Of a stretch of 64,000 nt of DNA, positions 1-64,000 are shown piece by piece. This DNA is from an uncultured Ignavibacteriales bacterium (GTDB taxonomy: Bacteria > Bacteroidota > Ignavibacteria > Ignavibacteriales > Ignavibacteriaceae). The stretch spans positions 1 through 64,000 of the forward strand of contig CAIYTF010000082.1 of the NCBI GenBank assembly GCA_903929035.1, given 5' to 3'. Position 1 is the stretch's first letter; each line of letters begins with the position of its first letter. The notes under the pieces are model-generated. The model saw only the letters and a program-made list of their open reading frames with translations, was not told where the DNA came from and ran no database searches. Both the position numbers and the translations under genes were made by a program.

Positions 1-1
1 T

Positions 2-451
2 GATGAAATCTCTGTTACCAAAACATCAGGAAATTTGCTTCGTCTTGAAGCTTGGCAAAACACGAGCGGATTTGATGAAAATCTATTTATTGATTATGTA
101 GATATTGATTTCTGTATGGTGCTGCGGGAAGCAGGCTATAAAACATATTTACATAATGAGGTGATAATGCCTCATACTGAAGGTAATATTCAGCGGGTTA
201 AGATTTTCGGACAGACAGCACACGTATTCCATCATACACCAATCCGTTGGTATTATAAAACCAGAAATTTATTATATATTGCAAAAAAACATAAGCACAC
301 TTGTCGGAAACAGATTATAGCGGAAATGAGATATTTAGCGAAAGAAGTGCTTAAAATGATTCTTGTTGAAAAAGATGTTATTAAAAAATGCAGATATATT
401 CTGAAAGGATTTCTTGATCTTAAGGCAGGACGATTTGGAAAAATACGATAA
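2..451 (+). CDS. Glycosyltransferase family 2 protein, C-terminal part (5' truncated by window edge)
   Basis: Open frame continues upstream of the listed TTG start to base 2 (DEISVTKTSGNLLRLEAW...); 'GFDENLFIDYVDIDFCMVLREAGYKT' is typical of GT2 rhamnosyltransferase-like proteins. Confidence 0.85.
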   Translation, partial: DEISVTKTSGNLLRLEAWQNTSGFDENLFIDYVDIDFCMVLREAGYKTYLHNEVIMPHTEGNIQRVKIFGQTAHVFHHTPIRWYYKTRNLLYIAKKHKHTCRKQIIAEMRYLAKEVLKMILVEKDVIKKCRYILKGFLDLKAGRFGKIR

Positions 452-475
452 TATCAATATAAATTTCGCTGTTCT

Positions 476-1417
476 ATGGTTATGAAAGTTTCTGTTCTAA
501 TTGTTAATTTTAAAACTTATTTGCTCCTTGAAGATTGTCTTTCTTCTATCGAAAATTTTAGTCGCGATATTACTTACGAAGTTATTGTTGTTGACAATGG
601 TTCCGATGTCGTTTTACTAAATTCAGTGAAAGAAAAGTTTCCTATCGTTAAATTCTATCCGTTAAATGAAAATATCGGTTTTGCGGCCGCAAATAATTAC
701 GGGGCAAAATATGCAACCGGAGAATACCTGCTTATTTTGAATAATGACACTGTTTTAATTGAAAATACAATTAAATACATTGCTGATTTTGCAGATTCGT
801 TAAAGGAAGATTGTATCGTTGGCTGTAAATTGCTGAACATAGATGGATCATTACAGGAATCAGCTATTGACTTTGATTCATTATCAAATATGGCGGGTGA
901 ATGCTTCTTTCTATACAAGATATTTAAAGCATCAAAATTTTGGAATAGGAATTTTCGCTCTTATGAGCAAGTAACGGATGTCATAGAAACAGATTATGTA
1001 AAGGGTGCTTTCCTATTTATGAGGCGTGCCTCATTTTTGCAATTAAGTGGTTTTGATAAGCGATTTACATTTTATGGTGAGGAGGCAGACCTGTGTTTCA
1101 GATTCAAGCGCGAGGGAAAGCGTGTACTCTATAATCCGGGAACATCCATAATTCATCTTGGCGGTGCAACTACCGATTTGATGCCTTGGTTTAAATTCAA
1201 GCAGCAGCACTTCGCTAAAATAATGTTTTATCAAAAAAACTATTCCGGTATTGAAAGTATTTTGCTAATTGCAATGCACGAGGTCGGAATATTTTTGCGG
1301 GTTTTTGTTTATTTATTTGAAGGTGTAATCTTGTTAAAAAAACAATTGCTTCTAAAGTCGTGGATGTATTTTAAACAGCTATTTATTTATTCTAAGAATA
1401 TTTTTAAAAATACGTAA
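476..1417 (+). CDS. Glycosyltransferase family 2
   Basis: VSVLIVNFKT...VVDNGSDV...LNNDTVL...GFDKRFTFYGEEADLCFR GT2 motifs. Confidence 0.93.
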   Translation: MVMKVSVLIVNFKTYLLLEDCLSSIENFSRDITYEVIVVDNGSDVVLLNSVKEKFPIVKFYPLNENIGFAAANNYGAKYATGEYLLILNNDTVLIENTIKYIADFADSLKEDCIVGCKLLNIDGSLQESAIDFDSLSNMAGECFFLYKIFKASKFWNRNFRSYEQVTDVIETDYVKGAFLFMRRASFLQLSGFDKRFTFYGEEADLCFRFKREGKRVLYNPGTSIIHLGGATTDLMPWFKFKQQHFAKIMFYQKNYSGIESILLIAMHEVGIFLRVFVYLFEGVILLKKQLLLKSWMYFKQLFIYSKNIFKNT

Positions 1418-2622
1418 TGAAAATTCTTCAAATAGCAACGCAAGTTCCGTATCCGCCCAATGACGGAGGCAGAATCGGCATATACAATATAACGAAGTAT
1501 CTTGCCAAACGCGGGCACACTATTGACTTTGTATGCTACCTGAAAGAGTCCGACTATAACATATCATATAAAGCGATGAGCGAGTTCTCAACCCCCTATT
1601 TGCTTTCTGTCAATGCAAAAGATTCTATATGTGGTGCAATAAAAAATTTGTTTTCGCCTGTTCCTTATAATATTTCGAAATTCAAAACAAAGGCACTCGA
1701 ATTATTTCTACGTGACTATTTTACAAAAAATACTCCCGATGTTGTACACGTGGACCATCTGCATTTGGCTTGGGTGATTGATGTAATTAGAGAGTTATCA
1801 GAAGTACCGGTTGTATTAAGGCAGCATAATGTTGAGGGTTTGATTATGCAGCGGTTTTATGAAAAACAGACGAATCCTGTATTAAAATTTTTTGCATATC
1901 TCCAGCACAGAAAATTTATTTCCTACGAACCATTTATGTGTAGAAAATTTGATGTATGCGCTACCATCACGGAAGCAGATGAACGATTGCTGCTTGGTCA
2001 GGATCGGGATATTAGAACAGTGGCAATTACAGCGGGTGTTAACAGTGACTTACTATCTATTGAGCCGGCGAAACAATTTATACCGCATTCTCTTTTTCAT
2101 ATAGGTTCACTCCGGTGGCTGCCCAACATTGATGCACTTGAATATTTCTTTACCAGAATATTCCCCTTAGTTTTAAAGAAACAGCCGGATACCAGATTGT
2201 ATATTTATGGTGAAGGAGCAAACCACATTCGCATCCCAAATGATATTTGCCATGCTGTCGAAATTATAGGATATGTTGAAGATATTTGGCAGGCAATCGG
2301 GGATAAGCAGGTTGGAATTGCCCCATTGCGAATTGGAGGCGGTATGCGCCTAAAGGTTATTGAGTTAATGGCCGCCGGGAAACTGCTTGTTTCAACTTCG
2401 ATTGCAAAAGAAGGAATAGCAGTTGCTGACGGGGTAAACGGCTTGGTTGCTGATACGCCCGAAGAATTTGCCAAAAGAATTGATAATTGTTTTACCGGAA
2501 AAGTTGATGTAAAGTCCATAATAGAAAAAGGACGCGAACTCATTAGAAAAGAATACACTTGGGAAACAATTGCAGAAAAATTTGAAAATGCTTATTTAGA
2601 GGCAATAGCTCGAAAAAAATAA
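1417..2622 (+). CDS. Glycosyltransferase family 1/4
   Basis: N-terminal PPNDGGRIGIYN, C-terminal IAPLRIGGGMRLKVIELMAAGKLLVSTSIAKEGI (GT-B fold); start overlaps previous stop. Confidence 0.9.
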   Translation: MKILQIATQVPYPPNDGGRIGIYNITKYLAKRGHTIDFVCYLKESDYNISYKAMSEFSTPYLLSVNAKDSICGAIKNLFSPVPYNISKFKTKALELFLRDYFTKNTPDVVHVDHLHLAWVIDVIRELSEVPVVLRQHNVEGLIMQRFYEKQTNPVLKFFAYLQHRKFISYEPFMCRKFDVCATITEADERLLLGQDRDIRTVAITAGVNSDLLSIEPAKQFIPHSLFHIGSLRWLPNIDALEYFFTRIFPLVLKKQPDTRLYIYGEGANHIRIPNDICHAVEIIGYVEDIWQAIGDKQVGIAPLRIGGGMRLKVIELMAAGKLLVSTSIAKEGIAVADGVNGLVADTPEEFAKRIDNCFTGKVDVKSIIEKGRELIRKEYTWETIAEKFENAYLEAIARKK

Positions 2623-2626
2623 TTCA

Positions 2627-3877
2627 ATGGGGCTGAAAGAAAGAATCTCGCTAAAATTTGCTATTTTGTACATTATGATTTTTTACAATGTAGTAGTATA
2701 TCCTCAAATGCATTTTTTAGTTTTAGCAATATTTTGGATAGTTTTAGTCATTATCCTTAACGCAAATATTTTCTTTCCTTTAGTTCTCGCGGTGGCGGGA
2801 AAGTATGCGCCTAAAAAAAAAATAAGCGGGCATCATCAACCGCCTGTAACTGTTATTGTAGCTGCATATAATGAAGAAAAGGTGATTGCTCAACGAATAG
2901 AAAATATTCTTGCTCAAAACTATGATCGATCTAAACTTGAAATATTTATAGGCTCCGATGCTTCAAGCGATGGAACAAATGAGATTATTAGGTCTTATGC
3001 AAATAAATACTCAAATGTAAGAGCTTTTATTTTTGACCGGCGACGCGGTAAATCATTCCAATTGAATGATATGGTGCCCCAGGCATCACACCAAATTATA
3101 GTCTTTTCCGATGCAAACACTGTGTTTCAAAGTGATGCAATTCAAAAAATGGTACAACATTTTGAAGATAATCAAGTCGGCGGTGTATGCGGGCAGCTTG
3201 TCCTTACTAACAACAATGAAGAAAGTGACAAAGGTGTAAAAGAGAAACTTTATTGGAGCATAGAAACATTTCTAAAAACTAATGAAGGAAAATTTGGAAT
3301 GGTTATGGGGGCAAATGGCGGCATATATGCAATTCGAAAAGAATTATTTATGCCTATTCATACAAACCCTCCTGCAGGCGATGATATCTCGACCGGACTG
3401 CAAGTAATCCGGCAAGGATTTAAATTGATTTATGAAGCTGATGCAATCGGTATTGAAGTTGTGGGCAAGAATACGATGGCTGAGTATCGGCGTAAAACGA
3501 GGATTGCTGCATTGGGTTTTGGGGTTATTCTTTATTTCCATTCTCTGCTATTCAATAAGAATTTGTTTTTGAGTTATTTGTTTTGGAGTCACAGAGTTAC
3601 CCGGTGGTTTTTGTCTCATTTGCTCATAGTGCTTTTTGTTACTTCGTTTATACTCAGTTTCGATAATACGTTGATTCGACATTTCACTCTATTGCAGATC
3701 ACCTTTTATTTGTTTGCATTTATTGGCTATTTACTTTCAAAGTTTGACATAAATATTTCAATATTTTCTACACCATTTTATTTTGTTCTTATGAATGTCG
3801 CTTTCTTTAAAGGATTTAATCAATTCCTTAAGAAAAAATACTCATTGGCTTGGGAAGCAACAGAAAGACTTACTTAA
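2627..3877 (+). CDS. Membrane-associated glycosyltransferase family 2
   Basis: VTVIVAAYNEEKVI, SDASSDGT, hydrophobic N- and C-terminal segments. Confidence 0.9.
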   Translation: MGLKERISLKFAILYIMIFYNVVVYPQMHFLVLAIFWIVLVIILNANIFFPLVLAVAGKYAPKKKISGHHQPPVTVIVAAYNEEKVIAQRIENILAQNYDRSKLEIFIGSDASSDGTNEIIRSYANKYSNVRAFIFDRRRGKSFQLNDMVPQASHQIIVFSDANTVFQSDAIQKMVQHFEDNQVGGVCGQLVLTNNNEESDKGVKEKLYWSIETFLKTNEGKFGMVMGANGGIYAIRKELFMPIHTNPPAGDDISTGLQVIRQGFKLIYEADAIGIEVVGKNTMAEYRRKTRIAALGFGVILYFHSLLFNKNLFLSYLFWSHRVTRWFLSHLLIVLFVTSFILSFDNTLIRHFTLLQITFYLFAFIGYLLSKFDINISIFSTPFYFVLMNVAFFKGFNQFLKKKYSLAWEATERLT

Positions 3878-3944
3878 GTTTAATTCTATATTTAGAAATG
3901 CTTCTTTACAAGACATTTAGAAATCATTTGGGACTGAATTACCT

Positions 3945-5009
3945 ATGAAAATTTTTACAGATTGCCGCTTCTTCCGAGGCGATATTCCTTGCGTGCTAAG
4001 CAAACAGCATAATGTAACCTGCGAAGGTTGTCTAAGTTATGAAAAAATCGGCAGGCAGATTCTTATAATTAAATTAGGAGCAATCGGCGATGTGATCAGG
4101 ACTACCCCGCTGCTTAGGAAAATCAGAGCAGAATTCCCTGATGCATATATTTGGTGGGTAACTGAAACACCTGATATTCTAACCGATAAATGGGTGGATA
4201 AACGCATCAAACCAAATTTTGAAAATGTAGAACTCCTTAAATGTTTAGAGTTTGACTGGCTGATTAACTTGGACAAAGACCCGATCGCGATTGCTTTAGC
4301 CGCGAAAATAACGGCGAAAAAGAAGTCCGGTTTCACGGTAGATGCTTACGGGCGGAGTACCTATTTCGGATCTGATGCCGAAAAGCATAAGTGGGTCACA
4401 GGCGCATTTGATTCAATTAGCAGGCAGAATACCAAGCACTATGTTCAAGAAATATTGGAAATTGCAGGATATGAATTTGCCGGCGAAGAGTATATACTTG
4501 AAGTGCAGCCCTGTGCATATAATTGGGATATAGATAAAACAAAAAAAGTTATTGGTCTAAACACAGGATGCGGAATCCGATGGCACACGAGATTGTGGCC
4601 TGAAAATCAATGGATAGAATTAGTACGTCTTTTAATAAACTATAACTATGAAGTTGTTCTACTTGGCGGTGCGGATGAAGACGAAAAAAACAAAAGAATC
4701 GCGGCAGAATCAGGCGCAAAATATTTTGGAATTTACCCGCTGAAAACTTTCTTTGCTTTAATGGACAAAACTGATTTGGTAGTCTCTGCCGTTAGTATGG
4801 GCTTTCACGTTGCAGTAGGATTAAAAAAGAAACTTGTACTGTTCAATAACATTTTCAACAAGAATGAATTTTACCTATATGGACGCGGTATTATACTTGA
4901 ACCGGATGGCGGATGCACCTGTTATTTCGCGCAAAGCTGTGACAAGCATTGTATGGATAATTTGATGCCGGCAGCCGTGTTGGATGCAGTTAATAAGCTA
5001 TTGATTTAG
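3945..5009 (+). CDS. Glycosyltransferase family 9 (heptosyltransferase-like)
   Basis: ILIIKLGAIGDVIRTTPLLRKIRAEFP and IGLNTGCGIRWHTRLWPENQWIELV; N-terminal Cys-rich extension. Confidence 0.88.
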   Translation: MKIFTDCRFFRGDIPCVLSKQHNVTCEGCLSYEKIGRQILIIKLGAIGDVIRTTPLLRKIRAEFPDAYIWWVTETPDILTDKWVDKRIKPNFENVELLKCLEFDWLINLDKDPIAIALAAKITAKKKSGFTVDAYGRSTYFGSDAEKHKWVTGAFDSISRQNTKHYVQEILEIAGYEFAGEEYILEVQPCAYNWDIDKTKKVIGLNTGCGIRWHTRLWPENQWIELVRLLINYNYEVVLLGGADEDEKNKRIAAESGAKYFGIYPLKTFFALMDKTDLVVSAVSMGFHVAVGLKKKLVLFNNIFNKNEFYLYGRGIILEPDGGCTCYFAQSCDKHCMDNLMPAAVLDAVNKLLI

Positions 5010-5055
5010 GATTTGCAGAAGTATATGCCCAAATTGAAGAATATGTTTCCATTTT

Positions 5056-5156
5056 AGGGATCGTTCACAAATTACATTAACAATTTCTCACGCGAAAACG
5101 CAACGACCGCAAAGGAGTATTATGTTAGATGTAAAGGTTATTTCTTGACAAGCCCT
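5056..5156 (-). repeat. Dispersed ~100-bp TIR element, copy A
   Basis: Reverse orientation of the consensus agggcttgtcaagaaataacc...ctttgcg..cgtgagaaa...gttatttgtgaacaagccct. Confidence 0.75.
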
Positions 5157-5265
5157 TATGGTGGTTCAGTATTAAACTTTGCTGAATGGAGAACTATCCG
5201 CGAATTTAATTTTAACAACAAATCTTCGCGTTCTTATTGTCTTCGCCTGAAAAATGAGTTTGTTT

Positions 5266-5366
5266 AGTCCTTGTAACGAAATAACCCATACAACTTCTAA
5301 ATCTAACCTTTGCGGTCGTTGCGTCTTTGCGTGAGAAAGTGTTAATGTTATTTGTGAACAAACCCT
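5266..5366 (+). repeat. Dispersed ~100-bp TIR element, copy B
   Basis: agtccttgtaacgaaataaccc...aacctttgcggtcgttgcgtctttgcgtgagaaagtgttaatgttatttgtgaacaaaccct. Confidence 0.8.
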
Positions 5367-5511
5367 GTCATTGATTTCAAAGAGGGCAGCTTTATAGTTT
5401 CTATATCTCTTAAAATGCCATTACTGATACCATCGAAACAATTTCCAATATGGTTGGTTAGAGGGTGTCGGCGTACTCAATCTAAACAAAAAAATAAAGG
5501 TTACTCGATAA

Positions 5512-5991
5512 ATGACTGCTTCAATGTCCATAATAAATATAATACAATCTATGCTTGCGCCCGGTATAATGATTTCTGCTTGCGGATTGTTACTCCTCGG
5601 GATGAACAACAAATATTCTCTCGTAGTGCAGCGTATTCGCTTATTGAATGAAGAAAAAAGAAAATTTATCTCGCGGGCAAGTGATAAACATTTCGTTTAT
5701 GAAGAGGAAGTACGGCTCAAAAGCCTCGCCACTCAGCTCAAATTATTGCATTTCAGGGCAAGACTCGTTCGGAACGCGGTGTTTTCCTATTCAGTAGCAG
5801 TGGGACTTTTCGTGTTCACTTCCCTAATAATCGGGCTTGCATTTGCTCTAAAATTAGAATATCTTGAGGCAATTATTATCGCGTGTTTTTCATTTGGAAT
5901 GCTGAGTGTTCTAATCGGAATATTTTTCGCAGGATATGAAACTCTTCGCGGTTATCAAATCATTAGTTACGAGATACTAGTTGATGAATAA
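5512..5991 (+). CDS. DUF2721 family membrane protein
   Basis: MLAPGIMISACGLLLLGMNNKYSLVVQRIRLLNEEKR resembles DUF2721 proteins. Confidence 0.75.
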   Translation: MTASMSIINIIQSMLAPGIMISACGLLLLGMNNKYSLVVQRIRLLNEEKRKFISRASDKHFVYEEEVRLKSLATQLKLLHFRARLVRNAVFSYSVAVGLFVFTSLIIGLAFALKLEYLEAIIIACFSFGMLSVLIGIFFAGYETLRGYQIISYEILVDE

Positions 5992-6595
5992 GAACAGTGT
6001 ATTCTACCCTGATTCTTTTCTTGAACCTGAAAATATGATAAAACTGTATGCGCTTGGAGCTTTCCCAATGGCAGAAAGCAAAGACAGTACTAAAATCAAT
6101 TGGTTTTTACCGGAGCTACGTACAATAATTCCACTTGACTCCTATAACATTCCACGTTCTTTGAAAAAATTTATGCGCGAATGCGGTTATGATGTGCGCT
6201 ATAACACGCGCACACGCGATGTTATAGAATGCTGTGCTAACAGAGAAGATACTTGGATTTCAAAGAAACTTATGAAAGCGTATGATAAACTTATTAAGAA
6301 TGGCTATTTACATTCAGTTGATGTGTTTGACAAGAATGAATTAGTAGGCGGGTTATATGGTATAAGTTATCGCGGAGCTTTTATGGGCGAGTCTATGTTT
6401 TCTTATGTGCCGCAGGCTTCCAAAATTGCATTGGCACACCTCCTCCGGCATTTAGCAAAACAGCAATATATTCTTCTTGATGTGCAATACCAAACACCCC
6501 ACCTGGCAATGTTTGGGGCAAAACAAATATCATTAGACGAGTTTAACCAGATGCTAAAAGAATCCTATAAAATAGATCGCAGTTTTTTACCATAG
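5984..6595 (+). CDS. aat: Leucyl/phenylalanyl-tRNA--protein transferase
   Basis: LYALGAFPMAESK...INWFLPELRTIIPL...GGLYGISYRGAFMGESMFS...LLDVQYQTPHLAMFGA. Confidence 0.95.
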   Translation: MNKNSVFYPDSFLEPENMIKLYALGAFPMAESKDSTKINWFLPELRTIIPLDSYNIPRSLKKFMRECGYDVRYNTRTRDVIECCANREDTWISKKLMKAYDKLIKNGYLHSVDVFDKNELVGGLYGISYRGAFMGESMFSYVPQASKIALAHLLRHLAKQQYILLDVQYQTPHLAMFGAKQISLDEFNQMLKESYKIDRSFLP

Positions 6596-6811
6596 TTATT
6601 CAGTTGCCTTATTGTGTTTTTTCATTACTTCTTTCCATTCTTCTTCTTCCATTATATCAGAATCATCCACAAGCAGCACCGGAATATCGTCAACTATCTT
6701 GTATCTTCTTCTGCTCTCGGATGAAGTTGAAATCAAAAAATCACCATAAAGAACTAAATCAGCCTTTGTTTCAGGGCAGCATATAATTGCAAGCAATTCA
6801 TCGTTTATCAT
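6596..6811 (-). CDS. Trm112/UPF0434 family protein
   Basis: INDELLAIICCPETKADLVLYGDFLI...RRRYKIVDDIPVLLVDDS. Confidence 0.85.
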   Translation of the reverse strand: MINDELLAIICCPETKADLVLYGDFLISTSSESRRRYKIVDDIPVLLVDDSDIMEEEEWKEVMKKHNKATE

Positions 6812-6825
6812 AATTCTCTTCCAAA

Positions 6826-7695
6826 TTAAAAATACATTCTCATTTTCAGTGTTGGTGCATAATAGGAAATACCTTGTATGCTCTGTTTTTCCATAGATGA
6901 CTCTAACATAATTGATTTATTTTCCGTAACCGCGCCCCATACCGCATTTACCGCACTTAACACGTGATTTATATAAATGGCAATGACGGCTTTTGCGCTA
7001 TAATTGTAATAATCATTTGCCTTGCCGCGCATAATAGCGTAATTTAAAAAAGCCTGCGATACATTGTGGAAATCATCAGTTGGACCACCATTATAATCAT
7101 TCCACCCAGGACTATACTGCGGATATTTCCCTATTAACTCGTAATACTGCTGAAGTCCATATTGTTCGAGATGATGTGAAAAGTTTAATGAGTCTTCATA
7201 TTTATGAAGAATATTCCAATCTACCCGTTTCCAAGGGGGCAGAGTCATATTATTCTCAATCCAGCTAACATTTGACGAATCCCCTCCTATTTTATTTACC
7301 ATCCATTTTGCATATTTAACTGCACTCCACTGCTGATCCGCGACATTTTGAAACGCGGTTGTTTGCTTATCGCCTTTATTGTTATAAATTACTGCCACGC
7401 TAATTGCAGCAGCTTCAACCACGAAAAAAGCTGCTGCCTCATAATAATGTCCAGTATATAGTTCGCCTGCTCCAGGGATTACCAAAGACATTAGCCCTGC
7501 AAGCGCGGGGGATTTTCGTGTTCTTACTTCAGGCAAAATTTCAACCCTTTTTGCTGCAGGCTGTAACTTAGCAATTTCTCTTGAATCATACTGTAAATTA
7601 CCGGATAATCCGTTTTCCACTTGAGAATTTTCCTGAGCAATCATTTCCGAAACACAAAAAATTGACAGAATAAAAAAAACAATAAATAATCTCAT
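6826..7695 (-). CDS. DUF5683-like membrane/envelope protein
   Basis: Signal peptide; KSPALAGLMSLVIPGAGELYTGHYYEAAAFFVVEAA. Confidence 0.65.
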   Translation of the reverse strand: MRLFIVFFILSIFCVSEMIAQENSQVENGLSGNLQYDSREIAKLQPAAKRVEILPEVRTRKSPALAGLMSLVIPGAGELYTGHYYEAAAFFVVEAAAISVAVIYNNKGDKQTTAFQNVADQQWSAVKYAKWMVNKIGGDSSNVSWIENNMTLPPWKRVDWNILHKYEDSLNFSHHLEQYGLQQYYELIGKYPQYSPGWNDYNGGPTDDFHNVSQAFLNYAIMRGKANDYYNYSAKAVIAIYINHVLSAVNAVWGAVTENKSIMLESSMEKQSIQGISYYAPTLKMRMYF

Positions 7696-7710
7696 ATTAT
7701 GTGCCTGATG

Positions 7711-10700
7711 CTATAAATTAAAATCAAATAAAATGCCGCCATACAAACGAATTTCCTTACCATAAGTTATGACCTGCTTATTAACTGTTCTTTGAAATGA
7801 ATCAAACCCGTAAGAAGCATCAAAGAATATACTCGTTGGGAAAAGATAAAATGAATTAAGAGCAAAACGAATTTGGCTTCCTATACCCTTTTTGAAATCT
7901 TTAATCTTTGGATTGTTACCTGTCCAAGCATTTCCATAATCGCCATATACTGATAGGAAAATTTTATCCAGATAAAATGCGCCAAATTTGTAATCAATAT
8001 TTTGCAGTAGAGGGAAACGATACGCGATATTTAGCCACGCGACTTTGTTTCCGTTTATTGAATAGAAAGAATACTCTTTCATACCGACCAAACCGCCAAG
8101 ATAGAAATCGAAAAAATCCGGGGCAGTTAACCCCAGTATTGAGCCAAATCTCGTTTTTAATGTAAGAGTCGTTTGTCGAGTAAGTCTCAATGCGTGAAGC
8201 GCGGTCAATTCAACACGGTGAAAGTTGAAGTGATTATAATTCGGTTTATAAACTCCGTCCTCAACAGTATATTTCCCATCATTGTTAAAATTATTCAGTT
8301 CGTAATTATATTTTAACTCTATATAAGTACCAATAGGACTAATTTCTGAATTTATATACGGATGATATGAATCGAATCTATATGATATTTCAAAATTACT
8401 GCCAATAAGATATATATCACTAAATTCGGGAGAAAGAGAGCTTGTTCCCGGAAAAATAAAACTTCCTATTGCTGCTGAATACCTGCTGTAAGAATATCTA
8501 AAATTAATAAAATTGAACCGCGAGAGTACTTTATGTTTCGCGAGCAATGCCACTTCAAAAAGGTTATAAGTAACATCCGTGTTCGTACTCGGATATCCTT
8601 CAATAGTAACTTCAACTCCGGTCTTCCGGCTTATGCTATATACTTCAAGTCCTAATTCCGGTTTAATTCCTAAGTTAAAAAGCAATGGAAGTTTATCGCG
8701 GTAATCAAAAGAAAAAAAGGCATCTCTTTCCATACGGCTGTTAATCATAATGCCGCCAAAAATAGAATAGCGATTCAGCATATCGTTTGACGAAAAGTAA
8801 ACCCCCGGCTTAATATGCTGCATAAACGAGTTGGCTGTATTGTAGTTATCTACTCGAATTACAGGGAATACTGTCATCTTTGAAAATGCACCGGAATACT
8901 TTTCAACTTTATAATCGGGTGTTTTCGAGTCATCAAAACGGCGTAAATTATCAATCGCGAATTTTTGAATATCACAGTTTGGTTTATCCTCATCTAACGG
9001 CGGATTATCCTTTTTTATATATGTTTTCTTAATATCAACAATTGCTTGTTCCGCTGGAGAAACCGAGAATAGTTTATAGCCGCCTGAAGTATATCCTGCA
9101 TAGTATAGAGTGCCGTTATCAGCGAGGTACGGCATAAATGCACCGCCTCTCACGTTGGTTAATTGCTTCGATGCTTTCGTTGACAAATCAAACGAATAAA
9201 TATTATATATCCCTGACTTATCAGATGCATAAATAATTCTGCTGTCATCGGCAAAAATAGGATTTCGTTCATCATACTCTTGATTTAACAGGAAGTTGAA
9301 ACCTGTACCATCTGTATTTATAATCGCGATATCTCTGCCATTCAATAATGAATAATCAAATACAATTTTTTTGCCATCGGGAGAAAAGCGGGGGTTTGCT
9401 ATTTGCTCGCCATTCCCATACATAGTCAATTGCCGAAAATTCTTTCCTCCGCTGTCAACAACACCCAAATTAGATGTTCCGTCTTTCTCGAATATAAACG
9501 CGATAAGTGAACCATCATTGTTTATAGCAGGCTGATTTGCGCGCAAAGCATAAGTTAACCGGGTTTCTTTTTCCGTAACAACATCATATAAAAACAAATC
9601 GTGTACATTTGCAAAACCGGGATTATCTTCTGATAATTTTGCGAACAATAATTTATTTGTGTTTGGTACCCTATAAATTCCAGAGCGCACGCCCTTGAGT
9701 ACTAATTTTTCTTTGCCGGTTTTTGTATCAAGTAAATATGCGGCTGTCTGTCCTAAATAATCATTTCCTTTATTTGAAATAAACATAACATTCGCGGAAT
9801 CATAGGATGTAGGAAAAAAATTCCCAAAACCTTCAGCAAATATTTTTTGACCTTCAACCTGATTTGCGATAACATCTTTCATTCTCTCTTTATAGTCTTT
9901 CATTATGAATGAAGACCACTCACTGTATAACGCGTTGCCGGTTATCCCAAGCACATCCTTGCAGGCTGCATCGAAAGTGAAATTAAGCGTCTTTCCCAGA
10001 GCTTTTGTCAATTCGCGAATTTTGGCTTCGCCGTATTTTTGCGCGATATACCGAGTAAGTGCGAAACCTGAATTATACACTGATTCATTACCGAGACTGG
10101 TTTTCTCGAAAACACCCATCTGTTCCCAGCTAAGCATATTGCTGTCAAGCGCGTAAGACCTGAGAATCATATCACGGTGAGCGTCCCACCCGTCATATCC
10201 AAAATCTTTACGCGTATATTGCGCGGTTCCCTCAGCAAACCAAGCAGGCATATTCAGGAAAGCCAAGGGATATGATACAATAACATTTGGGTAGCCATAT
10301 AGGATATCGGGACGACGTTCGTCTTCATAATTTAACCATTGCAAATATACAGCTGGCACGGTACGGGTAGTTTTCATTGCCGCCTGAATTTGTACCATAT
10401 GAGTAAACTCGTGAGATATCACATTTCGAAGCCAATTGTGGAATCCTCTCAATTCAAAATCAAGGGCACTGCTCCAAATTTCAATTTTATTATCAAAGAA
10501 ATAAGTTGCTCCATTTGAATAGTCGTCAATATCTTTAATAACAAAATGAACAGTTTCAGGTTCATACTCATAAAGTGAAGTAATTGGTCCCCACACTTCA
10601 TCGGCAATTTTTGCAGCCACTTTCGCGGTTCTTTCTGCTCCCTCGTGAAAATGTACAACACAATGAGTTCCTTTAACGGAATACCAGTTCAGTTCAGGAT

Positions 10701-10773
10701 GAAACTCGGTGAACTGCGCTAATATATTTATTGAGCATAAAAAAACAATAGAACTAAGGATTCGTAATTTCAT
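7711..10773 (-). CDS. Secreted gluzincin-like peptidase + TolB-like propeller + C-terminal outer-membrane beta-barrel
   Basis: Signal peptide; VISHEFTHMVQ and MPAWFAEGTAQY (HExxH + E); TolB-type repeats (ANPRFSPDGKKIVFDYS, NPIFADDSRIIYASDKSGIYNIY); C-terminal BamA-like strands ending ...GGILFDFNL. Confidence 0.85.
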   Translation of the reverse strand: MKLRILSSIVFLCSINILAQFTEFHPELNWYSVKGTHCVVHFHEGAERTAKVAAKIADEVWGPITSLYEYEPETVHFVIKDIDDYSNGATYFFDNKIEIWSSALDFELRGFHNWLRNVISHEFTHMVQIQAAMKTTRTVPAVYLQWLNYEDERRPDILYGYPNVIVSYPLAFLNMPAWFAEGTAQYTRKDFGYDGWDAHRDMILRSYALDSNMLSWEQMGVFEKTSLGNESVYNSGFALTRYIAQKYGEAKIRELTKALGKTLNFTFDAACKDVLGITGNALYSEWSSFIMKDYKERMKDVIANQVEGQKIFAEGFGNFFPTSYDSANVMFISNKGNDYLGQTAAYLLDTKTGKEKLVLKGVRSGIYRVPNTNKLLFAKLSEDNPGFANVHDLFLYDVVTEKETRLTYALRANQPAINNDGSLIAFIFEKDGTSNLGVVDSGGKNFRQLTMYGNGEQIANPRFSPDGKKIVFDYSLLNGRDIAIINTDGTGFNFLLNQEYDERNPIFADDSRIIYASDKSGIYNIYSFDLSTKASKQLTNVRGGAFMPYLADNGTLYYAGYTSGGYKLFSVSPAEQAIVDIKKTYIKKDNPPLDEDKPNCDIQKFAIDNLRRFDDSKTPDYKVEKYSGAFSKMTVFPVIRVDNYNTANSFMQHIKPGVYFSSNDMLNRYSIFGGIMINSRMERDAFFSFDYRDKLPLLFNLGIKPELGLEVYSISRKTGVEVTIEGYPSTNTDVTYNLFEVALLAKHKVLSRFNFINFRYSYSRYSAAIGSFIFPGTSSLSPEFSDIYLIGSNFEISYRFDSYHPYINSEISPIGTYIELKYNYELNNFNNDGKYTVEDGVYKPNYNHFNFHRVELTALHALRLTRQTTLTLKTRFGSILGLTAPDFFDFYLGGLVGMKEYSFYSINGNKVAWLNIAYRFPLLQNIDYKFGAFYLDKIFLSVYGDYGNAWTGNNPKIKDFKKGIGSQIRFALNSFYLFPTSIFFDASYGFDSFQRTVNKQVITYGKEIRLYGGILFDFNL

Positions 10774-10794
10774 AAATAACTATTCGAACTGTCT

Positions 10795-13700
10795 TTATTT
10801 AATGATTGCAACTTTAATGATTTTGTTGTTTTTCTTCCCCGAAATACCGACAGCCTCAAGATTTGCCAAATAAACACCGCTCTGAATATTTGTTACATCC
10901 CATTTAATCTCGTTATCATAACCGCCCTTGCCGCTTCCGGAAAGCTGCGCGACATAATCTCCTGCTAAATCAAAAACTTTAATTGATATTTTTGAATCTT
11001 CAGCTACATAGTATCGAAAATTTGTAAACCCGCCATAAACAGGATTTGGATAATTATATGTCCGCTCCATCGGCATAAATGTCAGAATACGATTTGACTT
11101 TGTTGTCAACACTGTACCTTTGCTGCCCATAACATCTGCTAAGGTTCCATTATACAAGATTTCTCCGCCCGGGGGAAATAAACTCCAAGAATAATACACT
11201 CCATTGGAGTCAATTGTAACACCGCGAAGGTCCGAGTTACTGCCCTTAAAAAATGAAAATTGAGAATTAGATAACCCATCTATGGCAATTGGTGAACTCG
11301 CGGATTCACTCCCGTCCTTAGCTGAAACGATATGAATTCCATTATCGCACATCGCGTAAATATCAACTGTATTGTTAGTCGGATTCAAAAAAGTTGATGG
11401 TTTAAATGCAGATAACATCACTTTATCGCTCAATGTTACAGGAAAATGATCTGCAATTGCACCTTGCAGGTTATAGGCATAGAGATGTGAATTTGTTTGA
11501 GCGAGAATGTATGGTGTACCATCGAGCAGTAAATCACTCACTGAAAAAGAGGAAATAGGGCTGTCGGCATTAATCGTAAATGATGAAGTCAACTTACCGT
11601 TGCTATTATAAACATCAAATTTATTGGAGGATGTAAGAACCACAAAAATATTGTCACCTGATAACATTTTAATACTATTAAAATCAATAGCTCGTCCCCG
11701 TGCATTTACAAGCCTTTGTTGGCTGTCAAAAACATAATATCGGGGGACATCGGTCTCATCAATCCGTTTTGCCAATGCAAAATATGGATTGCCATAAGCG
11801 GAAAGAGCAGTAATAGAAAAGCCCAAAGCGCAACTGTCAATAGATATAGGAAATCCTTGATATAGGTAGTTAAAATAATAGACTCTTCCTTTTGATGTTC
11901 CGAATAATACTCGCGGAGTACCTGAAATCGATGTGTCAATCAGTGGGTCAGCACTCACAATCTCACCTTGTTCCTTGGCAGCAGTTTGTGTTAGCGTAAG
12001 TGTCGGCAAGTCGAAGAAAGAAAACAATGAATCTATCGCACCAACAACCTTATCACCATACGAGACAATATTTTTTGAACTGAAATTTGGTACTGTTTTT
12101 TTTACTTCCAGATTTTGATTGCACACGACTAATGTTGTTCCGGAAAGAATTAAATTATAATTCAACCCATCTCTTTTTGAAACCACGACCTTGTTGCTTT
12201 TTGAAGGAAGTGAAAATTTGACAACAGTATCTTTCTTCACAGTTCCTGAAGTAGTCAGCAAAGAGAAAGAAATATACTCATCCGGTGCTGAAAAGTTTTT
12301 AAGCGTGATAAGACTATTAGAACCGGAATTTGCTTTTGTGCTGGGACGTGACGTTTGGTCAAAAATATTTCTGAATAGCTTTGCAGTGTTACCTTTATAC
12401 CATAAATCTTGGTCAGTACCTTCCCCAATAACCTGGTCACCAAAAATTGTATAGAATGTCTCACCGATATCCTGACTTCCGTCAGCTTCCATTACCACAA
12501 CTCCGCGGTGCTTTTTATCAGCATTAATTAAATTATCCGCGCGATTCGCCGCGATAATTGATTCATCTATATGCCATATAACCGCTCCATTACCGGGAGC
12601 AGCCCAGTCAGGTTCATCCACATCAACAACCACTCCGTAAAGTGAATCCACGCCATAACTATTGAAGCCGGTTGTATCATTAGGATACATTATAGTTTTA
12701 TATGCTCCATTGGAATAAATAGTCAATTTAACACCATCTGCATTTACATCACGCTGTTTGTTTTCAACCAGGAAATATTCACTTGATGTGATAGGGATTT
12801 TAATAATTGCAGTATCGGTTGGTCCGGCTTTTAATGAAGCACGTACGTGAAAAATGGCAGAATCCTTAATTCCGGCAACAATAGGGGTAGTCCACCCAAG
12901 GTCTATCCGTTCCCAAGCCCCGGGAGAGGGCGGGAACGCACCTCCGTAAGTAAATATGGATTGCCCATCCATCAAGCCAAATCTGCCGATTGCAGATAAT
13001 CCTGTTTTAGTGTCAAATAAATCCGGCAAGCCGAGGTGGCTGGCAATACTCGAAACCAATAACCCGTTGGTTGTTAATTGTAATAAGTACTTATTTCCAT
13101 ACGATTCTTGTTCTCTGTTTTCTGTTTGCGGCAGAATCATACTATTAGTGATATAAAAAGAATTTCCGGAAACAGGAACACCTTGAAAATTCGCACCCAA
13201 ATATTTTTTTAAGGATGAAGTCCCAAGATACACGGAAGGAATATCTAATTCATTACCAAGACTTCCGGGCAAGGATACATCCCTGCCGACACCCGCGTGA
13301 TAAATAGCGAACAAATCATATTTAGAAAAATCAAATCCCGTGTATGTGATGTCAGCCTTCGTCCAAACTTCTTTAACCATATTTGCGGTAGCTGTAAAAT
13401 CTGTTGACCGTACCCACGGCGAATACTTCCGCATTATTTGGGATAATTGCAGGCGAATCGGTAATACAGTGTATTCTATTTGCAAATTTCCGTTTGACAC
13501 ACGACTAAAATAGTTTTTAGCAAATAAAAGATGAGCCGCAAAATACGCGGAATCGTGAGGAAGCGGGTCAAGAATCTTTTGTCCGTAAACACCCGTATAA
13601 ATTGAATCCATCAATCCGTTGCCAATAGTCAATGCATCATTATCCTTTTGAAACTCAACCATCACCGCCAAAATTTTTACAGTTTTGGGCAGGCGACTTG

Positions 13701-13830
13701 GTCTGCTGCCTTTTAGCGTTGAAGATATTGTATATGCTGCATTTGTCTTTTGAGCTAATATGTTAATTGAACTTACTGAAAACAGTAAAAAAACAATGAC
13801 GGCTATTGAAGAACTCTTATTCATAAACAA
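10795..13830 (-). CDS. M6 metalloprotease-like protein with T9SS type A sorting domain; HExxH motif absent
   Basis: VSSIASHLGLPDLFDT...GRFGLMDG...PPSPGAWERIDLGW architecture of M6 proteases; C-terminal NYPNPVYGGFTNFRYYVAEDSKISIKVFDLAGDYV...IKVAIIK. Confidence 0.85.
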   Translation of the reverse strand: MFMNKSSSIAVIVFLLFSVSSINILAQKTNAAYTISSTLKGSRPSRLPKTVKILAVMVEFQKDNDALTIGNGLMDSIYTGVYGQKILDPLPHDSAYFAAHLLFAKNYFSRVSNGNLQIEYTVLPIRLQLSQIMRKYSPWVRSTDFTATANMVKEVWTKADITYTGFDFSKYDLFAIYHAGVGRDVSLPGSLGNELDIPSVYLGTSSLKKYLGANFQGVPVSGNSFYITNSMILPQTENREQESYGNKYLLQLTTNGLLVSSIASHLGLPDLFDTKTGLSAIGRFGLMDGQSIFTYGGAFPPSPGAWERIDLGWTTPIVAGIKDSAIFHVRASLKAGPTDTAIIKIPITSSEYFLVENKQRDVNADGVKLTIYSNGAYKTIMYPNDTTGFNSYGVDSLYGVVVDVDEPDWAAPGNGAVIWHIDESIIAANRADNLINADKKHRGVVVMEADGSQDIGETFYTIFGDQVIGEGTDQDLWYKGNTAKLFRNIFDQTSRPSTKANSGSNSLITLKNFSAPDEYISFSLLTTSGTVKKDTVVKFSLPSKSNKVVVSKRDGLNYNLILSGTTLVVCNQNLEVKKTVPNFSSKNIVSYGDKVVGAIDSLFSFFDLPTLTLTQTAAKEQGEIVSADPLIDTSISGTPRVLFGTSKGRVYYFNYLYQGFPISIDSCALGFSITALSAYGNPYFALAKRIDETDVPRYYVFDSQQRLVNARGRAIDFNSIKMLSGDNIFVVLTSSNKFDVYNSNGKLTSSFTINADSPISSFSVSDLLLDGTPYILAQTNSHLYAYNLQGAIADHFPVTLSDKVMLSAFKPSTFLNPTNNTVDIYAMCDNGIHIVSAKDGSESASSPIAIDGLSNSQFSFFKGSNSDLRGVTIDSNGVYYSWSLFPPGGEILYNGTLADVMGSKGTVLTTKSNRILTFMPMERTYNYPNPVYGGFTNFRYYVAEDSKISIKVFDLAGDYVAQLSGSGKGGYDNEIKWDVTNIQSGVYLANLEAVGISGKKNNKIIKVAIIK

Positions 13831-13865
13831 TTTCGATACAAAATTTGAAAAACATTTGGAAAACC

Positions 13866-13976
13866 CAAATAGTGTGAATCACTGATTATAAAGATTGCAC
13901 CAATTAAGAAAAATAAATGGACTTTTCTTAATCGGTGCAATCCTTATAATCCGCTTAATCAGTGATTCAGACTATT
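13866..13976. repeat. Long imperfect inverted repeat (hairpin), ~50-bp arms
   Basis: aaatagtgtgaatcactgattataaagattgcaccaattaagaaaa / ttttcttaatcggtgcaatccttataatccgcttaatcagtgattcagactattt. Confidence 0.9.
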
Positions 13977-14009
13977 TCCTAATTAACAATTGATAATTAA
14001 CCATTATTC

Positions 14010-15191
14010 CTAAATTCCTCTTGGGATCCCGCGTTCATTATTGCCGCCCCAGCCGGCAGAAAATGTAAATCTCAAAGTATTTGAAAGCGGGTGGTTTTCT
14101 CTATCCTTGAAAACAGCCGTGGAAATATAGCTGAAATCAAAGCCATAAATATCATACCTAATTCCCGCACCCATAGTAACAAACTTCCTGTTGCCATAAG
14201 CCGGGTCTTCATAAAAGAAACCGCCGCGAACAGCAAACAAGAAATCTCCCGGCTGACCGTACCAATATTCCAAGCCCATCGTTGATACAACTTCACGAAC
14301 TTGCTCACTGAAAGGCTTATCTGACCATATTTTATATAATGCCTTATACCATTCTAAAGAAGAAGTCCCTTTCGATGAGTCACCGGCGACTACTATCAGT
14401 CTTGAGAAATCAAGAGTTGCAGTTAATGAATTGTAATCATCCTGCATAATCACATAAGCAAAGCCTAATCGAAGATTTGTAGGAATAGGATCAGCCTGAG
14501 CCCTATCAATATAAAAAATCTTTGGTCCTAAATTGCTCAAGTTCGCGCCAATACTAAGTCTTTTTCCAAAATCAATGTCTGTAAAAGGAATTCTAAGAGA
14601 AGAAGGTCTCCACATACCCGCTATATCAACACTGACGCTCGTTGCAACACCTGAACCTTTTTCTTGAGCAGTCGGTTGATCTGACAGACTGCTATGAATT
14701 ACTCGCAAATTCATTCCAACACCCCATTCAGAAGATATTTTTGTTGCATATCCAACTGTAACCGCGGCATCAAAAGAACGAAATGTGCCAATCGGATCAG
14801 GGTTATCAGGTCCAGTTCTGACAAATTCACCATAATTCATATACGTGATACTTCCCAGAATATTTCCATCTAATGCAGGAATGTAGTTTCTGTATGTAGC
14901 GTAGTCGTAAAACAAATCCAAGTGAAATTCAGGCAGCCAATTGCAGTGGGTAATAGAAAAATCTTGTCCTGTCAAAAACGCGGCACCGGCAGGATTCCAA
15001 AAACTTGCCGCTGAATTGTCGGAAAGTGCTGAACCAGATTCGCCCAGCGCGCTAAATCTTGAATCCGGTGCTAATTGTAGAAACGGGACTGCTGCCTGCC
15101 CGCCTTGGGCAACAACAAACTGCTGAAATCCTGCAGCGGCAAAAAGAACAAATATGATGAATTTAATTTGTGACATTAATGTACTCTCCAT
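14010..15191 (-). CDS. porV: Type IX secretion system outer-membrane protein PorV (FadL-like PorV/PorQ family)
   Basis: AVPFLQLAPDSRFSALGESGSALSDNSAASFWNPAGAAFL; likely true start at MSQIKFIIFVLF; adjacent to porU. Confidence 0.88.
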   Translation of the reverse strand: MESTLMSQIKFIIFVLFAAAGFQQFVVAQGGQAAVPFLQLAPDSRFSALGESGSALSDNSAASFWNPAGAAFLTGQDFSITHCNWLPEFHLDLFYDYATYRNYIPALDGNILGSITYMNYGEFVRTGPDNPDPIGTFRSFDAAVTVGYATKISSEWGVGMNLRVIHSSLSDQPTAQEKGSGVATSVSVDIAGMWRPSSLRIPFTDIDFGKRLSIGANLSNLGPKIFYIDRAQADPIPTNLRLGFAYVIMQDDYNSLTATLDFSRLIVVAGDSSKGTSSLEWYKALYKIWSDKPFSEQVREVVSTMGLEYWYGQPGDFLFAVRGGFFYEDPAYGNRKFVTMGAGIRYDIYGFDFSYISTAVFKDRENHPLSNTLRFTFSAGWGGNNERGIPRGI

Positions 15192-15229
15192 TAAATGATG
15201 ATGTTATTATTAAATATTATGATGATTTT

Positions 15230-18200
15230 TTATCGGACTATCGCGAATTTTCCGGTAAGGTTTCTTGTACCTGCTCCGGATAATGAACTAACAATAAATT
15301 TATACAAATACACCCCGTTTGCTACCAAATTTCCTTCTTTATCTTTCCCATCCCAAGGAATTTTTATATTTCTTTCCGGAATATTTGCCCGTTCAATCCG
15401 GTGTAACAATCTGCCGGATGGCGAGTAAATATTAATTTTTACTTGTACGGGTGAGTCATTTATATCTGCCATAAACATAGTAGAACCAGAGAAAGGATTA
15501 GGGTAATTATATACATTCTCAACTAATAGACCTGCATCGCTGCTGACATTAAAGGTCACAAATTGTGAAGAAATATTGTTAAAAACATCAGAAGCTTGAA
15601 TCTTAAGTGTATGCTTGCCAGCGGATAAATTGTCAAATTTATAAATTACTTTTCCTGTTTTGCCGCCTGAATTGATATCGCCGTTGAAATAATTTGTAAA
15701 GTCTATTGGACTTGCTTCATTGCCATCAAGAATACCGCGCATCTGCCTGCCAAGTCCTGTGCCGGTTGCATTGATTCCTGTTTGATCGGAAATCAAAACA
15801 TACAAAGTTGAATTTGGTTTCACTAAATAGGCATCAGTACTTTCGGGATTGTCAAATGCTACTTTAATAATTGGTCCCGCCCCGTCATTTACCGCGGTAG
15901 TATCAGTTCCTCCAATAACAATATTGTTACTGAAAACAATTCCGTCAGAATTTTTGTTGAAAAAGTACAAAACCATCTTGCCATTCCGGTTTTCATACGA
16001 AATATCTTTAGGGACTATAAAATCAGCAGAAAAGACACCCGCGTTAATGCTAATTCGTCCTCTAAAAATAATTCCTCCCTGCAAATTATATGTATAAGAA
16101 GAATACTCACTAAACTCAGCTAATGATCTTAACTGCTGTGAATCATAGACTGTTAAAATGCCTTCACCTGTATAGTTCGTATCAATATATGCAGAATTAG
16201 CTTTCTGAATTTTCCCCTTAACAACAACTCGGCTAAGCGCGCTTATTCGTGCCTCGATCGCGGATGATTTACCATTAATTAAATCAATACTACCCGAAAG
16301 CTGCCCGAGATTAAGTCTAAGCATCGGGTCACAGAACAAATGATATTTCAGATCATTAACTTGATTCATATTTTTTTTTGCATAGAAATACAGCCTCCCG
16401 ATTGGGAAAGGAAGATTCATCGTATCGCGCTGTAACTGCAGCAATTTAGAATAAAATGCATTATTAATGGCAGAATTTTGTCCTGAATAAACCGGTCTGG
16501 TTGCCGAAAGCACACCTATTGCACCGCCATTTTCTTTCGATAGTAAATCTTCAGTAGCACTGACAGCATTTGGCCGATCGAAATAGCCAAAATCACAAGT
16601 GGCAGCAGTCAAAAAGAAATAATTATTGTTATTAAACGATGGAATTGTAATATCCTTTACAAACACTTGTTCGTGAGCCCAAAGATCAGGGCTGCCGTGT
16701 CCATAATAATTTAAAAGAAGTGTTCCTTCATTAACAGCGCGAATGATAGCATCATTCACCTCAGGCTTCCGCCTTCCGAAGCTGGTTATAAGCGTAGGAT
16801 AGTCCGCTAAATAAATTTTCTTTTGGTCAAAAGACTGTGGAATGTTTGAGGATAATTCTTCTGATCTGTCTGTATGTTCCGAGCCTTCGAATCCTTGAGA
16901 TGTCCATCCATCATCAGCAACTAAAGTAATTAGGTTTCTCCACGATGATATGTCTGACTTAGTTTCATAAGCTATAATTTTATCTACCGCGTTAGCTGCC
17001 TCAGCAGCATTACGAACCGGAATTCTCCCGATTGCTAAATCAATATAGAGGTCTTCACCGTCAACCCTTACAAAATAATCATCCGTGTTGTACGAATTAA
17101 TTTCCTGCAGTGACTCAACGGATTCATAAGGGAAAAGATAATTATTGTTAAAACCTTCAATATTACGATAGTCATAATCGCCGTGTCCAAACATTAGCAC
17201 GGAGGAGGGCCGAACTTTCCAATTTTTAAAAGCATATCTTAGATAATCCCGAAGTGCTGAAACATCTCTCTTCCCGCCTGAAAATTCGTTATAGATATCG
17301 TCTATTTTTACAACCATAGTAGAAACCGGAACTTTCGCTGTTGTAGATCTATAAATCGCGAGGCGATTTGCCTGTTCATAAAACTCATTTGGTGTAATTA
17401 TAACATATTCAGCACCATTGGACTCGCCGTGTAAATTTTGGTTTGGCATTTGCACAGGATTCTTTGGTGTTTTATATCCTGTCGCTCCAACTGCTGCATA
17501 CTTATAAGACATATTTGCAACTGTACTTCCCTGAAATTGGAATTCGCTGCCGCTCCATAAAGTGGGATTTGCTATCATCCGTACATTCGCTAAATCACTT
17601 ATGCTAAAAACTTTAATATCAGAACTCGAAAAATTGCTTAAATGGTATTCTGCACTGCCATTTAATAATGGTGAATAGAATATCAAATTATCCTGCAGCG
17701 GCTTTAGATCTCTTAGATAGGTAATTTCAAAATAATCTAAATACCCGTGCGTTGAAGGATCATTCGTATGAAATGTGAATCTTAACGAACTGTTATTATC
17801 AGGCAGACTGCCGGCATAATTAAATGAGCTTGTATCCGCGATAGCTATCGTATATGTATTTGGATCATAACCATAACCATCAACTATATGAGATAATAGT
17901 AACTGTCCTGACTCCTCTATATCTAACTTTGCACCTGCTGATGAAGCATTAGCAAATCGATATTTATATTGAACTGCCGAACCTTGAATTCTACCCTCAA
18001 GTTTAGTCAAATAGGTTCTGCTTGTTACCGACTGTAAAAACTCATCACCAAAAAAATCTCTTCCGCTTTTTCCAATATTAACTTTATCTACATCCCAATA
18101 GGCAAAGGCTGATGTTGATTCTGTAACGGTCGGGTTCGTGCTATTTACCGGATCCTCATTTTCCATCCGCTTCCCTTGGGAACCGCCTGCTGTTATCCAG

Positions 18201-19234
18201 CAATAGTTTACATTGGAATAATTATTTGTATAACGGCCATATTTTTTATTTAAAGAATCGTATTCCCAATAATTAGTGTTTGCAGCATAAAATATAATAT
18301 AATCCGAATTATCAAACTTGCCGTCACTCTCGCCTGAAATATAAACAGGTATTTCCTGAAGGTCATTTATTCTTGCCGCGGTTACAGAATCAGAAAGCGG
18401 TTTAGCACCATTGCAATATATTTTGATCGTGCGCGGGTCAACTGCAGCGGCATCAATGCCGAAAGAATTGAGCATACTATACGTAATCTTATAGATACCT
18501 TCTTCAGGAATTTCAAAACGCACCCATTTGCCGGTTGACAAAACAGAAGATGTTGGGGCTATTTTTTGCAAACCGCTGTTTGAAGATTTAATAAACTGTT
18601 TTGCCGCCTGATAATTAATAACCGCGTCTTTAAGAAGATTATCTTCCCTTGTTGAGCCTAAATTATTTATTCCATCGCGGAAAGTAACTTTAAATGTAAT
18701 GTTTTTATATATTCTGATTTTTCTTTCTACAGGATTACACTGTATAGGATTTACTTTCACATCAACCACCGGCATATTTCTAATACTGCCCGAGTTTGAA
18801 ATTACTGCTAAGTTTTCAGGAAAATATTTTTGAACCGCGTAAATAGGACCTGGTTTATATTCATCAATTTGCATAGCCCCCGACTTTTTGATTGCTGCAA
18901 CAGGCGGAAGCACTCCTGTTGATTCATCATAGACAGAAGAAATTATTTCTACGGATACACCTTCTATATTTGGAACACCGACAGTAAATAATCGTGAAAG
19001 TGTTTCAATTTCACCGGGTTTTTGATATTCGCTGCCTCCCTCAAGCAACGTGATATAGCTATACTCCTCTGAACCAATAGTACGCTTAGATATTTTTGAA
19101 ATATGTGGAATATATTGAACAGTAACTTGATTTGCCGATGAAGACAAAACCTTATAGTCACTCTGCCCGTAAAGCGAAAGCACGGTAAGCACTAAAAAAA
19201 TTACCGAAAAAAATATAGAGAATTTGCTATGCAT
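15230..19234 (-). CDS. porU: Type IX secretion system sortase PorU (C25 gingipain-like)
   Basis: C25 domain with LLNYYGHGSPDLWAHE (His) and FFLTAATCDFGYFDRP (Cys); C-terminal FlgD/T9SS-like NYPNPFSGSTMF. Confidence 0.9.
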   Translation of the reverse strand: MHSKFSIFFSVIFLVLTVLSLYGQSDYKVLSSSANQVTVQYIPHISKISKRTIGSEEYSYITLLEGGSEYQKPGEIETLSRLFTVGVPNIEGVSVEIISSVYDESTGVLPPVAAIKKSGAMQIDEYKPGPIYAVQKYFPENLAVISNSGSIRNMPVVDVKVNPIQCNPVERKIRIYKNITFKVTFRDGINNLGSTREDNLLKDAVINYQAAKQFIKSSNSGLQKIAPTSSVLSTGKWVRFEIPEEGIYKITYSMLNSFGIDAAAVDPRTIKIYCNGAKPLSDSVTAARINDLQEIPVYISGESDGKFDNSDYIIFYAANTNYWEYDSLNKKYGRYTNNYSNVNYCWITAGGSQGKRMENEDPVNSTNPTVTESTSAFAYWDVDKVNIGKSGRDFFGDEFLQSVTSRTYLTKLEGRIQGSAVQYKYRFANASSAGAKLDIEESGQLLLSHIVDGYGYDPNTYTIAIADTSSFNYAGSLPDNNSSLRFTFHTNDPSTHGYLDYFEITYLRDLKPLQDNLIFYSPLLNGSAEYHLSNFSSSDIKVFSISDLANVRMIANPTLWSGSEFQFQGSTVANMSYKYAAVGATGYKTPKNPVQMPNQNLHGESNGAEYVIITPNEFYEQANRLAIYRSTTAKVPVSTMVVKIDDIYNEFSGGKRDVSALRDYLRYAFKNWKVRPSSVLMFGHGDYDYRNIEGFNNNYLFPYESVESLQEINSYNTDDYFVRVDGEDLYIDLAIGRIPVRNAAEAANAVDKIIAYETKSDISSWRNLITLVADDGWTSQGFEGSEHTDRSEELSSNIPQSFDQKKIYLADYPTLITSFGRRKPEVNDAIIRAVNEGTLLLNYYGHGSPDLWAHEQVFVKDITIPSFNNNNYFFLTAATCDFGYFDRPNAVSATEDLLSKENGGAIGVLSATRPVYSGQNSAINNAFYSKLLQLQRDTMNLPFPIGRLYFYAKKNMNQVNDLKYHLFCDPMLRLNLGQLSGSIDLINGKSSAIEARISALSRVVVKGKIQKANSAYIDTNYTGEGILTVYDSQQLRSLAEFSEYSSYTYNLQGGIIFRGRISINAGVFSADFIVPKDISYENRNGKMVLYFFNKNSDGIVFSNNIVIGGTDTTAVNDGAGPIIKVAFDNPESTDAYLVKPNSTLYVLISDQTGINATGTGLGRQMRGILDGNEASPIDFTNYFNGDINSGGKTGKVIYKFDNLSAGKHTLKIQASDVFNNISSQFVTFNVSSDAGLLVENVYNYPNPFSGSTMFMADINDSPVQVKINIYSPSGRLLHRIERANIPERNIKIPWDGKDKEGNLVANGVYLYKFIVSSLSGAGTRNLTGKFAIVR

Positions 19235-19493
19235 AAAAATTGGTTGCCCAACCTTTTGTTTAATAACTAAATATTTTAGAAAGTAGCAAAAATCTCGAAT
19301 CTTCTCCGTTTTGAAAAATTGTTATACCTAATTTAGCGATAAAGTCCTTAATTTGTCAAGACATATTTTAGGTAAGTGAAAAAAGATTGATTATGTGTTC
19401 AAAAACGAGGAAAAAAATTATGATTGTCATTTTGAAGAAGGACACATTTCGGAAATAACACAATTCGCTCGTTGATTATTGTCAGCCAATATA

Positions 19494-19826
19494 TTAATCC
19501 TTATTGTATCTTTTGTCTGATATCATTAATCGTTCAACCGGTTGTCTGTTTCGCAAATGACTTTCAATAATGTCGTCAATGTCAGCTTCCGTTACCCCGC
19601 CATACCATATACTTTCCGGATACACAACCAATACAGCTCCAAACTCACACGCGTCAAGGCAGCCCGCGCTGTTTACCCTCACGTTAATATTAAGCCCGCT
19701 TGTTTTTACCTTTTCCTTTAATAACTCTCGCAGTGCGACTGAGTTTTTATCGGCACAACACCCGCGCGGATGTCCGTTAGGTCGTTTGTTTTCACATACA
19801 AACAGGTGAAGATCGTAATGTTTCAT
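19494..19826 (-). CDS. (2Fe-2S) thioredoxin-like ferredoxin
   Basis: HLFVCENKRPNGHPRGCCADKNS...INVRVNSAGCLDACEFGAVLVVYPESIWYGGV; start at MKHYDLHLF preferred over the longer ORF. Confidence 0.85.
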   Translation of the reverse strand: MKHYDLHLFVCENKRPNGHPRGCCADKNSVALRELLKEKVKTSGLNINVRVNSAGCLDACEFGAVLVVYPESIWYGGVTEADIDDIIESHLRNRQPVERLMISDKRYNKD

Positions 19827-20045
19827 ATAATGATATACCTTTATATTTATGTAATAAACCATCGTTTCTTGCCTGGTCTTCTCAACAATCGTGCATCGCC
19901 CAGACTTTAATATCACGTAAATCGATTTTGAACTGTCATAGGCTTCCTTATCTTTTCCTTGATGTTCAATTCATTATTTTTTTTGCGTCTTTCAAAAATA
20001 CGAAATATTATTATCTTATAGCCTTTTTGATAGCTTTTTGAACCA

Positions 20046-20149
20046 AGGGCTTGTGTAAGACATAACTTCTACATCTTCTTTAAACCTAACCTTCGCGATC
20101 TTTGCTTCTTCGCGTGAGAAAGTGATAATGTTATTTCTGAACAAGCCCT
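20046..20149 (+). repeat. Dispersed ~100-bp TIR element, copy C
   Basis: agggcttgtgtaagacataac...gttatttctgaacaagccct. Confidence 0.8.
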
Positions 20150-20252
20150 AAACAGTTACCTTATTGCTATGAAATTCATACCAATATCGAATTTTCCTCT
20201 ATGCAAATTTTTTCTTTTCAATATTTAAATCTATATTTGTATTCACATTCAA

Positions 20253-20416
20253 ACTCTACGGTGCCCGGGTTAATAATCCGGGAGAATAGGGAATCCGGTT
20301 CAAGTCCGGAGCTGTCGCGCAACTGTAAGAGCTATATATGGTATGTAAAAAAGTCACTGTTTGAAAAAATGGGAAGGCGCATACTAAGCTCAAGCCAGGA
20401 GACCTGCCGTATAGAT
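20253..20416 (+). promoter_or_regulatory. Cobalamin (B12) riboswitch
   Basis: acggtgcccgggttaataatccgggagaatagggaatccggttcaagtccggagctgtcgcgcaactgtaag ... B12 box gccaggagacctgccgt, upstream of btuB. Confidence 0.95.
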
Positions 20417-20510
20417 ATTTTAATACCTTCGCGGATAAGGTCATTATGATGATTCCCATTATCATACCCTTTCTCCTCGAAGTTACAACTTTATTAACAG
20501 GAGTAACTTC

Positions 20511-22457
20511 TTGAAATCACTGCTTTTATTTTTCGCTTTCTGCGTTTTCAATGGGATTTTATTTTCCCAGGAGAAACCGCTTGTTCCATCATATACTCTG
20601 CCCGATGAAATTATTGTTTCAGCCGACAGAGTTAATTCTTCCCTTCGCTCAATCGCGTCTTCAGTTTCAGTAATCACTGAAAAAGAAATCGCTGCCTCCC
20701 ACAAGGACAATTTATTCGATTTACTTAAATCACTTCCAGGATTGGAATTTTTCCAAGCCGGCGGTGACGGACAAACCGCAACTGTTCTTGTTCGCGGGCA
20801 CGATGCTGGACATCTGCTAGTCTTAATGGATGGAGTACGAATGAATATGTCCAGCGACATTGGTAACATCACCGACTTTGCCAATATTCCTGTGGACAAC
20901 ATTCAGCAAATTGAAGTTGTTCGCGGTGCGCAAAGTTCTGCTTATGGCTCGGAAGCTATGGCAGGCGTTATCAATATTCAGACGAAACCTGTAGCAGCGA
21001 CTCCCCTACTTTCCGTAAAGTCTCAATACGGCAGCTATAATTCTATCGCGAATTTACTGACATACTCCTCGAGATTCGGTGCGCTGGGTGTTGTTTTTAC
21101 CGGCAGATATGATAAAACGACAGGGTTTTCAGCGGCATCTTCCGAATATGGCAACAAGGAAAAAGACGGCAGTAACCGCGAAGTCCTGACAAACAAGTTA
21201 TCTTATTCATTCCCTGATTTTCTGAATCTTGAACTAAATTCACGATACACCAAAGCAAAAGCCGATCTCGATCAGTTTGGCGGTTTTAAAGGAGATGATT
21301 CAACATATATATTCAATCTTGAGGAATTTTCAAGCAGGATGGATGGTTCTATTTTGCATCTTGGAAACAGGCTTAATATCAAATTTGGTGCAGCACTCAG
21401 TCGAAATGTCCGCGAGTATAAGTATGATGTTACAATAAATAATCCTGCTTCATCAGCGAGTATTTATGACGGCAGAATTCAGAAATATGACTTGCAAATT
21501 GATTATGCACTTATACCATCGGTGCAGGCAACTTTAGGTTTTGAACATCAGGCTGAATCAGCAACATCTGAATATATTAGCATATCTTCCTATGGACCTT
21601 ATATAAGTGATTTCCCCCATAAGCAGGCAATTATCAATGGAATATATTCACAGGTAAGACTGAACATAGATGAATCAATATATCTTACTTTAGGCGATCG
21701 TTTTGACAATCACTCACAGTTCGGGCAGGTTTTTACTTATAAAATAGCACCGGTATGGTATATACAAAGAACTGAAACAAAATTTAAAGCGTTGTTATCT
21801 AATGGGTTCAAGGCACCATCGCTATTTAATTTATATGACCCAACTTACGGCAATCCTTACTTAAACCCTGAAAAGTCAAAATCTTTCGATATTGGATTTG
21901 AACAATCGATCTATGGAAAGGACATTCAGTTTGGGGCAACATACTTTCAATCAAAACTTGAAAACCTCATTGGTTCAGACCCCGCGACATTTAAGGCAAT
22001 CAATATTAATAATGCTGATATATCAGGTATTGAATCTTTTGTCTCATTGAAAGCAGCATTGAATTTAAATATCAATGTTAATTACACGCGCCTTTTGGCT
22101 ATAGATAAAGGGAAAGCAGGCACTGATTATGATAAACAATTAGTACGCCGACCACGCGATAAAACCGGACTTACCATAAATTATTCTCCAATAGATGAAC
22201 TCAGCGTAAATATTGAAGCACTATATGTTGGAAAGCGCGATGAAAAAGTATTTAACAGTCTGGATTATACTATTGCACGCGTTGTTCTCGGCGGATACAC
22301 TCTCATAAACTTAGCCGCGAGCTACAATGCTACCGATCAAACCGAAATTTACTGTAGAATACATAATTTATTAAATAAACGATATGAAGAAGTTTATGGT
22401 TATGGTATTCCGGGATTTTCCGTATATTTTGGTTTAAAGCTTGATTTTAATTTATAG
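20511..22457 (+). CDS. btuB: TonB-dependent receptor, BtuB-like vitamin B12 transporter
   Basis: IIVSADRVNSSLRSIASSVSVITEKEI...VLVRGHDAGHLLVLMDGVRMN; downstream of B12 riboswitch; TTG start preceded by aggag. Confidence 0.93.
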   Translation: MKSLLLFFAFCVFNGILFSQEKPLVPSYTLPDEIIVSADRVNSSLRSIASSVSVITEKEIAASHKDNLFDLLKSLPGLEFFQAGGDGQTATVLVRGHDAGHLLVLMDGVRMNMSSDIGNITDFANIPVDNIQQIEVVRGAQSSAYGSEAMAGVINIQTKPVAATPLLSVKSQYGSYNSIANLLTYSSRFGALGVVFTGRYDKTTGFSAASSEYGNKEKDGSNREVLTNKLSYSFPDFLNLELNSRYTKAKADLDQFGGFKGDDSTYIFNLEEFSSRMDGSILHLGNRLNIKFGAALSRNVREYKYDVTINNPASSASIYDGRIQKYDLQIDYALIPSVQATLGFEHQAESATSEYISISSYGPYISDFPHKQAIINGIYSQVRLNIDESIYLTLGDRFDNHSQFGQVFTYKIAPVWYIQRTETKFKALLSNGFKAPSLFNLYDPTYGNPYLNPEKSKSFDIGFEQSIYGKDIQFGATYFQSKLENLIGSDPATFKAININNADISGIESFVSLKAALNLNINVNYTRLLAIDKGKAGTDYDKQLVRRPRDKTGLTINYSPIDELSVNIEALYVGKRDEKVFNSLDYTIARVVLGGYTLINLAASYNATDQTEIYCRIHNLLNKRYEEVYGYGIPGFSVYFGLKLDFNL

Positions 22458-22515
22458 ACATTCGTAAATTAGTTTATTAACTTATAAAAAATGATTTTAT
22501 TCTTGAAAGGTAAAT

Positions 22516-23037
22516 ATGAAAAACATACTATCAAATAAATTCGCGTTTTTAACCGCGTTGGTTTTCGGTGCAGCGTTGACAAGATTGTTGCCGCACTATC
22601 CAAATTTCACCGCTATTGGCGCGGCAGCTCTCTTTGGCGGAGCGTGTTTTGAAAAGAAATGGATGGCGGTTCTTGTCCCGTTCGCTGCTTTATTTCTGAC
22701 AGATGCTATAATTGGATTCCATACGACAATGTTCGCGGTGTACCTGAGTTTTGGAATTACAATTCTTATTGGTCTGACACTCCGCGAAAGAAAATCCATT
22801 TTAACTGTTGCCGGCGGGAGTGTTATCTCATCGGTGATATTCTTTGTTGTAACCAATTTTGCAGTTTGGGGAGTGGAAGGTTACTATCCAAAAAATACTG
22901 CCGGATTAAGTGCCTGCTTTACTGCTGCCATTCCTTTCTTTGGTACAACGCTTCTTGGTGATTTGTTATTCACCGCGGTTCTATTCGGTTCGTTAGCATT
23001 AGCAAAGAAAAAAATTCCCGCGCTCTCGTTGTCGTAA
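22516..23037 (+). CDS. DUF6580-like small membrane protein (putative ECF S-component-like transporter)
   Basis: ~5-6 TM; LTRLLPHYPNFTAIGAAALFGGACF; follows btuB. Confidence 0.65.
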   Translation: MKNILSNKFAFLTALVFGAALTRLLPHYPNFTAIGAAALFGGACFEKKWMAVLVPFAALFLTDAIIGFHTTMFAVYLSFGITILIGLTLRERKSILTVAGGSVISSVIFFVVTNFAVWGVEGYYPKNTAGLSACFTAAIPFFGTTLLGDLLFTAVLFGSLALAKKKIPALSLS

Positions 23038-23233
23038 GAAGGAAAAACTACCAAGTGTACAAAGGGAGAACACGAAGGACACTGTTTATAAACAAAACAT
23101 TGTATTCCTCGTGTTCTTCTTTTGTGATAATTGTCTTTTGGTCTTTCTCATCTTCCTTTGTTTTCAAATATTGATAGCAATTCTCTGAAAGGTTGCGTAT
23201 TTTTAGCCTTTATTTTATAATAGGTTTATCATA

Positions 23234-24001
23234 ATGAAAATATTGGTCAGCAATGACGATGGCATAGGCTCTCAGGGAATTTATGAATTAGTACAGGAAC
23301 TAAAGAAAATCGGTGATGTTACTGTAGTTGCTCCGTTAACCGAGCAAAGTGCAGTTGGACACGCGATAACAATGAAATCTCCTTTAAGGGTAACAAAATA
23401 TTTTGTAAACAATGAATTATTCGGCTACGCGGTAGATGGCACTCCAGCGGATTGCATCAAAATGGGCGTACGTAATATTTTAAAGGATATTCCCGATATT
23501 GTTGTTTCCGGTATCAATCACGGTTCAAATGCTGCTACTGCCATTATCTATTCAGGTACTGTTTCAGCAGCCCGGGAAGCCGCTATTATGGATATACCCG
23601 CGATTGCAGTTTCGGTTACAAGCTACAATGCTTCCCACTTTAATTACCCTGCTAAAGTTGCCGCGCATTTTTGCAAACTCGTCAAAGAAAAAGGACTGCG
23701 AAAAGGGTCATTGCTAAATATTAATGTTCCCGATATTCCGGAAGCAGATATCCGCGGAATTGTCCTCACGAAACAAGGACACGCTAAATGGGATGAAACT
23801 TACGTATGCCGGCAGGACCCTTACGGAAAAGACTACTACTGGCTGAAAGGTGAGATGGTTGTATTGGATACCGAACCTGACATCGACCAAGTGGCAGTAA
23901 TGAATAATTACGCGAGTGTATCACCAATCCATTTTGACTTAACCGACTACGACTTGTTTAAAGATTTGGTAAGCTGGCAATTTGAATCAATAAAGATTTA
24001 A
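23234..24001 (+). CDS. surE: 5'/3'-nucleotidase SurE
   Basis: MKILVSNDDGIGSQGIYELVQEL...VAPLTEQSAVGHAITMKSPLRV. Confidence 0.95.
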   Translation: MKILVSNDDGIGSQGIYELVQELKKIGDVTVVAPLTEQSAVGHAITMKSPLRVTKYFVNNELFGYAVDGTPADCIKMGVRNILKDIPDIVVSGINHGSNAATAIIYSGTVSAAREAAIMDIPAIAVSVTSYNASHFNYPAKVAAHFCKLVKEKGLRKGSLLNINVPDIPEADIRGIVLTKQGHAKWDETYVCRQDPYGKDYYWLKGEMVVLDTEPDIDQVAVMNNYASVSPIHFDLTDYDLFKDLVSWQFESIKI

Positions 24002-24047
24002 CCTTTGGTACTTTCTATATGGTGTTTATCAACAGGTATTATTCTTT

Positions 24048-26195
24048 ATGTTCGGTTTTGATTCAATAAACATATCAACCGCGGGGAATATACTTTATGC
24101 CATAATCGGGACAATCGCCGCAGCCGCGTTTGCAGTGTATATTTACAATAATTCACTTCCGAAACTTTCTCCTGCAAAAAATGTTTTCCTGTTCTCTCTT
24201 CGCGGAATTATACTTGCACTGCTGTTATTTATCGCTATTGAGCCAATAATAAAGCTAACCACATCAACTGTTATCCAGCCGCGCCATCTTATATTCATTG
24301 ACAATTCACTTTCAATGACCCGCGGCGACAAAGAAATAAAAAAGACTCAAATCATTCAATCTTTTCTGCCAAAGTTACTCGGCTTGAATGCCGCGAATAA
24401 TATCACGTTTTATTCTTTCGGCGGAAATGTTAATCCGCTTGCCAAGGATAGTTTAAATAAATTAAATTATTCGGAATCATCAACTAATTTTTATTCGGTG
24501 TTTCAGTACATTGAAAAAGAAAAAATTCCGGCTTCTTCGATTACTTTTATTACCGATGGAATACAAACAGACGGAAGCAATCCCCTTTCAATAGCTGCAA
24601 ACAAGACTGTTCCCGTTCTTTCAATAGCTTTAGGGGATACCGCGGTCAAGAAAGATATTGCTGTTAGTGAATTACGGACAAACGAGTATATATATCCCTG
24701 TGTTTCTACCTCTGTCCGTGCTGTTATTATTAGTACTTTCCCTGAACCAACATCCGTAAAGTTATCTTTTGTTGAAGAAACTAAATTGATTGATAGTAAA
24801 ACCATAATGCTTAATAGTGGTAACAACGTAATCACCTTAGATTACAAGCCTTTTTCAGCGGGAACAAAACGCCTTAAAATAACAATTGATCCGATTCTGG
24901 CGGAATCGAATAAAGAAAATAATTCCAAAAGCATTTATATAAAAGTGTTGGAAAACAAGAGAAAGGCAGTTGTAGTCGCTGGATACCCATCACCGGATAT
25001 AACTTTTATAAGACAATCACTACAGCTTGATACCAACATTCAGGTATATAACATAGTTGAGATTGGCGAAAACAAAACTCTTGCTCCGGTAAACCAAACT
25101 TCAATCGATAGCGCGGATGTATTTATTTTTGTTCATTATCCCGTGCAAAACTCTTCGGTACAACTTTTCCGATCAATAAAAAAACAAATTGTTGAAAAGA
25201 AAAAACCCCTGTTTACTCTCATTGATGAAAATAATTCTCAACAATTATTTAAGGAAATAGAAGAAATTTTGCCGGTTACCGCAGGAAGACAAACGCCCGG
25301 AATTTCTTCATCGCAGCCGGTATTAAATTCCGGAAGTTCAAATCTTCCTTTTTTATCGGAAAACGGATATTCTGCTGCCTCTGATTGGGAAAATCTACCT
25401 CCGATTCTCCGTGCCAATACTGAGTATTTATTAAAGCCCGAAGCCAAAAAAATATTATCCGCCAAGATAAATAACGTGGTGACTGACATCCCATTGTTAT
25501 GCTCACGCGATATAGGCAGTACTCGTTCAATGGCGTTTATAGGCAGAGATATTTGGCGATGGAAACTTTCTAATGACAGGGAACGCTCGGCAAAATTCGA
25601 TCAATTTATTTTGGGTGCTTTCAAGTGGCTGTTCGCGGTAAACCAGCAAAATTATTTCGTACTCAAAACCAACAAGCAATTCTTCTCTCAAAATGAAAAT
25701 GTAGAATTTATAGCTGAACTATCGGACAATAACCTCGCGCCAATTTCAGATGGACAAATCGGAGTTCAGATACAGACTCCAAAAGCAAAAGAATCGTTAT
25801 TATTAAACTCACTTGGCAGCGGGTTGTATGAAGGCAATTTCATAGCCAAAGAACAAGGCGACTATTCATTTACCGGAACAGTTGACGGAACCAAACAATC
25901 ATATAAGCCAATTAAAGGACGATTCAACGCGGGTGAGAATCTCGTGGAGTTTAGTGATACGCGTACCGATATTCAACTGCCGGCAAATCTGAGCAACACG
26001 ACAAGCGGAAAAATATTCTTACAGGATTCACTTCAGGCATATCTGACCTATTTAGAAGCACTTGATAAAACTAAGGTTTCCACGAAGCAAGAGTACAAAG
26101 AATTTATTGTATGGAATAACTCTTGGACTTTAATTATCGTCATATTTTTGTTTTCATTGGAGTGGTTCCTGCGAAAACGCGCGGGTATGCTATAA
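24048..26195 (+). CDS. Membrane protein with VWA-like domain
   Basis: N-terminal TM segments, RHLIFIDNSLSMTRGDKE, C-terminal TM segment. Confidence 0.65.
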   Translation: MFGFDSINISTAGNILYAIIGTIAAAAFAVYIYNNSLPKLSPAKNVFLFSLRGIILALLLFIAIEPIIKLTTSTVIQPRHLIFIDNSLSMTRGDKEIKKTQIIQSFLPKLLGLNAANNITFYSFGGNVNPLAKDSLNKLNYSESSTNFYSVFQYIEKEKIPASSITFITDGIQTDGSNPLSIAANKTVPVLSIALGDTAVKKDIAVSELRTNEYIYPCVSTSVRAVIISTFPEPTSVKLSFVEETKLIDSKTIMLNSGNNVITLDYKPFSAGTKRLKITIDPILAESNKENNSKSIYIKVLENKRKAVVVAGYPSPDITFIRQSLQLDTNIQVYNIVEIGENKTLAPVNQTSIDSADVFIFVHYPVQNSSVQLFRSIKKQIVEKKKPLFTLIDENNSQQLFKEIEEILPVTAGRQTPGISSSQPVLNSGSSNLPFLSENGYSAASDWENLPPILRANTEYLLKPEAKKILSAKINNVVTDIPLLCSRDIGSTRSMAFIGRDIWRWKLSNDRERSAKFDQFILGAFKWLFAVNQQNYFVLKTNKQFFSQNENVEFIAELSDNNLAPISDGQIGVQIQTPKAKESLLLNSLGSGLYEGNFIAKEQGDYSFTGTVDGTKQSYKPIKGRFNAGENLVEFSDTRTDIQLPANLSNTTSGKIFLQDSLQAYLTYLEALDKTKVSTKQEYKEFIVWNNSWTLIIVIFLFSLEWFLRKRAGML

Positions 26196-26879
26196 GTGAA
26201 ACTATTTACTGAAATACTAAATTTTATACTGCCGCGCGAGTGTACCGGATGTGAAAATATTCTCACGGATGAAATTGCTCCGTTTTGCTCAGTCTGTTAC
26301 AGTTCTTTTCAAATGCCGACTGCCGATGAAATAAAGACTCACTTTATGACTAACTTCTATGATGACGGATTTATTAGCCATTTTATAAGTCTATATAAAT
26401 TCGAAGCATCCGCCCCGATTCAAAAAGTCATACACTCCTTTAAATATCAGCAGCGATACAAAGTTGCTTTGTATATGGGATTACTAATGGGGAAGGAACT
26501 TTTCCGGCAGCAAACTTTCCCCAAAATAGATTTTATTGTTCCGCTGCCTCTTCACCCGGTGCGATTGGCGGATAGAGGATTCAATCAGGCAGAATATCTT
26601 TGCCGAGGCATTTCACCTATTATAAAGGCTCCAGTACTTCCCCGTCTAATTAAACGTGTAGTTAATACAGTGACTCAGACAAGCTTAAATGTCAAACAAC
26701 GAAAAAAAAATGTTGCCGGTGCGTTCAAGGTCAAAAAGGGCATCCAAATTAAAGATAAAGTCATACTCCTCGTTGATGATGTGAAGACTACCGGTGCAAC
26801 CATTAACGAATGCGCCTGTGAACTAATGAAATTTGGACCATCTAAAATAATAGCTGCCACGTTGGCAGTTGTAAAATAA
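26196..26879 (+). CDS. comF: ComF family protein (phosphoribosyltransferase)
   Basis: PRECTGCENIL...CSVCYSSF; VILLVDDVKTTGATINECA PRPP motif. Confidence 0.9.
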   Translation: MKLFTEILNFILPRECTGCENILTDEIAPFCSVCYSSFQMPTADEIKTHFMTNFYDDGFISHFISLYKFEASAPIQKVIHSFKYQQRYKVALYMGLLMGKELFRQQTFPKIDFIVPLPLHPVRLADRGFNQAEYLCRGISPIIKAPVLPRLIKRVVNTVTQTSLNVKQRKKNVAGAFKVKKGIQIKDKVILLVDDVKTTGATINECACELMKFGPSKIIAATLAVVK

Positions 26880-26947
26880 TATCCAATTTAGTTTTAAACT
26901 ATTTTATAACTCCCCTTGTCCAATTAAGTACAAAATAGAAAATAGGA

Positions 26948-27487
26948 ATGGTTGATACTACACCGGATTTTTCTCTCGTACGTTCATTTTTAGGAGGCGA
27001 TATTTCAGCATTCAATGTATTAGCAGCACGGTATCAGCAAAAGATTTATTGGCACGCGCGGCGGATGTCCGGCAGCCACTTAGATGCCGATGATATTATG
27101 CAGGAAGTTTTAATGACTATGTTTGAAAAATTTCACACATTTAAGTTTAATTCTTCCGTTTATACTTGGATATATAAAATAACAGCTACAAGAAGTATTA
27201 ATTTTCTGAAGCGAAAAAAAATTAAATCCTTTTTCTCTTTTGATGATGTCCAATCCGAAAATCTGAGGGCAAATGATAATGTTGCCGATCAGTACGAGAT
27301 AAAAGAAAAAATGGAAAAATTGGATGCGGTTCTGCAAAAACTGCCGGATCGCCAGCGCGAGGTTTTCTTGCTGAGAAATTTTGAATCACTCGGTTATGAT
27401 GAAATATCAGAAATAACCGGAGTGAGTGTAGGTTCGCTCAAGGCAAGTTATTTCCACGCGCTTGAAAAAATAAATAAATGGATGTAA
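26948..27487 (+). CDS. ECF-type RNA polymerase sigma factor
   Basis: DADDIMQEVLMTMFEKFHTFKFNSSVYTWIYKIT...LPDRQREVFLLRNFESLGYDEISEITGVSVGSLKASYFHAL. Confidence 0.93.
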   Translation: MVDTTPDFSLVRSFLGGDISAFNVLAARYQQKIYWHARRMSGSHLDADDIMQEVLMTMFEKFHTFKFNSSVYTWIYKITATRSINFLKRKKIKSFFSFDDVQSENLRANDNVADQYEIKEKMEKLDAVLQKLPDRQREVFLLRNFESLGYDEISEITGVSVGSLKASYFHALEKINKWM

Positions 27488-27494
27488 CACCATA

Positions 27495-28100
27495 ATGAAT
27501 AATAAGATATACGAATATATAGATAATCGCCTTTCTAAAGCGCAAAGAGGTGATTTTGAACTTGAATTGGAAAACTCACCTGTTTTGCGGGAGGAATTGT
27601 ATTCCATCCAACATTCAATACAAAAAATTAATGACCTATCTGCTTCACCGGATATGGATTCCTATTTTGCAGAAGCTCGTGTTCGGTTTCACTCGAAGCG
27701 TATGAATACCGCCAAATCAATGTTTTTTTCTAACTATGCTTTCGCGGGAAGCGGTGCTTTTTCTCTTGCATTTATGCTGTTTTTTGGTTTGGTGACAAAC
27801 TTAGCGCATATTTCGAATCAGAATTTAATTTTGGCAGATTCAGATAATTTGATGACAGAGGTGAATATTTTAGATTCTGCCGAACCGGAACTCTTCGAAA
27901 GTGCAGTGACAGCCGATGCTCGGATTTCAGATGAATTTGATAAAAATATCAGTGACCGAATAGGTATTGAACCGGAAAACTCTGAATCACTAATTTCAGA
28001 ACTTGATATATCCACAGATGAATTAGCTGCAGGATTGCAGTTTGATGAAATTGATAGAATTATTCCCAATAAATTAACCCGTAATAGAGCAGCATTATGA
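27495..28100 (+). CDS. Putative anti-sigma factor-like single-TM protein
   Basis: Immediately follows the sigma factor; short N-terminal soluble domain plus one TM. Confidence 0.55.
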   Translation: MNNKIYEYIDNRLSKAQRGDFELELENSPVLREELYSIQHSIQKINDLSASPDMDSYFAEARVRFHSKRMNTAKSMFFSNYAFAGSGAFSLAFMLFFGLVTNLAHISNQNLILADSDNLMTEVNILDSAEPELFESAVTADARISDEFDKNISDRIGIEPENSESLISELDISTDELAAGLQFDEIDRIIPNKLTRNRAAL

Positions 28101-28579
28101 AAACATTATTTATATATATACTCGCGGCAGCCGCTATCATTTTTATCAGCCCGGGGCAGCTTGAGGCGCAGAGCAAAGGAAAAGGCAACCATAAAATTGA
28201 TCAGTATGAAAAAGCCAATCTAATTGATGCTTTGCAGATGGACGAAAAAACAAGCACCAAATTTTTTACAAAAAGAAGAGAATTCAAAGAAAAGCAGAGA
28301 GCCGCGATTGAGCAAATAGAAAGACTTATTGAAGAATTGCGCGGTGTTCTTAATTCTAATTCACAAGATAAAGACATTAACAAAATCAAAAAATACAACG
28401 ATGAATTGTTGCGTCTTGAAATTCAGATGCACAAACTGCGGACTGATTACCGGTTTAGTCTTGGCGAAATTCTTACACCTGAACAAATTGGAAAGTATAT
28501 AATATTTGAAAAAGATTTCAGGAAAGATATTCGCGATGCAGTAATAAACCAAAAACGGGGTCATAGCGGTAAAGAGTGA
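28097..28579 (+). CDS. Periplasmic helical protein (Spy/CpxP-like)
   Basis: Signal peptide; charged helical repeat region ([34 protein letters not shown]...[14 protein letters not shown]). Confidence 0.5.
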
Positions 28580-28651
28580 TAATTTTCTGCATTTTGCTAA
28601 ATGATTATTTTGAAATTTGTTCAAAAATAGATAAATTTGATATTCAGTTTT

Positions 28652-28733
<82 letters not shown>

Positions 28734-28910
28734 CTAACTATTTTATGTTTGCCTTGAATCACATCATTTTCTGTAACTAATCTTCCTTGACAAGATATTT
28801 TTTATCAAATCTATAATTAATAATATTATAATGAGTTATATCTGTAAAAATAATTTTCAATTTTATATATTTCCTTTTTGGCTGTTGCTTGTCCACTTTA
28901 GGGATAAATT

Positions 28911-29642
28911 ATGCATTTTTTAATTCTAACCGAATCAATTTTAGCCTTTTTGTCATCTCTTGCAGGGGCATATATTGTTTTTCGTATTAAACTGAATCAC
29001 GGGAAGCTTTGTTTCTTAATATCACTTTCTGCCGGTGCTTTGGCAGGTGCAGCACTTCTCACGATGATTCCCGAGGCTTACGCGGCTGTAAAAATATATG
29101 AATTAATAATATCAACAGTTTCAGGATATTTACTATTCTTTATAATTAATAAGTACTATTTTCACGTGTGTCCCGCCTGTGCAGCGAGCCATTTTGATGA
29201 ACAAACGACTAAGAAATTTTCCGAAATAGTGTATCTATTGATTACTGCTTTGTCACTTCACACTTTCCTTGACGGTGTTGCAATCGCAACTGCACAAGAA
29301 TCAAGTTCAATATTTTCGGCGATATTTGCTCACAAGTTTCCTGAAGGTATCGCGCTTGCATCGCTGATAGCAGGTGCAAATTATCAAAAAAAACGAATAT
29401 TCAGATTCGTTTTTCTTGTAGAATCCACCACGATACTTGGAGCAGTGATAGGTGAACAATTTTTAAAATACTCAATCTCTGCGTATTGGATTGGACTAAT
29501 ACAAGGGCATCTGGCAGGTGGATTTCTTTACCTATCCATTCACGCGATGATAGGAGAAATATTTAAAAATCATAAAAAACTCGTAATCATAGCGTTTTTA
29601 CTTGGCTTTGGCATACTCTTGCTGTTAAAGACAGTTGGATAA
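28911..29642 (+). CDS. ZIP family metal transporter
   Basis: LHTFLDGVAIATAQ...AHKFPEGIALASLI TM histidine motifs. Confidence 0.9.
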   Translation: MHFLILTESILAFLSSLAGAYIVFRIKLNHGKLCFLISLSAGALAGAALLTMIPEAYAAVKIYELIISTVSGYLLFFIINKYYFHVCPACAASHFDEQTTKKFSEIVYLLITALSLHTFLDGVAIATAQESSSIFSAIFAHKFPEGIALASLIAGANYQKKRIFRFVFLVESTTILGAVIGEQFLKYSISAYWIGLIQGHLAGGFLYLSIHAMIGEIFKNHKKLVIIAFLLGFGILLLLKTVG

Positions 29643-29699
29643 TTAATATGAGCATTTGTTAAAGTAATGGAAAGTAAGTAAATTTAAAAAAGTAATTAC

Positions 29700-29788
29700 G
29701 GAGAGATGCCAGAGTGGTTGAATGGGACGGTCTCGAAAACCGTTGTACTGAGTGATCGGTACCCAGGGTTCGAATCCCTGTCTCTCCG
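29700..29788 (+). tRNA. tRNA-Ser (anticodon CGA)
   Basis: ggagaga...tctctcc acceptor, anticodon loop CTCGAAA, variable arm. Confidence 0.95.
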
Positions 29789-29967
29789 CGACCTGTTATT
29801 ATAACTGTTTATAATATAAGTGGTTATTCCATATACACGTGCACTCAACACACGTTTGGAGTTGTGTAGCGTTCACATTTGCAGTCAGGATACGTGCATA
29901 ACCTTCAATATGCTAAAATAGCCTGAGATGCCTCTAAGATGATTTTGTTTTGAAGTTATATATTACA

Positions 29968-30111
29968 ACCCTCACCATAAAGATGCGGGGAATAATTTTG
30001 TGCCGTCAAGAAATCTCTTTTTTATAAACAATTATTTTGTTAGCTTTACCCAAACTTTTTAAGAATGTATATGTCAATTCCCTCTCCTTCGGGAGAGGGC
30101 AGGGTGAGGGA
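29968..30111. repeat. Element bounded by accctcacc / ggtgaggg with internal ccctctcc-ttcg-ggagaggg hairpin
   Basis: Inverted terminal motif and perfect 8-bp UUCG hairpin read in sequence. Confidence 0.5.
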
Positions 30112-30148
30112 TTTTTGTTAACCACGCTAAACGTAATAAAACCCAAAT

Positions 30149-30201
30149 AACCTTTGCACCTTCGCGTGATAAAGTGTTAAGGTTATTTGTGAACAAGCTC
30201 T
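30149..30201 (+). repeat. Dispersed TIR element, internally deleted copy D
   Basis: aaataacctttgcaccttcgcgtgataaagtgttaaggttatttgtgaacaagctctt. Confidence 0.65.
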
Positions 30202-30215
30202 TAGTATCCGCAGCA

Positions 30216-31178
30216 CTAATTAACAAAATTATCCAAATACCACTTATATGTTTTTTCAATCCCCTCTGGCAATTCCACCTGATGATGCCATCCAAGCGAG
30301 TGCATACGAGTAACATCCAATAATTTTCGGGGGGTGCCGTCCGGTTTTTCTGCATCAAGAACTATTTCACCGCTAAACCCTGTTTTCTCGGCAACTAATT
30401 GGGCTAATTCATATATGGTAATATCTTTCCCTGTGCCAATATTTAACTGCGATATTCCCAAGCTATATACATCTGAAGCATCTTTTTCTGTCAGCAAATA
30501 GACTATGGCACGTGCTAAATCTTCCACATACATCAATTCTCTGCGCGGCTTTCCGCTGCCCCACACTACAACCGATTTTTCCCCCGCTATTTTAGCTTCG
30601 TGAAATTTACGGATTAACGCGGGCAGCACGTGCGAACTTTGCAAATTAAAATTATCGTAGGGACCGTATAAATTAGTCGGCATCACTGAAAAGAAATTTG
30701 CACCATACTGGCGATAATAGCTTTCACACAATTTAATCCCCGCGATCTTTGCTAATGCATAAGGTTCATTTGTACTTTCAAGATATCCCGCCAACAAATA
30801 CTCCTCTTTCAAAGGCTGTGAAGCGAGTTTCGGATAAATGCAGGAACTCCCGAGAAATAGCACTTTTTTTACATCATTGAGATATGCCGCGTGAATCAGA
30901 TTGGCCTCTATCATTAAATTTTCATAAATGAAGTCGGCACGAAAAGTGTCATTTGCTAATATGCCGCCAACTTTAGCGGCAGCAATAATCACTACATCCG
31001 GTTTTTCCGCGGCAAAAAACTTTTCAACATCAGCCTGCCGCACCAAATTTAATTCATCTATTGTTCTTCCCAAAATATTTGTATATCCTTGGCGTCCTAA
31101 TTCACGGGCAATTGCCGATCCAACCAAACCTTTATGACCTGCTAAGTATATTTTACTGTTTACCGGTAACTTACTCAC
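30216..31178 (-). CDS. fcl: GDP-L-fucose synthase
   Basis: KIYLAGHKGLVGSAIARELGRQGYTNILGRT...LGSSCIYPKLASQPLKEEYLL. Confidence 0.95.
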   Translation of the reverse strand: MSKLPVNSKIYLAGHKGLVGSAIARELGRQGYTNILGRTIDELNLVRQADVEKFFAAEKPDVVIIAAAKVGGILANDTFRADFIYENLMIEANLIHAAYLNDVKKVLFLGSSCIYPKLASQPLKEEYLLAGYLESTNEPYALAKIAGIKLCESYYRQYGANFFSVMPTNLYGPYDNFNLQSSHVLPALIRKFHEAKIAGEKSVVVWGSGKPRRELMYVEDLARAIVYLLTEKDASDVYSLGISQLNIGTGKDITIYELAQLVAEKTGFSGEIVLDAEKPDGTPRKLLDVTRMHSLGWHHQVELPEGIEKTYKWYLDNFVN

Positions 31179-31409
31179 TCTTAATATAACCTTTACTTTA
31201 ATTTTATTTATCAGTTATATAATTTACAACCTAAACAAATTATTTCAAACCCTGAAAAGACTGATTCGTTAAAATATTCCTATCTCAATAACTATCGCGA
31301 TGTTTACTCTGTTTTTTGTTATTTTGCACAAGGAAAGTTTTTTATTACTGATATTTTCCCGCTTATATTGGTATCGATTTCCTATGAAATCAAATTTAAA
31401 GAAATTACA

Positions 31410-32243
31410 ATGAAAATTAAAATTGATAAATGTTATTTTCAAATCGGCGAACCGAGTTCTGCTAATTTAATTACTTCGCTAAAGAAACTGTCACTTGCCG
31501 GTTACGCTATAGCAGTTGATTTTAGAATCAACGAATTATTGCTGAATTTGCTTTCCAACGAAGGAATAATAATTGAATACTCCGAGAGCCATTATAAAAA
31601 CAGGATAATTAAAGGCGCGTTTGAAACCATTAATGAGGCTGTTTTACATATTATTCAGGATACCAGGAAAAGTAAAAGAGTTCGTGTGACGAAGGAAACT
31701 TCCGTCACCGTGGAAATATTCTTAGATAAACCGGGTTTAGCTGAAATCAAAACAGGACTTGGCTTTTTTGACCATATTCTTGAACAGATATCGAGGCACG
31801 GTAATCTTGGACTGCGGGTAAATGTTGCCGGCGATTTGCATATCGATGAACATCACACCATTGAAGACACCGGAATCGCGTTGGGCGAAGCGATATGCGA
31901 AGCATTGGGAAATAAAATCGGTATTCAACGGTATGGTTTTTGTCTTCCGATGGATGATGCTGCAGCAGAAGTGTTTTTGGATTTGGGCGGCAGGGCATTT
32001 CTAAATTTTAAAGTAAAATTTAATCGGGAAAAAGTTGGAGAAATGCCGACTGAACTTGTCGAAGAATTTTTTCGCGGTTTGAGCGCGGGAATGAAGGCAA
32101 ACATCTATATAAAAGCTAAAGGCAAAAACGATCACCACAAAATCGAGTCTATTTTCAAGGCGTTTGCTAAGGCTTTGAATGAAGCCTGCAAATTGGATGA
32201 ACGTGCGGCAGGAATATTGCCTTCAACTAAGGGAATATTATGA
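31410..32243 (+). CDS. hisB: Imidazoleglycerol-phosphate dehydratase with unusual N-terminal extension
   Basis: GLGFFDHILEQISRHG...DLHIDEHHTIEDTGIALGEA; ~90-aa N-terminal segment precedes the IGPD domain (listed ORF starts at 31368). Confidence 0.93.
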   Translation: MKIKIDKCYFQIGEPSSANLITSLKKLSLAGYAIAVDFRINELLLNLLSNEGIIIEYSESHYKNRIIKGAFETINEAVLHIIQDTRKSKRVRVTKETSVTVEIFLDKPGLAEIKTGLGFFDHILEQISRHGNLGLRVNVAGDLHIDEHHTIEDTGIALGEAICEALGNKIGIQRYGFCLPMDDAAAEVFLDLGGRAFLNFKVKFNREKVGEMPTELVEEFFRGLSAGMKANIYIKAKGKNDHHKIESIFKAFAKALNEACKLDERAAGILPSTKGIL

Positions 32244-32827
32244 TTGGTATAGTTAATTACGGTGCCGGTAATACCGCGTCGGTTTCTTATGCTTTAGAAA
32301 GGCTCGGAGTTCCTTTTATTCTTTCTAATAGTGCCGCTGAGTTGGAGAAGTGTTCAAAAATTATTTTCCCCGGTGTTGGTTCAGCGGAGGCTGCAATGAA
32401 TAAACTTAAAGAATATGAACTTATTGATTATCTAAAAAATACCCGGAAACCATTATTGGGTATTTGTCTTGGGATGCAAATGTTTGCTTCTTTCTCCGAA
32501 GAAGGGAACATTGAATGCTTAAATATAATCGAGACCAAGTGCCTGAAATTCCGTGACAAAAATGTCAAAATTCCTAATATGGGCTGGTCCTCTATCACTT
32601 TAGAAAGCAGCAGCCGTTTATTTGAAGGCATCCCTGCTGGAGCATATTTCTATTTCGCGCATTCATTTTATATTCCTTTGAATAACTATACAATTGCGGC
32701 TTCCGAAAATGGACAACCTTTTACTGCCTCGCTTCGGAAAGATAATTTTTACGGGGTTCAGTTTCATCCGGAAAAATCTTCGGATGCGGGTATGAAAGTA
32801 TTAAATAATTTTGTTGAAATAATTTAA
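32240..32827 (+). CDS. hisH: Imidazole glycerol phosphate synthase subunit HisH
   Basis: IVNYGAGNTASV, PLLGICLGMQMF, FYGVQFHPEKS. Confidence 0.96.
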   Translation: MIGIVNYGAGNTASVSYALERLGVPFILSNSAAELEKCSKIIFPGVGSAEAAMNKLKEYELIDYLKNTRKPLLGICLGMQMFASFSEEGNIECLNIIETKCLKFRDKNVKIPNMGWSSITLESSSRLFEGIPAGAYFYFAHSFYIPLNNYTIAASENGQPFTASLRKDNFYGVQFHPEKSSDAGMKVLNNFVEII

Positions 32828-32840
32828 GAATATATAAAAA

Positions 32841-33560
32841 ATGATTGTTATACCTGCCATAGATATATTGAACAATAAAGCCGTTAGGCTGTATAAAGGA
32901 AATTTTAACGAAGTTACCGTTTACAACAACTCTCCCCTTGAGCAAGCAGTAGAATTTCACGATGCCGGTTTCAAAAGAATACACGTTGTTGATTTAGCCG
33001 GTTCAAGGGACGGGAAACTAAACATTTTGCCTTGGATTGAAAAAATCAAGCTAAAAACCGGTATGGAAATCGAGTGTGGCGGCGGTATTAGAACACTCGC
33101 TCAAGCGAAACAATTAATAACAGCCGGTGCGGACTACCTGATTATCGGCTCAATTTCCATAACAGATTCAATTGAGTTTGAAAGTATAGTTAAAGAAGTC
33201 ACGCCCGCCTGTATTATTATTGCATCCGATATCAAAGAAAACAAAATCGCGATTAAAGGCTGGGAAGTTTTATCAGGAATATCAGTTGAACAACATATTA
33301 ATGAAAATATTCAACACGGGATTAAACAATATTTATGCACCGATATATCCAAAGACGGAGCGTTAACAGGCAGCAATTTCGAACTTTATTCACGATTGAC
33401 CGGCGAATATCCCGAATCTCGATTTATCGCTTCCGGCGGATTGAAAGATAAAAACGATTTAAAAGAATTACGAAAGATGAATATGTACGCCGCGATAGTC
33501 GGAAAAGCCTTTTACGAAAAAAAAATATCGTTAAAAGAGATGTTAGAATATGACAACTAA
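32841..33560 (+). CDS. hisA: Phosphoribosylformimino-5-aminoimidazole carboxamide ribotide isomerase
   Basis: VIPAIDILNNKAVRLYKG, CGGGIRT. Confidence 0.96.
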   Translation: MIVIPAIDILNNKAVRLYKGNFNEVTVYNNSPLEQAVEFHDAGFKRIHVVDLAGSRDGKLNILPWIEKIKLKTGMEIECGGGIRTLAQAKQLITAGADYLIIGSISITDSIEFESIVKEVTPACIIIASDIKENKIAIKGWEVLSGISVEQHINENIQHGIKQYLCTDISKDGALTGSNFELYSRLTGEYPESRFIASGGLKDKNDLKELRKMNMYAAIVGKAFYEKKISLKEMLEYDN

Positions 33561-34305
33561 AAGAATTATCCCTTGTCTTGATGTGAAAGACGGAAGGGTT
33601 GTCAAAGGAACTAATTTCGTTAATCTAAGGGACGCTGGTGATGCTATCGAACTTGCAGAAAAATATTCTCAAGAAGGTGCAGATGAGTTGGTCTTTTTGG
33701 ATATTACAGCATCTATCGAAAAAAGAAAGACATTAGTGGAATTTGTTCGCGAGACCGCGCGCGCAGTTTCTATGCCATTTACAGTCGGCGGGGGAATTTC
33801 AGATATATATGATATTGAAAATTTGTTGAGAGCGGGTGCCGATAAAGTATCCTTAAACACGAGTATAGTAAAGAATCCTCAACTTATCGCGGAAGCAGCA
33901 AAAAATTTTGGAAGTCAGGCGATTGTTGCAGCGATTGATGTGAATAAAACAGCAGATGGCTATCGCGTTTTTATTAAAGGCGGAAGAGAAGCAACTCCTT
34001 TGGAAGGTATTGCCTGGTGCAGACGGGTTGAAGAATTGGGCGCGGGCGAAATTCTCCTTACTTCAATGCACTGTGACGGCACACGCAACGGATACGATAT
34101 TGAAATGCTTTCCGAGATACAAAGCTTTTTGCAAATCCCAGTGATCGCTTCAGGCGGCGCGGGAGAATTTAAGCATTTTCTTGATGCTTTCGTTGAAGGG
34201 AAAGCCGATGCCTGTTTGGCAGCAGGATTGTTTCATTTTGGAGAAATGTCTATAAAAGACCTGAAACAGTATTTGTCCAATAACGGCCTAAATATAAGAA
34301 TATAA
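33550..34305 (+). CDS. hisF: Imidazole glycerol phosphate synthase subunit HisF
   Basis: RIIPCLDVKDGRVVKGTNFVNLRDAGD, PFTVGGGI. Confidence 0.97.
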   Translation: MTTKRIIPCLDVKDGRVVKGTNFVNLRDAGDAIELAEKYSQEGADELVFLDITASIEKRKTLVEFVRETARAVSMPFTVGGGISDIYDIENLLRAGADKVSLNTSIVKNPQLIAEAAKNFGSQAIVAAIDVNKTADGYRVFIKGGREATPLEGIAWCRRVEELGAGEILLTSMHCDGTRNGYDIEMLSEIQSFLQIPVIASGGAGEFKHFLDAFVEGKADACLAAGLFHFGEMSIKDLKQYLSNNGLNIRI

Positions 34306-34375
34306 TTATTAATGGTAAATTGTTAATTAATAACTAACCATTAACCATTAACAACTAACCATTAGATTTGATTGT

Positions 34376-34981
34376 ATGATAGATATTAATAAATTACGGT
34401 TTGATAAACAAACCGGATTAATTCCCGCTATCGTGGTGGATGATAACACAAACCGGATATTGATGCTCGCGTATATGAACCGCGAATCACTCCAAAAAAC
34501 TTTCGATAGCAAGCTGGTTACATTTTTCAGCAGATCGCGAAACACTATTTGGATTAAAGGAGAGAGCTCCGGAAACTATTTGGATTTAGTAAGTATATCG
34601 GATGATTGCGATAACGATACGCTACTTGTTCGAGCAAAACCACGCGGTCCTGTTTGCCATACCGGTGAGCAAACTTGTTTTGGCGACACCAAAAATTCAA
34701 ATGTTCAGTTTCTTGAATATTTAAATAATCTTATCGCGCAGCGAAGAATCGAAAAACCTGAAGGCTCTTATACCACCAAACTATTTGAGCAAGGCACTAA
34801 CAGAATTATTCAAAAAGTTGGCGAAGAAGCAATTGAAACTGTTATCGCCGCGAAGAACAGAGATAAGGAAGAAATAAAAAATGAATCTGCGGATTTGATT
34901 TTCCATTTATTGGTGATGCTGACAGAACAGGATATTCAACTTTCGGAAGTGGTGGATGTTTTGATTAAGCGTCATAAATGA
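34376..34981 (+). CDS. hisIE: Bifunctional phosphoribosyl-AMP cyclohydrolase / phosphoribosyl-ATP diphosphatase
   Basis: FSRSRNTIWIKGESSGN...CDNDTLLVRAKPRGPVCHTGEQTCF; KVGEEAIETVIAAK. Confidence 0.96.
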   Translation: MIDINKLRFDKQTGLIPAIVVDDNTNRILMLAYMNRESLQKTFDSKLVTFFSRSRNTIWIKGESSGNYLDLVSISDDCDNDTLLVRAKPRGPVCHTGEQTCFGDTKNSNVQFLEYLNNLIAQRRIEKPEGSYTTKLFEQGTNRIIQKVGEEAIETVIAAKNRDKEEIKNESADLIFHLLVMLTEQDIQLSEVVDVLIKRHK

Positions 34982-35165
34982 AAGCGCGGTAAAAATATAT
35001 AGACAAAAATAGTTGCCTCAATAAACATTACAGTATCTGCTTGAAATTTTCCATTTAGGAATCATTAAAAAAAAACGTAAAAGATATTTGATTATTCATC
35101 AATAAATTATTATTATTGTTATCTAAATTTGCAATAACATAATATTTCAAACTTAGATAAGTCTC

Positions 35166-35239
35166 GGGGTCGTAGTTCAGTTGGTTAGAACGCCTGCCTG
35201 TCACGCAGGAGGTCGCGAGTTCGAGTCTCGTCGGCCCCG
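35166..35239 (+). tRNA. tRNA-Asp (anticodon GTC)
   Basis: ggggtcg...cggcccc acceptor, CCTGTCACG anticodon loop. Confidence 0.95.
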
Positions 35240-35245
35240 CTTTGT

Positions 35246-35278
35246 AAAAGCCTGTAATTAAATAATTTACGGGCTTTT
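35246..35278 (+). terminator. Hairpin downstream of tRNA-Asp
   Basis: aaaagcctgtaa...tttacgggctttt. Confidence 0.7.
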
Positions 35279-35317
35279 GTGTTTTTAAAGGTATTCGCAG
35301 GGTAATAACTTTTGGTT

Positions 35318-35506
35318 CTATAACGGATAGCGTGGGTAATCAAATTGAAGTTTACCGGCAATAAAGTAAATCATATTAATGAAGTTGGTCATATCGCGAT
35401 AGCCTCCTGCCCTTCGTTTGGCAATTTGTGGATTTGAGTTTATTTTTCTCACATTCTGAATAAATAAAGCAATCTTTTTTTCAGTTTTGGGAAAAGAAAC
35501 AATAAT
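35318..35506 (-). pseudogene. Transposase C-terminal remnant
   Basis: Minus-strand frame IIVSFPKTEKKIALFIQNVRKINSNPQIAKRRAGGYRDMTNFINMIYFIAGKLQFDYPRYPL*, preceded by two in-frame stops; resembles C-termini of ISL3-like transposases. Confidence 0.55.
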
Positions 35507-35590
35507 TTATTAGGTTTTGCGAAAATCTATGTAAAAAAGTTTGGCATAAAATTGGACACTTATTCAAAAGTTCTAATATGAATCGAATTA

Positions 35591-35953
35591 ATGAAAAATA
35601 TCCTCTTTTATAGCCCCGATTTAAATCTGTGCGCGAGTTTATTGATGTATTTTGGCGACAAATATTCTGTTACCACTACGACAAATCTTGACTCCATTGA
35701 GCCGATTGCTGAAACTCTCGTGCTTGATCTGCTTGTTATAGATGGCGAACCTGATGACAGGGTATTTGAATTGTGTAAAAAATTGCAAAATAAAAGACCT
35801 CACTTCAGGATAATTCTCACCTATGTTTACACGGCTAAATTTAAAGAACGGGAAGCAGACTTAAAGAACTATATCGAAGCGGTTTTTTATAAACCTATCG
35901 ATCTCTACGAGGTTGCCAGAAAAATCGAACGGATGATGTTTCAAGTTTTGTAA
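35591..35953 (+). CDS. Stand-alone receiver-like (REC) domain protein
   Basis: LLVIDGEPDDR and FYKPID motifs; ~120 aa, no output domain. Confidence 0.65.
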   Translation: MKNILFYSPDLNLCASLLMYFGDKYSVTTTTNLDSIEPIAETLVLDLLVIDGEPDDRVFELCKKLQNKRPHFRIILTYVYTAKFKEREADLKNYIEAVFYKPIDLYEVARKIERMMFQVL

Positions 35954-36002
35954 GGGCACGTTTACAACAAACTTTTTACATTCTTATGTAGAATCGTTCT
36001 CA

Positions 36003-36764
36003 TCAAATAAATTTCATATCCTTTAAAAACGGGAATTGCTTTCTTGTTTTAAGAACTTCGTTCAGGTCTATATCGCGAGTAAATATTCCTTGTTCATTAC
36101 TCGTTTCCAATAATACTTCTCCTCGCGGTGAAACAATTATACTATTACCGTTATATTCTTCATTAGGGTCTGTGCCTGTTCGATTAACCCCTATAAAATA
36201 ACATTGGTTTTCAATTGCTCTTGCCCTGCACAGAGTCTGCCAATGGGCTATTCTGGTGCTTGGCCAATTTGCTATGTTTACCATAAGTTCAACTCGTTCT
36301 TTAGCATATAAACGAAATAATTCAGGGAATCGCAAATCGTAGCAAATAGACAATCCGATATTGCATCCGAAATTATGAACAATGCTTAGTTTTTCGCCGG
36401 CACTATAATGAACATTTTCATTTGAATAGGAAAATGGATGTATTTTCCTATAGACATCGAAAAGAACACCGCCTGAATCGATATACAGCGCGCAGTTGTA
36501 GAATTTCCTTTTTTCTCCGGATACCATTCCCGCTATAATTGCAGTCCTGTATTTTTGAGCAAGTTTTGAAAAAAATATAACGGAATCACCGTTAAGGTTT
36601 TCTGTAGCCGAGCCGGAGTTCATTGTAAATCCGGTCAATGTCATTTCCGGAAAAATTAACAAATCACATTTTAGCGGATTATTGTTCAATAGTTGTTCTA
36701 TCTGCTGCTGGTTTTGTAATTTGTCTTCCCATACGGGGGCGTATTGAAAAATTCCTATTTTCAT
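36003..36764 (-). CDS. Carbon-nitrogen hydrolase (nitrilase/omega-amidase family)
   Basis: Catalytic Glu (LIFPEMTLTGF), Lys (YRKIHPF), Cys (GLSICYDLRFPELF). Confidence 0.92.
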   Translation of the reverse strand: MKIGIFQYAPVWEDKLQNQQQIEQLLNNNPLKCDLLIFPEMTLTGFTMNSGSATENLNGDSVIFFSKLAQKYRTAIIAGMVSGEKRKFYNCALYIDSGGVLFDVYRKIHPFSYSNENVHYSAGEKLSIVHNFGCNIGLSICYDLRFPELFRLYAKERVELMVNIANWPSTRIAHWQTLCRARAIENQCYFIGVNRTGTDPNEEYNGNSIIVSPRGEVLLETSNEQGIFTRDIDLNEVLKTRKQFPFLKDMKFI

Positions 36765-36839
36765 TCTAAATATTCCGTGTATTCCGATAAGTTGAAGAAT
36801 GAAAAATAACTATATTAGCAGAAACAAAAGAGAAATATT

Positions 36840-38369
36840 TTGACAGGAAAAACTTCAATGCTTTCAGCGGGATTAACCGAATCCCAAAGAGCAGTAATGA
36901 CGCGGCTGCATCGGTTCTTTAATTCTTCCGATAATTGTTTTATTATGAAAGGATACGCTGGAACCGGTAAAACATTTCTAATATCGCACCTTACCGCGTA
37001 TCTTGAAAGAAAAGAAATTCCATTTATTTTGGCAGCTCCAACAGGCCGTGCTGCACGTATGCTTTCACAAAAGACTAATCAGCCTTCCGTTACAATACAT
37101 TCCCTTATTTATGCCGGTGCTGATGAAACTATTAGCAGCCCCAAAGATATAGAACAAACAGTATTAAATTTTCAGATGAAAAAAGCACAGACTCCTTCGG
37201 AAACTGTCTTTATCATTGATGAAGCCTCTATGGTTGCTGATACCGGAGGAAGCAGCGGGTTCCTCAATTTTGGGACAGGCAGACTGCTATGCGATTTATT
37301 AGATTACTGCGGATTAAACTATAAAGCTGCAGGTAAAAGATCAAAGCGAAAAATTATTTTTGTAGGCGATCCTGCCCAGCTGCCCCCAATCAATCAAAGT
37401 AATTCTCCCGCGCTTTCAAAAGATTATCTAATGAGTGAATTTGAATTGCCGGCTGAAGAGGCGCAGCTCACGGAAGTAATAAGGCAGGACGCTAATAGCG
37501 GTATTTTGAATTTTGCCACTGATATCCGAGATGCCCTGCAAGAGGATGGTTTTCAATTCCCTCTTTATAAGTTGAGTCCGCAGTCACGGTTAATTAAAAA
37601 AGAAAATTTTATCGGGGAGTGGATTAAAGTTGCTTTAAAAAATCTTGATGAAACAGCGGTAATCACGTGGACAAACGAACTCGCGCTTTATTATAACAGG
37701 GCAGTCCGCCATCATATATTCAAAACAAAAAATGATGCTCCGAGAAAAGGTGACCGTATTCTTGTTGTGAACAACAATCAGCATTATAAATTTCTAAATG
37801 GGGATATAATCGAAATAAAAGAGATTTCTTCCGATAGAGATGTCCGGCAAGTGAAAAACTCATATACCGGTGAAGAGGTAATGCTGGCATTTCGTGATGT
37901 AGTAGTGCAATGGCGCGATGAAGAATCTGAATTGAATGAACGGTATTGCAAGATTTTAGAAAATATGCTGGATTCTAAAAAGAGCGGACTTTCCCGCGAA
38001 GAATATACAGCACTGCGGATATTGTCTTTGGAACAAGCAGGTATTAAACTAAAACGTTATAGCGCGAAAAATTCTCAAAAGATGCTTGACCAAAAAAAAG
38101 CAGTCGATGAAGCATTGAAAGAGAGCGAGTTTCATAACGCGCTGCAAGTAAAATACGGCTACGCGCTTACCTGCCATAAGGCGCAAGGCGGCGAATGGCA
38201 AAATGTATTTCTTGATTTCTCCACTTTTGGTTCGCGAAATACCGAGGACTATCTGCGGTGGGCATACACCGCGGTTACAAGGGGGAAAGAAACATTGTAT
38301 GCAATTAATATCCCAACAGCGGAGACAGGCATTGGTTCAGCGGGATTCAGATATGAAACCGTTGAATAA
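36840..38369 (+). CDS. RecD/Dda-like superfamily 1 helicase (AAA ATPase with UvrD_C_2)
   Basis: MKGYAGTGKTFLISHL, VFIIDEASM, FVGDPAQLPP, ALTCHKAQGGEW...YTAVTRGKETLY. Confidence 0.9.
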   Translation: MTGKTSMLSAGLTESQRAVMTRLHRFFNSSDNCFIMKGYAGTGKTFLISHLTAYLERKEIPFILAAPTGRAARMLSQKTNQPSVTIHSLIYAGADETISSPKDIEQTVLNFQMKKAQTPSETVFIIDEASMVADTGGSSGFLNFGTGRLLCDLLDYCGLNYKAAGKRSKRKIIFVGDPAQLPPINQSNSPALSKDYLMSEFELPAEEAQLTEVIRQDANSGILNFATDIRDALQEDGFQFPLYKLSPQSRLIKKENFIGEWIKVALKNLDETAVITWTNELALYYNRAVRHHIFKTKNDAPRKGDRILVVNNNQHYKFLNGDIIEIKEISSDRDVRQVKNSYTGEEVMLAFRDVVVQWRDEESELNERYCKILENMLDSKKSGLSREEYTALRILSLEQAGIKLKRYSAKNSQKMLDQKKAVDEALKESEFHNALQVKYGYALTCHKAQGGEWQNVFLDFSTFGSRNTEDYLRWAYTAVTRGKETLYAINIPTAETGIGSAGFRYETVE

Positions 38370-38402
38370 AGCCAACGGCAAACCGGATTTGTTAAATTCA
38401 AG

Positions 38403-38432
38403 AGCCGACAGTACAGCACTGTCGGCTTTTTT
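38403..38432 (+). terminator. Rho-independent terminator
   Basis: Perfect 10-bp stem agccgacagt-acagc-actgtcggct followed by T tract. Confidence 0.9.
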
Positions 38433-38516
38433 GTCACATCAATTTCTGTTATGCTTTTATCCAATCGCTAAAATTTATAATAATCCTCCTTAAACGATTT
38501 GCGGAAATTTGACCTT

Positions 38517-38741
38517 TTAGTATTTTTCAATGAAAGTAACATTCTGAAAAGCGGAAGTATCTTCATCTTCCATATCACTTAAAGCCCTCTGCAATGAAAA
38601 ATCGTTCATTCTGCAAAGTTCAGCCCTGGTTTTTTCCTCAACATTCTTCATTTGGAGATAATCTATGTAATGCATAATCTCCTCTTGAAAATGTTCGGGA
38701 AGCACGTTTATTTTTTTTATTATTAGGTCTTGATTAAACAT
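38517..38741 (-). CDS. DUF2281-like small protein (possible antitoxin-like)
   Basis: IIKKINVLPEHFQEEIMHYIDYLQMK. Confidence 0.6.
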   Translation of the reverse strand: MFNQDLIIKKINVLPEHFQEEIMHYIDYLQMKNVEEKTRAELCRMNDFSLQRALSDMEDEDTSAFQNVTFIEKY

Positions 38742-38887
38742 AGTATTCCATAGAAAAAATTTACCCGTAAAATAAATAAAAAATCAGATACCGCCAATAT
38801 TTAAAAAGCGGCAAAATGAACTATAGCCAGACTTCGCGTAACACGCGTAAATAATATTTAACATATTAAATAAAATGTAACTACTCA

Positions 38888-38983
38888 GCCACTTACAAAA
38901 GTGTAGAAATTCGTGCTGAAGGAATTGACCTGTTAATAACAGAAAAATTCATGTCAGTTAAGAAATTGATATTAATGAAGTGA
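38888..38983 (+). pseudogene. Internally deleted remnant of a T9SS cargo gene related to 51244..52899
   Basis: Frame ATYKSVEIRAEGIDLLI-TEKFMSVKKLILMK* matches two separated segments of the intact protein (ATYPVEVQAEGIDLLI and TEKFKSVKKLLLMK*), then the shared downstream gtgccaagcgaagctt. Confidence 0.8.
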
Positions 38984-39090
38984 GTGCCAAGCGAAGCTTG
39001 GACATTACTAATTGGGTGCGGCGGGAGAGTTGCGACTTCCGCCAAGTCCCATTCTCATACCAAACTTATAACAAGATAATCATAAAACAA

Positions 39091-39117
39091 AAAGCCCGGC
39101 ATTGTTGTCGGGCTTTG
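39091..39117 (-). terminator. Rho-independent terminator for ahcY/metK direction
   Basis: aaagcccggc-attgtt-gtcgggcttt; T-rich on the minus strand after the stem. Confidence 0.85.
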
Positions 39118-39140
39118 AATTATTTTTCTGAAACGAAAAA

Positions 39141-40469
39141 TCAATATCGATAGTATTCCGGTTTGTATGGTCCATCAACCGTAACACCGATATAGTCGGC
39201 TTGTTCTTTGCTTAATACATCAAGTTCAGCATTGAGTTTGCCAAGATGCAGCCGTGCCACTTCTTCATCAAGTTTTTTGGGAAGTGTATAAACCTTGTTC
39301 TCATACTTTTCAGAATTTGCCCAAAGTTCCAACTGTGCCAATACTTGATTTGTGAACGAGTTTGACATAACAAAAGAAGGATGACCCATCGCGCAGCCAA
39401 GATTTACCAAGCGGCCTTCGGCAAGCACGATAATGTCTTTACCATTGATAGTGTATTTATCAACCTGCGGTTTGATAACTTCTTTAGTATGTCCGTAGTT
39501 TTCGTTTAACCACGCCATATCTATCTCATTATCAAAGTGACCAATATTGCAGACAACCGTGTTGTGTTTCATCGCGAGGAAATGTTCCGCTCCGACAATT
39601 TTAGTGTTTCCGGTTGCTGTAACTACAATATCGCATTCGGGAATAGCATTGATAAGTTTTTTGACTTCATAAGCTTCCATCGAAGCCTGAAGCGCGCAAA
39701 TCGGGTCAACCTCGGTAACTAATACGCGAACACCCGCGTGGCGCAACGATTCCGATGATCCTTTTCCGACATCACCATAACCACAGACAACGGCAACTTT
39801 TCCTGCCATCATTAAATCGGTTGCCCTGCGAAGCGCATCAACTAATGATTCGCGGCAGCCATATTTATTGTCAAACTTCGATTTCGTGACCGAATCATTC
39901 ACGTTAAACGCGGGAACCGGCAGAGTTCCTTTTGTAACTCGTTCATACAAACGATGCACGCCGGTAGTGGTTTCTTCCGATAAACCGCGAATTCCTTTTA
40001 CGAGTTCAGGATATTTATCCAGTACCATATTAGTTAAATCACCGCCGTCATCAAGAATCATATTAAGCTGTTTATTGTCTTCACCAAAGAACAATGTCTG
40101 CTCGATACACCAGTCAGCCTCTTCCAATGTTTCGCCTTTCCAAGCATAGACAGGAACACCTGCCGCTGCAATTGCCGCCGCCGCGTGGTCTTGCGTGGAA
40201 AAAATGTTGCACGATGACCATTGCACTTCCGCGCCAAGCTCAACTAATGTTTCAATCAACACCGCGGTTTGAATTGTCATATGCAGGCAGCCGGCAATAC
40301 GCGCGCCTTTTAAAGGTTTGCTCGCGCTTAATCTTTTACGCAGAGTCATTAAACCCGGCATTTCTTCTTCTGCCAGCCGAATTTCTTTTCTTCCCCATTC
40401 CGAAAGGGAAATATCTTTCACTTTATAAGGAAGTTTTTTTTCAGCCTTATTTAATACGTTAACACTCAT
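39141..40469 (-). CDS. ahcY: Adenosylhomocysteinase
   Basis: [47 protein letters not shown]. Confidence 0.98.
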
Positions 40470-40489
40470 TTTTATACCTTACCTTTTAA

Positions 40490-41641
40490 TCATTTTTTTA
40501 AATACTTGGAGAACACGGTGACGAGGTCAAATTGTTCCCAAGTAAAATCTTTATCATTTCTTCCGAAATGACCATAAGCGGCTGTCTTCCTGTAAATAGG
40601 ACGGCGAAGCTGCAATCTTTCAATAATTCCAGCAGGTGTTAAATCCACTTCTTTCATTACCATCGCGGAAAGGTCGGCATCACTGATAGCACCGCTGCCT
40701 TTGGTATCAATAAATATTGAAACAGGTTTTGCAACGCCAATTGCATAAGCAAGCTGCACTAAACATTCTTTCGCGAGCTTTGCCTTCACTATATTTTTCG
40801 CGATATGACGGGCTGCATAAGCCGCGCTTCTATCAACCTTTGATGGGTCTTTACCGGAGAACGCACCGCCGCCGTGAGGAGCCCATCCGCCGTAAGTATC
40901 AACAATAATTTTTCTGCCTGTCAAACCCGTGTCGCCGTGAGGTCCGCCGATTTCAAATCTTCCCGTCGGGTTAACGTGATAAGTGGTTTTCTTCAGCAAA
41001 TTTTCGGGGATGACTGCCTTGATAACGTGTTTAATAACATCATCTTTAATTTTCTTTTGCGAAACACTTGGATCGTGCTGTGTAGAGATAACCACTGTAT
41101 CCACCCGGATAGGTTTGTGATTATCATCGTATTCGATTGTAACCTGCGATTTCGCGTCAGGACGTAAATAAGGCATTAACTTGGGTTGTTTCTTGCGGAT
41201 GTCGGCAAGTTTTTTCATCAGTTTATGAGCGAACATAATCGGCATAGGCATAAGCTCAGCTGTTTGGTCGCAGGCATAACCAAACATAAGCCCCTGATCT
41301 CCGGCACCGCCGGTATCAACACCCATAGCAATATCCCGGGACTGTGAATGAATTAAATTCAATACCCCGCAAGACTCAGCTTCAAATTTATATTCAGCTT
41401 TAGTATATCCGATATCTTTTATGGCTTGGCGGGCTACCTCTTGATAATCAACTTCAATACCTTTTTTATGAGTGATTTCGCCGCCGATCACCACGGTACC
41501 GGTTGTAACAAATGATTCGCAGGCAACTCTCGCGTCGGGGTCCTGCGCGAGTATTGCATCAAGTATGCTATCTGAAATTGCATCGCAAACTTTGTCAGGA
41601 TGTCCTTCTGATACAGATTCTGATGTGAATAAGTAAGACAT
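40490..41641 (-). CDS. metK: S-adenosylmethionine synthetase
   Basis: [46 protein letters not shown]. Confidence 0.98.
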
Positions 41642-41669
41642 AGTTTCTTTCTTTTTTTTTAGTTATGAA

Positions 41670-42647
41670 TTAGTAAAATTTAATTTCCGTAGAATCGCCT
41701 GAATTCAGCTGTTTGAATGAGCCGATGATTTCAGAGTTTCTGCCAATAAGGGAATCCGTCAATAAGGAGCAGTGTATTTTAGCATCATCGCCAATAATCG
41801 AATTACGAAGTATGGAATCTTTAATCTCAACATTTTCACCAATTGTTGCATAAGGACCTATTACCGAATTAGAAATTTTCGCACTGTCAGGAATATATAC
41901 CGGCGGGATAATAATTGCAGAGTCTGTAGATGTATAACTGCCTCCTCGGGAAAGCAAGAAACTATTAGTCGCGAGAAGTGTTTCAGGTTTACCGCAGTCA
42001 TACCATCCTTCAATTGGATAGGCTGTAACTTTTTCACCGGCATCAATCAATAGCTGCAGTGCATCTGTTAATTGCAATTCGCCTTTTGTCCGAATATCTT
42101 CGTTAACAAGTTTTTCGAGACACTCGGTAAATAAATTTTTGTTAGTAATATAATAAAGCCCGACTAAAGCAAGATTTGAAACAGGCTCGCGCGGTTTTTC
42201 AATTAATTTTTCGATAAAACCATCACGTAATATAGCCACGCCAAAACGGCGCGGATCATCAACTTTCTTAACACCTAATGATGTATGCTTCTGCCGAAAC
42301 AGTTCTTTTAAATTTGCATCAAAAATTGTATCCCCAAGAATGATGAACAGTTCATCATCATCGAAAGTGGGGATAGCTGTATAAATAGCGTGTCCTAATC
42401 CTTGAGCAGTAACCTGCTCAACATAATCGGCAGTGATATTCGGATATGTAGTATCAACATAATCCCGCACCATCTCACCGAGATGTCCAAGAACGAATGT
42501 AAATTTTGTAACACCGGCATCAACAACTTTATCGATAATATGCCCTAAAATGGGCTTACCGCCGACATTTAAAAGAACTTTCGGCGTTGTGTGCGTGTGT
42601 GGTTTTAATCTGCTGCCAATTCCGGCAACGGGGATAATAGCTCTCAT
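41670..42647 (-). CDS. Sugar-phosphate nucleotidyltransferase
   Basis: AIIPVAGIGSRLKPHTHTTPKVLLNVGGKPILGHI; C-terminal hexapeptide-like repeats. Confidence 0.92.
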   Translation of the reverse strand: MRAIIPVAGIGSRLKPHTHTTPKVLLNVGGKPILGHIIDKVVDAGVTKFTFVLGHLGEMVRDYVDTTYPNITADYVEQVTAQGLGHAIYTAIPTFDDDELFIILGDTIFDANLKELFRQKHTSLGVKKVDDPRRFGVAILRDGFIEKLIEKPREPVSNLALVGLYYITNKNLFTECLEKLVNEDIRTKGELQLTDALQLLIDAGEKVTAYPIEGWYDCGKPETLLATNSFLLSRGGSYTSTDSAIIIPPVYIPDSAKISNSVIGPYATIGENVEIKDSILRNSIIGDDAKIHCSLLTDSLIGRNSEIIGSFKQLNSGDSTEIKFY

Positions 42648-42753
42648 AATTCCTAATTATTTTTGACAATATAAATTAGGCAAATTCCCTGCAAATAACA
42701 ATAACACGTCAAATAAATTATAGTTGACACGTGACTTGTCACGTCTCAATAAA

Positions 42754-44193
42754 TCACACTTCCTCAAATTTCATCCAGTTCAATCGGCTCTTTTCAGAAT
42801 ACGGCGCACCTGCAGTAAAGAGAACTAAATCACCTTTTTTAACGTGCCCGGATTCTAAGATAAGTTTTTTTATACCTTCAATGGCAAATCCGTCTTTCTT
42901 AATCTCGTGATGAAACAAAGAGGTAACACCCCATTTGAGGCACAACGAATTTATAGTATCGAAACTATCCGAGATAGCAATAATGCGGGCTTTTGGCCTA
43001 AATTTAGAAAGTCTTCTTGCAGTCCGTCCTTCGTGAGTCAATACAACCACTGCCACTGCTTTCGTTTGGTCACTTATTGAGCAAATAGCGTGATTGGTTG
43101 CATCGAACAAATTTTCTTCCGTTGAATTGGGAATAACAAACTCAATCTGACGTTTAGTCTGCAGGTTGCTCTCTGCTTTCAGCAAAATATTATTCATCAC
43201 TTCCACTGCTTTATGCGGAAACTTGCCAACTGATGTCTCACCGCTCAACATAACAACATCAGTGCCATCCCATACAGCATTCGCTACATCAGAAGCTTCT
43301 GCTCTCGTGGGTATAGGATTTGTTATCATAGACTCCAGCATCTGTGTCGCGGTAATAACAAGCTTGCCGACAGCGTTGCATTTCTTTATTATCATTTTTT
43401 GAATGATAGGAACATCCTCGGGATTCATCTCAACACCAAGGTCTCCCCGCGCCACCATAATCCCATCTGCCGCTGAAAGAATTTCATCGAAATTATCTAC
43501 TGCTTCTTTCTTTTCGATTTTTGCAATTACCGGTTTCTGATAACCCCGCTCGTTCATCCAGGCTTTCAAGTCAATTATATCCTTTGCCTGCCGCACGAAA
43601 GAAAGCGCGACATAATCAATCCGGTGTTTAAGCGCGAAACTCAAATCGTTCAAATCCTTTTCAGTCACGGATGGAGTTGATAGATTCATTCCCGGAAGAT
43701 TCATTCCTTTCTTGGGTTTTACTATGCCGCCATTTTCAATTTCACAAATAACCGAACGTTCTGTTTTAGAAATAATTCGCAACCGCAATAATCCGTCATC
43801 AATTAAAATTATCTCGCCAATTTTGGCATCCCGCGGAAGGGGGGAATAAGATGTCGATACAACATTCTTATTGCCTAAAATTTTATCAATTGTTATTTCA
43901 ATTTTATCACCGGTGAAAATTTCAAACTGAGGCTGTTCTAATTCGCCAATTCTAATTTTAGGTCCCTGCAAATCTAATAGAATAGCAAGCGGTGCGCTTG
44001 CCAGTTTACAGGACTGATTAATAGTAGTAAAAAGTTCTTCATAAAAGTCATAATTACCGTGAGAAAAATTAAGCCGCACACCGTCAATTCCCACCTTAAT
44101 CAACTTGATAATTGCCTCTTTGGATGAGGTTGCCGGTCCCAGTGTACCAAGTATTTTTGTTTTCGCGAATTTCTCATTGCTCTCGTGTATCAT
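42754..44193 (-). CDS. pyk: Pyruvate kinase
   Basis: TKILGTLGPATSS, VRLNFSHG, MVARGDLGVE, TATQMLESM. Confidence 0.97.
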   Translation of the reverse strand: MIHESNEKFAKTKILGTLGPATSSKEAIIKLIKVGIDGVRLNFSHGNYDFYEELFTTINQSCKLASAPLAILLDLQGPKIRIGELEQPQFEIFTGDKIEITIDKILGNKNVVSTSYSPLPRDAKIGEIILIDDGLLRLRIISKTERSVICEIENGGIVKPKKGMNLPGMNLSTPSVTEKDLNDLSFALKHRIDYVALSFVRQAKDIIDLKAWMNERGYQKPVIAKIEKKEAVDNFDEILSAADGIMVARGDLGVEMNPEDVPIIQKMIIKKCNAVGKLVITATQMLESMITNPIPTRAEASDVANAVWDGTDVVMLSGETSVGKFPHKAVEVMNNILLKAESNLQTKRQIEFVIPNSTEENLFDATNHAICSISDQTKAVAVVVLTHEGRTARRLSKFRPKARIIAISDSFDTINSLCLKWGVTSLFHHEIKKDGFAIEGIKKLILESGHVKKGDLVLFTAGAPYSEKSRLNWMKFEEV

Positions 44194-44210
44194 TATAATT
44201 TGCCTTTCAA

Positions 44211-46655
44211 TTATTTCTTGTTTTTATTTGGTTTGTTAATTTCGGTTTCATTGTTTGCTATCTTATACATTTTCAGTAAACTTGCCTCAACTTTGCCAAA
44301 AACGGAATCATCGGGAAAATCACCGGATTTATTTTTAATGCCGGCGGGAATACCGGTAAATATTTCAATACCCTCGGCAACAGTTCTCACGGGATAGATG
44401 TGGAATAAGCCTTCGCGGACTGCATCAATAATTTTATCGCTTAGCATCAGGTGTACTATATTCTGCCGCGGTATTACAACGCCGTGTTCGCCGGTCAAAC
44501 CGCGTTTGACACAAATCTCAAAAAAACCTTCTATCTTTTCATTAATACCGCCGATAGGCTGCATCTCACCGCGTTGATTTACAGAGCCTGTTACTGCCAA
44601 TGACTGTTTTAACGGCACTTCGCTTAATGATGAAAGCAAGATAAATATTTCTGCCGCTGTTGCCGAATCGCCGTCAATACCGCCGTAAGACTGTTCAAAC
44701 ACGAAACTTGCATTAAAGGAAAGAGGAATATTTCTGCCGAATAGTTCACCGATATATCCGGTAATAACTAATGTTGCTTTGTCAAAGATATGTCCACTCA
44801 ATCCCGATTCACGCTCAACATTAACAATAACGCCATCACCGATAGAAACAGAACAAGTTATTCGCGCGGGTTTCCCAAATCCAAAAGATTCATCTTCAAA
44901 ATACAGCAATCCATTGATACATCCAACCTGTTTTCCGGATGTTTGAATTAAAATTTGATTATCAATTATTGCTTCCGTCAGTTTTTCATCACCGAGTGAA
45001 TGGCGTTCTTTCGATTTATTATAGGCATACTTAACATACTCCGCGGTAATTGTTTTTGACTTACCTTTTCGTGCCCAATAGTCAGCCTCTCGTGCAATAT
45101 CGGCAAGAAAAGAAAATCGGGTTGTCAATCGTTCTTTATGTTCAGCATAACGTGCCGCGTGTTCCATAAGCGAAGCAACCGCGCCGGCTTCAAGTTCCAG
45201 CAGCTTCTCTTCATTTACCAGCCGCTTCAATACACGAGCGTATTCTTTCACGATATCATCGCTCTTTGTAACGACAGAATCAAAATCGACTTTTACTTTA
45301 AATATCTTTTTAAAATCATCTTCATTTGACGCGAGAAATGAATACCAGTATGCTCCGCCAATCAAAATTACTTTTGTCGTAATCTCGATAGGTTCCGGTT
45401 TCAACGATGCGGGAGGCAAATAGTGCGATGAAAAGTTTTCCTGAATTTCAAGCTTATTATATGTCAATACGCGTTTAAGAGTCTGCCAGACTCCCTGCTC
45501 TTCAAATAGGTGTACAGCACGGATAACAATATATCCGCCATTTGCTTTTAATAAGGAGCCTGCTTTAATCTTAGTGAAGTCTGCTGTCCACTTTCCGCTT
45601 CCATCGCCTGTCCGCTCGATAGAACCAAATAAATTATTTCCGGATGGTGAAATTTCAACAATAACAGGGCGCAGCTTCGTGTTTGAATTATCCAAGATTA
45701 TATTAACTTCAAAACCGCGCAAATAAGTTTCTAATGCTTCCACTTGCGCCGCTTCTTCTTCTTCAGCATCCCGCTTAAATATCCACAGGTTGGATAATAA
45801 ACTATCTTGTATCCCGCGTAAATATTTTTGAATCTTAGCATCTTTGAATTTTTCAAACAAGTCCTGCATAACTGCATCAAGAACCAGATTAACTTCGGCT
45901 TTTTCAAGTTCTTCCAATTCAAGGTGCATCTTTTGATTGAGCTTCATAGCCTTATGAAAAATAGTAATTAACTTCTGCCGATGATTTTCATATCGGGTAA
46001 GCAAACTTTTATGTGCCTTTGGTCCGATTTCGCCCTTTGCAGCTGCTTCCATCACCTCGTCAATTGTAACAGCTTTTTTGTTAATAACTGTAAGAATTTG
46101 CGGAACAGAGTTATCCTTTTCATCAGGCTCTGACAATGTAAATCCATCACCGGTGAGTTTTGTCTTGAAACTTTCAAACATCTCCCATTCAGTTGCTTTA
46201 TATTTTGCGATTATAACATCGCGCTTTTTACGATACGATTCAGCCTGCATATGCACGGGTATCCGTTCGGATATATAAACGATCAAGGATCGGATTTCTT
46301 TTTTGAATTCTTTTGCTTTCCCCGCCGGAAAAGTCAGTAATGCCGGACAGTCTGCAGCTTCAAAATTATTTACATATACAAAATCAAAAAGTTTTGCTTT
46401 TCCGTTTCCAATAGCTCGCAGCATATTTTCCACGGTAGTGGCTTTCCCCGTTCCGGAAAGTCCGGATATATAAATATTATAACCGGGCTTATCAATATTT
46501 ACACCAAGCTCAAGAGCAGAAAGCGCGCGTGCCTGCCCGATAGTTTCATCTGCCGGAGTTAATTCCGCGGTTGTTGCAAATCCAAGTACTTCAGGATCGC
46601 AAAACCACTTCATTTCTTCAGGCTGTAACTCGCTAAATTTATTCTTTTGTTTCAT
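44211..46655 (-). CDS. LonB-like ATP-dependent protease (Lon-related AAA, COG1067 type)
   Basis: GYNIYISGLSGTGKATTVENML...; C-terminal SYGGIDGDSATAAEIFILLSSLSEVPLKQSLAVTGSVNQRGEMQPIGGINEKIEGFF. Confidence 0.92.
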   Translation of the reverse strand: MKQKNKFSELQPEEMKWFCDPEVLGFATTAELTPADETIGQARALSALELGVNIDKPGYNIYISGLSGTGKATTVENMLRAIGNGKAKLFDFVYVNNFEAADCPALLTFPAGKAKEFKKEIRSLIVYISERIPVHMQAESYRKKRDVIIAKYKATEWEMFESFKTKLTGDGFTLSEPDEKDNSVPQILTVINKKAVTIDEVMEAAAKGEIGPKAHKSLLTRYENHRQKLITIFHKAMKLNQKMHLELEELEKAEVNLVLDAVMQDLFEKFKDAKIQKYLRGIQDSLLSNLWIFKRDAEEEEAAQVEALETYLRGFEVNIILDNSNTKLRPVIVEISPSGNNLFGSIERTGDGSGKWTADFTKIKAGSLLKANGGYIVIRAVHLFEEQGVWQTLKRVLTYNKLEIQENFSSHYLPPASLKPEPIEITTKVILIGGAYWYSFLASNEDDFKKIFKVKVDFDSVVTKSDDIVKEYARVLKRLVNEEKLLELEAGAVASLMEHAARYAEHKERLTTRFSFLADIAREADYWARKGKSKTITAEYVKYAYNKSKERHSLGDEKLTEAIIDNQILIQTSGKQVGCINGLLYFEDESFGFGKPARITCSVSIGDGVIVNVERESGLSGHIFDKATLVITGYIGELFGRNIPLSFNASFVFEQSYGGIDGDSATAAEIFILLSSLSEVPLKQSLAVTGSVNQRGEMQPIGGINEKIEGFFEICVKRGLTGEHGVVIPRQNIVHLMLSDKIIDAVREGLFHIYPVRTVAEGIEIFTGIPAGIKNKSGDFPDDSVFGKVEASLLKMYKIANNETEINKPNKNKK

Positions 46656-46697
46656 AATAAGAGTATTGTATTAAAAAATGTTACGCGTAAATCAGGA

Positions 46698-46946
46698 TCA
46701 CTCATTTTCGCCGGCAAGACCAATAACCTTTATTACGGCGACAGCCTTGGTGAGCATATATACATTTTTTAATTCCGTTGTTAATAGATTCATTATTTCA
46801 TCGTAGTCTCCAAACAATTGAGTGCTTAATTGGTTTGTTTCAACCGCGATATTCGGGTGAATATTCAGTTTTGAAATAAAGGATTTGATTATTTCAATAA
46901 AATCATTGTTTAAGGGATATAGGCTAATTTCAACTTTTGCCTGCAT
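46698..46946 (-). CDS. YkoF/thiamine-binding-like small protein
   Basis: AKVEISLYPLNNDFIEIIKSFISKL...NQLSTQLFGDYDEIMNLL. Confidence 0.5.
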   Translation of the reverse strand: MQAKVEISLYPLNNDFIEIIKSFISKLNIHPNIAVETNQLSTQLFGDYDEIMNLLTTELKNVYMLTKAVAVIKVIGLAGENE

Positions 46947-47051
46947 AAGCTACACTCGATATATTTTAAATTAAGACTGTAAGCAATTTACACATTGTTC
47001 TGAATAATAGGAACAAGAACATTACCGTACTGCACACCTATCAAAAAACTA

Positions 47052-47132
47052 AGGGCTTGTCAAGAAATAACCTTTACATCTTCCAACATATTAGCCTTCG
47101 CGTTCATTGCGTCTTTGCGTGAAAAAGTGTTA
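47052..47132 (+). repeat. Dispersed TIR element, copy E (right end missing)
   Basis: agggcttgtcaagaaataacctttacatcttcc...gcgtctttgcgtgaaaaagtgtta, then copy F begins directly. Confidence 0.8.
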
Positions 47133-47225
47133 AGTCCTTGTCAAGAAATAACCTTTGCATCTTCTAAATCTAACCTTTGCGGTCTTTGCGTGAGAAATTA
47201 TTAAAGTTATTTGTGAACAAGTCCT
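47133..47225 (+). repeat. Dispersed TIR element, copy F
   Basis: agtccttgtcaagaaataacctttgcatcttctaaatctaacctttgcggtctttgcgtgagaaattattaaagttatttgtgaacaagtcct. Confidence 0.85.
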
Positions 47226-48807
47226 AAACTTCAGCAGCGGGCTTATCATACCAAGAGAAAAACTCAGTCAATGCAACTTTCCTATTTTCAGAAACAAAGA
47301 AAAAGTTTATACCGCGCCCGGTAATCTCCCAATATTCCTCATCTGTATTCATTTCAATTAAATCTTGAATTATTCTTATCCGATTTAAAGGTTCATCTTT
47401 CATATCATCAAATATTTTGCGTGCCAAATCACAACGTTCTTTCATAATATAAAACGCCGCGAGCTTAACTTGCGCTATACGTACACCAATTAGGGAAAGT
47501 TCCTGCTGGGTTAAAGGTCCACCACTGCTTTCTTCAGGAGACTGATCCAATTTTAGGAACATATCTAATAACCTATCCTGACAACTAATGTTAAGTTCAA
47601 ATGCAAGTTCATTTAATTTACAGATATCGTGCGCGGCTGTTTCCAAAATAAACAATACGTGTCGTTTTTGGGCTTCTAAAGCGTAGTACTTAAAATAAAA
47701 AGTTACCCGTTCTACTTCTTCAGGCATATTGAACATAAGAATTTCCCCAAAATTTCTATAATGCTCGAGAATATTAAATGCTGTCCGCGGGTCAGAACTA
47801 TTTATTGCAAATCGCAAAAAAGTATTAAAATATTGAATCACTGTAAAAATGACTTCTTTATTTTGTAGTTTGCTCGCCTTTTCACCAATTTTTGTGCTGT
47901 TTAATAGAACACCGGATGCAACTGTTTTTAGATTTTCTCGAGAAATAGTAAATATAATCTCCATTAATCGAAATATTTTTCTCTCTAACCAAATTTTCCG
48001 GGTGGTAATGATATCTTGTACAAATTCGGAAAAGTCAATAAAATCAGCATCTTCTCTTTCAACATCAGTTAACACGAAAAAACTTTCAGGTAAATCCTTT
48101 TTAATATCAAGATAAGCTATGAATAAATCGGTAAGAATGTTTGAACAATATTGAGAAACAGCCCTATCGCCTTGAATAACCGAATTGATCGCGATATCTC
48201 CCACGAATTCAATACTTTCAACTATGCTGTTCTTAATGCGATGAACTTCTTCATTTGTCATAGATGGATTTTTCAATTTCTCCAAATTCTTGATGGCACC
48301 ATCTTCTACGTAGGCAATAAAATTATGGGGATGAAGAAAAGTAAAAATATGATTAAAATATGGAATAACTATCAGCAAAGAAATTGAAACAAGAAAAGCA
48401 TTTAAAATTATACTTACGATAGGGAAAAAACTTGATGTCAGAATATGAGCGACCCAAATGGAATTAACAGAGCAAACAACGAACAAAGCCATCACCCAAA
48501 AATTCAATTTGTCATTAACGAATAAGTCCATAACTTTAGGTGAATATTTATTGGAGGCCATTTCAACAACTATCGCGATTACTGTAATTGTGATTCCAAG
48601 TATTGCAGGGGCAACCTGCGTTAATCCTCCCAGTACGTTTGCTATTGTACCGGCATCGTTTGAGAAAAATTTTCTGAATATATGTTCATTTATCCATTGA
48701 CCATCTAAGTGTTTATCAATAACAAATGTTATTAACGAAAATGCCATACAAAGAATAATTTGTACTAATAATGGTATTGCCCAAGAGTTTAATATTTTTC
48801 TATTCAA
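47224..48807 (-). CDS. DUF2254-like membrane protein
   Basis: N-terminal TM segments; LGGLTQVAPAILGITITVIAIVVEMASNKYSPKVM. Confidence 0.8.
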   Translation of the reverse strand: MNRKILNSWAIPLLVQIILCMAFSLITFVIDKHLDGQWINEHIFRKFFSNDAGTIANVLGGLTQVAPAILGITITVIAIVVEMASNKYSPKVMDLFVNDKLNFWVMALFVVCSVNSIWVAHILTSSFFPIVSIILNAFLVSISLLIVIPYFNHIFTFLHPHNFIAYVEDGAIKNLEKLKNPSMTNEEVHRIKNSIVESIEFVGDIAINSVIQGDRAVSQYCSNILTDLFIAYLDIKKDLPESFFVLTDVEREDADFIDFSEFVQDIITTRKIWLERKIFRLMEIIFTISRENLKTVASGVLLNSTKIGEKASKLQNKEVIFTVIQYFNTFLRFAINSSDPRTAFNILEHYRNFGEILMFNMPEEVERVTFYFKYYALEAQKRHVLFILETAAHDICKLNELAFELNISCQDRLLDMFLKLDQSPEESSGGPLTQQELSLIGVRIAQVKLAAFYIMKERCDLARKIFDDMKDEPLNRIRIIQDLIEMNTDEEYWEITGRGINFFFVSENRKVALTEFFSWYDKPAAEV

Positions 48808-49121
48808 TTTAGACCTGTTAGTTTGGAATTTGAAATATTTAAAACAATTTTCAATGAAAGTGGTGTAATATTAACAAGATACACGTTTATTGCAAAATAA
48901 TATAATTATCTTTATAATTTGTGCTTATTTGAAAATTTTTCTGTTTTTTCAACAAGTTTCTTTGAACTGCAAGATATTCCTGTCAAAAAAAGTGCATATT
49001 GATAAGCCTATTGTTTAAATTACGCGGCTTTCAAAAAAAAAATTGCAGTGTGATTTGCAGCACATTGTTTGTTAAAATACTTATGTAGATTTACTACATC
49101 AATAAAATAAAGGATTACAAA

Positions 49122-49259
49122 ATGTCTAAAGAGATTAACGCGCGAGAGCAAAATACGGTGCTACGGAATGATACTGCAGACAGAGCAGCAGATGTAAAGA
49201 AACTGCTGTTTTGGCTCGCCGCTTCAGTTTGCTTTGTTTTGTTAGTATTATACGTATAG
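49122..49259 (+). CDS. 45-aa single-TM protein (below ORF-track cutoff)
   Basis: MSKEINAREQNTVLRNDTADRAADVKKLLFWLAASVCFVLLVLYV*, preceded by aaagga. Confidence 0.6.
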   Translation: MSKEINAREQNTVLRNDTADRAADVKKLLFWLAASVCFVLLVLYV

Positions 49260-49268
49260 GTTTATTTA

Positions 49269-49493
49269 ATGGATAAAGAAAAAAAAATTTACGGTTGGGA
49301 TGTCGGAATGGGAGATTATAAACAATTTCCCGCGGAGGATACCGCTCCGGTTAGAACTAATTATGGATTGAAATTGCTTTTTAGGTCGTTTCAAGATAGA
49401 GTTAGTGCAGCATTCCGATTGAAGCTGCTGTTCAGTGCAATTATTATCGCGGGTATCGGGATAGTAATCGGACTGACTTTAGTTTTTTGGTAA
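49269..49493 (+). CDS. 74-aa C-terminal-TM small protein
   Basis: MDKEKKIYGWDVGMGDYKQFPAEDTAP...LKLLFSAIIIAGIGIVIGLTLVFW*. Confidence 0.65.
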   Translation: MDKEKKIYGWDVGMGDYKQFPAEDTAPVRTNYGLKLLFRSFQDRVSAAFRLKLLFSAIIIAGIGIVIGLTLVFW

Positions 49494-49514
49494 GTTATAG
49501 TATAGAATGAATAT

Positions 49515-49549
49515 AAGGGCAGAGCTTTCACGATGGTCTGCCCTTTTTT
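49515..49549 (+). terminator. Rho-independent terminator after the small TM genes
   Basis: aagggcaga...tctgccctttttt. Confidence 0.88.
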
Positions 49550-49579
49550 AAATAAGAATGATTTGTGAATAAGCCTTAC

Positions 49580-49604
49580 ATACCGCGCCATTATAGCGCG
49601 GTAT
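49580..49604. repeat. Perfect 9-bp hairpin ataccgcgc-cattata-gcgcggtat between convergent genes
   Basis: Direct reading. Confidence 0.75.
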
Positions 49605-49628
49605 TATATTCCTCTATTCGGATGGAAT

Positions 49629-51128
49629 TTATTCGCGGTGTTCCACGGCATCTATTCCTTCCGGTAACGGCAGATAAAACCGAATCTGCTGCACTGTACC
49701 GTCTTTTTTAACTATCTTGTTCACGTGCTTATTTATCAAAACACAATGTTCGATATACACATCATCTTCCGTGCTTGAACCAAACAAGTAAGTTGTTCCT
49801 TTAATTATTACATTTTTTCCTATCCGTACAGGATGTTCATCGCTTCCGGTTATATGAACACTTGATTCAACACGGCTGTATTTGCCGATAGACACATTCC
49901 CTTTTATCTGAACACCCGCGAGAATTTGAACATTCTCACCAAAGCTCATTGACTGCTCCGGGAAACAGGATACCGAAACATTTTCACCTACAACAACATT
50001 TTTCCCCAGTGTTATGCTGCCGCTTATATGCGCGTTCCTTTTAATAACGCAGTTATAGTTTAGCTTAACGCCTTTTCCGATATATGCACCCTTGCCAACG
50101 TGAATATCAAGAGGAGTTCCTTGTTTATCCATTTCGAGAATTTGCTCTACAATTTGCTCGTCAATAAAAAAATCATCAGCATCATCAATCTCGATAATGT
50201 TTTTTAGATTCTCGTATATTTTTTCTCTGAAGATAGCATCCATTTCCTTGAGAACTGTTTTATCGTTAAATCCCATTACCACGTATTCTTCTTTGGGACT
50301 TGCAGCACCGACAATATATCCTTCCTTGTTAAAAAGCCCGATTAAATCAGTAATGTAAATTTCTTTTTGCGCGTTTTGACTGGATATTTCAAAAATAAGT
50401 TTATGAAGTTTTTTTGAATCAAACGCGTAAACTCCGGAATTGTATTCTTTTATCCACAGCAAATCCTCGCGCATAAAACCGTAGATTTTACCCTTGTAAG
50501 AAGTTGTATAGGGAACGTTGGCAGCAAGAGCCAGAATGTCCTTATGTTCAATAATCTCGATAACATTTTGAAAATCGCTGCCTGAGGGAGTGCCGGTTAT
50601 GTCTTGTTCAGGGACACGAATAATTCGACCGTAAGAATTTTCTTCATTTGGTCCTTCGTAAACTCCTGTAAGCACCATCATATCGCTTTTTTGAGAGATG
50701 AAGTTTTCCCTGAATTGAGCAATTGTATCTTTATCTATAAGTCCCATATCACCGGGAAAGACGTAAACTATCCCGTCAAAGTCTTTGTCGATTTCTGCAA
50801 GCCCGATTTGAACCGCGTGCCCTGTCCCTTTCTGTTCCTCCTGATAGGCATAAGCGGTATTTGGGTTTTTGCCAATCACCTCCATAACATCCACAGCTTT
50901 TATTCCAACAACAATTACCGAGTTAATATCCGGTATAGCGGAAGCACACGCGCGATAGACGCGTTCAACGGTTGTCATTCCCCAAATTTCGTGCAGCATT
51001 TTTGAGCGGTGGGACTTTATTCGTTTGCCGTGTCCTGCCGCGAGAATGATTGCAACTTCGTTTGTTTTGTATTCAAATTTAGATGATAGATCTTGTTTAG
51101 CTTGATTGATAGTTTCTAAAGAACTCAC
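49629..51128 (-). CDS. GlmU-like NTP transferase with left-handed beta-helix domain
   Basis: VAIILAAGHGKRIKSHRSKMLHEIWG...; C-terminal hexapeptide repeats. Confidence 0.85.
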   Translation of the reverse strand: MSSLETINQAKQDLSSKFEYKTNEVAIILAAGHGKRIKSHRSKMLHEIWGMTTVERVYRACASAIPDINSVIVVGIKAVDVMEVIGKNPNTAYAYQEEQKGTGHAVQIGLAEIDKDFDGIVYVFPGDMGLIDKDTIAQFRENFISQKSDMMVLTGVYEGPNEENSYGRIIRVPEQDITGTPSGSDFQNVIEIIEHKDILALAANVPYTTSYKGKIYGFMREDLLWIKEYNSGVYAFDSKKLHKLIFEISSQNAQKEIYITDLIGLFNKEGYIVGAASPKEEYVVMGFNDKTVLKEMDAIFREKIYENLKNIIEIDDADDFFIDEQIVEQILEMDKQGTPLDIHVGKGAYIGKGVKLNYNCVIKRNAHISGSITLGKNVVVGENVSVSCFPEQSMSFGENVQILAGVQIKGNVSIGKYSRVESSVHITGSDEHPVRIGKNVIIKGTTYLFGSSTEDDVYIEHCVLINKHVNKIVKKDGTVQQIRFYLPLPEGIDAVEHRE

Positions 51129-51243
51129 GAATTATTCACTTTCAGTAAATTATAAAGTGCAATTTTATCAATTAATTAATTGAATTGCAAATAGTTGATG
51201 ATTTTAGATTTTTTTTGGTGTACGACAAAGCTTCGCTTGGCAC

Positions 51244-52899
51244 TCATTTCATTAAGAGCAATTTCTTAACAGATTTAAATTTCTCTGTATGAATTTGATA
51301 GAAATAAACTCCCGAACTCATATTCAACGCGTTCCACGTGATTTCGTGATAACCGGCTTCCATTGGTCCGTTCACAAGGTTTGCAACCTGCTCACCAATT
51401 TGGTTATATATGGTTAAACGTACATAGGCATTATCGGGAAGCCCGAAGCGAATTATTGTTGCAGGGTTAAATGGATTTGGATAGTTTTGTAATAATTCAT
51501 AAGCAAGCGGCTTTGTTATCTTACTCACTTCGATAGATGTAATATTTTCGTTTGAGATAACGATTGATGAACCTGCTTTTACTATTTTGTTTATCAGTTT
51601 GCCGGTAACTTTGTCTTTTATTAACAAATCAATTCCTTCTGCTTGAACTTCAACAGGGTAGGTCGCGCTGCTGATAGAAATAACTTTTGCAGGACTGTCC
51701 AAGTTTTCAACTAAAGATTGTGATGCAAACCTTGCATCAAATATTCCTGATGGCGGAACCGGCGGCAGCTGGTATTTGCTAAGGTCTTGAGCAGCCGTGG
51801 AAAAATAAAGACTTGATTTATTGCCAGCTGCATCACTCAACCGTACTGAACTCCATTTAGAATCAATGACCGGAGCTGCTGCAGAAACATTTTTAAATAG
51901 TGCAGCCGATAAAGTCAGCACGCCCGCGGCAGAGGCTCGAACCCAGTAACCTTTACCGCTCTGTAAAGATGTGGCGGTTGAATAGCCATTATTGAAGCCA
52001 TAGAATAATGAATTAATTATTCCTGCAGGAGTGGTTGTAAATGCAGATACCGGAACATCATTCTCATAAGCTGATATTATATTCCATCCTTCGGAAAGAG
52101 CAACTGTTAGCTGGCTTACTTGAGTACCGCAAATCTTTATGGCTGCATTGGGATAACGAACCCAATAGCCTTTGCTTGGAACCACAGCGGCAACAATAGT
52201 ATATCTGCCATTGTAACCATATACTTGAGATGTTGCTGATGGTAATAGTGCTGCAACAGTCATATCAGAAGCATTCACCGGAACACCAAATATGTTCCAA
52301 CCAGATATAAATGAAACATCTTTGCACAGCTCAGTAGTAATAGGTACATCATCAAAGAAAGTACAGTTTGAAGTAATTACAGCATTTGTTGTTCCGATAT
52401 AAGACGTTATGTTAGTGTATGGAGTTACAGTGGGCTTACGAAATACCATATTCAAAGTCTCAGCAGATGCAAAACCCGCGTGACAATTAATGGAAACCTT
52501 CATTACCATTACAGAGTCACCTGCCGGAATTATTTGCCCGTTACCTGCTCCCTGAGTAGAATTAGAAGCAAAACGAAATTGACAGGGAGTTGAATCGGTG
52601 TAAACAGTTGGATTTTCTGGTTGAAATGCCGTTGTTAATCCGCTGGAAAGTATTGATAATGTCGCGATCCCATTTAAATATGCTTTGTTAAAGTCCCAAA
52701 AATATTGACCCGCGGCATATTCGATCGAACTGGCCGATACGTTTTTAAACCATACCTCGAATGTAACAGTAGAGTCATTGACTTTTGCAGTTTTAATGAC
52801 TCTAAGTGTTGTTGCCGGTAATTGAGCATACACGACTGAACTATTTACAGTGAGAGTTATTAGAATTGCTGAAAGTAACAAAAAGAAACTTTTTTTCAT
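51244..52899 (-). CDS. Secreted protein with cohesin-like N-terminus and T9SS type A sorting domain
   Basis: Signal peptide; C-terminal LLQNYPNPFNPATIIRFGLPDNAYVRLTIYNQIGEQV...GVYFYQIHTEKFKSVKKLLLMK. Confidence 0.88.
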   Translation of the reverse strand: MKKSFFLLLSAILITLTVNSSVVYAQLPATTLRVIKTAKVNDSTVTFEVWFKNVSASSIEYAAGQYFWDFNKAYLNGIATLSILSSGLTTAFQPENPTVYTDSTPCQFRFASNSTQGAGNGQIIPAGDSVMVMKVSINCHAGFASAETLNMVFRKPTVTPYTNITSYIGTTNAVITSNCTFFDDVPITTELCKDVSFISGWNIFGVPVNASDMTVAALLPSATSQVYGYNGRYTIVAAVVPSKGYWVRYPNAAIKICGTQVSQLTVALSEGWNIISAYENDVPVSAFTTTPAGIINSLFYGFNNGYSTATSLQSGKGYWVRASAAGVLTLSAALFKNVSAAAPVIDSKWSSVRLSDAAGNKSSLYFSTAAQDLSKYQLPPVPPSGIFDARFASQSLVENLDSPAKVISISSATYPVEVQAEGIDLLIKDKVTGKLINKIVKAGSSIVISNENITSIEVSKITKPLAYELLQNYPNPFNPATIIRFGLPDNAYVRLTIYNQIGEQVANLVNGPMEAGYHEITWNALNMSSGVYFYQIHTEKFKSVKKLLLMK

Positions 52900-53003
52900 A
52901 GCATCGGTCTTTCTTGAATTTTAGATTGCTCTTTAATATACATTAAACCTATTATTATTGCAAAGAAAAAATTATGGTCCGGCCTAATGGCAATATTTAG
53001 TTG

Positions 53004-53076
53004 TACCCTCGAGAGGAATTGAACCTCCGACCAATAGTTTAGGAAACTACTGCTCTATCCACTGAGCTACGAGGGC
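53004..53076 (-). tRNA. tRNA-Arg (anticodon CCT)
   Basis: Reverse complement gccctcgtagctcagtggatagagcagtagtttcctaaactattggtcggaggttcaattcctctcgagggt. Confidence 0.93.
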
Positions 53077-53182
53077 AAATCAAGATTCCAAATTTCGTCA
53101 CATTTGACCGGAATTCCAAGCCGGAAATATCTTTATTGGGTATGCATCAAATTATTCTGTATTTTGATTGCTGCTCAACAAT

Positions 53183-56100
53183 TCAGCCAACTTTCTGTAT
53201 CGTAAAATAGAACGTACTACCGACACCCTCTTTGCTTTCTACCCAAATTTTGCCGCCGTGCTTTTCTACAAATTCCTTGCATAGAATTAATCCCAGCCCT
53301 GTGCTTGGTTCATCGTCTGTTCCGGTTGTGCCTACTTTTTCGCCTACTATGAATAACTTATCTATCACATCATCGGGAATGCCGACACCCGTATCTGTTA
53401 CCGATATTTCTATCATTCCGTCTCGCGTTTCGTTTGCCCTGACTGTAACTTTCCCGCCCCTTTCCGTGAATTTTACAGCATTTGTCAAAAGATTTCTCAG
53501 CACAGTAGAAATCATTTTTTCATCGGCATATATTTTATCGATTTTTGTACTTTGGTGGAATATCGTGATTCCTTTTTGTTTTGCTCTTTCTTCTATTGAT
53601 CTTTTGCATTGCAAAAATATATCCGAGAAACTTAATTCAACAGGAAGAAAATTTATAGCTCCTTTTTGAAACATAGCCCATTCCAATAGATTTTCAACCA
53701 ATTTATAAAGATTTACAATAGACACGCGCAAAGCTTTGCTGAATTGAGAAAATTCATCTAAAGTCCATTTTTGGTCATCGGCTGACATTATTTCGGATAA
53801 TCCCAACAACCCTTGGAACGGACTTCTCAAATCGTGAGCGATGATTGAAAAGAATTTATCTTTCGCGGAATTAGCTCTATGGAGTTCCAAATTAGTTCTA
53901 ATTATTTCGTCTTCCATCCGCTTGCGTTCGGTGATGTCGCGGTAATTCAGTATCACGCCGCCAATAATAGGATCATTCCCGAGATTCTTGGCTGTGAGTT
54001 CTATCGGCTTATAACTCCCGTCTTTACATTTATATCTGTAAACCACGGTTGTTGTTTGGTCGTCTTTTTCCAAGAGAGAATAGAATTCCTTTTGGATACG
54101 CTCAAGGTCATCCGGATGAACCGTTTCCCATCCGTTAGTACCAACAAGGTCTCTCGCCTGCCATCCGAACAATTTCTCAATATTCGGACTTTTATATTTC
54201 ATAATGCCGTCAATACCCATTATGCCGATTACGTCCGAAATATTAGCTATCATCGAAGTGTGTTTTGCTTCACTCGCTCGGACAGCTTCTTCCATCTGCC
54301 TGCGTTCGGTTATGTCGCGAAACAACCAGATTCTACCATATAACTTTGCATCCTTTCCTATAACAGGTGCGGAATATCTCTCAAATATCATTCCGCTTTT
54401 GAATTCGACCTCGTCTCTGCCGCTCTCTGTGTTATGTTCATAAAGGTACTTTACTCTCTCATAGAATTTATCGGGATATTTTGATAAGCTTACAAAATAC
54501 CGAAGCATCGGTGCATCTTCATCGTCTTCCAAAAGATGAGAGGGAACATTGAACAAATCGATGAATCGCTGATTTAAAAGGATTATTTTCTGATTCTCGT
54601 CAACAATTAATATTCCATCGATAGTTGCGTTCATCTGTGCTTCGAGTAAGGCTGTTTTGGATCTAAGCTCATCCTCCGCGTGCCTGCGTTCGGTGATGTC
54701 ATTTACAACTGTATATCGTAATGTTTTATCCTGGATATTTAGATACTCTGCCGATATCAGCACATTCTTGATTTTGCCGTCTTTCGCTATTAAATCGGTT
54801 TCAATATTGGTTATTTTCCCGTTTTTATCGGCATTCTTTAATATGTCTTGTTTAGCTTCAAGTGTTAGAATACCCAATTCATCGGCTGTTTTGCCTATCA
54901 CTTCATCTTTCTTATATCCAAACAATGAACAAAATGCTTCGTTGACTTCAACGTATTTACCGGTAACTACATCACTTAATCCGCAGGCAGAAGGATTGAG
55001 ATAAAACACCTTTGAGAATTTTTCCTCGGATAACGCGATTTGGGAAATGTCCTTCGTTACTCCGAAAATAGCCGGCTTTCCGTCCCAATGTCCGGTGGTT
55101 ACTCTTGTTTCAACCGGAATGTAAACACCTGCCTTAGTAATAATCGGAACAGGGCAAAATTCCGTGGTGCCGCTCAGCATCTCTCCGACAATTCTGCCCG
55201 CTTCATTCCTGCGCTCGGGCGGATGAACCATTAAAACCGAACTCCCTATAAGTTCCTCACGTGTATAGCCGAGACGGTCTATAACGGTGGAATTAAAATG
55301 AATAATATTCCCTTGTTCGTCAAGAACAAAAAGGAATTCATCTATCGTGTTAAAGAATGTTTCGTAGTTTTGACGGGTTTGGCGCAATAAATCTTCCGAC
55401 TTTATTCGTTCAGTAATGTCGCGTGCCGAAGCACAAAGGTACTTGTGGCCTTCAATAACGATGCCTACTGCATTAATTTCTACATCCCGTACCCCCCCCC
55501 CGCGGTAGCGTTGTTTTGTTGTAAAAACTCCCGGATTTGCGATTAATTCGCCTATCTTTTTCAATAACTCTTTCTTGGTAAATTTAGCATCCCAGTCAGA
55601 CACGTTCATTTTCAGAATCTCTTCGCGTGAATATCCCAATAATTTACAAAATGAATCATTAGCTTCTACGACATTACCGTTTTCGTCAAGGATATGAATG
55701 CCATCGCTTGTCAGTTGAAACAAGGCTTGGTTGACTAACGAGGCAAGAGCTTTCTGTGCTTTTTTTTGCTCGGTGATATCAATCGCGGTCACGTAGCATT
55801 GCTCTATCTTTTCGTCACCTATGCCGGAAAGGCGCACATACTTCGGAAAGTCTTCATTCGCCGATAGGCACACTTCGCATACTTCATCGGCTTTGCCAAA
55901 AAAGACTTCCTTGAGAAAAGAATTGAAAATAGGTCTCGTCTCTTCAGTTACAAAAAAGCCAAACTGGATGTTTATTAAAAGCGAGCGTTCTTTGCCTATC
56001 ATTTGAGACCCGCAGAGGTTTAATCCGATGATATTGCCTTCTTTGGAAAGAGTGAAATAACCCGACGGGGCGAAATCGTATAGATCGGTATATTTTTCTG

Positions 56101-56305
56101 CGGCTGCCTCGGCTTTTTTTGCAGCTGTTTCTGCTTTCTCTTTTGCCAGCAGCAGCTCTTCATTCAGCAGTTCCAGCTCGATCTGGTGTACTTCCAGTTC
56201 GTGAATAAGTTTAAGCGTATCAATCTCTGAAAGATCCAAGCTTGATTTTTTATTTCTCAGCAATTCTTCTGCTTTTTGTCGAATAGATAAGCTATCTTGT
56301 TGCAT
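53183..56305 (-). CDS. Multi-PAS sensor histidine kinase
   Basis: Repeated PAS/PAC segments ending DITER; FSIIAHDLRSPFQGLLGLSEIM H-box; DTGVGIPDDVIDKLF, STGLGLILCKEFVEKHGG HATPase. Confidence 0.96.
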   Translation of the reverse strand: MQQDSLSIRQKAEELLRNKKSSLDLSEIDTLKLIHELEVHQIELELLNEELLLAKEKAETAAKKAEAAAEKYTDLYDFAPSGYFTLSKEGNIIGLNLCGSQMIGKERSLLINIQFGFFVTEETRPIFNSFLKEVFFGKADEVCEVCLSANEDFPKYVRLSGIGDEKIEQCYVTAIDITEQKKAQKALASLVNQALFQLTSDGIHILDENGNVVEANDSFCKLLGYSREEILKMNVSDWDAKFTKKELLKKIGELIANPGVFTTKQRYRGGGVRDVEINAVGIVIEGHKYLCASARDITERIKSEDLLRQTRQNYETFFNTIDEFLFVLDEQGNIIHFNSTVIDRLGYTREELIGSSVLMVHPPERRNEAGRIVGEMLSGTTEFCPVPIITKAGVYIPVETRVTTGHWDGKPAIFGVTKDISQIALSEEKFSKVFYLNPSACGLSDVVTGKYVEVNEAFCSLFGYKKDEVIGKTADELGILTLEAKQDILKNADKNGKITNIETDLIAKDGKIKNVLISAEYLNIQDKTLRYTVVNDITERRHAEDELRSKTALLEAQMNATIDGILIVDENQKIILLNQRFIDLFNVPSHLLEDDEDAPMLRYFVSLSKYPDKFYERVKYLYEHNTESGRDEVEFKSGMIFERYSAPVIGKDAKLYGRIWLFRDITERRQMEEAVRASEAKHTSMIANISDVIGIMGIDGIMKYKSPNIEKLFGWQARDLVGTNGWETVHPDDLERIQKEFYSLLEKDDQTTTVVYRYKCKDGSYKPIELTAKNLGNDPIIGGVILNYRDITERKRMEDEIIRTNLELHRANSAKDKFFSIIAHDLRSPFQGLLGLSEIMSADDQKWTLDEFSQFSKALRVSIVNLYKLVENLLEWAMFQKGAINFLPVELSFSDIFLQCKRSIEERAKQKGITIFHQSTKIDKIYADEKMISTVLRNLLTNAVKFTERGGKVTVRANETRDGMIEISVTDTGVGIPDDVIDKLFIVGEKVGTTGTDDEPSTGLGLILCKEFVEKHGGKIWVESKEGVGSTFYFTIQKVG
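55492..55501. repeat. Homopolymer C10 (G10 in coding sense) inside the kinase gene
   Basis: tacccccccccc then gcggtagcg. Confidence 0.9.
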
Positions 56306-56647
56306 AATAATTTGGCAGTTTCTAATGGATGTTTTTAACCAACTAATAATAAAATATAAGCTATTTCTTTATCTTTACCAAGCACTATCGCGGTCTTCGC
56401 GTGAGAAAGATTCAGGTGCTGCTTTTTGTAATTGTAGCTTTTTTTGGCTCTATTACGTTTTGAGTGGGTGGTTATTCTTTCATAAAGAACCTTAATGTCT
56501 AATTTCACAGTGTAAAAAATGTAATTGATCTCAATGCAAATAAAAACATCGCGTACCTAATCCCAACCCGATAACAAGTTGAATAGTATGCCGATACAAT
56601 CTACAATCAGTAAATGGAATGCTTGCGGCGATACTCTAAAGGAGAAT

Positions 56648-56876
56648 AATTTGAATAACCGTGAGTTTCGGAGCCGCGAAGCGGTACAAAGCTCACGGAA
56701 AGGAAACGAACAAAAGCCTGTTCCCTTCAGGGGACAACCAAAATCCGGTGTAATCAGTAACTTCTTGGCGATAGTGAATGATAAGTTCTCCTCCTGCAGA
56801 GACAAGAAAGTGGGCTGTGCGTTTTACCGTGAGCATCGCACCGGCTTCGCGGCACTCGCTCACGGTTATTCAAATT
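56648..56876. repeat. 229-bp structured element with perfect 18-bp terminal inverted repeats
   Basis: aatttgaataaccgtgag ... ctcacggttattcaaatt; each arm also folds internally (ccgtgag..ctcacgg). Confidence 0.85.
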
Positions 56877-57049
56877 GAACCACGTTGTGGTTCTATAAAC
56901 TACAAACTTGGCATAGCTTTCAACTTTTCATCGGTTTGGTATGATATGGACATTTTATCGTACATCCCCTTTATTTCATTCCTTGAATGCCGACTTTCTT
57001 TTTTATACATTTGATGTTTGGATATTTCTATTTATTTCAAGGATTTTAA

Positions 57050-59523
57050 TGGATTCAGATAATTTATATAATCACCTCAAGGAAAGCATCGTATCCGAGG
57101 ATATTCCATCGATTTTGCCTGTACTTCCACTTCGTGATATAGTGATTTACCCTTATATGTTATTCCCCGTGGTAATTGGCAGGGACCAGTCCATTAAAGC
57201 CGCTAACGTGGCTATCAACTCTAATCAATATATTTTTCTTGTAGCACAAAAAAAATCAACTATCGAATCTCCTAAAATATCTGATATCTATACTGATGGC
57301 ACTGTAGGGAAAATTATTCAAACTATGAGGATGCCTAACGGGATAATGAAAATTCTCGTGGACGGCTTGGTACAGGGCAGAATAATCAACTATACGAATC
57401 AAAACGATTATTTCGAGGCAAAGATTGAGATAATTATACCCGAAACTACCGCTGACAACGAGATGAGCGCGCTGATTCGGCAAATGGACCAGCTGTTTAA
57501 GGACTATGTAAAGAGCAACCGCGGCATTCCGTCTGAAACTATTCAATCGTTTGAAACTATTGAAGAACCGGACAGAAAGTTGTTTTATGCTGCCGCTAAC
57601 GTGGTTCAGTCGCTGGAAGTTAAACAGGCTATATTACAGAAGGTTACTTTAAAAGAACAATACTACGAGTTTATAAACATACTCAACTCGGAAATAGACA
57701 TTCTCCGTATCGAAAAAGAAATTGATGGGAAAGTGCAGGAAAATATCGCGAAATCGCAGCGCCGCTATATTATTCAGGAGCAGATTAAAATTCTGCAGAG
57801 CGAACTGGGCGATGAAAGCGAAAGTTCACCTGAACTTGATAAATTAAGCGAAAAGATTGAAAAAGCTAAAATGCCGAAACTTGCTCACGAGAAAGCATTA
57901 GAAGAGCTGCAAAAACTTTCAAAGATTCCATCACTCTCCCCTGAGTACGTGGTAGTGAGTAATTATCTTGAGTGGTTAGTATCGCTCCCTTGGTCAAAGC
58001 GTTCGCCGGATAAACTCGATATAACGCACGTGCGAAAAATACTTGATGAAGATCACTATGGATTGGAAAAGCCGAAAGAGCGGCTGATAGAACATATAGC
58101 AGTACTCAACCTCGTGAAAAATATGCGCGGTCAGAATCTATGTTTTGTTGGACCTCCCGGGGTCGGCAAAACATCGCTCGGCAGATCAATTGCCCGTGCC
58201 CTCGGCAGAGAATTTGTGCGTATTAGTCTTGGCGGTGTCCGTGATGAAGCTGAAATTCGCGGTCATAGGCGCACCTATATCGGCTCGATGCCGGGGAAAA
58301 TAATTCAGGCAATGAAACGTGCCGGCACTATGAATCCCGTTATTTTACTTGATGAGATAGACAAACTAAATTCCGATTTTCGCGGCGACCCTTCTTCTGC
58401 TATGCTTGAAGTGCTTGACCCGGAACAGAACCATACATTTCAGGATCACTATCTTGAAGTTGATTATGACCTTTCGCAGGTAATGTTTATCACTACCGCG
58501 AATATTCGATACTCTATTCCGCCTCCGCTTTTGGACAGAATGGAAATTATAGAACTGACAAGTTATCTGGAACACGATAAAATTGAAATCGCGAAACGGC
58601 ATATCATTCCCAAGCAAATTAAGCAGCACGGGCTTGATAAATATAATGTCACCTTTGATGGAGATGCATTAAGGAAAATTATCACCGATTACACTCGTGA
58701 AGCAGGTGTCCGAAATCTCGAGCGCGAGATTGCTTCGTTATTGCGGAAAACTGCAAAGGATATTGTTGTCCGCGACAGCAGCACGAAATCCAAAAAAGCA
58801 AAACAGCCGAAAATTATATTAAGTCTCGAACGCGTTGAAGAAATGCTCGGCATTCCAAAATACAGGCGAAAAGCTTTGGTGCATCAGCCGCGAATCGGCA
58901 GTGCTGTTGGATTGGCGTGGACAAGCGTTGGCGGCGAGATACTAATAGTTGACGTAACCACTATGAAAGGCGGAGAACGCCTGACACTAACAGGGCAGCT
59001 TGGCGATGTGATGAAAGAATCGGCAATGGCGGCACTGAGTTATATTCGTTCCGCGGCTTCAGCATTAGGTATTGATGAAAATTTCGCGCAGGGGAAAACC
59101 ATACATATTCATCTTCCCGAAGGGGCAATTCCTAAAGATGGTCCGTCCGCTGGGATAACAATGGCAATAGCTATTCTCTCTGCAGTTTCCGGCATCAGCG
59201 CGTCCGATGAAGTTGCAATGACAGGCGAGATTACTCTCCGCGGAGTCATCCTCCCTATTGGAGGCTTGACGGAAAAATTGCTTGCCGCGAAACGAAATGA
59301 TATTTCCACGGTGCTTATTCCTGCCGACAATGAAATTGATTTGCGGGAAATGCCCGCCGGAGTAACCGAAGGATTGAAAATTGTTCCATTGAAAAACTTC
59401 ACCGATGCGCTGCCTTACGTTTTCCCGGGTCACAAATTTACCAAACTAAAAGCAGCTGCAATTAAAAAAGCTGTTAAGAAAACCGCCGTAAAAAAGACTG
59501 CACCGGCAAAGAAACGTAAGTAA
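57050..59523 (+). CDS. lon: ATP-dependent protease Lon
   Basis: LPVLPLRDIVIYPYMLFPVVIGR; GPPGVGKTSLGRSIARAL; PEGAIPKDGPSAGITMA; start ATG preceded by aagga (listed ORF starts at 56941). Confidence 0.97.
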
Positions 59524-59578
59524 TGTTTAGTTTAAGTTTGCAGCCCGATCAAATCATTCAAACGGATACACTGCTTTA

Positions 59579-60694
59579 ATGAATGTTGTCGGTAATGCTA
59601 ACCGCCTTGTCTTTATGGACTTGCTCCGTGCTTATGCCGTATTGATGATGGTGCAGGGACACACGATTGAAGTGTTTCTTAAATCTGAGTACAGGACTTT
59701 GGACAACTATTTCTTTAATATATGGAATTTTAATCGGGGACTGACTGCCCCGATATTTCTATTCTCCACGGGATTAGTTTTTAATTTTCTCTTTACAAAG
59801 TATGATACAAGTTTTTTCGCGAATCCGAGACTGCTCAAAGGAATTAAACGGGCTGTGTTCTTGTTATGTATTACTTTAGTATTTCGATATCCCGGGCTTA
59901 AACTTTCTAAATATGCAGGGTTATCATTCGATGGATGGAAACAGTTCCTTGCTGTGGATGTACTGCAATTAATTGCTGTCTCGTTGTTGATAGTCATCAT
60001 CTTGAATTATATAGCCGGATTATTTAACAAAGCATATTTGCCGGTATTTATGTTTGCAGCATTTGCAATATTGTTTTCATCGCGGTCTGTTTACAATATT
60101 ACCTGGTCGGATACGATGCCGGTAGTAATAGCCGCGTTTATAAATAATAATACTGGTTCACAATTCCCGCTGTTTCCGTGGCTGTTCTATGTTCTATGCG
60201 GTGCTGTCTTTGGAACTATACTGCATCGTTACCGCTCCCCTGAAAAATTGCGCCGGTTAATTCGTTACTGTTTGGCAGGAGCAATATTTATTATCCTGCC
60301 GATAGGTGCGGCAGAGGCAATTTTTGCTTACGGATTCGGCATAACTTTTCTTTGGGTTACACCTGCATTGGATATATTCCGTATGGGTTTCGTGCTGTTC
60401 GCTGTTTCTTTGTTTATCTATGTATCGCTCGTGTGGAAAGAGATTCCTCAAGTGATAACTTGGGCAGGCAGGAATTCGTTATGGATTTACTTATTGCACA
60501 CCATAATACTATATGGCAGCACGTATAATGAAGGTTTTTCCACTTATTATAGAGAACGTTATGAGGCAGTGCCATCCATATTTTTTGCAATGCTGATGCT
60601 TATAGCAATGATGCTGTTCGTGTATATAAAAGAAAAAGGGACATTGCTGTTTAAAGAGGGGGTCTCCGCGCTACCGTTGGCAAGGAAAAGTTAG
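59579..60694 (+). CDS. DUF1624/heparan-alpha-glucosaminide acetyltransferase-like membrane protein
   Basis: RLVFMDLLRAYAVLMMVQGHTIEVFL...LTAPIFLFSTGLVF; multi-TM. Confidence 0.7.
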   Translation: MNVVGNANRLVFMDLLRAYAVLMMVQGHTIEVFLKSEYRTLDNYFFNIWNFNRGLTAPIFLFSTGLVFNFLFTKYDTSFFANPRLLKGIKRAVFLLCITLVFRYPGLKLSKYAGLSFDGWKQFLAVDVLQLIAVSLLIVIILNYIAGLFNKAYLPVFMFAAFAILFSSRSVYNITWSDTMPVVIAAFINNNTGSQFPLFPWLFYVLCGAVFGTILHRYRSPEKLRRLIRYCLAGAIFIILPIGAAEAIFAYGFGITFLWVTPALDIFRMGFVLFAVSLFIYVSLVWKEIPQVITWAGRNSLWIYLLHTIILYGSTYNEGFSTYYRERYEAVPSIFFAMLMLIAMMLFVYIKEKGTLLFKEGVSALPLARKS

Positions 60695-62266
60695 TTGACA
60701 AAATCAGAGTATGCTGATGAGCATCGCGCTTCCTCGAAATGCTTTCTATGTTCTATTGACGGGCTGCTCTATTATCTGCCGCTGATTCTGACACTGCTTT
60801 ATATTCCGATATTCATTGTTGTTCAATCCGTCAACAAATACGCGATAGTATCTTATGGAGATTCAAACTCGCACGCTGTTATCGCCCGTGCCGTGTTTGA
60901 TTCTACAGAACAGTTTTCTCTCGGAACAACCTGGCTGCCTCTCTATCATTTACTGCTTGCCCCTTTTTGCGCACCCGATATATTGTTCTTCAACTACATC
61001 AGCGGATTCGCGCTCAATTTGATAATGGTTTTTGCCGCGTTGACATACCTCCGAAAATTGCTGACTGAATTGCAGCTTGAACGCCCGACTATCCTATTTG
61101 CATTGCTGTTATTTGCCCTAAACCCGGACTATATATATCTGTCACTGACTCCAATGACAGAAACAACATTTATCGCGTCGTGTATTGCATCTGCATATTA
61201 TTTCAGTGTATTTGTAAAACAAAACAACTTCTCCTCAGCTATTTCAGCATCATTCGCGATAATACCTGCAACACTCATCCGCTACGAATCGTGGTTTTTC
61301 GTGCCATTGCCGATGCTGTTCGCGGTTTATGAAACTTACCAAACAAAAAAGACTTTCCGTCAATCAAAAGCGGTAATTTTAGGAAGTATAGTTTCATTTG
61401 CAGGAATAGTGTTTTGGATTATATATAATCAAATTGCTTATGGTTCGGCACTTGGTTTTTTAGGTTCAACAAAAAGTGCTGGCTATGCTCCGGCAAGCGC
61501 GCATCTTCGACTGAATTTCCCCGCGGTGGGTGACGCGTTTCTATCAAATTTTATCCCGATGTACGGCGCGATAATTTCTATAATGGTACTCGTGTATTTT
61601 TTTCTGAGCTTTCGGCAAAAACCACCGTTTGTTGGTCATAACTTTATAATATTATTCTTGTTTGCTCCAATCGCCTACCTGCTGGTATCGCTGCTGTTTG
61701 GATATGCACAGATTAAAGTACACTGGAATTCGCGCTATTTGCTGGCTGCACTGCCTTACGTTATTACAGTTTCCGCAATAACGCTCGATGCTTTTTCAAT
61801 CAGGGCACGTTCAGCAACGGTTATTGGCGCGGTGATATACTATTTATTTCAAGCAGCCGGTTACCTGCCGCTTGTAAGTTATGCCGATGCACAAAACCAC
61901 ATCTATGAACGCACATTCGAATCAAGTTATCTTGGCGGATATATTGCCGATTCTCTAAATGGCGGCAGAGTTGTTCATATTGGCGGACCTGCAAATTCCG
62001 CGCACCGGATTATGATGTTCTCGAAGCAGTCATTGAAAAGATACGAAGTTATCCGCTGTGAAATAGCAGATTCTATTTCATTAGTTAAAAGAGAGATTGA
62101 AGCTACACGGGCATTTCAAGAACGAAACTCGCTGCTGATACTGGAATATCGCGTTGCCGGATACCAAGGGGAAGTCATCCCCGCTATAAAAGCCATTGCC
62201 GATGAATGTGAAAAGATATATAAGGTCTTGATAAAAACGGAGTATTTTGTGGTTGTGGTTCGGTAG
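60695..62266 (+). CDS. GT-C fold glycosyltransferase-like integral membrane protein
   Basis: Multi-TM; SYGDSNSHAVIARAVFDS N-terminal acidic loop, GTTWLPLYHLLLAPF. Confidence 0.7.
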   Translation: MTKSEYADEHRASSKCFLCSIDGLLYYLPLILTLLYIPIFIVVQSVNKYAIVSYGDSNSHAVIARAVFDSTEQFSLGTTWLPLYHLLLAPFCAPDILFFNYISGFALNLIMVFAALTYLRKLLTELQLERPTILFALLLFALNPDYIYLSLTPMTETTFIASCIASAYYFSVFVKQNNFSSAISASFAIIPATLIRYESWFFVPLPMLFAVYETYQTKKTFRQSKAVILGSIVSFAGIVFWIIYNQIAYGSALGFLGSTKSAGYAPASAHLRLNFPAVGDAFLSNFIPMYGAIISIMVLVYFFLSFRQKPPFVGHNFIILFLFAPIAYLLVSLLFGYAQIKVHWNSRYLLAALPYVITVSAITLDAFSIRARSATVIGAVIYYLFQAAGYLPLVSYADAQNHIYERTFESSYLGGYIADSLNGGRVVHIGGPANSAHRIMMFSKQSLKRYEVIRCEIADSISLVKREIEATRAFQERNSLLILEYRVAGYQGEVIPAIKAIADECEKIYKVLIKTEYFVVVVR

Positions 62267-62329
62267 AGGATTATTCTAAAATTGAAAAACGAGATTGTTT
62301 GTCTTGGAGAAAGTACATAGGCACTCCTT

Positions 62330-62377
62330 AAAAAGTCAAAAGAGCGATATTCTACAAGATTGCTCTTTTGACTTTTT
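62330..62377. terminator. Perfect 16-bp-stem hairpin with T-rich 3' arm
   Basis: aaaaagtcaaaagagc - 16 nt - gctcttttgacttttt. Confidence 0.85.
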
Positions 62378-62551
62378 CAAGAGACCCTAATTTCAACAAG
62401 GAGCAACCCTGCTTTTCAAATTAAATTTCATAATAGGTGGTAATTTTTGTTTTTTATGTAGAACAACCAAAAACATTTCCTGTTTTCTTTATATATTTCG
62501 TAAACAATTTATCGTACTTCCATAAACATTTTTAAAAATAGAAATATAATA

Positions 62552-63304
62552 ATGCGCATTCAATTAAACGACTTAAATTCGTGGCAAGAAAACATTTCGA
62601 ATTTTCACGAGAAAGCTGTCAATGATTTTTTGTTGGACGAACTTGTAGCAGTTGATTTATATATTATCCTCGAAGAATTGGTAAGCAACTATTTCAAGTA
62701 TTCAATTGCTCCCGGATATAATGTTGGAATAAATATTTCCATAGATAGAATTCAGGAATCAATAGAAATAGTAATGGAATATGAAGCTGTTCCGTTCAAT
62801 CCTTTTATGTATAACAAGGAAGAGGAATTTTCAGTTGAAAGCGCGCGTATTGGCGGTAAAGGCTTATATTTGGTAGGCTGCCTCGCGGATTCTTATTTTT
62901 ATAATACTAAAGACAAAAAAATCATTCTTAAACTAACAAAAAGACTAAATAGCGAGGACATTATGAATATTACAATAGAAGATATTTCAGGAATTACAGT
63001 TGTTCATTTGGATGGAAGACTTGATATTCTTTCAGGTGAAAATCTCCAAAAAACCATTGATGAATTGATAGAAGATCAAAAAAAATATCAAATTCTTGTT
63101 GACTGCGAAAAACTATCTTTCATTTCAAGTGCTGGATTGCGCCTGTTTATGATCGCGTTGAAAAAACTAAACAAACTTGGCGGCAGGCTTGCTTTTTCTG
63201 CTTTTAACGGAAATAATAAAAAGATTTTTGAAATCACCGGCTATAACAAATTTTTTAGCATTTTTTCATCTGTTGAAGAAGGTGTTGCTACTTTTAACTC
63301 ATAA
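62552..63304 (+). CDS. RsbW-like serine kinase/anti-sigma HATPase fused to C-terminal STAS (RsbV-like) domain
   Basis: LEELVSNYFKYS N-box, IGGKGLYLVGCLAD G-box; then DGRLDILSGENL...LSFISSAGLRLFM STAS. Confidence 0.88.
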   Translation: MRIQLNDLNSWQENISNFHEKAVNDFLLDELVAVDLYIILEELVSNYFKYSIAPGYNVGINISIDRIQESIEIVMEYEAVPFNPFMYNKEEEFSVESARIGGKGLYLVGCLADSYFYNTKDKKIILKLTKRLNSEDIMNITIEDISGITVVHLDGRLDILSGENLQKTIDELIEDQKKYQILVDCEKLSFISSAGLRLFMIALKKLNKLGGRLAFSAFNGNNKKIFEITGYNKFFSIFSSVEEGVATFNS

Positions 63305-63387
63305 TTCTGTAATTGCAAATTATTAACACGCATTTTTTGCAGAGTATGGAATCGGGTATCCTTTTCCAAGAAAGAAAGTTGTAAATT

Positions 63388-63741
63388 ATGGAAAATAATT
63401 TAAATATTACTGTTGAAGAATTTGAAAATGTCACCATAATACACCTTGAGGGCAGATTAGATATTCTGTCCGCCGAATCTCTACAGACTATAATGGATAA
63501 ACTGATTGATGATGACGATAAAATTCATCTAATTATTAACTGTCAGAAATTGTCTTTTATCTCAAGCGCGGGTCTTTGCTTATTTATGATATATTTGAAG
63601 AAAATTGAAAAATGCGGCGGCAAACTAACATTTTCAGCCTTTAACGGCACAAACAGGAAAATATTCGAAATCACCGGCTATAATAAATTTTTTACTGTTT
63701 TCCCTTCCGTTGAAGAGGGAATTAAATTCTATAACCGATAG
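63388..63741 (+). CDS. STAS domain protein (anti-sigma factor antagonist-like)
   Basis: EGRLDILSAESL...LSFISSAGLCLFMIYLKK; paralogous to the STAS half of the preceding gene. Confidence 0.92.
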   Translation: MENNLNITVEEFENVTIIHLEGRLDILSAESLQTIMDKLIDDDDKIHLIINCQKLSFISSAGLCLFMIYLKKIEKCGGKLTFSAFNGTNRKIFEITGYNKFFTVFPSVEEGIKFYNR

Positions 63742-63767
63742 CCTGCCAAATACAGCAAAAATTGTTA

Positions 63768-64000
63768 ATGACTAAATCATTCTTATTTTGCATTTTATTG
63801 TTATCAGGTTTCACATTTCGAGCATATTCCCAAGAATCAAATTATTTTTATTCGGGAAAAAACTATGGCAGCGAGGCAACATTCAGCCCCGTTTCTCTTT
63901 TGTTGAATGGCAGTTATGATATTATCCAGTTAGAAAATAATTCAAGGGATCCATTTAGTTATCCTTATAGCTCAGCTTGGACAAATGTATGGCGTAATAT
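63768..64000 (+). CDS. Secreted protein, N-terminal part (3' truncated by window edge)
   Basis: Open frame MTKSFLFCILLLSGFTFRAYSQESNYFYSGKNYGSEATFSPVSLLLNGSYDIIQLENN... to the window end; signal peptide. Confidence 0.7.
   Translation, partial: MTKSFLFCILLLSGFTFRAYSQESNYFYSGKNYGSEATFSPVSLLLNGSYDIIQLENNSRDPFSYPYSSAWTNVWRN

Follow-up and report, generated by a model that had tools for sequence, protein, structure and literature searches.

The window, a stretch of 64,000 nucleotides, contains on its minus strand an open reading frame at positions 10795–13830 that matched the NCBIfam equivalog model NF052323 (T9SSA_dep_M6i) with a score of 858.6 bits (cut-off 600) over positions 4–1043 of the 1043-position profile. 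The encoded protein, a T9SS-dependent M6-like inactivated metalloprotease, is referred to here as M6i, and its nearest named relatives were found in metagenome bins of Ignavibacteriales and Ignavibacteriaceae. The genes described around it are also on the minus strand. Immediately upstream of M6i is the gene for PorV, the outer-membrane shuttle barrel (14010–15191; PF19572, 111 bits; NF033709, 296 bits), whose score with NF033710 was slightly below the cut-off (239 bits against 250). Beyond it lies the gene for the PorU sortase (15230–19234; NF033707, 934 bits, cut-off 420). Both catalytic motifs of PorU, with the His (GHGS) and the Cys (ATCDFG), were present, as an earlier reading of the letters and translations (the sequence-only reading) had noted.

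On the other side of M6i, a gene at 7711–10773 encodes an MA-clan HEFTH metalloprotease-like protein (MA protein) that also has a TolB-type propeller and, near its C-terminus, a barrel-like stretch. It matched PF13485 (E = 5.8e-6; 26.7 bits, below the cut-off of 32.4 bits), PF07676, and, weakly, a BamA model (E = 0.03), and no named family was matched over its cut-off by the MA protein as a whole. The next conserved neighbor encodes a DUF5683-like protein (6826–7695; PF18935, E = 2.6e-4, below the cut-off).

M6i consists of 1011 amino acid residues when translated from the called TTG codon at 13830 and of 1009 residues when translated from the ATG codon at 13824. The ATG start (MNKSSSIAV...) is probably the correct one, because it gives a better signal-peptide fit. 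The N-terminus was judged hydrophobic by reading of the sequence, and a signal peptide was predicted in the MNKSSSIAVIVFLLFSVSSINILAQ region (13750–13824), for which the structural model shows a hydrophobic helix at residues 7–23. The rest of the protein comprises a pseudo-M6 domain (residues 44–536; 12223–13701), a beta-propeller (about residues 531–915; 11086–12240), and a T9SS type A C-terminal sorting domain (about residues 924–1011; 10798–11061). The propeller was recognized from strands in the model, from a single-domain fold match to the N-terminal domain of BBS1, which has a propeller fold (TMt 0.62–0.66), and from FG-GAP matches found in 13 of 46 orthologs; it is poorly conserved and varies strongly between orthologs. 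The sorting domain scored above both cut-offs (TIGR04183, 30.9 bits against 23; PF18962, 30.6 bits against 27), and the full-length frame with a T9SS sorting domain, proposed from the sequence alone, is real. Another T9SS sorting domain is encoded in the window at 51283–51546 on the minus strand, within a frame of 558 amino acid residues.

Fold and zinc site of the pseudo-M6 domain

The AlphaFold2 (AF2) model of full-length M6i had a pLDDT of 88.1. A fold comparison was needed because no solved structure was matched directly by the M6i sequence. The fold search with the full-length model was dominated by propellers, and the M6 domain was therefore modeled alone (pLDDT 91.4). The only significant PDB matches found by Foldseek for this domain were chains of the Bacillus InhA2 zymogen (4yu6 and 4yu5), with E-values of 8.6e-15 to 1.7e-13. 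Profile-profile comparison by hhalign with 25 M6 proteins from the same phylum that have HExxH also gave a match over the full domain (probability 99.95, E = 5e-38). In this alignment, HEFGHMLGLPDMYD of the M6 proteins was placed onto SSIASHLGLPDLFD of M6i, with H-E-x-x-H sitting over S-S-I-A-S. The score of M6i with the M6 peptidase model TIGR03296 was below the cut-off (50.9 against 110.8).

In M6 peptidases, two His residues and an Asp residue serve as the first, second, and third zinc ligands, and the Glu residue acts as the general base. Residues 255–274 of M6i read NGLLVSSIASHLGLPDLFDT, and the HExxHxxGxxD frame of M6 corresponds to SSIASHLGLPD. The degenerated HExxH is thus SSIAS at residues 260–264 (S260–S264; 13039–13053), exactly where the sequence-only reading had located the replacement of both His residues and the Glu residue. 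That part of its claim stood, as did the retention of the flanking LGLPDL, GLMDG (including the Met), and PGAWERIDLGW; as a refinement, the third-ligand position, the Asp of GLPD (D270; 13021–13023), is retained in all 101 orthologs compared. When the whole M6i protein of the window was scanned, no HExxH was found at any position.

To define the distribution of the altered site, 298 genomes of the phylum were searched with NF052323, which yielded 112 homologs scoring above the cut-off and another five that scored lower but could be aligned; 101 of these, from dozens of genera and including the window protein, were aligned. HExxH was present at the site in none of the 101 M6i orthologs and in all of the 25 further M6-domain proteins found in the phylum. 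The first His was replaced by Ala in 87 orthologs, Ser in 9, Gly in 4, and Asn in 1; the Glu by Ser in 63, Asn in 20, Thr in 8, Gln in 7, Met in 2, and Ile in 1; and the second His by Ser in 79, Asn in 21, and Gly in 1. Residues 255–300 had a conservation score of 3.40, compared with a domain mean of 2.41, and ranked 11th of 448 windows. Between close pairs of M6i genes, pN was 0.14–0.23 and pS was 0.58–0.78, and the frames were open. Judged from these comparisons of sequences, the altered site is a stable, selected pseudo-site, because the loss of HExxH is family-wide, the replacements are conserved, and pN is far below pS. A sequencing error or a recent loss in a single lineage can be dismissed with near certainty, as the loss is common to all 101 orthologs, their frames are open, and pN is much lower than pS, and no point in favor of such an origin was found. 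A stray HEMAH was observed in the homolog at locus L114, near the start of the frame and far from the zinc site.

M6i shares with the M6 peptidases (immune inhibitor A; TIGR03296/PF05547) the fold, the HExxHxxGxxD frame, the third-ligand Asp, and GLMDG, and differs from them in the extra propeller, the T9SS sorting domain, and the absence of the HExxH with its general-base Glu that an active M6 peptidase carries. It matches the NF052323 family over its full length with no structural difference: M6 homology without HExxH and a type A sorting domain were both found, and all 46 scanned M6i orthologs matched the model. The suggestion of a pseudoprotease carrying a T9SS sorting domain is therefore well supported by the missing HExxH across the orthologs, the M6/InhA fold, and the word 'inactivated' in the NCBIfam name. 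Because NF052323 had already been named 'T9SS-dependent M6-like inactivated metalloprotease', the pseudoprotease family itself is not new. What appears to be new is its fixed linkage to porV and its survival after the loss of PorU, which were found stated in no accessible source. No paper on the function of M6i, or on any T9SS-linked M6 protein or pseudoprotease, was found in the open-access literature.

Linkage to porV and genomes lacking PorU

M6i is present as a single copy across many families. The fetched stretch of DNA included porV for 99 of the 101 M6i loci, and in all 99, porV lay directly upstream of M6i in the same orientation, less than 500 bp away. PorU adjoins porV in most M6i loci, and the DUF5683-like gene was found in 84 of the 101. 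The pairwise identities of M6i tracked those of PorU (Mantel r = 0.935), the MA protein (0.887), and PorV (0.867), correlations that would be expected under joint vertical inheritance.

M6i was missing in the Bacteroidia-type genomes, as well as in several families of the same class in which PorU and PorV occur, and no conserved gene was seen to replace it after porV in the relatives lacking it. Since the M6i cluster is missing from many genomes with PorU and PorV, it is a lineage-specific addition rather than a universal part of the T9SS. At two loci (L190 and L192, in genomes G152 and G255), the DUF5683 gene directly follows porV, and M6i and the HEFTH gene are cleanly gone.

Nine genomes of one family (G061, G081, G108, G120, G176, G207, G239, G271, and G279; loci L110–L118) lacked PorU and retained SprA, PorV, an intact M6i, and the MA protein. 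PorZ had no match in eight of them and a weak match in G279. PorU2 (NF052324) was considered as a substitute for PorU and gave no match in the nine genomes. A second PorU-like protein was observed in the genome to which the window belongs (L174; G000, C87, 10192–12735), with 383 bits for NF052324 (cut-off 450) and a frame of 1787 amino acid residues. The nine PorU-less genomes encode 7–32 proteins with a type A C-terminal domain (CTD) despite having no sortase; of four relatives that have PorU, three encode 61–97 such proteins and one (G160) encodes 14.

Relative to rpe, M6i evolves at a rate of 1.72 in the PorU-less genomes, compared with 1.69 in those members of their family that have PorU. 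A relaxation of constraint on M6i following the loss of PorU, hinted at by a few M6i/PorV distance pairs, was ruled out with rpe as the clock. The retention of M6i in these genomes indicates that its job is done without need for the sortase. Four further PorU-less genomes had lost M6i and the MA protein at the porV locus and kept PorV and SprA, which indicates that M6i is lost before the translocon and the shuttle. The nine PorU-less genomes with M6i make its role separable from the sortase reaction, and the question experimentally approachable.

Possible role at the PorV stage

The handling of T9SS cargo at the cell surface is known mostly through Porphyromonas and Flavobacterium. PorU and PorZ of Porphyromonas are in their turn substrates of the T9SS and retain their CTDs uncleaved, PorU being held by PorV and PorZ by PorQ (PMC10202324, PMC5562754, PMC8545088). 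In Flavobacterium, the genes of type B substrates often lie beside that of their specific shuttle barrel (PMC12618676). By analogy, a protein with a sorting domain whose gene follows porV directly in many families would most simply be a partner of PorV. M6i would be exported through SprA, and its sorting domain would be captured by PorV and probably kept there, as PorU is by PorV and PorZ by PorQ. The pseudo-protease cleft and the propeller may then have a binding partner at the surface, for which emerging cargo or a surface glycan is the most plausible candidate, so that M6i would serve the PorV step of the pathway and not the sortase reaction. As to whether PorU cleaves M6i, no signal was obtained either way for a conserved cleavage site before the CTD; a [TEDN][GAS] pair was present in 47 of 94 orthologs.

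We infer, with a probability of roughly one half, that M6i belongs to the secretion system as a binding component, exposed at the surface, associated with PorV, and of a kind comparable to PorU and PorZ. The sequence-only reading had left the choice between a generic surface binder and a T9SS accessory factor; genomic context favors the latter, as the position after porV and the vertical co-inheritance with PorU and PorV suggest. In Ignavibacteria-type and related Bacteroidota, the fixed occurrence of a conserved pseudoprotease next to porV points to a surface component that is missing from the Porphyromonas and Flavobacterium models, and, as a dead protease, M6i would be a further case of a catalytic fold retained for binding. 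A more far-reaching version, which we put forward only tentatively, is that M6i is an unrecognized, lineage-specific T9SS component of the PorV stage that works upstream and independently of PorU, with the cleft as a receptor for cargo leaving SprA, and that the PorU-less bacteria still use it for the display or release of type A cargo.

Like M6i, PorZ (the A-LPS carrier of the attachment complex; PF21544, NF052228) is a surface protein with a propeller, a T9SS sorting domain, and a tie to the T9SS, and its own CTD is unprocessed (PMC8545088, PMC10202324). Unlike M6i, it contains two propellers and lacks an M6 domain. Replacement of PorZ by M6i was ruled out, since most genomes with M6i also have PorZ (PF21544), encoded by its own gene. 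PF21544 had no match in the M6i of the window or in the 46 members scanned, and NF052228 reached 1e-5 in five of these members, probably owing to the sorting domain that both families have. PorU resembles M6i as a protease-fold protein with a T9SS sorting domain and a gene beside porV; it is a C25 cysteine protease of unrelated fold with its catalytic His and Cys present, and M6i outlasts its loss.

Several observations speak against such a PorV-associated component: several families bearing PorU and PorV lack M6i, so that it is not a general T9SS need, the four genomes mentioned above dropped it and kept PorV and SprA, and the propeller is variable. The first and the last of these would also fit an ordinary T9SS cargo, that is, a surface pseudo-enzyme such as an adhesin or glycan binder that rides in the porU-porV operon and has no part in the secretion machine, and the type A sorting domain of M6i is like those of the other T9SS cargo of the genome, which had 55 TIGR04183 matches. 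A single-copy gene with a fixed place after porV in many families would be unusual for cargo, however, as would retention after the loss of PorU, when the number of type A cargo proteins fell, and we consider this explanation possible but rather unlikely.

The downstream gene offers another partner. The HEFTH gene was found in 88 of the 101 M6i loci, in 82 of them downstream with a gap of less than 500 bp, and it disappeared together with M6i from the porV loci of the four PorV-keeping genomes. The HEFTH proteins look active: HExxH was found in 86 of the 88, and the remaining two were over-long stop-to-stop frames of which the first 300 residues were scanned. M6i might accordingly be a regulatory or prosegment-like partner that localizes or inhibits this protease or presents substrate to it. 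We regard this as improbable, because 13 loci, counted at the locus only, have no such neighbor, the link of M6i to PorV is tighter, and the rate of the MA protein relative to rpe is higher in PorU-less than in PorU-bearing genomes (1.61 vs. 1.19), whereas that of M6i is not.

A binding component at the PorV stage remains the reading we prefer. Retained enzymatic activity of M6i, with Asp270 and further conserved residues supporting some other chemistry or another metal site, is very unlikely: Asp270, His178, and several Asp and Glu residues are near-invariant, but none of the members compared has kept either His ligand or the general-base Glu of the known M6 mechanism, and the segment containing His178 (HAG) also occurs in an intact M6 protein, which indicates that His178 was not newly gained.
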